Source: a virus. Taken from it: a stretch of DNA of 25,025 bases. Position 1 is the first letter of the stretch; each line of letters starts with the position of its first letter. Location of the stretch: the IMG/VR virus record IMGVR_UViG_3300028596_000062, positions 1 to 25,025 of that record. The stretch is one strand, 5' to 3'. Positions 1 through 25,025 of the stretch are shown one piece after another. The notes under the pieces are model-generated. The model saw only the letters and a list, made by a program, of their open reading frames with translations. It ran no database searches and was not told the origin of the DNA. The position numbers and the translations under genes were made by a program.

Positions 1-93
1 GTCTTCATCGTAGTACATCTCACCGTGATCGTAGCACTCGGCGACCTCGGCGTACTTGTTGTTCCAGTAGTCGTCGTCAGAACGGGAACCCAT
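1..93 (-). CDS. Unknown small acidic protein, 3' part outside window
   Basis: An ATG at 93-91 follows an AGGAG ribosome-binding site and opens a frame that stays open for all 31 codons to the window edge. The visible residues are rich in Asp, Glu and Tyr (it begins MGSRSDDDYWNNKYAEVAE). The start overlaps the last 17 bases of the nuclease gene upstream, so it is probably the next cistron of the same mRNA. No family was recognised and the C-terminus lies outside the window. Confidence 0.6.
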   Translation of the reverse strand, partial: MGSRSDDDYWNNKYAEVAECYDHGEMYYDED

Positions 94-889
94 CTTCCGC
101 GCTCCTGTCGTAGTAGGTTGCCCTCGGCGTCATGCCCTTGTTGACCAGGCAGTTCTCTGCCTGGAAGCAGAACCGGCAGCCGAACCCTGCGTTAGCAGCA
201 TACAGCTTCTCGTTCATCTTGTCTACCACGGCCTGGTACTTGGCGCCGATGGCAGCCGGATCGATGTCGGACAGATCGACGTACCTGGTGTTCGGTGCGC
301 CGGGTGCCAGCATCACATACCGACCGTGGAACTTGGCCTCCCAGTAGTCGGTATTCTTCAGCAGGGCTGCATAGGTTTCGAGCTGGGACTTGTCGGGCTT
401 GGTACTCCCGGTCTTCCAGTCTACGACGACCGGCCCCTTCTTCTTGTGCTCACCGACGATGTCGATGAAACCCTTGACCGGGACAGAAAGCCCTGGAAGG
501 GGGCCTGAGGCGTCGAACTCCACCTCCCAGACCTCTATGTCCTCCAGCTCCTGAAGCGCCCTCTCGAAGCAATCCTTGGCCCTCTGGAGGGCCTTCTCAT
601 GGGTGACCGGGTCGGCCTCGGGGCCGCCCGCCTTCCACTTGGACAGGTCTGGTTCGATCTTCATCTGCTTCTCGACCAGAGGGTAGAAGTAGTCCTCCGC
701 CTTGATGTCATCGAGTCCTGCGAAGTGGATCTCGGGATTGATCCAATCCTCGATCATGTCGTGCACAGCAGACCCGATCGGGATGTACCACGACTGGATC
801 TCCTCGCCCTGACGGACCTTGCTCAGGTACCAGGATCTAGGGCACGACGTGTAGGCTTTGTACTGCGAGTGTGAGATGTGAGGTATCAT
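77..889 (-). CDS. Cas4-like / RecB-type PD-(D/E)XK Fe-S nuclease
   Basis: This 270-residue protein is a probable single-strand-directed exonuclease of the Cas4/AddB-like PD-(D/E)XK superfamily. Visible motifs are Cys16 in SCPRSW, His43 in the AVHDMIE helix, Asp143 in GFIDIVG, the catalytic DWK (Asp157, Lys159) and Gln169-x3-Tyr173. Near the C-terminus Cys238, Cys241 and Cys247 form CxxCx5C. Cys16 plus this triad is the usual four-cysteine ligand set for a [4Fe-4S] cluster in the family. An upstream in-frame ATG would add 23 residues, but the ATG at 889 overlaps the stop of the WhiB-like gene as ATGA, which indicates translational coupling and decides the start. In phages such enzymes are associated with recombination or DNA end processing; no cas genes or CRISPR array are present here. 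Confidence 0.88.
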   Translation of the reverse strand: MIPHISHSQYKAYTSCPRSWYLSKVRQGEEIQSWYIPIGSAVHDMIEDWINPEIHFAGLDDIKAEDYFYPLVEKQMKIEPDLSKWKAGGPEADPVTHEKALQRAKDCFERALQELEDIEVWEVEFDASGPLPGLSVPVKGFIDIVGEHKKKGPVVVDWKTGSTKPDKSQLETYAALLKNTDYWEAKFHGRYVMLAPGAPNTRYVDLSDIDPAAIGAKYQAVVDKMNEKLYAANAGFGCRFCFQAENCLVNKGMTPRATYYDRSAEDGFPF

Positions 890-1371
890 GCCTCCAGTAT
901 AGCAGCTCGCTTCTTCGCTTTCTGTCGTGCCGTGTTCTCTTTCGAGCAGTCCACGCACTTACGGCGTGGCCTCTTCTTACCCCAGACCTTCCAGTTGTTG
1001 TGACCCTGGGCGCAGGTGTTCTTGTCTTCAAGAGACTGACCCGAGCGATAGTTCACTCGACCCTGCTCCTTGTAGGTCTTGAACTGGCCGGGCTCGATGC
1101 CCGCCCGCATGGTGTAGAAGAAGTCGTCTGGTGATGCCTTCTGGTAGCACAGGTGCCAGACGGGACAGTCGTTGCAGATCTGTTGTGCACGGTCGAACTT
1201 CTCTTGTTCCTCCTGCACCACCTCCTGCCTAGTCTTAGCCCCGTTGAGTCCGCCGTCAAGGCGGGCCTCAAAAATCTCAGCGGGGGAAGTGAGGCACGAA
1301 GCATCCTCCCACCACATCCTCATCGTGTTAGGTACGTTGAGTCTCTGTCGATACGCTGGGACCCGAACCAT
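886..1371 (-). CDS. WhiB-like Fe-S regulator with a C-terminal Cys/His zinc motif
   Basis: This 161-residue protein carries the Wbl signature: Cys26, then Cys66-x2-Cys69-x5-Cys75 in CNDCPVWHLC, fitting the four ligands of a [4Fe-4S] cluster. The following turn (AGIEPG, about residues 90-95) replaces the usual G-[VI]-W-G-G. A second possible metal site follows in a basic tail: Cys120, His124, Cys139 and Cys142, then a Lys/Arg-rich end likely to contact DNA. Wbl proteins are actinobacterial factors that bind the principal sigma factor, and several actinophages encode them. The ATG at 1371 has GGGAGGAG just upstream. The stop overlaps the nuclease start (ATGA). Control of host or phage transcription is inferred from family; the zinc-like tail is unusual for a Wbl protein. 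Confidence 0.85.
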   Translation of the reverse strand: MVRVPAYRQRLNVPNTMRMWWEDASCLTSPAEIFEARLDGGLNGAKTRQEVVQEEQEKFDRAQQICNDCPVWHLCYQKASPDDFFYTMRAGIEPGQFKTYKEQGRVNYRSGQSLEDKNTCAQGHNNWKVWGKKRPRRKCVDCSKENTARQKAKKRAAILEA

Positions 1372-1559
1372 ACATCTCCTCCCGCTGGAAGGGGTCGCCC
1401 TCAGGCGTACCCCTACTGCTGTCTACTGTAGGACTCTGGTTGGGCCCTCCCTGGGGGTCGGCCCTCTCCGTGTCTCTGTACCTATACAGGAAACACTTTG
1501 ATCATGGGGTTTCATTCCGGATCCCCCAGAAAAATTTCAGGTAGTTTTTGTGACCTACG
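1372..1559 (-). promoter_or_regulatory. Structured 5' leader of the WhiB-like gene
   Basis: This 188-base gap has no convincing gene on either strand. On the minus strand it can form a hairpin from GGGCC and GGCCC arms at 1444-1466. A strong imperfect hairpin at 1390-1414 pairs AGGGGT with ACCCCT and CGCC with GGCG around a CTCA loop, with one bulged base, and ends 18 bases before the WhiB-like start. A TATAGG box near 1485-1490 could be a -10 element, but no good -35 was found. Confidence 0.5.
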
Positions 1560-1727
1560 TCACACTGGTCCTTCCCACTCATCCAGGTCGGACGCGTCCA
1601 CCACGAAGAGATCGCCGAACTCGCTGTCTACGATGATCGCCTGGTACTTACCCTTGGCGTACACGACGTTGATCAGAGTCGCCTCGTAGGGCGGCATCAC
1701 AGTGCCGCGCCTTACATGAACCTTCAC
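1560..1727 (-). CDS. Small hypothetical protein (55 aa), GTG start
   Basis: A GTG at 1727 overlaps the TGA of the upstream gene as GTGA and has GGAGG a few bases before it. The frame runs 55 codons to a TGA at 1560. The protein (MKVHVRRGTVMPPYEATLI at its N-terminus) reads as a small beta-rich fold ending in an acidic DLDEWEGPV tail. It belongs to no family I recognise. Overlap and ribosome-binding site make it a likely second cistron after the 74-residue gene. A GTG start and short length make it easy to miss. Confidence 0.65.
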   Translation of the reverse strand: MKVHVRRGTVMPPYEATLINVVYAKGKYQAIIVDSEFGDLFVVDASDLDEWEGPV

Positions 1728-1948
1728 TCGCCCTCCTGTATGGCGTTGGCGTAGGGCGTAGGGCGGCCTGCCCTACGACTCCGTATGGCGGCAGCCTGAG
1801 CTGCCACACTCTGCTGTAGTACGTAGGTCACGTCCGACAGGCCGTAGGTCGCAAGGATCAGGTTCAGATCCTCGGCGAACTGCTCTGTCATACGTGCTGT
1901 GACCTGCTTCTTTTCCCTCATGTCGGGCGGCGCCTTACGCGCTGCCAT
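1724..1948 (-). CDS. Hypothetical protein, possibly a small DNA-binding protein (74 aa)
   Basis: The start is the ATG at 1948, because a perfect Shine-Dalgarno sequence (GGAGGTGATC) lies three bases upstream; a longer frame from 1963 would bury that site in coding sequence. The product is basic at both ends, with a central helical stretch (TARMTEQFAEDLNLILATYG, then a QQSVAAQAAAIRSRR helix). The layout recalls ribbon-helix-helix proteins, but no diagnostic motif is clear, so this is a guess. It is divergent from the phosphoesterase gene, and its upstream region overlaps that gene's promoter. Confidence 0.65.
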   Translation of the reverse strand: MAARKAPPDMREKKQVTARMTEQFAEDLNLILATYGLSDVTYVLQQSVAAQAAAIRSRRAGRPTPYANAIQEGE

Positions 1949-1971
1949 ACGGATCACCTCCATGCTATACT
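1942..1971 (+). promoter_or_regulatory. Promoter for a leaderless phosphoesterase-sigma mRNA
   Basis: A good -10 box, TATACT, lies at 1966-1971, with CTGCCA at 1942-1947 (four of six matches to TTGACA) 18 bases before it. Transcription would begin within a base or two of the ATG at 1978. There is no Shine-Dalgarno sequence ahead of that ATG, so the mRNA is probably leaderless, as is common in actinobacteria. The region also holds the ribosome-binding site and start of the divergent minus-strand gene. Confidence 0.6.
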
Positions 1972-1977
1972 AGGTGT

Positions 1978-2748
1978 ATGGCCAAGACGAAGTCAACACT
2001 CATCCTGCCTGACGTACAGTACCCGTATCACGACGGCGTTGTACTACAGAAGATTCTCGGTGTAGTACGTGACAGGCAGCCAGACCAGATCATCCAGATC
2101 GGTGACGGCATCGACTTCCCTACGGTATCTCAGTGGAGCAAGGGTACCGCAGGTGAGTACGCCGACACCCTACAGGAGCACATCGATGGATACCGCAGTG
2201 ACGTCCTGGTACCCATCAGGGAGGCTGCTCCACACGCCTCGATCACGTGGCTTGAGGGCAACCATGACCTTCGGTTGAGGGAATTCGTACGCAAGTACGC
2301 GGCTCCACTCTCCCCGCTCAGGGCTCTTGAAGTAGAATCCCTGTTCGAGCTGTCGGAGCTGGACGTGCGCTACGAGCGTGGTCCCTACAGGATCGCTACT
2401 AACACCCTTGCGATCCACGGCCACGAGTCGGGCGGATACTGTGCCTCCGCTTCCGCTTGGGACACCAAGTTCGCCAAGCGCTATGGGTCCGACAAGAACT
2501 TCGTGTTCGGTCACACGCATCAACCTTTCCTGATCACTCGTGCGTTCGGTTACTCGGGCAAGGTCTCCCCTCGGTTCACGATGAACGCGGGAAGTATCAT
2601 GGATCCCGTGGCGGCGACGTACGTCAAGGACGGCGCCGTATCCTGGCAACAGTCATTCGCATGGCTGGAGGATGACGGGAAGAGAGTGTGGCCTGAGCTT
2701 GTTACACTAGTAGACCGGTTGGGTTACTTCAAGGGAGAGCGCATCTGA
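1978..2748 (+). CDS. Calcineurin-like metallophosphoesterase
   Basis: This 256-residue protein has the metallophosphoesterase motifs in order: PDVQYPYHD (Asp12, with Gln14 where DxH is usual, and His18), IGDGIDF (Asp43), GNHD (94-97), IHGHE (His147, His149) and GHTH (178-181). These ligands build a two-metal site that hydrolyses phosphate esters. Phage members may act on nucleic acid ends or nucleotides; the substrate cannot be read from sequence. The start lies 7 bases after a -10 box, with no ribosome-binding site. The stop shares one base (TGATG) with the start of the sigma-like gene. These two genes are the only plus-strand genes in the left 11 kb. Confidence 0.9.
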   Translation: MAKTKSTLILPDVQYPYHDGVVLQKILGVVRDRQPDQIIQIGDGIDFPTVSQWSKGTAGEYADTLQEHIDGYRSDVLVPIREAAPHASITWLEGNHDLRLREFVRKYAAPLSPLRALEVESLFELSELDVRYERGPYRIATNTLAIHGHESGGYCASASAWDTKFAKRYGSDKNFVFGHTHQPFLITRAFGYSGKVSPRFTMNAGSIMDPVAATYVKDGAVSWQQSFAWLEDDGKRVWPELVTLVDRLGYFKGERI

Positions 2749-3428
2749 TGTTGGACTGGACTAGATTGACGCCCGCAGTCGACCGTGCTGCGAGCATCGC
2801 ATCATCCAAGTTCCCTGCACACCACGACGTCTCCGACATCAAGCAGGAGATCTGGGTGTGGATCATGGAAAACAAGAAGACCGTTCTCAGAATCCTCTCT
2901 GACGAGAACAGCACGGTTGCAGCACTGGACAGCCTTCTCTTGAAGGCTGCCAACACGTACCTCAAGACAGAGGACGCTGCGGTCTACGGCTATCAGGAGG
3001 AAGATCGGTTCTTCTACTCGGTCGAGCTGATCAAGAGCATCCTTGAAGTGATCTTCCGACACGAAGACTGGCAGTCCTTCGCTACCGCGCTGGATGCCAT
3101 GCCTAAGGCTAAGGCTGAGCCTGCTACCGCTGGCAACAACCTTGCAGCGTACGCCGACGTCAAGTCGGCGGTTGAGAAGCTGCCGGAAGACTACTACAAC
3201 CTCATCGTGTGGCGCTACAAGTACCAGTACACGTTCACCATGATCGGCGAGCAGACCGGCACTACCAAGCAGAGCGTCTCGGAACGTCACGAGCGGGCCG
3301 TCAAGGCCATTCAGACACTGCTTGGGCAGACGCCCCTCACTAAGTTCCGCGAGGGGTACGACGGGCGCACAGAGGCCCGTGGTAACGCTTCTGGTCAAGC
3401 TCGGATCGAGCGAGACTACGAAGGCTGA
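2748..3428 (+). CDS. Sigma-70-like transcription factor
   Basis: This 226-residue protein has an N-terminal segment resembling sigma region 2 (HDVSDIKQEIWVWIMENKK, about residues 26-44). A clear region 4-type helix-turn-helix covers about residues 140-193: VEKLPEDYYNLIVWRY, then TMIGEQTGTTKQSVSERHERAVK as the DNA-reading part. The linker and a polar tail after residue 195 are poorly conserved in appearance. It probably directs host RNA polymerase to phage promoters, though an anti-sigma or a DNA-binding protein with only region 4 is possible. Translation is coupled to the phosphoesterase by TGATG. A strong terminator follows about 135 bases later. Confidence 0.72.
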   Translation: MLDWTRLTPAVDRAASIASSKFPAHHDVSDIKQEIWVWIMENKKTVLRILSDENSTVAALDSLLLKAANTYLKTEDAAVYGYQEEDRFFYSVELIKSILEVIFRHEDWQSFATALDAMPKAKAEPATAGNNLAAYADVKSAVEKLPEDYYNLIVWRYKYQYTFTMIGEQTGTTKQSVSERHERAVKAIQTLLGQTPLTKFREGYDGRTEARGNASGQARIERDYEG

Positions 3429-3430
3429 GT

Positions 3431-3560
3431 GGGTAGGAGTGGAGTCGAACCACTCTGCGCGGGCCGCCGCCCGATTAGCCACCATGGTTAACGGGAATCG
3501 AACCCGACAACAGGACCACCTGACGCTGGAATCGAACCAGCTTACGCTACCAATCTACCC
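3431..3560 (-). ncRNA. Segment with three T-loop hairpins (tRNA-derived or tRNA-like)
   Basis: Read on the minus strand, this 130-nt gap has three hairpins with canonical T-loops: stem GCTGG with TTCGATT (3525-3541), stem CGGG with TTCGATT (3492-3506) and stem GAGTGG with TTCGACT (3437-3455). The ends pair as GGGTAG (3560-3555) with CTACCC (3436-3431), directly stacked on the last T-arm. The 5' part contains TTGGTAGCG, a typical D-loop string. I could not fold any part into a full tRNA with an anticodon arm. It may be decayed or fused tRNA genes, or a larger relative of the 40-nt elements found further right. Transcription on this strand would need readthrough past the hairpin at 3565-3586. 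Confidence 0.5.
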
Positions 3561-3564
3561 TTGG

Positions 3565-3591
3565 GGGCCCGGCTCACGCCGGGCCCTTCTT
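3565..3591 (+). terminator. Rho-independent terminator between convergent units
   Basis: GGGCCCGGC (3565-3573) and GCCGGGCCC (3578-3586) form a perfect 9-bp stem around TCAC, followed on the plus strand by TTCTT. It closes the phosphoesterase-sigma operon and may also block minus-strand transcripts arriving from the right, although no T-tract is present on that side. Confidence 0.75.
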
Positions 3592-3596
3592 GCATG

Positions 3597-3686
3597 TCAG
3601 GTCAGGTACTCCAGCACGGCGTACAGCCCTCCGACGATGAAGAAGTCGAGCAGGCTGTAGTGCTTGCCGAGAAGGAAGTGCTTCAC
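3597..3686 (-). CDS. Small membrane peptide (29 aa), GTG start
   Basis: A GTG at 3686 overlaps the preceding TGA as GTGA, with GAGGAG about 8 bases upstream. The 29 residues begin MKHFLLGKHYSLLDFF and contain a hydrophobic stretch (LLDFFIVGGLYAVLEYL) long enough for one membrane segment. No family recognised. The stop lies six bases from the terminator stem, so it is the last cistron of this mRNA. Confidence 0.5.
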   Translation of the reverse strand: MKHFLLGKHYSLLDFFIVGGLYAVLEYLT

Positions 3687-3826
3687 TCTTCGGTCTCCTC
3701 TATCATGTAGGCGATCGCATCCTGCAACCGCTTGGTCTTGTCGTAGTAGTACTGAGACATGCCGGTCGCCACGATGAGCGCAACCAGCATGATCAGAAAC
3801 ACAGTGAGAGCGAGGCTCTCAGGCAT
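3683..3826 (-). CDS. Small single-span membrane protein (47 aa)
   Basis: The frame starts at the ATG at 3826; an in-frame GTG at 3832 overlapping the upstream TGA is an alternative. A membrane segment (LALTVFLIMLVALIVATGM) occupies about residues 5-23, followed by a charged, probably cytoplasmic tail (YYYDKTKRLQDAIAYMIEETEE). It is flanked by overlapping cistrons on both sides. Function unknown. Confidence 0.6.
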   Translation of the reverse strand: MPESLALTVFLIMLVALIVATGMSQYYYDKTKRLQDAIAYMIEETEE

Positions 3827-3828
3827 GG

Positions 3829-4398
3829 TCACCATTCGGCTGACCCCTTGACTTCCTTGCGGTAGTAGGCTTCGAGGTTACGGTTCGAGTCCGCCACCAG
3901 TTGGCCGTCTGCGCGTCGCATAAGCACGCACTGTGGTCCGGTAGCGATGATCTCGAAGATGAACTGGCGCTGGCGCTGAGAGACCAGGTCTCCCACGCTC
4001 CACTTCTCGTTCGCCCAGTCTTCTGCGATCTCCTCGTCTGTCATCTCGACCATCTTGCCCTTGCCGTCGATGACGATACGACGCTTCGGCCGGTACTCCT
4101 CGCACATGCCCCAGAACTTCTCTGAGACGTCGCCAAGCCAGCCGTATCCTGCCGTGTCCCCCGCTGCCCATATCACCTCGTCGTCCATGTATGCTACGCG
4201 ATACACCTTGTTGGCCACAGGTGACTTGAGTAGCATGCCCTCCCTGAGGGGGAGGGCTGGCTTGTCGGGGGTGAGGGCATCGAGATAGCCGTCCACGATC
4301 TCGGCGGCTACCTCTTCCAGGGACCTACCTTCGTTGCGTTCCGAGTCGATGAACTTAGCCACCGCTTCGATCTGCTGCTTACGGGTAGGCAGAGCCAT
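3829..4398 (-). CDS. Hypothetical protein (189 aa)
   Basis: The start is the ATG at 4398, behind GGGAGG; a longer frame from 4434 runs into the structured leader and lacks a ribosome-binding site. An N-terminal helical part (TRKQQIEAVAKFIDSE, then RSLEEVAAEIVDGYLDAL) is followed by a beta-rich middle (GMLLKSPVANKVYRVAYMDDEVIW) and a tail with WSVGDLVSQRQRQFIFEI, which resembles small SH3-like or hydrolase-binding folds without a diagnostic motif. It is preceded by the class II leader at 4432-4512. Not recognised. Confidence 0.72.
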   Translation of the reverse strand: MALPTRKQQIEAVAKFIDSERNEGRSLEEVAAEIVDGYLDALTPDKPALPLREGMLLKSPVANKVYRVAYMDDEVIWAAGDTAGYGWLGDVSEKFWGMCEEYRPKRRIVIDGKGKMVEMTDEEIAEDWANEKWSVGDLVSQRQRQFIFEIIATGPQCVLMRRADGQLVADSNRNLEAYYRKEVKGSAEW

Positions 4399-4412
4399 AA
4401 TCCTCCCTTGTT

Positions 4413-4426
4413 TCCGCTGCTGCGGA
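4413..4426 (-). promoter_or_regulatory. Hairpin before the 189-aa gene
   Basis: TCCGC and GCGGA pair around a four-base loop. The hairpin ends 14 bases before the ATG at 4398, just ahead of the GGGAGG site. It occupies the same position as hairpins seen ahead of most genes of this cluster. Confidence 0.5.
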
Positions 4427-4431
4427 TGGGC

Positions 4432-4512
4432 CAACAGGTGGGCGGAACATCCCGATCATCGGATGACCAGTCCTACGGGGAGCCTACTTATTTTTCGGCA
4501 ACCCACCTGTTG
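4432..4512 (-). ncRNA. Class II structured leader, copy 1
   Basis: An 81-nt segment is closed by a perfect 11-bp inverted repeat: CAACAGGTGGG at 4432-4442 and CCCACCTGTTG at 4502-4512. Inside are a GCC/GGC hairpin whose loop contains AATAAGTA and a CATCC/GGATG hairpin. The closing stem shares ACAGGTGGG with the leader at 10044-10141, and both precede the first gene of a minus-strand block. A riboswitch-like or processing role is possible; no known class was recognised. Confidence 0.55.
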
Positions 4513-4521
4513 ACTCAACCG

Positions 4522-4541
4522 CCGCCCTCCGGAGAGGGCGG
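4522..4541 (-). terminator. Strong intergenic hairpin after the 66-aa gene
   Basis: CCGCCCTC and GAGGGCGG form an 8-bp stem with a four-base loop, beginning 7 bases past the stop at 4549. No T-tract follows, so it may be a rho-independent terminator of the actinobacterial type or a 3'-end stabiliser. Confidence 0.4.
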
Positions 4542-4548
4542 ACGGAAC

Positions 4549-4749
4549 TTACTCCTGCACTGGCTCGATGGTGATGGTGATCTTGTACACCTTCAAGTCA
4601 TTGGAGCTGTAGTAGTTGATGAACTCCGGCTCTCGACTGAATTCCTCGCCACCGTTGTCTTTCAGCTCATCGAACACAGACTGAGCCGAGTAGTCGCGAG
4701 TGTAGGCAACCGCAGTGATAGACTCCGGAGAGTCGACGTCCCACGCCAT
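4549..4749 (-). CDS. Small hypothetical protein, paralogue of its upstream neighbour (66 aa)
   Basis: The protein shares order and motifs with the product of 4753-4950: DSPESITAVAYTRDYSAQSV against DSPLRAVGYTAAFSANQVV, and VYKITITIEPVQE against VYEVTITVRKLED at the C-terminus. It looks like a small alpha-beta protein that ends in a beta strand. The ATG at 4749 follows the neighbour's TGA by three bases, with GGAGG in the neighbour's coding end. No family recognised. Confidence 0.72.
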   Translation of the reverse strand: MAWDVDSPESITAVAYTRDYSAQSVFDELKDNGGEEFSREPEFINYYSSNDLKVYKITITIEPVQE

Positions 4750-4752
4750 CCT

Positions 4753-4950
4753 TCAGTCCTCCAGCTTTCGAACGGTGATGGTCACCTCGTAGACCGCTTC
4801 CGAGTGGTGGTAGATCTCCACCTCGGCAGGGCTCTCCTCGATGATCACCGGGTCGTACTCCGATCCGAAGTTCCTGACCACCTGGTTCGCCGAGAAGGCG
4901 GCGGTGTAACCCACCGCCCTCAGCGGGCTATCCGGGATGTGGAATCCCAT
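4753..4950 (-). CDS. Small hypothetical protein, paralogue of its downstream neighbour (65 aa)
   Basis: The start is taken as the ATG at 4950, since GGGAG sits at proper spacing; a GTG at 4956 overlapping the previous TGA is possible but would lie right against that site. The product (MGFHIPDSPLRAVGYTAAFS) is a tandem paralogue of the next protein. Divergence is large, so the duplication is old or the two have different jobs. Function unknown. Confidence 0.7.
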   Translation of the reverse strand: MGFHIPDSPLRAVGYTAAFSANQVVRNFGSEYDPVIIEESPAEVEIYHHSEAVYEVTITVRKLED

Positions 4951-4952
4951 GA

Positions 4953-5426
4953 TCACTCTCCCACTACAGGCTTGGACACATCGATCAGACCCGATTCCAG
5001 CATCACCACGACAGCGGTGTGCTGGTCCTTGATCTCATCCCACTTGTCGTGGGTGTTGGTGTAGCGAACAGAGTTCTTGCGAGTCTCTATGTCGCTCGCC
5101 GACAGATCACTGATGGTTCCCTCGCCGACCAGGTAGACCGTGGTCTCCCAGCGGGGGAGAGATCCGGGCTTGACCTTGCCCATCAGGATCTGAACGATCA
5201 CCGCAGGATTTTCGAGCTTGTGGTTGTCGTCTGTGACCACGACATACTCACCCACATAGGTGATCAGCCGGGCCCACAGTTCGTCAACCTCGAACGCCTC
5301 CTCATCCACCCGGAAGTGAACACCGCAGGCGTCACCCTGAGGGCACGCCTCAGCTCTCGCCTCAGCGTATGCCGCCTCCAGGATCTGCTCAGCCTCACGC
5401 TCAGCAGAGTTCTGCTCGTCGGTCAC
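4953..5426 (-). CDS. Hypothetical acidic protein (157 aa), GTG start
   Basis: The frame opens at GTG 5426 with AAGGGA about 7 bases upstream. The N-terminal third is an acidic helix (SAEREAEQILEAAYAEARAE) ending in CPQGDAC. The middle is beta-rich (YVGEYVVVTDDNHKLENPA), and WDEIKDQHTAVVVMLESG stands near the end. It heads the three-gene run with the two paralogues. No family recognised. Confidence 0.7.
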   Translation of the reverse strand: MTDEQNSAEREAEQILEAAYAEARAEACPQGDACGVHFRVDEEAFEVDELWARLITYVGEYVVVTDDNHKLENPAVIVQILMGKVKPGSLPRWETTVYLVGEGTISDLSASDIETRKNSVRYTNTHDKWDEIKDQHTAVVVMLESGLIDVSKPVVGE

Positions 5427-5468
5427 GTGTTGTCCCTTCCCTACATGACATCGTGCGATGCCGAGACA

Positions 5469-5489
5469 ACGCCCGTTCGAGACGGGCGC
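5469..5489 (-). promoter_or_regulatory. Intergenic hairpin before the 157-aa gene
   Basis: CGCCCGT and ACGGGCG form a 7-bp stem around a CTCGA loop on the minus strand, within a 72-base gap. Shifting the pairing by one gives a 7-base loop, TCTCGAA, faintly recalling the T-loop elements, but the outer stem and spacer are absent. Confidence 0.45.
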
Positions 5490-5498
5490 TGCCGCTGG

Positions 5499-5642
5499 TC
5501 ACACAAGCATGTCCTGCCTGATGCTAAGGACGTCTGCGCAGGTTACCGAGCAGACGACAGCATCCTGGACTCGGGTGAAGCATATCACGCACTTCTCACC
5601 CTCGTCAACCCACTGGTCTTCTGAGTCCCAGTACTCATCCAT
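5499..5642 (-). CDS. Four-cysteine mini-protein, probable zinc ribbon (47 aa)
   Basis: A 47-codon frame begins at ATG 5642, 15 bases after the stop of the kinase-like gene, with AGGAAAGG upstream at loose spacing. The N-terminus is acidic (MDEYWDSEDQWVDEGEK), followed by CVIC-x9-CSVTC (Cys18, 21, 31, 35). Two cysteine pairs at this distance fit a zinc-binding knuckle. Such small phage proteins often bind host partners, but nothing here shows which. Confidence 0.6.
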   Translation of the reverse strand: MDEYWDSEDQWVDEGEKCVICFTRVQDAVVCSVTCADVLSIRQDMLV

Positions 5643-5657
5643 GATGTTGCGCCTTTC

Positions 5658-6170
5658 CTAGCAGCCGAAGTCGACGGGGACCAACAGGCCGTCCGCGTCC
5701 ACTACAGCGTTCTCGTCGTGCAGGTCGGCCAGCCTCAGACGCGTCTCGCAGATCTGGAGACGCTCGTACAGCAGGTCGCGCTCGTTCCAGTTCTGGGTGG
5801 TGTAGTCGATCAGGAGGTCGCCGGGAATGAACTCCACCGCGACCACCGTTTCGACATCGTCACCATCCGGGACGTCGTACGAGTCGAACTTGGGGAACCG
5901 GCAGCCTTCCGGCGCACCGATCTCCCATGCACGGGTGAGGTTGTTCACCTCACCCCGCTGCTGACGCTCCGACCAGTCGTTGTGACCGACCTTGTAGGCG
6001 ACCCCCTCAGGGGAGAGCCACACAGAGCGTGCACAGCCCGATCCAACAAACTCCCAACCCTCGGGAGCGTGCTCGTCTTCCACGCATGACGGCTTACCGT
6101 ACTTGGATCCGTGCTGACGGACCCAGTGGTAGATGGTGAGAGCGTCGTGGTGGTTGCCAAGATCGTGCAT
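5658..6170 (-). CDS. Kinase-like protein ending at the DFG motif (170 aa)
   Basis: The start is ATG 6170, with AGGAG inside the end of the previous gene. Motifs follow protein kinase / aminoglycoside phosphotransferase order: a glycine-rich turn VGSGCARSVW (42-51), the lysine of VAYK (Lys60), a glutamate helix GEVNNLTRA (Glu74), a hinge-like VAVEFIPG (110-117), then ADLHDENAVV (Asp149, His151, Asn154) and VDFG (Asp167). The chain stops one residue after DFG, so the activation segment and C-lobe helices of normal kinases (over 250 residues) are absent. It may be a minimal kinase, a nucleotide-binding pseudoenzyme or a half of a complex. A paralogue is encoded at 6467-6964. Confidence 0.7.
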   Translation of the reverse strand: MHDLGNHHDALTIYHWVRQHGSKYGKPSCVEDEHAPEGWEFVGSGCARSVWLSPEGVAYKVGHNDWSERQQRGEVNNLTRAWEIGAPEGCRFPKFDSYDVPDGDDVETVVAVEFIPGDLLIDYTTQNWNERDLLYERLQICETRLRLADLHDENAVVDADGLLVPVDFGC

Positions 6171-6171
6171 G

Positions 6172-6345
6172 TCAGTTCTCCTCATTCTCGGATCGCTGGG
6201 CTTCGAGGCGGCCCTGAACCTTGATTAGCAGGACAGAGAGCGCGGCAAGCGCTCTCTGCTCTACCTCCCAAAGGCTGGGCTTCTCGGCGTAGAACTTACG
6301 CTCTGACGCCAGCTCCTCTTCCAGGATCCTGAAGAACTCGTCCAT
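6172..6345 (-). CDS. Small helical protein between the two kinase-like genes (57 aa)
   Basis: The ATG at 6345 follows a strong GGAGG. The product is nearly all charged helix (MDEFFRILEEELASERKF, then VEQRALAALSVLLIKVQGRL), compatible with a coiled-coil or a binding partner. Its stop lies one base before the start codon of the kinase-like gene, so the two are coupled. No family recognised. Confidence 0.7.
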   Translation of the reverse strand: MDEFFRILEEELASERKFYAEKPSLWEVEQRALAALSVLLIKVQGRLEAQRSENEEN

Positions 6346-6365
6346 GATTCCTCCTGTAAGGATCA

Positions 6366-6378
6366 CCCCGCTTTGGGG
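6366..6378 (-). promoter_or_regulatory. Short hairpin after T-loop element A
   Basis: CCCC and GGGG pair around a five-base loop, between element A and the ribosome-binding site of the 57-aa gene; the hairpin ends 20 bases before the ATG at 6345. Confidence 0.4.
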
Positions 6379-6383
6379 CTAGC

Positions 6384-6423
6384 GCCTGCCCAGGACTCGA
6401 ACCTGGGTGTATGCCATTCAGGC
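6384..6423 (-). ncRNA. T-loop tRNA-like element, copy A
   Basis: Minus strand order: outer GCCTG, spacer AATGGCATACA, stem CCCAGG, loop TTCGAGT, stem CCTGGG, outer CAGGC. The total is exactly 40 nt, as in the five other copies. Flanking GGGCTAGC and GCTAGCCC can extend the outer stem, with two unpaired bases. It lies 43 bases after the stop at 6467 and upstream of the 57-aa and kinase-like genes. It resembles acceptor plus T-arm of a tRNA with the D and anticodon arms replaced by the spacer. Confidence 0.75.
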
Positions 6424-6466
6424 TAGCCCAACGGCGCAGCCGTCGGCCTTTGCGTAGCTAGGAGCT

Positions 6467-6964
6467 TCAACCCCCAAGGTCGATCGGGACAAGCTCCTCG
6501 GTGGTCTGGTCGACCGCGAGGTTAGCCCCATGTAGGTCCCAGATGCCCTGAAGGACGTTCCGGATCTTGCGAAGGTTCTCCCAGTGCCTGGAGCCCTTCT
6601 CGTCGTACCGAGAGTACTCTTTCAGCAAGTGAGTAAAGTACTCCATCGCCATGACGTTGTCCTGATCCTCGAAGGCGTAGAACGCCCAGCGGGGGAAGCG
6701 GCAACCCTTGGGCATCCGCTTGAAGCGGTACAGCCGCAGGTTGTTATACTCACCCTCGTTGGTCTGCCCGCCGGTGTAGTTACGGTCCCGCTCGATCTTG
6801 TACACCACGCCAGACTCGACGTGGAGATAAACCGAACGGTAGCACCCCGAAGAGAGGTACTTCCAGCCCTCGGGGACCTTGTTCGGGGTCGCCCAGGACG
6901 CGTTCTGAGTCGTCTCCCGGTACCAGTCACGGATGAAGCGAGCGTCAACCTCATTGCCGATCAT
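6467..6964 (-). CDS. Kinase-like protein ending at the DLG motif (165 aa)
   Basis: This is a paralogue of the protein at 5658-6170. It has PEGWKYLSSGCYRSVY (glycine turn near 39-46), VVYK (Lys56), GEYNNLRL (Glu72), PKGCRFPRW, a hinge-like VMAMEYF, then WDLHGANLAV (Asp143, His145, Asn148) and PIDLGG (Asp162) at the very end. Catalytic-loop residues are kept, but there is no C-lobe after DLG. The start at ATG 6964 has AGGAG at good spacing; an upstream extension of 11 codons has none. It is preceded by element B. Substrate unknown; a truncated APH-like fold is the best reading. Confidence 0.68.
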   Translation of the reverse strand: MIGNEVDARFIRDWYRETTQNASWATPNKVPEGWKYLSSGCYRSVYLHVESGVVYKIERDRNYTGGQTNEGEYNNLRLYRFKRMPKGCRFPRWAFYAFEDQDNVMAMEYFTHLLKEYSRYDEKGSRHWENLRKIRNVLQGIWDLHGANLAVDQTTEELVPIDLGG

Positions 6965-6988
6965 GTCAACTCCTGTGAGTGAGCCAGA

Positions 6989-7007
6989 GGGCGCCACCTC
7001 GGCGCCC
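6989..7007 (-). promoter_or_regulatory. Hairpin after T-loop element B
   Basis: GGGCGCC and GGCGCCC form a perfect 7-bp stem with a five-base loop, starting a few bases after element B and ending 24 bases before ATG 6964. Its sequence differs from the hairpins after the other elements, but its position is the same. Confidence 0.55.
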
Positions 7008-7012
7008 CCAGT

Positions 7013-7052
7013 GGGTGTCTACGGCTCGAACGTAGATGCCTGCCAGTCACCC
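7013..7052 (-). ncRNA. T-loop tRNA-like element, copy B
   Basis: Outer GGGTG, spacer ACTGGCAGGCA, stem TCTACG, loop TTCGAGC, stem CGTAGA, outer CACCC. The inner stem differs at most positions from copies A and C, yet pairs perfectly. It starts 7 bases after the stop of the 117-aa gene. Confidence 0.75.
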
Positions 7053-7059
7053 TTGTTGC

Positions 7060-7413
7060 TTAGTTCAGTTCCTTCTCGGGCAGGCCGTACGCCTGCACCA
7101 GGCCGTCAGCAAAGTGGACGTACGCCGCCGGACGACCCCTAGCCCAACTGCGATCGAAGCTGAAGTCGTAGTCGGAGAGTGGAGTTCCGTACGTGCTGGG
7201 AACCTTGTCCCCCTCGCCGTAAGCGTCATACCACCGGCACCCGCAGGTGGAGCAGTCGCCCGCCCCGTCGAAGTACAGGCCGATGGACTGAGCCTTATCG
7301 TTCGCCTCCTCGGCGCTGTCGGCCTCGATGATAACGGTCAGGCTTACGCCCTTGTCGTCGTCGAAGTCGAAGCCGCCGCCCGAGTTGTTCTGACGGTAGT
7401 CGAAGAAAGGCAT
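7060..7413 (-). CDS. Hypothetical phage protein with a CxxCGC motif (117 aa)
   Basis: The ATG at 7413 lies behind GAAGGGA; a longer frame from 7488 would translate through element C and is rejected. The protein begins MPFFDYRQNNSGGGFDFDDD and has a strand-helix unit (VSLTVIIEADSAEEANDKA) like a small ferredoxin-type fold. CSTCGCRWYDAYGEGD follows, whose cysteines could bind metal. It resembles small conserved phage proteins of unknown function, but I cannot name the family. Confidence 0.72.
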   Translation of the reverse strand: MPFFDYRQNNSGGGFDFDDDKGVSLTVIIEADSAEEANDKAQSIGLYFDGAGDCSTCGCRWYDAYGEGDKVPSTYGTPLSDYDFSFDRSWARGRPAAYVHFADGLVQAYGLPEKELN

Positions 7414-7430
7414 GCCAATCCCTTCGTTCA

Positions 7431-7451
7431 GGCTCGCCAGGGGGGCGAGCC
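7431..7451 (-). promoter_or_regulatory. Hairpin after T-loop element C
   Basis: GGCTCGCC and GGCGAGCC form a perfect 8-bp stem with a five-base loop, starting three bases after element C and ending 17 bases before ATG 7413. Confidence 0.55.
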
Positions 7452-7454
7452 AGT

Positions 7455-7494
7455 GCCAGCCCAGGACTCGAACCTGGGTGTATGCCATCCTGGC
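7455..7494 (-). ncRNA. T-loop tRNA-like element, copy C
   Basis: Outer GCCAG, spacer GATGGCATACA, stem CCCAGG, loop TTCGAGT, stem CCTGGG, outer CTGGC. It is nearly identical to copy A, except that the outer pair changed from GCCTG/CAGGC to GCCAG/CTGGC, a compensated change. It begins 10 bases after the stop at 7505. Confidence 0.78.
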
Positions 7495-7504
7495 TACCTA
7501 AACC

Positions 7505-7939
7505 TTACCAACCGTAGCCGCCGTGGCCGGTCTCGGTGTCCTCGAACACCGGTCCAGCCTCGGAGTAGTTGATGTACATGTACTGCCCGACGAACTTGGT
7601 AGCCGTCTCGTACTCGTGCGCGGCCTTCTCGATCTTCTCGATCACCCGGTTGCGAGTCCTGCCGGACGACACGAAGTCGTCCACGAAGATCCAGCGGGCG
7701 CCGAGCTGTCCGAGAAGACGCCCCCTGCCGTGGTGAGAGTCGTCCGTCTCCTTACGGATCAGGACGAAGTTCTTGTTCAGGGCGAGAGCGAGAGAGGGGA
7801 TGACGATGCCACCCGAGAAGCCGGTACCGACCAGGGTGTCAAAGTCGACACCCTCAAGCCGCTCCTTGGCAGTCTCGATGACCTGTCCCAGGTTGAAGAC
7901 AGCGTCGTCCATGTAGTACGTGCGGAGCTTGGTGCTCAT
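7505..7939 (-). CDS. Phosphoribosyltransferase-family protein (144 aa)
   Basis: The PRPP-binding motif of type I phosphoribosyltransferases is present as WIFVDDFVSSGRT (about 83-95: hydrophobic strand, two acidic residues, then SSGRT). Before it, FDTLVGTGFSGGIVIPSLALAL (about 33-54) fits the early strand and loop of the fold. The ATG at 7939 has GAGGAGG; a 26-codon extension would run through element D. Such enzymes join a base and PRPP in nucleotide salvage. The short C-terminus (HGGYGW) and small size leave the substrate open; a regulatory role is also possible. Confidence 0.82.
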   Translation of the reverse strand: MSTKLRTYYMDDAVFNLGQVIETAKERLEGVDFDTLVGTGFSGGIVIPSLALALNKNFVLIRKETDDSHHGRGRLLGQLGARWIFVDDFVSSGRTRNRVIEKIEKAAHEYETATKFVGQYMYINYSEAGPVFEDTETGHGGYGW

Positions 7940-7953
7940 AACGTCCTCCTCTA

Positions 7954-7976
7954 GGGAGCGCCCCTGTAGCGCTCCC
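7954..7976 (-). promoter_or_regulatory. Hairpin after T-loop element D
   Basis: GGGAGCGC and GCGCTCCC pair perfectly over 8 bp around a seven-base loop, ending 14 bases before ATG 7939, right at the GAGGAGG site. Confidence 0.55.
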
Positions 7977-7979
7977 AGT

Positions 7980-8019
7980 GGGTGGCTAGGACTCGAACCT
8001 AGCTGTCTGCCGGTCACCC
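7980..8019 (-). ncRNA. T-loop tRNA-like element, copy D
   Basis: Outer GGGTG, spacer ACCGGCAGACA, stem GCTAGG, loop TTCGAGT, stem CCTAGC, outer CACCC. It starts 7 bases after the stop of the 32-residue peptide gene. A TTGACA at 8025-8020 just before it might act as a -35 box, with TAGGTT in the element 18 bases later, so this copy may overlap a promoter. Confidence 0.76.
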
Positions 8020-8026
8020 TGTCAAG

Positions 8027-8125
8027 CTAGAGGATCAGTGCACCCAGGACGAATCCCAGGATGAACACGATCAGCCTGACGTCGATCCAGATGTGAACCC
8101 TGCCGATGTACAAGTGAAGGCTCAT
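8027..8125 (-). CDS. Small membrane peptide (32 aa)
   Basis: The ATG at 8125 (or an adjacent in-frame GTG at 8128) follows the stop of the lipoprotein-like gene by four bases. After MSLHLYIGRVHIWIDVR, the rest (LIVFILGFVLGALIL) is a single hydrophobic segment reaching the C-terminus. The ribosome-binding site is weak. Function unknown. Confidence 0.5.
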   Translation of the reverse strand: MSLHLYIGRVHIWIDVRLIVFILGFVLGALIL

Positions 8126-8129
8126 CACG

Positions 8130-8336
8130 TCACCGCTTCTTGAAGGAGGGTGCCTTGTAGTTGGGCCAAGTCTTGTATCCGGGCTTGTACTTCTTGTTGC
8201 CGTCCACGTCGATCTCGATGCCGGGCCCCTGGTAAGCGGGACCGGAACCGGCCGAGCATGCGGCGAAGCCCACAACGAGTAGCAATATCAGGGCGAAGAT
8301 CGTACCGACCACCCTGATGAGAGTCTTCTCGTTCAC
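8130..8336 (-). CDS. Small exported or membrane-anchored protein, possible lipoprotein (68 aa), GTG start
   Basis: The start GTG at 8336 has GAGGA at short spacing. Residues 1-9 are charged (MNEKTLIRV), residues 10-25 form a hydrophobic core (VGTIFALILLLVVGFA), then FAAC, a weak lipobox with Phe at -3. The rest is polar and basic (GNKKYKPGYKTWPNYKAPSFKKR). Either lipid attachment at Cys27 or plain membrane anchoring would place the tail outside the membrane. In phages, small lipoproteins can act in superinfection exclusion, but there is no direct evidence here. Confidence 0.62.
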   Translation of the reverse strand: MNEKTLIRVVGTIFALILLLVVGFAACSAGSGPAYQGPGIEIDVDGNKKYKPGYKTWPNYKAPSFKKR

Positions 8337-8360
8337 AGTGTCCTCATTTCCCTTGGGTTA

Positions 8361-8374
8361 GGCACTGACGTGCC
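8361..8374 (-). promoter_or_regulatory. Hairpin after T-loop element E
   Basis: GGCAC and GTGCC pair over 5 bp with a four-base loop, three bases after element E and 24 bases before the GTG at 8336. It is the weakest of the series together with the one after copy A. Confidence 0.45.
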
Positions 8375-8377
8375 AGC

Positions 8378-8417
8378 GGGTGTCAGGGACTCGAACCCTG
8401 ATGTGTGCCGCTCACCC
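8378..8417 (-). ncRNA. T-loop tRNA-like element, copy E
   Basis: Outer GGGTG, spacer AGCGGCACACA, stem TCAGGG, loop TTCGAGT, stem CCCTGA, outer CACCC. It lies 95 bases after the stop at 8513, with a separate hairpin (GGGCC/GGCCC, 8421-8438) just before it whose loop GATAAGTA echoes the class II leader at 4432-4512. Confidence 0.76.
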
Positions 8418-8506
8418 TTTGGGCCTACTTATCGGCCCTGACTCACCCAGCTAGGACAGCGCCTCTAGCTAGGGGAGACGCGCTTAGCGACATAGTCGCA
8501 CGCCTC

Positions 8507-8523
8507 GGCTTCCTACGGAAGCC
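8507..8523 (-). terminator. Hairpin over the stop codon of the 121-aa gene
   Basis: GGCTTCC and GGAAGCC pair over 7 bp with a three-base loop that overlaps the stop codon at 8513-8515. No T-tract follows. It may end or stabilise the upstream transcript. Confidence 0.35.
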
Positions 8524-8878
8524 TAATTTCCTTGTTGTTGTGGATCTCCCAGATGGCTTTCTCGCCTCGAACGGCTCCGAGATCCATCGCGGGACCGAGG
8601 TTGTACATGTGGGTGACGGCGTCAAAGTACACCTTACCGTCCTCCTGGTCAACCCACACGCCGTAGTAGCTGGCGTGGGCGTTGTTACCAACCCACCAAC
8701 CGACCTCGCCCCGATCGACAGCGTCAACCGAGTCGTAGACCAGCGCAGACCCCTCCCCGCCGATCCAGTAACCGGTTACGGGGAGAGCGCTGAGATCGTC
8801 AGCCACGGTGCCTCCGATGCCATCCTTGACCATGTAAAACAGGTCGGTGGCAATGTCGTAGGCAGTCACGGTTTCCAT
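8513..8878 (-). CDS. Hypothetical protein (121 aa)
   Basis: The ATG at 8878 has a clear CAGGAGG. The protein has an N-terminal helix (TAYDIATDLFYMVKDGIGG) and a beta-rich body with several aromatic residues (GYWIGGEGSALVYDSV, VGWWVGNNAHASYYGVWVD). It may be an immunity-like or binding fold, but no family was recognised. It is preceded by element F and its hairpin. Confidence 0.72.
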   Translation of the reverse strand: METVTAYDIATDLFYMVKDGIGGTVADDLSALPVTGYWIGGEGSALVYDSVDAVDRGEVGWWVGNNAHASYYGVWVDQEDGKVYFDAVTHMYNLGPAMDLGAVRGEKAIWEIHNNKEIRLP

Positions 8879-8905
8879 AATGCCCTCCTGTAGCCATCAT
8901 GCAAA

Positions 8906-8923
8906 GACGCTCAGATGAGCGTC
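8906..8923 (-). promoter_or_regulatory. Hairpin after T-loop element F
   Basis: GACGCTCA and TGAGCGTC are perfect inverted repeats separated by two bases, so at least 7 bp can form with a four-base loop. It ends 27 bases before ATG 8878. Confidence 0.55.
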
Positions 8924-8928
8924 CAGTG

Positions 8929-8968
8929 CCCTGCTAGGGACTCGCACCCTAGTGTCTGCTGGTCAGGG
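8929..8968 (-). ncRNA. T-loop tRNA-like element, copy F
   Basis: Outer CCCTG (extendable by one G-C pair), spacer ACCAGCAGACA, stem CTAGGG, loop TGCGAGT, stem CCCTAG, outer CAGGG. This copy differs from the others at loop position 2 (T to G) and at spacer position 4 (G to A). In tRNA the corresponding residues, T-loop 55 and D-loop G18, contact each other. It begins 9 bases after the stop at 8978. Confidence 0.75.
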
Positions 8969-8977
8969 CTGTGGTAC

Positions 8978-9367
8978 TTACTTCAGGTACACAAGGCCGC
9001 TGTCGACGGCCGCACCCCATGCGATCCTGGAGTCCTGGAGGTGTTGCACCTGTGCAAGGGCGTTTGCGACGCCCTCACCGGTGGCAAGGGTGATGACACC
9101 CTCCTCCCTCAGTTCACCGAGAAGCTGGGCCGCAGGGACGCCGGTCATGTACTGATCTTCATCAGCTTCCACCAGCCGATCCACGGGCACACCCAGGTTG
9201 GCGAGGAGCCGACCGACAATGCAGTCAGGCTCACCGTTCCGGACGTACACGCACTTCGGGTAGCCGTCGTGCTGCTTCACACCCTCATAGACGAAGTCCT
9301 CGCCCTCCTGCTCGACGAGAGCCAGCAGGCCCTCACGAACGACGGAGGCGGTAAGGTTGATCGTCAT
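8978..9367 (-). CDS. Hypothetical protein (129 aa)
   Basis: The ATG at 9367 has GGGGAAGGA at suitable spacing; a 31-codon extension upstream would cover the leader hairpins and is rejected. The protein starts MTINLTASVVREGLLALVEQ and contains KCVYVRNGEPDCIVGRLLANLG, a beta-turn-helix unit with two cysteines. This resembles small phage proteins of unknown function in actinophages. The stop is followed at once by element F. Confidence 0.72.
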   Translation of the reverse strand: MTINLTASVVREGLLALVEQEGEDFVYEGVKQHDGYPKCVYVRNGEPDCIVGRLLANLGVPVDRLVEADEDQYMTGVPAAQLLGELREEGVITLATGEGVANALAQVQHLQDSRIAWGAAVDSGLVYLK

Positions 9368-9383
9368 GACGTTGTCCTTCCCC

Positions 9384-9440
9384 TGAGTCAGACTGGACTC
9401 ATCAGTACGGGCTGTTACCCGCAGACGCCCCGAAGGGCGT
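9384..9440 (-). promoter_or_regulatory. Two hairpins between the 51-aa and 129-aa genes
   Basis: ACGCCC and GGGCGT (9425-9440) enclose a TTCG tetraloop on the minus strand just after the 51-aa gene stop. TGAGTC and GACTCA (9384-9401) pair around a six-base loop 16 bases before ATG 9367. No T-loop element is present in this gap. Confidence 0.5.
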
Positions 9441-9447
9441 TTCGTCC

Positions 9448-9603
9448 TTAGTCGTACCACTCACTCTTCACTCGTTCGACCCGCTTACGCAAGTCTCGCC
9501 TGCTGTTCCACTCGATCAGCCACCACATGAACGCGATAGCGATCACAGTGCCGATCCCGGTGCCGAGAACGGCGCCGAGGATCATCTTGGCTGTCTGATC
9601 CAT
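9448..9603 (-). CDS. Small single-span membrane protein (51 aa)
   Basis: The ATG at 9603 shares a base with the previous stop (TGATG), which fixes the start. One membrane segment (MILGAVLGTGIGTVIAIAFM, about residues 7-26, running on into WWLI) is followed by a strongly basic tail (RRDLRKRVERVKSEWYD) expected on the cytoplasmic side. The size fits a holin-like or membrane-modifying protein, but the neighbours are not lysis genes, so no role is assigned. Confidence 0.7.
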   Translation of the reverse strand: MDQTAKMILGAVLGTGIGTVIAIAFMWWLIEWNSRRDLRKRVERVKSEWYD

Positions 9604-9752
9604 CAGACCACCTCGAACGTGCTGCTGAACTCCTCGGCGCTGAACCACTTGATGTAGTCGGTGTCGTCGTACAGGACGGCCCGAGAGCCGTCCTTACGGA
9701 GTCCTACGGTGACGCCGGTAACGCTGGTGGCGACGTGAAGCACGTTGACCAT
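9603..9752 (-). CDS. Small hypothetical protein (49 aa)
   Basis: ATG 9752 lies two bases after the TGA of the preceding gene, whose end supplies GAGGAG. The 49 residues (MVNVLHVATSVTGVTVGLRK, then VLYDDTDYIKWFSAEEF) look like a compact beta-hairpin protein with an acidic end. It is flanked by tightly packed genes on both sides (TGATG to the next). Not recognised. Confidence 0.68.
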   Translation of the reverse strand: MVNVLHVATSVTGVTVGLRKDGSRAVLYDDTDYIKWFSAEEFSSTFEVV

Positions 9753-9754
9753 GA

Positions 9755-9961
9755 TCAGATCTCCTCGTGTGCGATGACAACCGTGACGCCGTCAGCGTCG
9801 CGCTGGACGTGCATGGCCTGACCTGTCGTCTTCAGAGAGTGCTCGAATTCGATCAGGTCCACACCGATCAGTCCGGTGTGGTATGCGAGATGCTCCACCA
9901 GGACGAACCTGTTGGTGGCCACTCGGTCACCGTCCACGAGGGTGATCACTGTGTATTGCAT
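9755..9961 (-). CDS. Small hypothetical protein, first gene of the minus-strand cluster (68 aa)
   Basis: The start is ATG 9961, behind AAGGAGAAG; a 19-codon extension would cover a leader hairpin. The protein (MQYTVITLVDGDRVATNRFV) is beta-rich, with an acidic helix (GVDLIEFEHSLKTTGQ) and an EEI end. It is the most promoter-proximal gene of the cluster, about 550 bases after the proposed promoter. Function unknown. Confidence 0.7.
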   Translation of the reverse strand: MQYTVITLVDGDRVATNRFVLVEHLAYHTGLIGVDLIEFEHSLKTTGQAMHVQRDADGVTVVIAHEEI

Positions 9962-9986
9962 GATCTTCTCCTTCATCTCTCGCCCA

Positions 9987-10028
9987 GCAACAAGGTTGCA
10001 GGCTCTGAGACACCGCATAAGCGGTGTC
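9987..10028 (-). promoter_or_regulatory. Two hairpins before the first gene of the cluster
   Basis: GACACCGC and GCGGTGTC (10009-10028) form a perfect 8-bp stem with a four-base loop, with GGCTC/GAGCC able to extend it outside. A second hairpin, GCAAC/GTTGC (9987-9999), ends 25 bases before ATG 9961. Confidence 0.55.
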
Positions 10029-10043
10029 CCTGCGGAGCCAAGA

Positions 10044-10141
10044 GGCTACAGGTGGGACAGATGGTGTGCGTTCGTACGCTCGGGGGGCGACCCAAAGAGT
10101 CTGCCGTTCGTCGTCTCGGGGGCACACCCCCACCTGTAGCC
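10044..10141 (-). ncRNA. Class II structured leader, copy 2
   Basis: A 98-nt segment is closed by a perfect 13-bp inverted repeat, GGCTACAGGTGGG (10044-10056) and CCCACCTGTAGCC (10129-10141). An inner 7-bp pair, GGTGTGC (10063-10069) with GCACACC (10122-10128), stacks below it. The interior holds a near repeat of a C-run followed by CGAG and then ACGAAC. The closing stem shares ACAGGTGGG with the leader at 4432-4512. It may be a regulatory RNA or processing signal of the cluster mRNA. Confidence 0.6.
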
Positions 10142-10301
10142 GATGGCTCTTACAGGGAATTGGACTATGTGTGAACCTACTAGACCGCGTTCGGTGTCAG
10201 CCGCCTCTGGGGTACACCCTGGAGTCCAGCTGAGCGACGTGGCACATGTCAAGCATGTGCTGACGCCCTAGCGGCGAGCCGTTCAGCTCACACACTGCTC
10301 C

Positions 10302-10317
10302 CTATTGAGTTCTCAAA
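10302..10317 (-). promoter_or_regulatory. boxA-like antitermination site matching actinobacterial rRNA leaders
   Basis: The minus strand reads TTTGAGAACTCAATAG, preceded by GATC. From memory this closely matches the conserved sequence in actinobacterial rRNA leaders and spacers (TTTGAGAACTCAACAG and variants), where the Nus antitermination complex assembles. It lies about 190 bases after the proposed promoter and 340 bases before the first gene. Confidence 0.65.
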
Positions 10318-10392
10318 GATCAGCCCTGGTGTTCTCCGACTCCTGCGGATGCTGTCCCGTCCCCGAGTTATGACCCCGAGTAACGTTCACCG

Positions 10393-10416
10393 CAGGCCCT
10401 CCGGCCTGTTACAGGC
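10393..10416 (-). promoter_or_regulatory. Mutually exclusive hairpins (attenuator-like)
   Basis: CAGGCC (10393-10398) can pair with GGCCTG (10403-10408), or GCCTG (10404-10408) can instead pair with CAGGC (10412-10416). The central strand is shared, so only one hairpin can form. No T-tract follows. Confidence 0.4.
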
Positions 10417-10515
10417 TTTCAGGAAGGTCCCACCCAACCCCTGTGAGCGGCTGAGTGCTTCGCCGTATAGGCTAAGCCACCCCTCGCCGGGATCTCGTTC
10501 GTTGTGCTGACCCTG

Positions 10516-10544
10516 ACTGTTCCAGAGTCTGTGAGGCTTGTCAA
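10516..10544 (-). promoter_or_regulatory. Candidate promoter of the minus-strand cluster
   Basis: A perfect TTGACA (10544-10539) is followed after 17 bases by AACAGT (10521-10516), a weak -10. The -35 sits in a palindrome, GGCTTG-T-CAAGCC (10535-10547), which may be an operator. Its position just upstream of the leader with the boxA-like site supports it; the poor -10 is the main doubt. Confidence 0.45.
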
Positions 10545-11505
10545 GCCCTGCCCCAGATGGGGTGGCGCCTAGGGCGCTGTGTGTGCGCTTGTGAGCCTCG
10601 TTTTAGCCCCGAAGGGTGTCTGGCTCAGTCCCCGCACCAGCGGCCTTTGTGGCCCCAGTGACGCCCTCCGAAGAGGGCGATGGCTCGACTGTCTCACACG
10701 TGCTCTGGAGTTGTCTAGGATCTCGGCCCCCGTTCCGGCGGGCCGTCTTGCTGAACACCAGAGACACCCTTTGCACTGGTTCGGTCAAGCATCGCAGGTC
10801 AGAGCATGGTTAGGTAGACCTAAGTTTGCAGGTGTGGCACCCCCAGCAAACGCCCAGATTCCCCAAAGAATCATGGGACTGCCAGGTCGGGGCGGGGAGA
10901 GGTTGTGCACACCCAGAGATCGTACGTTCTGTACAGAAGTCCGCACATCCAAGGCACGCCTGCCGCGTGCCCTCACAATCCAAGGTCGATCAGCCAAACA
11001 TCCGTGGATTCTCATGGTGTAGCGGTGTGTTTCCTTCGTTTGCTATCGCACCACAGCCCTACGTGTACGCGTGTGCGCACGTTCCCTATACCTACACGTG
11101 TGTGTGGTACAAACCATGGTACAAACTAGATGTACGTATGTCATGACATGCAACCACTACGCCTGTAGTGGACAGTCCCATCCCCCAAACATGGGCAAAC
11201 TATCCACATCGTGGACAATCTGTGCCCATACATACACATAGCGTGGCCTATCAGTACATATCACATGATCTCGGAGGATCTCGGCCCATCCTGCCCACAC
11301 CATCCCCCACCATGCCCATCTGGTGCGCACCATGACCATCCGGACGGATCGGACATGAGGGACGGAGGCCCACGAATCGGACCCGGGGTTGTTAAACCCT
11401 GCCACGGGGGTAGTGTGTGAGACCCCCTAGAAATGTGCCATAAAACTTGCCCTACCGTCACGCTCTGTAGACCAAGACCCCGGTCTGTGACTACGCTCCG
11501 AAGTA
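10545..11505. other. Gene-free intergenic region rich in palindromes
   Basis: Open frames here have no ribosome-binding site and protein-like sequence is lacking. Structures seen: CGCCCTC/GAGGGCG with a TTCG tetraloop on the minus strand (10662-10679); the palindrome TTAGGT-AG-ACCTAA (10810-10823); a nested hairpin closed by GTTTGC/GCAAAC (10824-10851); TGGTACAAAC repeated at 11105 and 11117; TGTCATGACA (11139-11148); CCACTAC/GTAGTGG (11154-11171); and AGACC-CC-GGTCT near 11475. Operators, a replication origin or a packaging site next to terminase are all possible. Confidence 0.5.
11167..11218. other. Cluster of DnaA-box-like sites
   Basis: CTATCCACA at 11200-11208 fits the Streptomyces DnaA box pattern (Y-Y-V-TCCACA) fully. 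On the minus strand, TTGTCCACG at 11218-11210 and CTGTCCACT at 11175-11167 match at eight of nine positions. Another partial site, TTGTGCACA, is at 10903-10911. Three sites in 52 bases inside a gene-free region suggest a replication origin, but chance cannot be excluded. Confidence 0.35.
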
Positions 11506-11527
11506 GTTTGGTAAAGGTTTGGTAACG
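11506..11527 (+). repeat. Tandem 11-bp repeat upstream of the late promoter
   Basis: GTTTGGTAAAG (11506-11516) is followed directly by GTTTGGTAACG (11517-11527), one mismatch apart. The pair ends 33 bases before the TATATA box, about one helical turn per unit, as expected for an activator or repressor binding on one face of the DNA. Confidence 0.55.
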
Positions 11528-11560
11528 ACCCTGTCCGTCAGGCCCGGTCGGCCCCCTCTC

Positions 11561-11568
11561 TATATATG
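11561..11568 (+). promoter_or_regulatory. Candidate late promoter, -10 only
   Basis: TATATATG is the most AT-rich stretch of the region and sits at a suitable distance before terminase. No -35 match is visible 16-18 bases upstream. With the tandem repeats before it, an activator-dependent promoter or one read by the phage sigma-like protein is plausible. The mRNA leader would be about 195 bases. Confidence 0.4.
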
Positions 11569-11623
11569 TAACCATTGAACCTGCGAAGCGGTTCGCTGGA
11601 GTCCACTGGAGAGCACCACAGGA

Positions 11624-11645
11624 GGGCAGCCCTTCAAGGCTGCCC
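11624..11645 (+). promoter_or_regulatory. Hairpin in the late leader
   Basis: GGGCAGCC and GGCTGCCC form a perfect 8-bp stem around a six-base loop, preceded by AGGAG but followed by no open frame of note. Confidence 0.5.
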
Positions 11646-11709
11646 CTACAGTGTCTAACAGTATCTACTAGCCTCTCACTCCGTTCGCGGAACCTCTCCC
11701 CGCTGGGTA

Positions 11710-11744
11710 GTCACCGCCTGAGGGGCGGTGACCCTCAAAGGGTC
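11710..11744 (+). promoter_or_regulatory. Two overlapping hairpins before terminase
   Basis: GTCACCGCC (11710-11718) pairs with GGCGGTGAC (11724-11732) over 9 bp. GACCCT (11730-11735) pairs with AGGGTC (11739-11744). They share GAC, so full pairing of one limits the other. The last hairpin ends 25 bases before the GTG at 11770. Confidence 0.5.
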
Positions 11745-11769
11745 AAGAGGATCAGGCATAGGAGGACAA

Positions 11770-13647
11770 GTGGCTAGACCTGTTAACAGGAGTGTCCGTG
11801 AGAAGAAGGACACCATCCTCACGTACCTCAGGAACGGCATCCCTGTAGCTAAGGCTATCTCCGACCTGGGTATCACCAAGCAGGCTGTTCAGTACTACCG
11901 AGAGTCCGACAAGGACTTCCGAGCTGAGTACAACAGACTCCGTCTCATGGAGACCGCTGGTTCGGAAGCGGGGAAGAAGGACGTACCAGACTTCCCCGAG
12001 TTCTGTGAGGAGTACCTGGACACCAAGCTCTTCGGTCACCAGCTTCAGTGGTACGACGTTCTGGAGGGTCGCGAACCACGCGACCTCCACCCGAATCAGA
12101 TCTACAAGCCGGGTGACCCCGGTATGATCATCGTGAACACTCCTCCGGAGCATGCGAAGTCCACAACCATCACGGTGAACTACACGACGTGGCGGATCTG
12201 CCAAGACCCGAACATCCGTATCATCATCGTGTCACAGACCCAGGAGATGGCTAAGCGGTTCCTCCGGGCGATCAAGGATCGTCTCGCCGGTGCGAACCCT
12301 GCCTACAAGAAGCTCCAGCACGACTTCGCCCCTGAGGGCGGGTTCGACGCGAACAGCGCGTCGTGGACCGCCGACTCTATCTACGTGAACGCAGAAGCCC
12401 GAGACTCCGGTGAGGCTACGCCTACCGTGCAGGCTCTGGGCATGAACGGTCAGATCTACGGTAACCGAGCTGACCTCATCATCCTCGACGACACAGTGAC
12501 AGGTAAGAACGCTCATGAGTTCGAGAAGCAGATCGACTGGATCCAGCGAGAGGTCATCAACCGGCTTTCGTATCCTGGAGGAGTTCTACTCCTCGTTGGA
12601 ACGCGCCTTGCGCCAGTCGAACTCTACTCCGAGATCCAGAAGCCAGAGTGGTATGGCCAGGACGAAGAGAGTCCTTGGACCTATCTCACCCAACCAGCCG
12701 TACTGGAGTTCGCTGAGTCTCCAGACGACTGGGTTGTTCTCGCACCCGTCACCAACCGACCCCCGGTCTCGCTCGGAGCAAGACGACTGGTGGAGGCGAA
12801 CGCAGACGGACTCTACCCCTGGCACTCAGGCAGGTCGCTAGCACGACGACGCGCAACGTCGTCGGCCCAGAACTGGAAGATGGTCTACCAGCAGGAGCAG
12901 GTGGTTGAAGATGCGATCTTCCCGGCCAACAAGGTGGCAGCTAGTATCGACGGGATGCGAGCTGCTGGACTCATGTCCCCAGGCGCCCCAGGACATCGAC
13001 CCCACGGCATGGACGGACTCTATGTGGTGGGGGGCTTCGACCCTGCCATCACAGGCCATGCTGCCGCCGTCGTACTTGGCGTTGATCGAATGTCCGGGAT
13101 GCGGTATGTCCTTGATGTATGGACTGCCCCCAACCAGAAGCCGGACGACCTCTTCGACAAGCTGAAGGACTGGACCGTCAAGTACCACATGCACGAGTGG
13201 GTCATCGAGAAGAACGCGATGAACCTGATGGTCACGCAGAACCGTGACCTGAGGAACTTCCTCGGCAGCCGTGGCACGATCCTCAAAGAGCACTTCACAG
13301 GCAACAACAAGAACGACGCCGACTTCGGCGTCGCATCGATGAGCATGCTGTTCGACGGTGCGCTGGAGGACAGGGGTCTGATCCGGCTCCCCTCCCGCTC
13401 CCAGAACGAGGGCACCAAAGCCCTCGTCGAACAGCTCGTTACCTGGTTCCCCCAGACCAAGGCCAAGCAGGACACGGTGATGGCCCTGTGGTTCGCTGAG
13501 ACGCGGGCCCGTGAGCTGGTCAACGACATCGAGTCTGTGTTCCACGTCAACAACTCCTACCACTCGGAGAACGACAAGCGCAAGCAAGTGACCATCGATC
13601 TGGACTACCTCGGCCAGAACATACAACAAGAATGGTGGCAAACCTGA
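11770..13647 (+). CDS. terL: Terminase large subunit with N-terminal helix-turn-helix
   Basis: This 625-residue packaging motor and nuclease drives DNA into the capsid. The N-terminal part (about 8-60) contains SDLGITKQAVQYYRESDKDF, a helix-turn-helix like that of small terminase subunits. The ATPase follows: a Walker A-like TPPEHAKST (124-132), Walker B LIILDD (236-241) and coupling motif LLVGTR (274-279). The RNase H-like nuclease has GGFDPAITG (Asp424), VIEKNAMN (Glu480) and NDADFG (Asp518). The start is GTG 11770, behind AGGAGG; an ATG at 11728 lies inside a hairpin without a ribosome-binding site. The stop shares one base with the endolysin start. No separate small subunit is seen nearby. 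Confidence 0.93.
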   Translation: MARPVNRSVREKKDTILTYLRNGIPVAKAISDLGITKQAVQYYRESDKDFRAEYNRLRLMETAGSEAGKKDVPDFPEFCEEYLDTKLFGHQLQWYDVLEGREPRDLHPNQIYKPGDPGMIIVNTPPEHAKSTTITVNYTTWRICQDPNIRIIIVSQTQEMAKRFLRAIKDRLAGANPAYKKLQHDFAPEGGFDANSASWTADSIYVNAEARDSGEATPTVQALGMNGQIYGNRADLIILDDTVTGKNAHEFEKQIDWIQREVINRLSYPGGVLLLVGTRLAPVELYSEIQKPEWYGQDEESPWTYLTQPAVLEFAESPDDWVVLAPVTNRPPVSLGARRLVEANADGLYPWHSGRSLARRRATSSAQNWKMVYQQEQVVEDAIFPANKVAASIDGMRAAGLMSPGAPGHRPHGMDGLYVVGGFDPAITGHAAAVVLGVDRMSGMRYVLDVWTAPNQKPDDLFDKLKDWTVKYHMHEWVIEKNAMNLMVTQNRDLRNFLGSRGTILKEHFTGNNKNDADFGVASMSMLFDGALEDRGLIRLPSRSQNEGTKALVEQLVTWFPQTKAKQDTVMALWFAETRARELVNDIESVFHVNNSYHSENDKRKQVTIDLDYLGQNIQQEWWQT

Positions 13648-14426
13648 TGCAGTACGTATCCCGTAAGACTCTCGGCTGGCCCGCTTCGGCGGCGCCCAGC
13701 CAGACAGACCCCGTCAAGGGGGTGAAGATCCACTACGAAGGTACCTCGGTCCCAGAGGTCGAGCACTCCAAGTGCGACGACCGATGGAAGGCTATCCGAG
13801 CATCCCATCTGGCGAACACCGCCGAGGGCTACTCCGATGTCGCCTACAACTGGGCGGTGTGTAACCACGGTGTGATCTTCGAGGGTCGTGGTCTAGGCAA
13901 GCGGACCGGAGCCAACGGCTCCCAGCCGCTGAACCGGACCCACTACGCCATCCTCTGGATGGGCGGGACGAAGGGTGTCGTTACCCCCTCGTCTGCGGCT
14001 GTGACTGCTATCAAGGAGGTGATCCAGTATCTCCGTGATCACGGCACGGGTAAGGAGATCAAGGGGCACAGAGACGGTTACGCGACCGCCTGCCCTGGAG
14101 ACGCTCTTTACGCTCTCGTGAAGGCTGGCAAGCTGGAGCCGACCAAGGCTCCGGTCACCGCTAAGCCGAAGCCGGTGTACGCCCCCTTCCCGGGCGCGTC
14201 GTACTTCAAGCTGGGACGTCGGTCTGCTCTGATCACAGAGCTGGGCAAGGCTCTCGTCCGGGCTGGCTACAAGGGTTACAAGCAGGGCCCTGGCCCCACG
14301 TTCACCGTGGCGGACAAGAGGGCTGTCACCTGGTTCCAGAAGAAGCAGGGATGGAGCGGCTCGGGTGCTGATGGCATCCCCGGCCCCGAAACGTGGAAGC
14401 GCCTCAAGGTGGCGCAGCCCAAGTGA
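13647..14426 (+). CDS. Endolysin: N-acetylmuramoyl-L-alanine amidase with peptidoglycan-binding domain
   Basis: This 259-residue enzyme cleaves the amide bond between N-acetylmuramic acid and the stem peptide. The N-terminal Amidase_2/PGRP domain (about 1-155) has the zinc ligands His29 (KIHYEGT), His141 and Cys149 (GHRDGYATACPGD), and Tyr67 of SDVAYNW. A Pro/Lys linker (TKAPVTAKPKPVYAP) leads to a PG_binding_1-type domain (about 185-258: VADKRAVTWFQKKQGW, then GIPGPETWKRL). The TGATG overlap with terminase favours the ATG at 13647; an ATG at 13632 is an alternative. No signal peptide is seen, so export needs a holin or it acts from the virion. Its place between terminase and portal is unusual. 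Confidence 0.9.
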   Translation: MQYVSRKTLGWPASAAPSQTDPVKGVKIHYEGTSVPEVEHSKCDDRWKAIRASHLANTAEGYSDVAYNWAVCNHGVIFEGRGLGKRTGANGSQPLNRTHYAILWMGGTKGVVTPSSAAVTAIKEVIQYLRDHGTGKEIKGHRDGYATACPGDALYALVKAGKLEPTKAPVTAKPKPVYAPFPGASYFKLGRRSALITELGKALVRAGYKGYKQGPGPTFTVADKRAVTWFQKKQGWSGSGADGIPGPETWKRLKVAQPK

Positions 14427-14440
14427 TTTAGGAGGTGGAC

Positions 14441-16261
14441 ATGGCCCTGACGCTGGACAACATCTTTGGTAAGGTCGAATCGCTTCGACGGGCCGCCACT
14501 GACAGAGATCAGCGCCATCGTGACGTACACGATGTCCGATGTGGCGACATCGATACTGTCATCCCTGGGTCCATGCCTGAGGCATGGCCCAAGCCTATCG
14601 TGGCTAACCTGGTCGACACCGCTGCACGCGACATGGCTGAGGTCATGGGCGTGATGCCCAGCGTGAACTGCACGACCGGGATCATGACGACCAACAAGGC
14701 GAAGCAGTTCAACTCCAAGAAGACAAAGATCGCTAACTGGTATCTCAGTGAGTCGAAGCTGTACGCTGGCAAGCAGATCGTGGCATCCGACCACTATCTG
14801 ACCTACGGCATGGTGATCTACACGATCGAGCCGGACTTCGAGACGATGAGGCCGCACATCCGGGTCGAGAACCCGATGGGCGTCTACCCCGAGTGGGACC
14901 TGTTCGGCAGGCTGAAGAGCTACTCCAAGGTCTGGCGTGAAGAGGCTATCCACCTCGTCGCCAAGTTCCCTCACCTCCAGCGAGTGCTGGTGGGCAACAA
15001 CACCTCTAACCGAGGTGGCCCGGCAGCAGGCTGGGAGGAGCGGGAGATCGAGGTCGTCAAGTACGTTGACGGCGATCAGATCGTGATGTACCTGCCTCAG
15101 CACGGCAACCAGGTGATCGACCGGATGGACAACTTCCTCAAGAAGGTGTTCGTCTCGATCGGCAAGCGTCCCGGGTACGACAACGAGATCCGTGGTGCTT
15201 TCGACGATGCCATCTGGGTTCAGCTTGCGAAGTCTCGCATGGCTCTGCTCGGCCTTGAGGCTGCGGAGAAGAACACTCGCGCCCCGCTCGCCGTCCCTCG
15301 GGACGTGCAGAAGATGACCTTCGGCGACGATGCGATCATCCGTACAGACAATCCCGACAAGGTGATGCGAGTCGGGCTCAATAACAACGTGGCTCCACTA
15401 CAGGAAGCTCAGATCCTCGAACAGGAGTTGCGCGTAGGAACGCGCACTCCCGAAGCCAGGTCTGGCAACATGGACGCCTCGATCATCACCGGTCGTGGCG
15501 TGCAGGCCCTGATGGGCGGATTCAACACGGTGATCACCACCGGCCAGCAGGTCGTGGGTGAGGCCCTGAGGATCGCTATCGGTCTGGCGTTCGAGATGGA
15601 CGAGATGCTGTGGGGCGAGCACAAGAGGACGATACGTGGAACAGTCCAGGGATCTCCGTTCGAGGAGTCTTACATCCCGAGCAAGGACATCGCCGGAGAT
15701 TATACGGTCGACGTCACTTATGGTTTCGCTGCGGGACAGGATCCAGCTAGAGCTATCGTGGGGCTGCTGCAGCTCCGAGGAGACCAGCTCATCTCCCGCG
15801 ACTTCTTCCAGCGACAACTCCCGATGGACATCGATGTAGTCCAGATGCAGCAGCAGATCGACAACGAGCAGTTCACCGACGCTCTCAAGCAGGGCGTCAT
15901 GGGCTACATGACGGCGATCCCGCAGATGGCCCTACAGTCACAGGGTATGTTCGACCCCGTCCCTGAACTCCAGAAGGTCGCCAAGCTGATCGAACTGAGG
16001 GAGAAGGGCAAGGCCGTACATGATGCGGTCCTTGAAGTCTTCAAGCCCAAGGAGCAGCCCGCCCAGGCGGCTGCCCCACAGGATCCTATGGCGGCACTCC
16101 TCGGAGGCGCCCCACAGGCGCCGCAGGGGGCTGAAGGCGGTGCTCCTCCCGGGGCTCCGCAGCAAGCGCAGGGCATGGATATGATGACCCTGCTCAGCGG
16201 TCTGACGAGCGGTGGTAAGGCTCAGATGTCAGCCCGCACTCAACGACAGTCCGCTATCTAA
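14441..16261 (+). CDS. Portal protein
   Basis: The 606-residue product has the size and composition of a portal subunit, the dodecameric ring at the head-tail vertex. Supporting features are its position after terminase, a mixed alpha-beta body with PMGVYPEWDLFGRLKSYSKV, and long helices near the C-terminus. The tail is rich in Pro, Ala, Gln and Gly (APQDPMAALLGGAPQAP), as is common in portal C-termini. There is no catalytic motif. The start is ATG 14441, preceded by TAGGAGGT; a GTG at 14435 lies within that site. Function rests on context and overall look rather than a named motif. Confidence 0.8.
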   Translation: MALTLDNIFGKVESLRRAATDRDQRHRDVHDVRCGDIDTVIPGSMPEAWPKPIVANLVDTAARDMAEVMGVMPSVNCTTGIMTTNKAKQFNSKKTKIANWYLSESKLYAGKQIVASDHYLTYGMVIYTIEPDFETMRPHIRVENPMGVYPEWDLFGRLKSYSKVWREEAIHLVAKFPHLQRVLVGNNTSNRGGPAAGWEEREIEVVKYVDGDQIVMYLPQHGNQVIDRMDNFLKKVFVSIGKRPGYDNEIRGAFDDAIWVQLAKSRMALLGLEAAEKNTRAPLAVPRDVQKMTFGDDAIIRTDNPDKVMRVGLNNNVAPLQEAQILEQELRVGTRTPEARSGNMDASIITGRGVQALMGGFNTVITTGQQVVGEALRIAIGLAFEMDEMLWGEHKRTIRGTVQGSPFEESYIPSKDIAGDYTVDVTYGFAAGQDPARAIVGLLQLRGDQLISRDFFQRQLPMDIDVVQMQQQIDNEQFTDALKQGVMGYMTAIPQMALQSQGMFDPVPELQKVAKLIELREKGKAVHDAVLEVFKPKEQPAQAAAPQDPMAALLGGAPQAPQGAEGGAPPGAPQQAQGMDMMTLLSGLTSGGKAQMSARTQRQSAI

Positions 16262-16273
16262 GGAGATCAACAC

Positions 16274-16555
16274 ATGGGACTGAATCAGGTTCACTCTGGC
16301 TCCGGCCAGGAAGGTGGGATCGGCGAGCCTTGGTTCGCTGGTAACCACGGTCCGGAAGGCGTCTGGCAGTCCGAGAAGGGTGGGGCGCTTGCTGCGCCCG
16401 AGCTCAGCATGTTCGAGCAGGATGCGAACATGGGCCCGGATCGACTCAACCAGGAAGTCAACAAGAACGACTGGACCAAGACCGGTCCTGTGCAGTCCGG
16501 CACGTTCGACCCGAACAGCCTGACTCGCGGTACCGACAAGCACATGCCTCGATGA
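16274..16555 (+). CDS. Hypothetical virion-region protein (93 aa)
   Basis: The start ATG follows AGGAG just after the portal stop. The protein is low in hydrophobic residues and rich in Gly, Asn and Gln (MGLNQVHSGSGQEGGIGEPW, then FEQDANMGPDRLNQEVNKND), suggesting an extended or disordered chain. It may be a minor head or scaffolding part. Not recognised. Confidence 0.75.
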   Translation: MGLNQVHSGSGQEGGIGEPWFAGNHGPEGVWQSEKGGALAAPELSMFEQDANMGPDRLNQEVNKNDWTKTGPVQSGTFDPNSLTRGTDKHMPR

Positions 16556-16569
16556 GCGAAGGGTAGGTT

Positions 16570-16983
16570 ATGGGTACTCCAGTATCTGGCCCCGGCCAGT
16601 TCTCGCAGCGGACCGACAAGGCCGTCTCTGAGGCTAACCGTAGCCTGCCCAACGCTGGCTATGGCGAGCAGGCGCAGTACCAGGAGCAGATGAGTGGGGC
16701 TGACATCGGTGGAGCCGCTGTCGCCCCTTCGTTCTCCGACTTCTTCGGTGACCCGTCTGCTGGTGTGGTCGGCTTCGATGCCGACTCTACGATGCCGGAC
16801 ACTCCGGTCACAGACGGCGCAGCCCTCGGGGCTGGCGCCGGTCCAGAGATCCTCAGCTCTACACAGGGCACCGCTAACAACTACATGGCTTCCTATATGC
16901 CGCTGCTTGAGTACATCGCTTCCCGGCCGGGCAGCAGCGATGCTGCTCGCAACCTGGTGAGGAAGATGAAGGCAAGTCTCTAG
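16570..16983 (+). CDS. Hypothetical virion-region protein (137 aa)
   Basis: The ATG at 16570 has AGGGTAGG upstream. The first 110 residues are Gly, Ala, Ser and Asp rich and probably unstructured (SGADIGGAAVAPSFSDFFGD). The C-terminus is helical and basic (YMPLLEYIASRPG, then AARNLVRKMKASL). This layout recalls scaffold-like or head-binding proteins, as an inference only. The stop lies 8 bases before the next start. Confidence 0.75.
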   Translation: MGTPVSGPGQFSQRTDKAVSEANRSLPNAGYGEQAQYQEQMSGADIGGAAVAPSFSDFFGDPSAGVVGFDADSTMPDTPVTDGAALGAGAGPEILSSTQGTANNYMASYMPLLEYIASRPGSSDAARNLVRKMKASL

Positions 16984-16991
16984 GAGGGCAC

Positions 16992-19900
16992 ATGACCACC
17001 AACCAGTCCATCGGCTACCAGGGTACCGGCAGCTTCTGGGGCACCGACGCTTCAGGCCAGCCCAAGTCAACCTGGTGGAACCAGGACATGGCGGATGCTG
17101 GTCAGGCTCTCTACTCGGACCCTAACAGCGCCCTCACGGCGGGGACGATGCCGGACGAGCTGATCGCTCAGCTCCAGCAGCAGCAGGAGATCGCTCGTGC
17201 TGCACGCGGTGGGTTCATGGCTCAGTTTGCTCAAGGTCTGGGTAACCTCGACTCGGCCCTGTCGAACATCCCCGGATGGGGTATCGTCAAGAACGTCGGC
17301 AAGACGCTCTGGTGGCCTGTAGACAAGGTCGCGAGCGGCGCCTACTGGCTCTACTCGGAGGCGATCTCCCAGCCCCTCTCGACCGCCCTCCTGGCCTCTG
17401 CTGAGGCCGACCTGAGTGGCGACTACTCCAAGCTCAACCCCTTCTCGGACTCTTCGGTCTGGGGCGAGAGCTATGATGCAGCCGAGCACATCTCCCCCGC
17501 TCAGGCTTTCATGAACTACGAGAACACCGCTGAGGCTTCTGGCAAGGGCACCACCCTCTCCAGCCTGTTCGGCGAGGGCGCTGACCGTATCAGCACTTCC
17601 GAGAGGGAAGCCGTCAAGCGGAACACCGAACGCTTTATGTACGACACCGAGTACTGGCGCAACAGGCAGGGCTGGACCTACACGGCTGGCACCGGCGCGC
17701 TAGACTTCACTATCTCGATGGGTGCTGACCCGGCGTACGCCGCAGTATCCGCTGTCAGTAAGGGCGTCAAGGCTGCTCGCTCCACGCAGTTGACTACCGC
17801 TCCTGCCACGCAGCAGCGTCGAGTCTCCGGCGTCTACATGGCTACCGACAAGCTCGCTCAGAAGGTCGGCTCGGCTTTCGCCAAGACCCCCGAGCAGGCT
17901 TCTCGTAGCACCAAGGTCAACAAGTTCTTCGACTGGGCTGAGGGTAAGTCCGCAGCCGAGATCGCCCAGCACCCCATCTGGGGGCGTGGGCGTAGAGTCA
18001 ACCCTGAGCGCTACCGTCTCGCTGAAGCCTTCTCGAAGGTGGGTCGGGACGAGATGCCTCTGCTCATGCGGTTTGCTGGCGGCGACAACAAGGCTGCTGT
18101 TGAACTAGTAGAGAAGGCTCAGGACAACGCGATCCAGCTTGGCAGGATGCAGGAGAACCGAGTCCTGGTGGACTCGGCCAAGTACGACTCGGATCTGCTC
18201 CAGCACTTTATGAACCAGGAAGCTCGGGGTCTCGGTACTCCGACTCAGCCTGGTGTGCTGGGTGTGTCCAAGAACGTCACAGATGACTCTCAGCGGCTCC
18301 CGCTGATGGTCGAGCCTCCATACCCCCGGCCTACCGAGCCGGGGCCGCGACAGCGCGGCTGGGACCTTTCCTACGGGCGTCTGGCCGGACAGGCTAACGT
18401 CTACCGAGCTGCCGCTGGTTCTACCATCAAGGGGCTTGACGGTGTCCGTCCGATGGGCGGTGCTGCTGGCACCGCTTCTGCCGACATCCTGCGGGCGGAG
18501 AAGTGGAAGGCTGACCAGCTCGACCTGATCAACCGGCAGATCGGTGCGCTCCAGGGTAAGGAAGGCTACTACGCTTCGGTCCTGGGAACCCTCGGTAAGG
18601 GTATCGATGAGTACACCCCTGCCGAGTCGAACCTGTTCGGCACACTCACCAACCTGTATCGACAGGGGCCGCTGGCCACCCGCAGTGCAGAAAAGACTGC
18701 TGAGAAGAAGATCGCTCGCATGACCGGGGCTAACGTAGCCAAGGTCGGCAAGGATGACGCTGGCTTTGTCAGTCGCACCATCCGGAACGGCTTCTACTCT
18801 CCCAGTGTTCGGGTGGTCAACGCGTTCGGCAACAAGGTCCCGCAGACCATGATCGACCACAACGCGGAGGACGCTTTCGAGCGTGTCTCCGAGATGCTCC
18901 GAGCTGTTCCGAAGCTGGACCCTGAGGCTCGCCTCGGGATGATCAACACCTACGCCAACGCTGGCGACAAGGTGGCTCGGGCTCAGGAGCTGGACAGGAT
19001 CCACGCTGCGGTCATCGAGCACATGGCTTCCCGGTACGACTTGAACCTCGCTGCGGCTCGTGAGATAACCCAGATGGTCAAGACCGGTCAGGTCTCCACG
19101 ATGAACAAGCTGACCGGGCAGGTCCCGAACGACCAGATGTTCTCTGCGGCACGCACGCCTGAGGGCGTTCGCGCTGACATGGTGGAAGACGGTGAGACGT
19201 TCGTCATTGCCCCTCTCGCCAAGTCTCAGCTCTCGATCAGCCAGCCTCTGCTGGACGTGAAGGAGCTGGAGCGGTACATGCAGCGCAACTCTGGCTTCCT
19301 GAACCGGCAGCTTGCTGCGGGTGGGAATGTCAAGGATGCGGTGATGGCTACCGCTGACTCGATGAACAACATCTGGAAGGCCGCGACGCTCTTGCGTCCG
19401 GGCTATATCCTCCGATCCATGTCTGACGAGCAGGCTGCTTCGGCTGTGAAGTTCGGCGTGATCTCGATGGCCGCAGACGCTGGCCAGGGTGGATGGAACT
19501 GGATGCGCAATCGCGGATCCCAGTTGTCTGCCTATGCTGGTGCTGGCTCGTACGTTCCTACCACCGGTGCGAAGGCTGGCTCCAAGCTGGCTGTGGTTCG
19601 CCTCGAAGATGAGGCGGCTCGGGAGATCGGCAAGAAGTACCCCGAACTGAAGGCTGACCGGATCAACCCTGGCCGGGCCTGGGGTCTGATCGAGGGCCGG
19701 ATGACCCACGAGCAGGGAGAGATCGCCGATCTTGAGAACCTGATCCTGCGAGAGAAGTCCAAGAAGGCTCCCGATCACGACCTGATCGCTGAGCTGGGTA
19801 CCCGGATCGACGACCACAAGTCGGTGATCGACGAGTTCGGCCAGTACGCTGGTGCGCTGCTCGACGAGTCTGCCAAGGCTGCTGGTCACCGGCTGGGTGA

Positions 19901-22274
19901 GGGCGTCTACGAGTACAAGGGTCACCGGATCCCTCAGGCGTTCTCGGACGAGTGGGCTAACCCGATCCCTCGGGATCAGATCACGTCTGCTCGTGCGATG
20001 GAAACCATCTTCGCTCGCTCTGAGGCGATCGAGATGAACCGCCTGATGAAGACCGGTTCGTGGACCACGATCGCTCCGGACAACCCGACGCATATGGATG
20101 CATGGCTGCGAGGCGTGAACCTCCAGTACGGGCAGGATGAGATCTTCCGACTCGTCGCCGAGGACCCGACGCTGAACAAGGCCAAGCAGTGGCTGAAGAC
20201 TCCGGACGGCAAGCGTCACCTGTCGGACCTGGGTGTTCGTGGCCGTGCTCCTGACGAGCACGTCGAGAATGTCAAGTACGCTCTCGATGCCTATCTTCCC
20301 CCCGCTACCGGCTTGCAGGCCAAGCTGGCCAAGGGTGAGGAGATCACCGCTGCCGACCTTCGTGGAGCGATCCACGAGAGCGACTTCCCGGTCGTTCACG
20401 GCGAGGAGTTCACTTCGCTCACCGCTAAGGGTCGTATCCACTCGGGTGCTGCCGCGATCGACAAGTTGATCGAGCGTGGGTTCAACCGACTGTCTACTGT
20501 TCCTAACGATGTGATGGCACGACAGCCCATCTACCTGCGAGCCCAAGAGGCTCGCATGCGTCAGCTTATGGATCAGGAGATCGCTTACCGCGTTGAGGCG
20601 GGGATGGGTGAGTCCATCGACCTCGACACGATGAACAAGCTCCTGAACAAGTCTGACACGCTGGCTCGCAAGGACATCAGCCAGGTCGTCTACGATCCGA
20701 CCAGGACTACCGCCACCGAAGCGCTCCGCTTCGTGGCACCGTTCCTCGCGGCCCACACCGATGGTCTGTCCAGGTGGGCTGGCCTTCTCGCCGAGAAGCC
20801 CCAGTTCGCTGCTACCGCTGCCAAGATCTACAACGCTCCTGTTGCTGCCGGTCTGGTGATCGACTCCAACGGTAACGCGGTGGATCAGGATGGCTATGCC
20901 GATGTGATCGACCCGACTACCGGCAAGGTGGTGGATCGGAAGTTCGTTCCTCTTGAGGATCGGATCCTCACGATCCGCATGCCTGACGGCACGAAGGGCC
21001 GGTCGAAGAAGGCTAGCATCCCTGTTCGTCTGTCTGCGATCAACACGATCCTTCCGGGTGATCCGTGGTTCAACCCCGGCTCCGGTCCGTTCGTTCAGAT
21101 CGCCGCTAACGAGATAGCTCGCAAGTCTCCGCAGATGGGTGAGTTCCTCCAGTGGGCCAAGGTGATCCCGTACGGGCCCTCAGCCGACCGGGCGGACCCG
21201 CTGCTGCCGAAGTACCTGCGAGACGCTTGGAACGCTTACACGACCGACGACAAGGGTAACGAAGCCTACCAGCAGGCGTGGCTGGCATCCTACCAGCGCC
21301 AGATGGCTGAGTACCACAACGGTGGCGACGCTCCCGACATGGACAGCGTCACCAAGCAGGCCAAGCAGTTCATGTTCCTCGATGCTCTGACGTCGTGGGC
21401 CATGCCTGCACAGAACGCGGCGACGCCCCTCACGGGCTCGCCGTACCAGTTCTTCCTGGATCAGTACAAGGCTATGCAGGAAGTTGACCCCGAGAACGCT
21501 AAGGCCAACTTCTTCAAGAAGTACGGAGAAGACTACTTCATCTTCACCGCCGACCTCTCCAAGTCGATGGGTGTACAGTCCTCGCTGTCTGCTCACTACA
21601 CCGCAGAGAAGTTCGGCGACCTGATCGCTCAGGATCCCGACCTGGCGCCGCTCATCGTGGGCGACGTCTACAACTCGGGCAAGTTCTCCACTTCTGTCTA
21701 CCGGAAGCAGATGGACGAGTTCCTGGGTGGCGAGTCGATGAGGGAGAAGATCTCCGCACTCGATGCCGTGCGAGAGAATCAGAAGGATCTCGGCTGGGCG
21801 CAGTACAACAAGTACATCACCCAGATCGATGCCGAACTGATCCGCTCCGGGTTCCACTCTTACAACCAGGCCGGTGCCGAACCTCTTCAGGAGATGAAGC
21901 GCTTCCTGGTGGACTCTCTGAGTCAGACCAACGAAGACTGGTTCGAGGACTATGGCGCCTCGGCCAACCCTTCCAAGGTCCAGCTCAGGATCCAGGGGAT
22001 GGAGCGACTGGTTCAGAACAAGGAGCTGATGTCGGACCCGATGCGGTACGACCTTGTCGGCCTTGCTCAGTACCTGGCCGAACGAAAGAAGCTGAAGGCC
22101 GCGCTGAACGAGCGCGGTGCACAGTCCGTTTCGTTCGATGCTGGCGGTACTCCTACCGGCGATAACTACGATCTGGGCATGCAGCTCAGGACACTTCAGC
22201 TCTACCTTGTCAACAACAACCTCGGGTTCTCGGATATCTTCCACAGGTATCTTGAGGGCGACGACCTTTCCTGA
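16992..22274 (+). CDS. Very large virion protein (1760 aa), possibly internal or ejected
   Basis: The ATG follows TAGGAGGGCAC. The chain is hydrophilic, mostly helical and has no signal peptide. Near the N-terminus is a mildly hydrophobic part (LSNIPGWGIVKNVGKTLWWP, about 90-109); a long middle is rich in Ala, Arg and Glu with coiled-coil-like stretches (EIADLENLILREKSKK); the final part has many Gln, Asp and Tyr. No HExxH, lysozyme or RNA polymerase motifs were seen. The gene sits between portal-linked genes and two peptidoglycan hydrolases, as the large internal or ejection proteins of short-tailed phages do. A tape measure is less likely, because no tail genes flank it. Family not identified. 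Confidence 0.75.
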   Translation: MTTNQSIGYQGTGSFWGTDASGQPKSTWWNQDMADAGQALYSDPNSALTAGTMPDELIAQLQQQQEIARAARGGFMAQFAQGLGNLDSALSNIPGWGIVKNVGKTLWWPVDKVASGAYWLYSEAISQPLSTALLASAEADLSGDYSKLNPFSDSSVWGESYDAAEHISPAQAFMNYENTAEASGKGTTLSSLFGEGADRISTSEREAVKRNTERFMYDTEYWRNRQGWTYTAGTGALDFTISMGADPAYAAVSAVSKGVKAARSTQLTTAPATQQRRVSGVYMATDKLAQKVGSAFAKTPEQASRSTKVNKFFDWAEGKSAAEIAQHPIWGRGRRVNPERYRLAEAFSKVGRDEMPLLMRFAGGDNKAAVELVEKAQDNAIQLGRMQENRVLVDSAKYDSDLLQHFMNQEARGLGTPTQPGVLGVSKNVTDDSQRLPLMVEPPYPRPTEPGPRQRGWDLSYGRLAGQANVYRAAAGSTIKGLDGVRPMGGAAGTASADILRAEKWKADQLDLINRQIGALQGKEGYYASVLGTLGKGIDEYTPAESNLFGTLTNLYRQGPLATRSAEKTAEKKIARMTGANVAKVGKDDAGFVSRTIRNGFYSPSVRVVNAFGNKVPQTMIDHNAEDAFERVSEMLRAVPKLDPEARLGMINTYANAGDKVARAQELDRIHAAVIEHMASRYDLNLAAAREITQMVKTGQVSTMNKLTGQVPNDQMFSAARTPEGVRADMVEDGETFVIAPLAKSQLSISQPLLDVKELERYMQRNSGFLNRQLAAGGNVKDAVMATADSMNNIWKAATLLRPGYILRSMSDEQAASAVKFGVISMAADAGQGGWNWMRNRGSQLSAYAGAGSYVPTTGAKAGSKLAVVRLEDEAAREIGKKYPELKADRINPGRAWGLIEGRMTHEQGEIADLENLILREKSKKAPDHDLIAELGTRIDDHKSVIDEFGQYAGALLDESAKAAGHRLGEGVYEYKGHRIPQAFSDEWANPIPRDQITSARAMETIFARSEAIEMNRLMKTGSWTTIAPDNPTHMDAWLRGVNLQYGQDEIFRLVAEDPTLNKAKQWLKTPDGKRHLSDLGVRGRAPDEHVENVKYALDAYLPPATGLQAKLAKGEEITAADLRGAIHESDFPVVHGEEFTSLTAKGRIHSGAAAIDKLIERGFNRLSTVPNDVMARQPIYLRAQEARMRQLMDQEIAYRVEAGMGESIDLDTMNKLLNKSDTLARKDISQVVYDPTRTTATEALRFVAPFLAAHTDGLSRWAGLLAEKPQFAATAAKIYNAPVAAGLVIDSNGNAVDQDGYADVIDPTTGKVVDRKFVPLEDRILTIRMPDGTKGRSKKASIPVRLSAINTILPGDPWFNPGSGPFVQIAANEIARKSPQMGEFLQWAKVIPYGPSADRADPLLPKYLRDAWNAYTTDDKGNEAYQQAWLASYQRQMAEYHNGGDAPDMDSVTKQAKQFMFLDALTSWAMPAQNAATPLTGSPYQFFLDQYKAMQEVDPENAKANFFKKYGEDYFIFTADLSKSMGVQSSLSAHYTAEKFGDLIAQDPDLAPLIVGDVYNSGKFSTSVYRKQMDEFLGGESMREKISALDAVRENQKDLGWAQYNKYITQIDAELIRSGFHSYNQAGAEPLQEMKRFLVDSLSQTNEDWFEDYGASANPSKVQLRIQGMERLVQNKELMSDPMRYDLVGLAQYLAERKKLKAALNERGAQSVSFDAGGTPTGDNYDLGMQLRTLQLYLVNNNLGFSDIFHRYLEGDDLS

Positions 22275-22285
22275 GAGGGGGCACC

Positions 22286-23185
22286 ATGGCTAAGGGTGAC
22301 GACCAGAGTATCTTCGAGGCGACCCAGGGAACTGGCAGTCTCGACGATCTGATGGCGGCGAAGCTCAAGGAAGCATCTACCCAGACCAACCAGCCCTCTC
22401 AAGGGGGGCTGTTCTCCAACAGCCCTTACAGTCAGTACAACGTCTTCCTGGGTGGTGGATCCTACCAAGGGTCCACCTTCACCCGGACCCAGACTCCGTA
22501 CTCCGAGGCGATCATGGACGTCACCCACTGGGATGACACCCAGCTTCGGCAGTTTGTGAACAAGGGCATCATCAACAAGGTCCCTGGGTTTGAGGTCGGC
22601 ATGGGCCTCCCTCAGATTCAGGGGGCTTGGCAGAACATGGTTGAGGCTTCGATCATGTTCAACCAGAGCCTCAAGCCGAACCAGACTCCGTGGACTCCGT
22701 TCGACGTGATGGACACCTGGGCTAACCAGAAGGGCAAGTTCGGCACCCAACGCCAAGGCGACTGGGTGTTCGACGTGGCCACCGGTGAGCGCATCAAGTA
22801 CGTCGGACCGAAGAGTCGGACCACAACCAACCGCAGTGTCGACCTGTCCTCTCCTGAGGATGTGAAGGCGCTGGCCAGCCAGATGCTGGCCGAGCTGCTG
22901 GGTAGGGCTCCGACGACCAAGGAGCTAGCTCAGTTCCGTTCTGCGATCAACGCTGAAGAGCGCTCGAACCCGCAGGTCACTACTGTCACGCAGCAGCTCT
23001 CGCCTGATCTGGCGACCGGCGAGGTGAGGGTGACCGACGAGTCCAGCACCACCTCGGGAGGCGTCTCAGACGCCGCCAGGGCGGCTCTCGTCAGCTCTCC
23101 GGTGCAGGACACCAAGGAGTACGGTAAGTATCAGGCGGGCACCACGTACTTCGATGCGATGATGCAGATGATCGGCGGGGGATGA
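22286..23185 (+). CDS. Hypothetical virion protein (299 aa)
   Basis: The ATG at 22286 has GAGGGGG upstream, 11 bases after the giant gene's stop. The N-terminal 70 residues are polar and Gly/Ser/Gln rich (SQGGLFSNSPYSQYNVFLGG); the middle has a helical, tryptophan-containing part (PQIQGAWQNMVEASIMFNQS). The C-terminal third (PEDVKALASQMLAELLGRAPT) is helical and then low in complexity. The stop overlaps the next start as ATGA, which suggests joint assembly with the NlpC/P60 protein. Not recognised. Confidence 0.78.
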   Translation: MAKGDDQSIFEATQGTGSLDDLMAAKLKEASTQTNQPSQGGLFSNSPYSQYNVFLGGGSYQGSTFTRTQTPYSEAIMDVTHWDDTQLRQFVNKGIINKVPGFEVGMGLPQIQGAWQNMVEASIMFNQSLKPNQTPWTPFDVMDTWANQKGKFGTQRQGDWVFDVATGERIKYVGPKSRTTTNRSVDLSSPEDVKALASQMLAELLGRAPTTKELAQFRSAINAEERSNPQVTTVTQQLSPDLATGEVRVTDESSTTSGGVSDAARAALVSSPVQDTKEYGKYQAGTTYFDAMMQMIGGG

Positions 23186-24471
23186 TGGCGACAGACGGTG
23201 TTGCGATCGGCGACTTCGCCAAGAACTATCTCGGTCTGCCGTATGTCTGGGGTGGTGTCAGCCTGGAGACCGGAGCTGACTGCTCTGGATTCGTCCAGCA
23301 GGTGTACAAGCACTTCGGCATCTCTCTCCCCCGCGTCACGTACGACCAGATCGGTGAGGGTGCTGCTGTAGGTATCAAGGGCCTTCGCCCTGGGGACCTG
23401 GTGTTCTTCGACACCGCAGCCAAGGAGGGACCCGATCACGTCGGGATCTACCTGGGTGACGGCAAGATGATCCACACTCCCCGCCCTGGCAAGTCTGTGG
23501 AGATCGCAGACATGACCAAGGGCTACTACATGGACAGGTTCATGGGAGGGCGCCGCATCAGCGGCGTCCACGCCACAGGAGCTTCAGCGTCGGACTACGA
23601 GCAGTCTCCGAAGCTGACTCCCGAGGAACTGGCTGCCAGCTACGGCTGGGCTCACGGGTTCCTGAACTCCAACCCTGAACTGAAGAAGCTGTTCGGCAAG
23701 GCGGTGGATGAGACCTGGACCCAAGACAAGTTCCAGGCCGAGCTCCGGGACACCAAGTGGTGGAAAGAGAACTCAGAGACCAGACGTCAGGCTCAGGTCA
23801 CGCAGAAGACCGACCCTGCCACGTGGAACGCTCAGCTTTCCGCTGCTGTGATCCAGGTTCGACAGCTTGCTGCTGAGATCGGTGCTGCGGTCCCGGACTC
23901 CAAGATCTCCAAGATCGCTAGGAACATGCTGGAAACCGGCATGCAAGAGGATCAGCTTCGGTACGCTCTTGGCGAGTACGTCACCTTCACGAAGGACGGC
24001 ACTCTCCGAGGAGAGGCCGCGATGCACGAGTACACCATCAAGGAGTACGCGTACAACATGGGCATCAAGCTGACCGACCAGGCGATCAAGAACCAGGCCC
24101 AGCAGGTTGTCCGCAAGGTGGCCACCACTCAGGACTTCGAGTCTCAGATCAGAGAGTCGGCCAAGTCGATGTTCCCGAGCTACGCCAAGGAGATCGACGC
24201 TGGTATCACGGTGAAGGACATCGCCTCACCGTACATCCAGATGATGGCCGACGAGCTGGAGATTCCGGATCACTCGATCGATGTGACCACACCGGTGATC
24301 AAGAACGCACTCAACCGACTGGACGCCAAGGGTAAGCCTGCGGGTGTGAACCTGTACGACTTCCAGCAAGAGCTGAGGTCCGACCCTCGATGGGCCGAGA
24401 CCGACAAGGCCAAGGATGGTGTCATGAGCGTGGGGGTGCAAGTTCTACGCGATATGGGTCTGGCTAGCTAA
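23182..24471 (+). CDS. NlpC/P60 peptidoglycan hydrolase with a long virion-type C-terminal part
   Basis: The N-terminal domain (about 5-125) is a cysteine peptidase of the NlpC/P60 family, which cuts peptide cross-links in peptidoglycan. It has Cys34 in GADCSGFV, His86 in DHVGIYLGDG and His98 in MIHTPRPG. The remaining 300 residues are helical and polar (ELAASYGWAHGFLNSNPELK onward), with no recognised domain, probably for virion attachment. No signal peptide is present, which together with the virion neighbours suggests a role in cell-wall entry rather than lysis. The start overlaps the upstream stop (ATGA); the second ATG at 23185 is equally possible. Confidence 0.88.
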   Translation: MMATDGVAIGDFAKNYLGLPYVWGGVSLETGADCSGFVQQVYKHFGISLPRVTYDQIGEGAAVGIKGLRPGDLVFFDTAAKEGPDHVGIYLGDGKMIHTPRPGKSVEIADMTKGYYMDRFMGGRRISGVHATGASASDYEQSPKLTPEELAASYGWAHGFLNSNPELKKLFGKAVDETWTQDKFQAELRDTKWWKENSETRRQAQVTQKTDPATWNAQLSAAVIQVRQLAAEIGAAVPDSKISKIARNMLETGMQEDQLRYALGEYVTFTKDGTLRGEAAMHEYTIKEYAYNMGIKLTDQAIKNQAQQVVRKVATTQDFESQIRESAKSMFPSYAKEIDAGITVKDIASPYIQMMADELEIPDHSIDVTTPVIKNALNRLDAKGKPAGVNLYDFQQELRSDPRWAETDKAKDGVMSVGVQVLRDMGLAS

Positions 24472-24476
24472 GTTCC

Positions 24477-24497
24477 TGGCGAGCGTGCTGCTCGCCA
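24477..24497 (+). terminator. Intergenic hairpin after the NlpC/P60 gene
   Basis: TGGCGAGC and GCTCGCCA form a perfect 8-bp stem with a GTGCT loop, five bases after the stop. It is followed by TTAA rather than a T-tract, and ends 23 bases before the next GTG start. Confidence 0.45.
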
Positions 24498-24520
24498 TTA
24501 ACGTGACCACCGGAGGCAAT

Positions 24521-25025
24521 GTGGCGATCACTTTCGAACAGTTCTTCCGGGCGATCGTCGAACAGGAATCAGGCGGTGACTACGACGCCGTCGGCGTCAT
24601 GACCTCTTACGGTCGGGCCTACGGTAAGTACCAGGTGCTTGAGTCCAACATCCCCGGATGGACTAAAGCATACTACGGACGAAGCCTCACTACTCAACAG
24701 TTCCTGAAAAACCACGCAGCGCAGGATGCTGTAGCCCGAGGCAAGCTGAAGTCCTACTGGAACAAGTACGGCGCTCGTGGCGCCGCTGCCGCTTGGTACG
24801 GTGGGCCTGGTTCAGCCAACCTACACATGTCGACCAGGTCCCAGCAGGGTGGACCGTCCATCAAGGAATACGTCGACGATGTTATGAGGAACGCCCTCAA
24901 GTATCCAGCCGGGGGCGGAACATCCAAGGGATCCACGTCTGGTGGGTCAGCACCGGAGGCGAGGGTATTGGCTAGAGATGAGCTGGCCGAGCAGTACGGC
25001 TTCATCGAAGCCCTGTTCGACTCCA
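24521..25025 (+). CDS. Lysozyme-like / transglycosylase protein, GTG start, 3' end outside window
   Basis: The frame from GTG 24521, behind CCGGAGG, stays open to the window end (168 codons). The N-terminus reads FEQFFRAIVEQESGGDYDAV, where Glu16 in the ES pair fits the catalytic glutamate of the lysozyme-like superfamily. YGKYQVLESNIPGW and a later AAAAWYGGPGSA match the GxxQ and AYNGG-type motifs of soluble lytic transglycosylases. These cut the glycan strands of peptidoglycan. A Gly/Ser linker begins near residue 135 and further sequence is missing. With the NlpC/P60 protein just upstream, it probably helps genome entry through the wall. Confidence 0.82.
   Translation, partial: MAITFEQFFRAIVEQESGGDYDAVGVMTSYGRAYGKYQVLESNIPGWTKAYYGRSLTTQQFLKNHAAQDAVARGKLKSYWNKYGARGAAAAWYGGPGSANLHMSTRSQQGGPSIKEYVDDVMRNALKYPAGGGTSKGSTSGGSAPEARVLARDELAEQYGFIEALFDS

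What the first reader, a model, noticed from the sequence alone, without database searches (positions are those of the whole stretch)
5658..6964. Pair of paralogous mini-kinases that stop at DFG/DLG
Both proteins keep the glycine turn, the lysine, the helix glutamate, the DLHxxN catalytic loop and the DFG aspartate, but end within two to three residues of it. Normal kinases and APH enzymes need helices after this point. Two copies with the same end argue against a frameshift. They may be a compact active fold, a dimer completed by a partner such as the 57-aa protein between them, or ATP-binding pseudoenzymes acting on the host.
Basis: partly seen in the sequence, partly recalled or inferred. 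Interest (0 to 1): 0.62.

Follow-up and report, generated by a model that had tools for sequence, protein, structure and literature searches.

The report
Phage kinases that end at DFG
A Streptomyces-type phage carries two related proteins that keep every catalytic residue of a protein kinase but lack the second half of the enzyme; the same abrupt end is kept throughout a whole phage protein family, so it is a real design whose activity and target are still untested.

Summary
Both window proteins (170 and 165 aa; 35% identical) keep the G-loop, Lys, αC Glu, DxxxxN loop and DFG Asp, and stop three residues after that Asp. They are not broken genes. They belong to phrog_28435, a phage-only family (unknown function) of Stanwilliamsviridae Streptomyces phages and uncultured, mostly ~45-kb relatives. 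In 52 distinct aligned members the five catalytic residues are invariant; 35 of 52 end exactly 3 residues past the Asp, none more than 22. One distant relative, left out (L049), has about 34. dN/dS is 0.07-0.41. AlphaFold2 gives confident monomer kinase folds (pLDDT 96); OspG, itself a kinase of subdomains I-VII, is the best PDB match for P0001. Most likely these are genuine subdomain I-VII kinases whose substrate-binding half comes from the target or a partner. The proposed 57-aa partner occurs in only 7 of 19 kinase-bearing contigs; a zinc-finger-like protein just downstream in 16 of 19. An obligate paralogue heterodimer is not general: single-copy genomes exist. Activity is unproven. Side finding: a 43-nt tRNA-elbow-like RNA element, absent from Rfam searches, recurs in this operon's gaps.

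The parts
5658..6170 (-). Mini-kinase P0001 (170 aa), P1 type; K60 at 5991-5993, E74 at 5949-5951, D149 at 5724-5726, N154 at 5709-5711, DFG D167 at 5670-5672, stop 5658-5660
6467..6964 (-). Mini-kinase P0002 (165 aa), P2 type; K56, E72, D143, N148, DLG D162 at 6479-6481, stop 6467-6469
6172..6345 (-). 57-aa small protein P0003 between the two; relatives in 7 of 19 kinase-bearing contigs, usually just upstream of the P1-type gene
5499..5642 (-). 47-aa CxxC..CSxxC protein just downstream of P0001 (treble-clef-like; relatives match Pfam DUF2116 weakly); next to the kinase in 16 of 19 kinase-bearing contigs
6382..6424 (-). 43-nt tRNA-elbow-like RNA element in the gap between P0002 and P0003 (operon context)
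7011..7053 (-). 43-nt tRNA-elbow-like RNA element 46 nt upstream of the P0002 start (operon context)

Best explanation
The two genes encode complete members of a phage family of minimal kinases made of subdomains I-VII only (N-lobe, hinge, alphaE, catalytic loop, beta7-beta8 and the DFG Asp), with an added conserved N-terminal segment (IGNxxDAxxIxxW). Shown: the fold by prediction, the invariant catalytic set, the conserved hard stop, purifying selection, and the phage-only range in the collections searched. Inferred: they bind Mg-ATP and transfer phosphate (or another ATP-derived group) onto a host component during takeover, as T7 gp0.7 is known to do (recalled). Because the activation segment and helices alphaF-alphaI are absent, the acceptor site has to be built by something else: the target protein itself or a small phage partner, by analogy with OspG, which depends on ubiquitin. 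The CxxC..CSxxC protein encoded next door is the best candidate partner in the ~45-kb phages.
For: Invariant K60/E74/D149/N154/D167 in 52 of 52 distinct sequences; 35 of 52 end 3 residues past the Asp, maximum 22. AlphaFold2 pLDDT 96.1 and 95.5, pTM 0.90 each. Foldseek PDB best hit for P0001 is OspG 4bvu, E 1.2e-5, with PknB, NleH1 and Rio2 also listed; VIA-align Z up to 11.6 (rmsd 3.1, 135 aligned), the model's last residue being the end of the alignment. P0002 best hits CK2, p38, APH(2''), E about 1e-5. Profile A3 against PDB: DYRK2 E 0.0037, NleH1 E 0.016, most rows kinases, ending at the DFG position. dN/dS 0.07-0.41. Family only in phages: phrog_28435 24 of 24; no confirmed relative in genome contigs. 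OspG: homology over residues 24-160, subdomains I-VII only, ubiquitin-dependent (PMC3585378, passages). Zinc-finger-like neighbour in 16 of 19 contigs.
Against: No activity, binding or complex was tested. SteC fragments ending about 11-13 residues past its DGD Asp (D364) were inactive (PMC13395416, passages and section 6), so a kinase cut here may not work alone. OspG keeps a 36-residue C-terminal part needed for ubiquitin binding that these proteins lack. Single-protein Pfam matches are weak (0 for P0001 and P0002). The zinc-finger-like neighbour was not found in Stanwilliamsviridae or in L048/L049, and 10 of its 16 carriers trained the profile that found it. Host target and timing of expression are inferred from genome position only.
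Confidence: 0.55

Rival explanations
1. Nucleotide-binding pseudokinases: they bind ATP or ADP and act as scaffolds, decoys or inhibitors of host kinases without catalysis.
For: No activation segment or alphaF-alphaI; SteC truncated shortly after its DFG-equivalent was inactive (PMC13395416); HRD His and Arg positions are not conserved.
Against: Catalytic D149, N154 and D167 are as invariant as the ATP-binding K60 and E74 (52 of 52); pure ATP binding would not be expected to hold the catalytic Asp in every member.
Confidence: 0.22
2. Kinase-fold enzyme with other chemistry or a small-molecule acceptor (AMP transfer, glutamylation, phosphorylation of a metabolite).
For: The residue two after the catalytic Asp is His in 39 of 52 (D-x-H-x-x-N), as recalled for APH and ABC1/UbiB; Pfam ABC1 matches 4 of 24 members, best E 4.8e-5; UbiB 3 of 36, best E 2.4e-4; the P0002 model matches APH(2'').
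Against: APH enzymes build their acceptor site after the DFG Asp (recalled), and that part is missing here; no signature residue for AMP transfer or glutamylation was tested.
Confidence: 0.13
3. The two paralogues form an obligate heterodimer, each completing the other.
For: Two copies in 10 of 18 small-phage records; P1-type sequences form a well supported clade (100/98) with one member per record.
Against: Blueeyedbeauty and TunaTartare (complete) have one copy each; three ~45-kb records (G005, G016, G018) have one.
Confidence: 0.07
4. Truncated, decaying or frameshifted genes, or a sequencing artefact.
For: Known kinases and APHs continue well past DFG.
Against: Same end in independent phage genomes and contigs; no aligned family member with a C-lobe; downstream genes differ between phages; dN/dS well below 1.
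Confidence: 0.02

Closest known systems
OspG / NleH1 / NleH2 (type III effector kinases)
   Same: Kinase homology limited to subdomains I-VII; OspG homology spans residues 24-160 (PMC3585378) and the phage model aligns to OspG 26-160; OspG is the best Foldseek hit of P0001.
   Different: OspG has 36 more residues (161-196) that take part in ubiquitin binding; the phage proteins have about 3. Common-family membership is not shown (NleH1 profile E 0.016).
SteC (minimal effector kinase)
   Different: SteC keeps alphaEF, alphaF and alphaG and needs them: its 210-375 and 200-377 fragments were inactive.
phrog_28435 (PHROGs, unknown function); some members annotated kinase or serine/threonine kinase in GenBank
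   Same: All 24 members of A1 match it, best E 8.7e-107. The window proteins belong here.
   Different: Function and the missing C-lobe are not described in the records seen.
APH, ABC1/UbiB, RIO2 and PknB kinases
   Same: Fold; D-x-H-x-x-N catalytic loop type (APH/ABC1, recalled); weak profile matches.
   Different: All have a C-terminal helical part after DFG (recalled).
T7 gp0.7 (phrog_15752)
   Same: Phage kinase of host takeover (PHROGs description); weak match, best E 0.0029, 2 of 24 members.
   Different: Profile of 260 positions; the match of P0002 is limited to the G-loop region.

Membership tests
phrog_28435 | Profile match | tested here: met
   24 of 24 members of A1 match; P0001 1.3e-11, P0002 1.1e-14
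Protein kinase-like fold | N-lobe, hinge and catalytic core fold | tested here: met
   Models at pLDDT 96.1 and 95.5 match hundreds of kinase chains
Protein kinase-like fold | Lys, alphaC Glu, catalytic Asp, Asn, DFG Asp | tested here: met
   52 of 52 sequences
Eukaryotic-type (Hanks) protein kinases | Activation segment and helices alphaF-alphaI after DFG | tested here: not met
   2-22 residues after the Asp in 52 of 52; about 34 in the left-out L049
Eukaryotic-type (Hanks) protein kinases | HRD motif and GxGxxG loop | tested here: not met
   HRD His position is L/V/I/M/S, Arg position variable; third Gly is Arg in 52 of 52
OspG/NleH kinases | Kinase homology limited to subdomains I-VII | tested here: met
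   definition from PMC3585378
OspG/NleH kinases | C-terminal ubiquitin-binding stretch after residue 160 | tested here: not met
   Absent
OspG/NleH kinases | Sequence homology | tested here: inconclusive
   NleH1 E 0.016 with profile A3
APH phosphotransferases | Pfam APH match above cut-off and C-terminal acceptor-binding helices | tested here: not met
   Pfam APH 2 of 24, best E 0.075; no residues for C-terminal helices
ABC1/UbiB kinases | Profile match and KxGQ motif | tested here: inconclusive
   4 of 24 members, best E 4.8e-5; KxGQ (recalled) not tested
Split kinase (as composite HipA) | C-lobe encoded by a separate adjacent gene | tested here: inconclusive
   No adjacent gene recognised as a C-lobe; a remote or novel one is not excluded
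Active phosphotransferase | ATP binding and phosphate transfer | not testable with these tools
   needs an assay

The most novel reading that the evidence does not exclude
A two-part kinase: the catalytic half is a protein that ends at DFG, and the missing half is supplied by a separately encoded tiny zinc-binding subunit. In the ~45-kb phages a CxxC..CSxxC protein is encoded right behind the kinase (16 of 19 contigs), while the Stanwilliamsviridae kinases instead carry 3-5 cysteines between hinge and catalytic loop (0-2 in the ~45-kb phage members; L048 is an exception with 5), as if the zinc module were in cis in one lineage and in trans in the other. It would be an active kinase without alphaF, against the usual view of alphaF as the scaffold of the core.
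Probability: 0.18. Interest if true: 0.78.

Novelty: new variant of a known kind. Interest (0 to 1): 0.56.

Why it matters
If these proteins are active, the minimum for kinase catalysis would be subdomains I-VII plus whatever the substrate or partner brings, and the role given to alphaF and the activation segment could be tested with a natural 165-residue enzyme. As the genes lie in phage regions of small, probably early genes, their targets would also point to processes that phages take over in Streptomyces. Cultured phages (Gilson, Wakanda, Blueeyedbeauty, TunaTartare) carry the family, so tests are practical.

Tried and rejected
Pfam on the window proteins alone: 0 families. phmmer of P0001 against PDB: none; only profiles reached kinases. 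Genome-contig scan with A2: 10 stretches matched a pattern, none confirmed. FlowerPower and WRightOn (cultured relatives by terminase) have no family member above noise with the 52-sequence profile (best E 4 among their frames; WRightOn read from base 14,000 on). The 47-aa protein: no tblastn match in cultured phages at E up to 5. A complex prediction was not attempted (single chains only). PADLOC: MkoA 1 of 36 at 1.2e-7, others weaker; not pursued. Paper searches on phage kinases gave nothing specific (listings only).

Rows left out: A1 used 24 of 30 distinct sequences found (near-copies and two unannotated ones left out; their C-termini, seen, are also short). A3 left out L026, the second copy of L027, L049 and the copies of the window itself. 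L049 is the exception to the short end: if its RDVVG Asp is the DFG Asp, about 34 residues follow. Three more members found (L122 twice, L124) end 2, 14 and 3 residues after the Asp and are not in the 52. RNA element: 75 T-arm hits, 58 with GGCA, 55 distinct, 50 aligned.

Full report
Observation. The window is a 25,025-bp linear virus record. On its minus strand, 5658-6170 and 6467-6964 encode proteins of 170 and 165 residues, 35% identical, with a 57-aa gene between them (6172-6345). Both have a kinase-type glycine loop (GxGxxR), the VxYK lysine, an alphaC glutamate, D-L-H-x-x-N and D-[FL]-G, and both stop three residues after that Asp.

Is it real? Relatives were collected from cultured phages (tblastn: 36 and 38 records, all Streptomyces phages) and from IMG/VR. 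The cultured ones with a family name lie in Stanwilliamsviridae: Gilsonvirus, Annadreamyvirus, Faustvirus, Wakandavirus and Wilnyevirus among those opened; a few are annotated kinase, most hypothetical. Fifty-two distinct sequences were aligned. G45, R48, K60, E74, P93, D149, N154, D167 and, in the N-terminal part, G5, A10 and P36 are invariant in 52 of 52. Thirty-five of 52 end exactly three residues after D167, six end five after, and the longest tail has 22. A distant relative outside the 52 (L049) has about 34. No aligned member has a C-lobe. dN/dS for 12 estimable close pairs of 13 was 0.07-0.41. The hard stop at DxG is therefore a kept property of a functioning family, not a frameshift.

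What fold? With 36 window and IMG/VR sequences, AlphaFold2 gave P0001 pLDDT 96.1, pTM 0.90 and P0002 pLDDT 95.5, pTM 0.90. Both show the kinase order: N-terminal helix, beta1-beta3, alphaC, beta4-beta5, alphaE, beta7, beta8, end (assignment of names is mine). Foldseek against PDB puts OspG first for P0001 (E 1.2e-5), with PknB, NleH1 and Rio2 also listed, and CK2, p38 and APH(2'') first for P0002. VIA-align reaches Z 11.6 (rmsd 3.1, 135 aligned) with the last model residue at the end of the alignment, for example PknB residue 159 and OspG residue 160. Profiles of the family hit PDB kinases in register and end at the DFG position (best E 0.0037, DYRK2). In HRD terms the motif is [LVI]-x-D in most members; in 39 of 52 the residue two after the catalytic Asp is His, the pattern I recall for APH and ABC1/UbiB enzymes, which also appear as weak profile matches.

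Who has it, and with what neighbours? PHROG phrog_28435 matches 24 of 24 members of A1. A scan of genome contigs confirmed no relative, so in what was searched it is phage-only. Copy number: 3, 2, 1, 1, 2 in the five named phage records searched whole; in 18 IMG/VR records, two in 10, one in 7, and three matches at two places in one. In the tree the P1-type genes form a clade with 100/98 support, one per record, so the P1-type lineage is old; P2-type sequences are less well resolved. The terminase of the window is 63-65% identical to those of Beephvirinae Streptomyces phages (FlowerPower, WRightOn), in which the family was not found. In the ~45-kb phages a small CxxC..CSxxC protein (window 5499-5642) follows the kinase: profile hits in 16 of 19 distinct kinase-bearing contigs, 10 of which trained the profile, plus a decayed copy in L039; relatives match Pfam DUF2116, probable treble clef, only weakly (best E 3.4e-4, below cut-off). 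The 57-aa protein has counterparts in 7 of 19, four of which trained its profile. In Stanwilliamsviridae the kinase is followed by a 40-49-aa basic peptide of a common pattern in 11 of 13 loci read, and the kinases themselves carry 3-5 cysteines between hinge and catalytic loop, against 0-2 in the ~45-kb phages; L048 is an exception with 5.

Mechanism. What is shown is a compact, conserved kinase fold of subdomains I-VII with a complete catalytic set. What is inferred is ATP-dependent transfer. The activation segment, P+1 loop and alphaF-alphaI, which in other kinases hold the acceptor, are absent. The best precedent is OspG: the passages read (PMC3585378) describe homology to subdomains I-VII only, a further 36-residue C-terminal stretch, and activation by ubiquitin. 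The best counter-example is SteC: fragments ending 11-13 residues after its DGD Asp were inactive (PMC13395416). I therefore expect that the phage proteins need a partner or their substrate to complete the site. The zinc-finger-like neighbour is the most consistent candidate where it exists; the 57-aa protein is not general; an obligate dimer of the two paralogues is contradicted as a rule by single-copy genomes. The invariance of D149, N154 and D167 argues against a mere ATP-binding pseudoenzyme. The genes sit among small, probably early genes, so a host-takeover role is likely but inferred.

Known or new? As a kind it is known: subdomain I-VII kinases exist among secreted effectors. As a variant it looks new: a phage family that ends at DFG itself. 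Paper searches listed nothing on phage kinases ending at DFG; only listings were read except for the papers named (passages of PMC13395416, PMC3585378, PMC7943720 and PMC9758233; one section of the first).

Separate side finding. In the gaps of the same operon lies a 43-nt RNA element: 6382-6424, 7011-7053, 7453-7495, 7978-8020, 8376-8418 and a weaker 8926-8970, all minus strand. Fifty aligned copies from the window and IMG/VR phages (5 of 55 distinct left out) form 14 pairs with 700 of 700 standard pairs and 198 double changes. Five T-arm pairs were part of the search pattern; the outer stem, the one-pair loop and the two-pair pseudoknot to the T-loop were not. It looks like a tRNA elbow (GG and T-loop TTCGAGN) without an anticodon arm. 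In the window each copy stands some 36-47 nt before a start codon and is followed at once by T[GA]G and a hairpin. One upstream gap of the operon instead has a hammerhead type II match with intact core letters, 31.7 bits against a gathering score of 37. Rfam gave no match to the element at E up to 1 in four sources. One copy used as a query matches 215 cultured phage records, 139 of them over at least 80% of the query and 113 Streptomyces phages; some of the shorter matches are probably ordinary tRNA T-arms; most listed rows have no annotated feature there. I read it as an mRNA processing or protection signal; this is untested. Two paper searches (listings only) showed no description of it.

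Noticed in passing
window 6382-6424, 7011-7053, 7453-7495, 7978-8020, 8376-8418, 8926-8970 (all -): 43-nt structured RNA element: 5-bp outer stem, one-pair loop with GGCA, 6-bp T-arm with TTCGAGN loop, two-pair pseudoknot; 700 of 700 cells paired in 50 copies, no Rfam match at E<=1, sits in gaps upstream of genes, many cultured actinophages have it. tRNA-elbow-like; function unknown, perhaps mRNA processing.
   Followed up: partly
window 9387-9447 (-): Hammerhead type II-like ribozyme (31.7 bits, gathering 37) with CTGATGA and CGAAAC core, in a gap of the same operon where other gaps have the 43-nt element.
   Followed up: partly
L078 8453-14450 (IMGVR_UViG_3300025875_000028): Twelve copies of the 43-nt RNA element within about 6 kb of a 57-kb phage contig; the mini-kinase profile found no member in the stretch held.
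   Followed up: no
L049 2360-2938 and record G020 6567-7010: Divergent relative of the mini-kinases with a Cys-rich tail of about 34 residues; the second place in the same record gives two partial matches.
   Followed up: no
L018 (Karp MZ820095.1) 2776-3435: Annotation probably wrong: an opposite-strand gene (263) and a shortened gene (264) are drawn where one 195-aa mini-kinase frame runs.
   Followed up: no
L009 7114-7254, L010 5512-5640, L012 7441-7587 and others: A 40-49-aa highly basic peptide follows the mini-kinase in 11 of 13 Stanwilliamsviridae loci read; a possible substrate or partner.
   Followed up: no
window 3438-3454 and 3525-3541 (-): Two T-arm-like hairpins that look like remnants of tRNA genes; ARAGORN finds no tRNA in the window, while cultured relatives FlowerPower and WRightOn carry about 20 tRNA genes.
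   Followed up: no

Follow-up and report, generated by a model that had tools for sequence, protein, structure and literature searches.

A compact tRNA-elbow-like RNA element between genes of actinobacterial phages shares its gaps with hammerhead ribozymes

Six copies of a T-loop element in one early operon

Why should one gap after another in a phage operon contain the same short RNA with the T-loop of a tRNA? The question was raised by an earlier note on the window (the whole stretch of 25,025 nt analysed here), which listed six minus-strand copies with perfectly paired stems. All six were found. Element 1 (8928–8969) reads GCCCTG ACCAGCAGACA CTAGGG TGCGAGT CCCTAG CAGGGC, then ACT (cmsearch, 50.3 bits); element 2 (8378–8417) reads GGGTG AGCGGCACACA TCAGGG TTCGAGT CCCTGA CACCC, then GCT (68.9 bits); element 3 (7980–8019) reads GGGTG ACCGGCAGACA GCTAGG TTCGAGT CCTAGC CACCC, then ACT (70.6 bits); element 4 (7455–7494) reads GCCAG GATGGCATACA CCCAGG TTCGAGT CCTGGG CTGGC, then ACT (63.5 bits); element 5 (7013–7052) reads GGGTG ACTGGCAGGCA TCTACG TTCGAGC CGTAGA CACCC, then ACT (63.8 bits); and element 6 (6384–6423) reads GCCTG AATGGCATACA CCCAGG TTCGAGT CCTGGG CAGGC, then GCT (64.9 bits). 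Each stem pair forms in every copy and all spacers match RNYRGCANRCA, as claimed. The layout of 5+11+6+7+6+5 nt, said to be constant, holds for five copies, the one placed at 8929 having a sixth outer pair (GCCCTG/CAGGGC); likewise the TTCGAGT-type loop is TTCGAG(T/C) in five copies and TGCGAGT in one. The T-arm is identical in the copies at 6384 and 7455. The strict layout occurred in none of 60 dinucleotide-resampled windows, and a much looser T-arm descriptor, which yielded 0.05 elements per 25 kb in such windows, returned exactly these six copies from the real one.

The elements separate small early genes of a Streptomyces-type phage, and all six are on the strand that codes for the genes on either side. 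Behind element 1 stands a gene of unknown function (8513–8878, minus strand like all genes named here; phrog_17808), behind element 2 one with a GTG start encoding 68 aa (8130–8336), behind element 3 a phosphoribosyltransferase-like gene (7505–7939; phrog_2068) and behind element 4 a DUF7296 gene (7060–7413), whose orthologs in many Streptomyces phages are likewise preceded by this element. Elements 5 and 6 precede a gene of unknown function (6467–6964; phrog_28435) and one encoding 57 aa (6172–6345), respectively.

An RNA family of actinobacterial phages

BLAST matches to the element were found in 143 phage records (Streptomyces, Mycobacterium, Microbacterium and Arthrobacter), and the loci fetched contained 179 distinct 40-mers, in which the layout is near-invariant. 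The element is always intergenic, on the coding strand and in a single orientation relative to the genes; some gaps of element-bearing operons hold other elements or none that is recognisable. An exact-pattern scan of genome contigs gave no match with one pattern and a single Jiangella prophage with another, and a model search matched only 4 of 297 genomes of that class; the element is therefore essentially a phage or prophage sequence. None was found in the plasmids searched. The Beephvirinae, which have the tail protein closest to that of the window, possess tRNA arrays and lack the element, so that an origin from this group was rejected.

The earlier note did not know the element as a described class, and this stands as far as tested: no Rfam 15 family matched any copy even at E ≤ 5 (cmscan), and no earlier description was found in the literature searched, which covered few subscription journals and few preprints. 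To that extent the 40-mer is a previously unreported RNA family shared among actinobacterial phages.

A tRNA or tmRNA gene was considered and rejected: the tRNA model (RF00005) matched no window copy with cmscan at E ≤ 5, and ARAGORN found no tRNA in the window. In two related contigs (L019 and L029) ARAGORN places tRNA-Arg calls over the element. For genome annotators this means that the T-loop element accounts for some of the 'tRNA-Arg' calls made in such phages.

Covariation and likeness to the tRNA elbow

Covariation of the stems, already noticed among the six copies, proved strong once relatives were added. Paired cells amounted to 99.6% (77.6% in shuffles), and the covariation score was 0.56, as against 0.14 in shuffles and 0.03–0.10 for slid structures. 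Covariation is seen in both stems and in two non-nested pairs, and unsupervised mutual information ranked the stem pairs together with these two (7-13 and 14-29) at the top. Pair 14-29, which joins spacer position 9 to loop position 7, takes all four Watson–Crick forms (AT 132, GC 28, CG 10, TA 3); pair 7-13, between spacer positions 2 and 8, is CG in 97 copies, GC in 46, AT in 32 and TA in 2.

The spacer GG of the conserved core (GGCA..CA) lies opposite T2 and C3 of the loop, like G18·Psi55 and G19-C56 of the tRNA elbow. At the sequence level the first contact, G9·T24, is present in 173/179 elements and replaced by A·G in 5; G10 facing C25 is invariant in class A1. The helix ends sharply, with no pair between positions −1 and +73 in any of 155 five-pair copies. 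In tRNA the coaxial helix of acceptor and T-stem is 12 bp long; in the main class of the element it is 11 bp (5+6) in 155 copies and 12 bp in 8, and in other T-arm classes mostly 11–12 bp. A shared purpose in Psi55/TruB-type modification is unlikely, since TGCGAG and TGCAAG loops lack U55.

The 3' flank adds to the likeness. The discriminator position (N73) is A or G in 172/179 elements, N74 is C in 172/179 and N75 is T in 146/179; genuine tRNAs of related phages have C74 in 54/56 and T75 in 30/56, and those of one actinobacterium C74 in 30/30. The claim that the loop matches a tRNA T-loop is thus extended to the facing GG, the non-nested covariation and the R73-C74-T75 flank. Judged from sequence, the view that the 40-nt element is a compact mimic, within mRNA, of the elbow half of a tRNA is well supported.

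Hairpins that follow the element

A hairpin scoring at least 7.5 stands right after R-C-N in 68% of elements, compared with 11.5% of shuffles. In the window, variable hairpins of this enriched kind follow elements 1 to 5 on the minus strand: directly after element 1 at 8905–8924 (by sequence and fold), after element 2 at 8361–8374 (GGCAC GTCA GTGCC), after element 3 at 7951–7978 (by fold) and after element 4 at 7431–7451 (GGCTCGCC CCCCT GGCGAGCC), and after element 5 at 6989–7007 (GGGCGCC GAGGT GGCGCCC). By its sequence, the one after element 6 is weak (6366–6378, CCCC AAAGC GGGG). Intrinsic termination was rejected, as the following hairpins mostly have no T run and the element has none either.

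Hammerhead ribozymes in the same orthologous gap

The next gap of the operon contains a candidate type II hammerhead ribozyme (9387–9447, minus strand; cmscan, RF02276), whose score of 31.7 bits lies below the gathering threshold of 37 (E is 0.0066 when the window is searched and 5.8e-5 when only the local stretch is). All core letters of the model are present (CUGAUGA, GAAA, the cleavage triplet and three stems), and cleavage is predicted after GUC, between 9424 and 9423. According to fold prediction, it would also leave hairpins at both ends.

The gene behind this ribozyme (8978–9367; phrog_572, function unknown) has orthologs preceded by hammerheads or by T-arm elements. A type II hammerhead precedes it in the window, in L090/L099, and in L058 and L021, the last two being recognised by pattern and not at E 0.5 against Rfam; the 40-nt element takes this place in L041 and L045, and differently built T-arm minihelices do so in L046, L043 and L012. 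L021 has a second hammerhead, in front of a TIWVC gene; the L058 homolog of that gene stands behind a T-loop element. In L041 the ortholog of the gene at 7939–7505 stands behind a T-arm class with a different spacer. Common to the different T-arm classes are the acceptor stem, the T-arm and the 3' R-C-T/G; the spacer is not shared.

That a self-cleaving ribozyme repeatedly stands where other phages have a T-arm element suggests that the RNA is cut between genes, although this is evidence of a shared niche and not necessarily of a shared chemistry. The earlier note had left a role in processing, stability or translation in play. Because hammerheads and T-arm elements alternate in one orthologous gap, processing is favoured among the three.

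A model of mRNA punctuation and its alternatives

We consider it probable that the element is cut by host RNase Z and/or RNase P and that the long message is thereby split into single-gene mRNAs. The acceptor-like stem and T-stem would stack coaxially, and the 11-nt strand, standing in for D arm, anticodon arm and variable loop, would dock on the T-loop through the GG–T2/C3 contacts, the spacer9-loop7 pair and a one-pair closure between spacer positions 2 and 8 (a three-dimensional reading drawn from covariation and conservation). Host tRNA maturation nucleases would take this for a pre-tRNA. RNase Z would most likely cut it 3' of the discriminator base, and RNase P may make a further cut on its 5' side. 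Each mRNA released from the polycistronic early transcript would carry one gene and have structured ends: the upstream mRNA would end in the mimic, and the downstream mRNA would begin with the hairpin. Such mimics could not decode, and would be interchangeable with hammerheads, which would achieve the same result by cutting themselves.

RNase P reads the T-stem/acceptor stack, the D-loop being dispensable (PMC4919913), and phage and operon mRNAs are cut by it (PMC11143913). Conservation of R-C speaks for RNase P; the flush hairpin speaks for RNase Z, and suits cleavage on the 3' side as well as or better than RNase P. Several features count against tRNA punctuation: the stack is mostly 11 bp rather than 12 in the main class, position −1 is A in 152/179 elements (T or C in 49/56 related-phage tRNAs), the 3' tail is not CCA, and, as noted above, other elements or no recognisable one stand in some gaps of these operons. 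Of the earlier proposal of a tRNA-mimicking element with a link to RNase P, the mimicry has held up; the first two of these features and the flush hairpin weaken the assignment to RNase P.

The main rival, which we regard as unlikely, is stabilization without cleavage, the elbow and hairpin guarding the upstream 3' end or blocking RNase J/PNPase. Stable predicted folds, the constant intergenic position on the coding strand and the hairpin that follows would all agree with it. A plain hairpin would however be enough for this purpose, and stabilization would not explain why the R-C-T flank resembles that of tRNAs, why the elbow contacts are conserved or why self-cleaving ribozymes take the element's place. 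Considerably less probable is a translational role, in which the mimic binds the ribosome or couples termination with re-initiation of the next gene. The element does follow the upstream stop codon and precede the SD of the next gene, mostly 25–50 nt before the start; yet it has no anticodon or codon-like pairing, the hairpin lies in between, hammerheads occupy the same place, and one T-arm class stands >100 nt before its gene (L074). We give similarly little credence to the idea that the 40-mer is itself a new class of small self-cleaving ribozyme, interchangeable with hammerheads in actinophage operons: invariant length, the conserved core, tertiary pairs and that exchange could be so read, but other classes in the same gaps have just acceptor, T-arm and R-C-T in common, their spacers being unrelated, and the letters of the core match a tRNA elbow. 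A repeated DNA operator, promoter or mobile repeat, suggested by the recurrence in intergenic gaps, is already contradicted and very improbable, as paired sites covary (the non-nested pairs rule out an operator or mobile repeat), flanks and stem sequences diverge and orientation relative to the genes is single.

If punctuation by tRNA mimics is correct, many actinobacterial phages divide their polycistronic mRNA in this way, with hammerheads as the alternative; phages that serve as models in S. coelicolor and M. smegmatis are among them. It would give clustered phage hammerheads a natural function, the purpose of intergenic phage hammerheads being made directly testable by the exchange. A new RNA family whose mere 40 nt include tertiary contacts supported by covariation would also be gained, as would a phage counterpart of mitochondrial tRNA punctuation and, for actinobacterial genetics, small processing sites ready for use.

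Comparison with known systems

Clustered phage type II hammerheads (Perreault et al. 2011, PMC3088659) likewise lie between phage genes, several per operon, and were proposed to cut long phage transcripts into single-gene mRNAs; here they alternate with the T-loop element in orthologous gaps. They self-cleave and their fold is unrelated, whereas the 40-mer has no hammerhead core and any catalysis by it is putative. The tRNA-like domain of tmRNA (RF00023), an RNase P substrate, combines acceptor and T-arm with a reduced D arm; the 40-mer differs in having neither the P2 helix nor a tag ORF, and Rfam models do not match it. A tag-less tmRNA-like version occurs in a related contig (L008). Known RNase P substrates (M3 RNA, C4 RNA, T4 gene 32 mRNA and polycistronic mRNAs; PMC11143913) share R73-C74 and the location in mRNA, and RNase P model substrates (PMC11143913) consist, like the 40-mer, of acceptor stem and T-arm without D or anticodon arms. 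Unlike these, the 40-mer carries its own D-loop substitute and belongs to a family of many covarying copies, found at numerous gene junctions in unrelated actinophages, with cleavage predicted. In mitochondrial tRNA punctuation (PMC8601606) tRNA-shaped units likewise stand between genes, and the phage elements would release mRNAs as those units do; in contrast to them, they are 40-nt mimics without an anticodon, and their cleavage is a prediction.

Structured RNAs in the gaps between the early genes

Seven gaps among the small genes between 9447 and 6346 (minus strand) of the window contain one structured RNA each. A type II hammerhead with a complete core in the RF02276 alignment occupies the first (9387-9447, minus strand), and the remaining six are filled, on the same strand, by a 40-nt T-loop element of layout 5+11+6+7+6+5 (outer stem, spacer, inner stem, loop, inner stem, outer stem). 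The six copies described in the earlier note were matched base for base in the window sequence; the copy at 8929 has one outer pair more than the others. A loose T-arm descriptor retrieved exactly these six elements, against 0.05 per resampled window, and the strict layout had no match in 60 resampled windows.

Distribution of the element

When viral contigs were scanned for the exact motif, 22 loci emerged. Descriptor scanning of these loci revealed more copies in most of them (up to 9 per locus), nearly all with the same layout and on a single strand within each locus; additional contigs were obtained with a covariance model (R1) and further scans. With one copy as BLAST query, matches came from 143 records of phages: 113 of Streptomyces, 22 of Mycobacterium, 7 of Microbacterium and 1 of Arthrobacter. 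In whole-genome model searches, Camvirus, Likavirus and Yosifvirus had 6-10 copies per genome, on one strand only, and three Beephvirinae genomes had none. The element is also present in mycobacteriophages Konstantine, Damien and Papyrus. Non-phage occurrence is rare (4 out of 297 genomes of the class searched, the first match lying in a Jiangella prophage). The element is a family and not a local repeat. Rfam 15 has no matching model, in line with the earlier note, which did not know the element as a described class; within the sources consulted, this RNA family has no prior description.

What is annotated as tRNA-Arg in Endor2, and probably in Sitrop too, is not a tRNA: ARAGORN placed its call over a T-loop element (loci L029 5379-5461 and L019 30-112). 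The window tail protein tested is nearest to Beephvirinae and the early gene 7413-7060 matches Arquatrovirinae; the genome is thus mosaic.

Conservation of the fold

The element has a conserved RNA fold of the tRNA-elbow type. Among 73 sequences, 99.6% of cells were paired (77.6% when shuffled), both sides of a pair had changed in 223 cells (64 when shuffled) and the covariation score was 0.56, against 0.14 for shuffles and 0.03-0.10 when slid by 1-3 columns. Structure-free mutual information placed the stem pairs at the top and, among them, 7-13 and 14-29, which lie outside the nested stems. In 179 unique copies, pair 7-13 (spacer 2 with spacer 8) is CG in 97, GC in 46, AT in 32 and TA in 2, and pair 14-29 (spacer 9 with loop 7) is AT in 132, GC in 28, CG in 10 and TA in 3. 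The latter is convincing because the first alignment preceded the finding of its rarer CG and TA forms, which came from gaps missed by the first descriptor (Endor1 13441-13544, Werner 9005-9104).

The tRNA elbow is characterized by the contacts G18.Psi55 and G19-C56. Spacer G4 stands opposite loop T2 in 173 of the 179 copies (with a joint change to A/G in 5) and spacer G5 opposite loop C3; judging from sequence, we infer that these would take the places of the two contacts in three dimensions. The outermost pair is G-C in 169/179, and -1 does not pair with +73 in any of 155 five-pair copies, which defines the end of the helix.

Flanking sequences and possible cleavage

The 3' strand of the outer stem is followed by R-C-T (N73 A or G in 172, N74 C in 172 and N75 T in 146 of 179 copies). 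Three related Streptomyces phages provided 56 genuine tRNA genes for comparison; of these, 54 have C at N74 and 30 have T at N75. In an actinobacterium with an element-bearing prophage, all 30 tRNAs have C at N74. The element thus resembles tRNA at its 3' boundary but not at its 5' boundary, where -1 is A in 152/179 elements versus T or C in 49/56 phage tRNAs. A variable hairpin begins directly past R-C-N (offset 0 in 93 copies), with a stem score of at least 7.5 in 68% of cases versus 11.5% of shuffles, and is followed by the SD and then the start codon. The upstream stop codon is usually 6-15 nt before the element.

It is fairly probable that the RNA is cut at the element by host enzymes of tRNA maturation. 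The earlier note had pointed to RNase P, and retention of C74 does favour this enzyme; however, 3'-side cleavage by RNase Z would agree at least as well with a hairpin lying flush downstream, a helix of 11 bp and the A at -1.

Exchange with hammerheads and other T-arm forms

Like its position and flanks, the exchange of the element with hammerheads is directly apparent. Across orthologs of window gene 9367-8978, the preceding gap contains a type II hammerhead in the window group and in contigs L058, L021 and L090/L099 (the last were picked for carrying one, so their share is uninformative on frequency), an element of the main T-loop class in L041 and L045, and another T-arm form in L046, L043 and L012. 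The hammerheads of L058 and L021 are different ribozyme sequences, L021 having a long stem III. All hammerheads but the window's were recognised by pattern; in an Rfam 15 search, the L021 and L058 ones fell short of E 0.5. L021 has a second hammerhead ahead of a gene whose L058 homolog sits behind a T-loop element (homology judged by eye from TIWVC.DC.LHHANGECG). Another viral contig, L106, displays three type II hammerhead patterns (4364, 5982 and 7391, plus strand; 1.4-1.6 kb apart) and lacks elements of the 40-nt family.

Gaps devoid of the main class often contain a T-arm minihelix of another kind: 6+10+6+7+6+6 with ATGGTCGNAG (Konstantine, L009, L023), 5+11+6 with AACGGTTTTCG (Papyrus), forms with a TGCAAG/TGCAAC loop (Yosif, Werner, L012, L043) or a tRNA-like 7+14+5 (L046). 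Acceptor stem, T-arm and R-C-T/G are common to these builds and the spacer differs, which argues for recognition by a reader of the acceptor and T-arm. A tandem pair of T-arm minihelices also precedes a gene in a bacterial genome (L145 1505-1672, plus strand).

Other structured sequences

At the end of the early operon (window 3425-3570, minus strand), a pseudo-tRNA region has three T-arm hairpins inside GGGTAG...CTACCCACTC; its tRNA-Sec match is weak (22 bits) and its MFE not unusual. L023 has a homologous arrangement (about 5260-5400, minus strand) with an identical 3' end. L008, a phage contig that also carries T-loop elements, contains a tmRNA-like tRNA domain (9494-9574, plus strand; RF00023, 61.9 bits); it spans just 81 nt and has no space for a tag ORF. 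A stretch of phage contig L041 (7022-7096, plus strand) resembles positions 237-308 of bacterial 16S rRNA (27.9 bits, E = 0.00035, below gathering).

Eight loci (L062, L064, L066, L069, L070, L072, L074, L075) have a single family element with a long conserved 3' domain ahead of a scaffold-looking gene, followed in L074 by the capsid gene; at the SD, GGGAGT is a possible pairing partner for the ACTCC that follows the element. A small hairpin motif, CCGAWAAATAAGTAGG / GGGCCGATAAGTAGGCCC, recurs in gaps (window 8420-8440 and 4480-4497, minus strand; L033 near 25700; L058 1900-1915). The structure CAACAGGTGGG...CCCACCTGTTG, which is long and imperfectly enclosed, lies 3' of a terminator-like hairpin in window gap 4400-4549 (minus strand). 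The conserved gap sequence GGTAGTCAGCTACCGRTTCCC...AAGGGGTGCCCCTGGTACTGGGGGTACCC (L030 10447-10537, L036 12045-12132, minus strand) has no T-arm and is possibly another structured element of the same niche. GTGACAGTGTGAG words, recurrent in many Camvirus gaps (L028, L034), are possibly a promoter or operator.

Comparison with known systems

Both a tRNA-like processing signal and an intergenic phage cleavage element have precedents. RNase P binds the T-stem/acceptor stack, the D-loop being dispensable (PMC4919913), and some phage RNAs and operon mRNAs are RNase P substrates (PMC11143913). According to one proposal, clusters of hammerheads in phages serve to split long transcripts of the phage into short mRNAs (PMC3088659).
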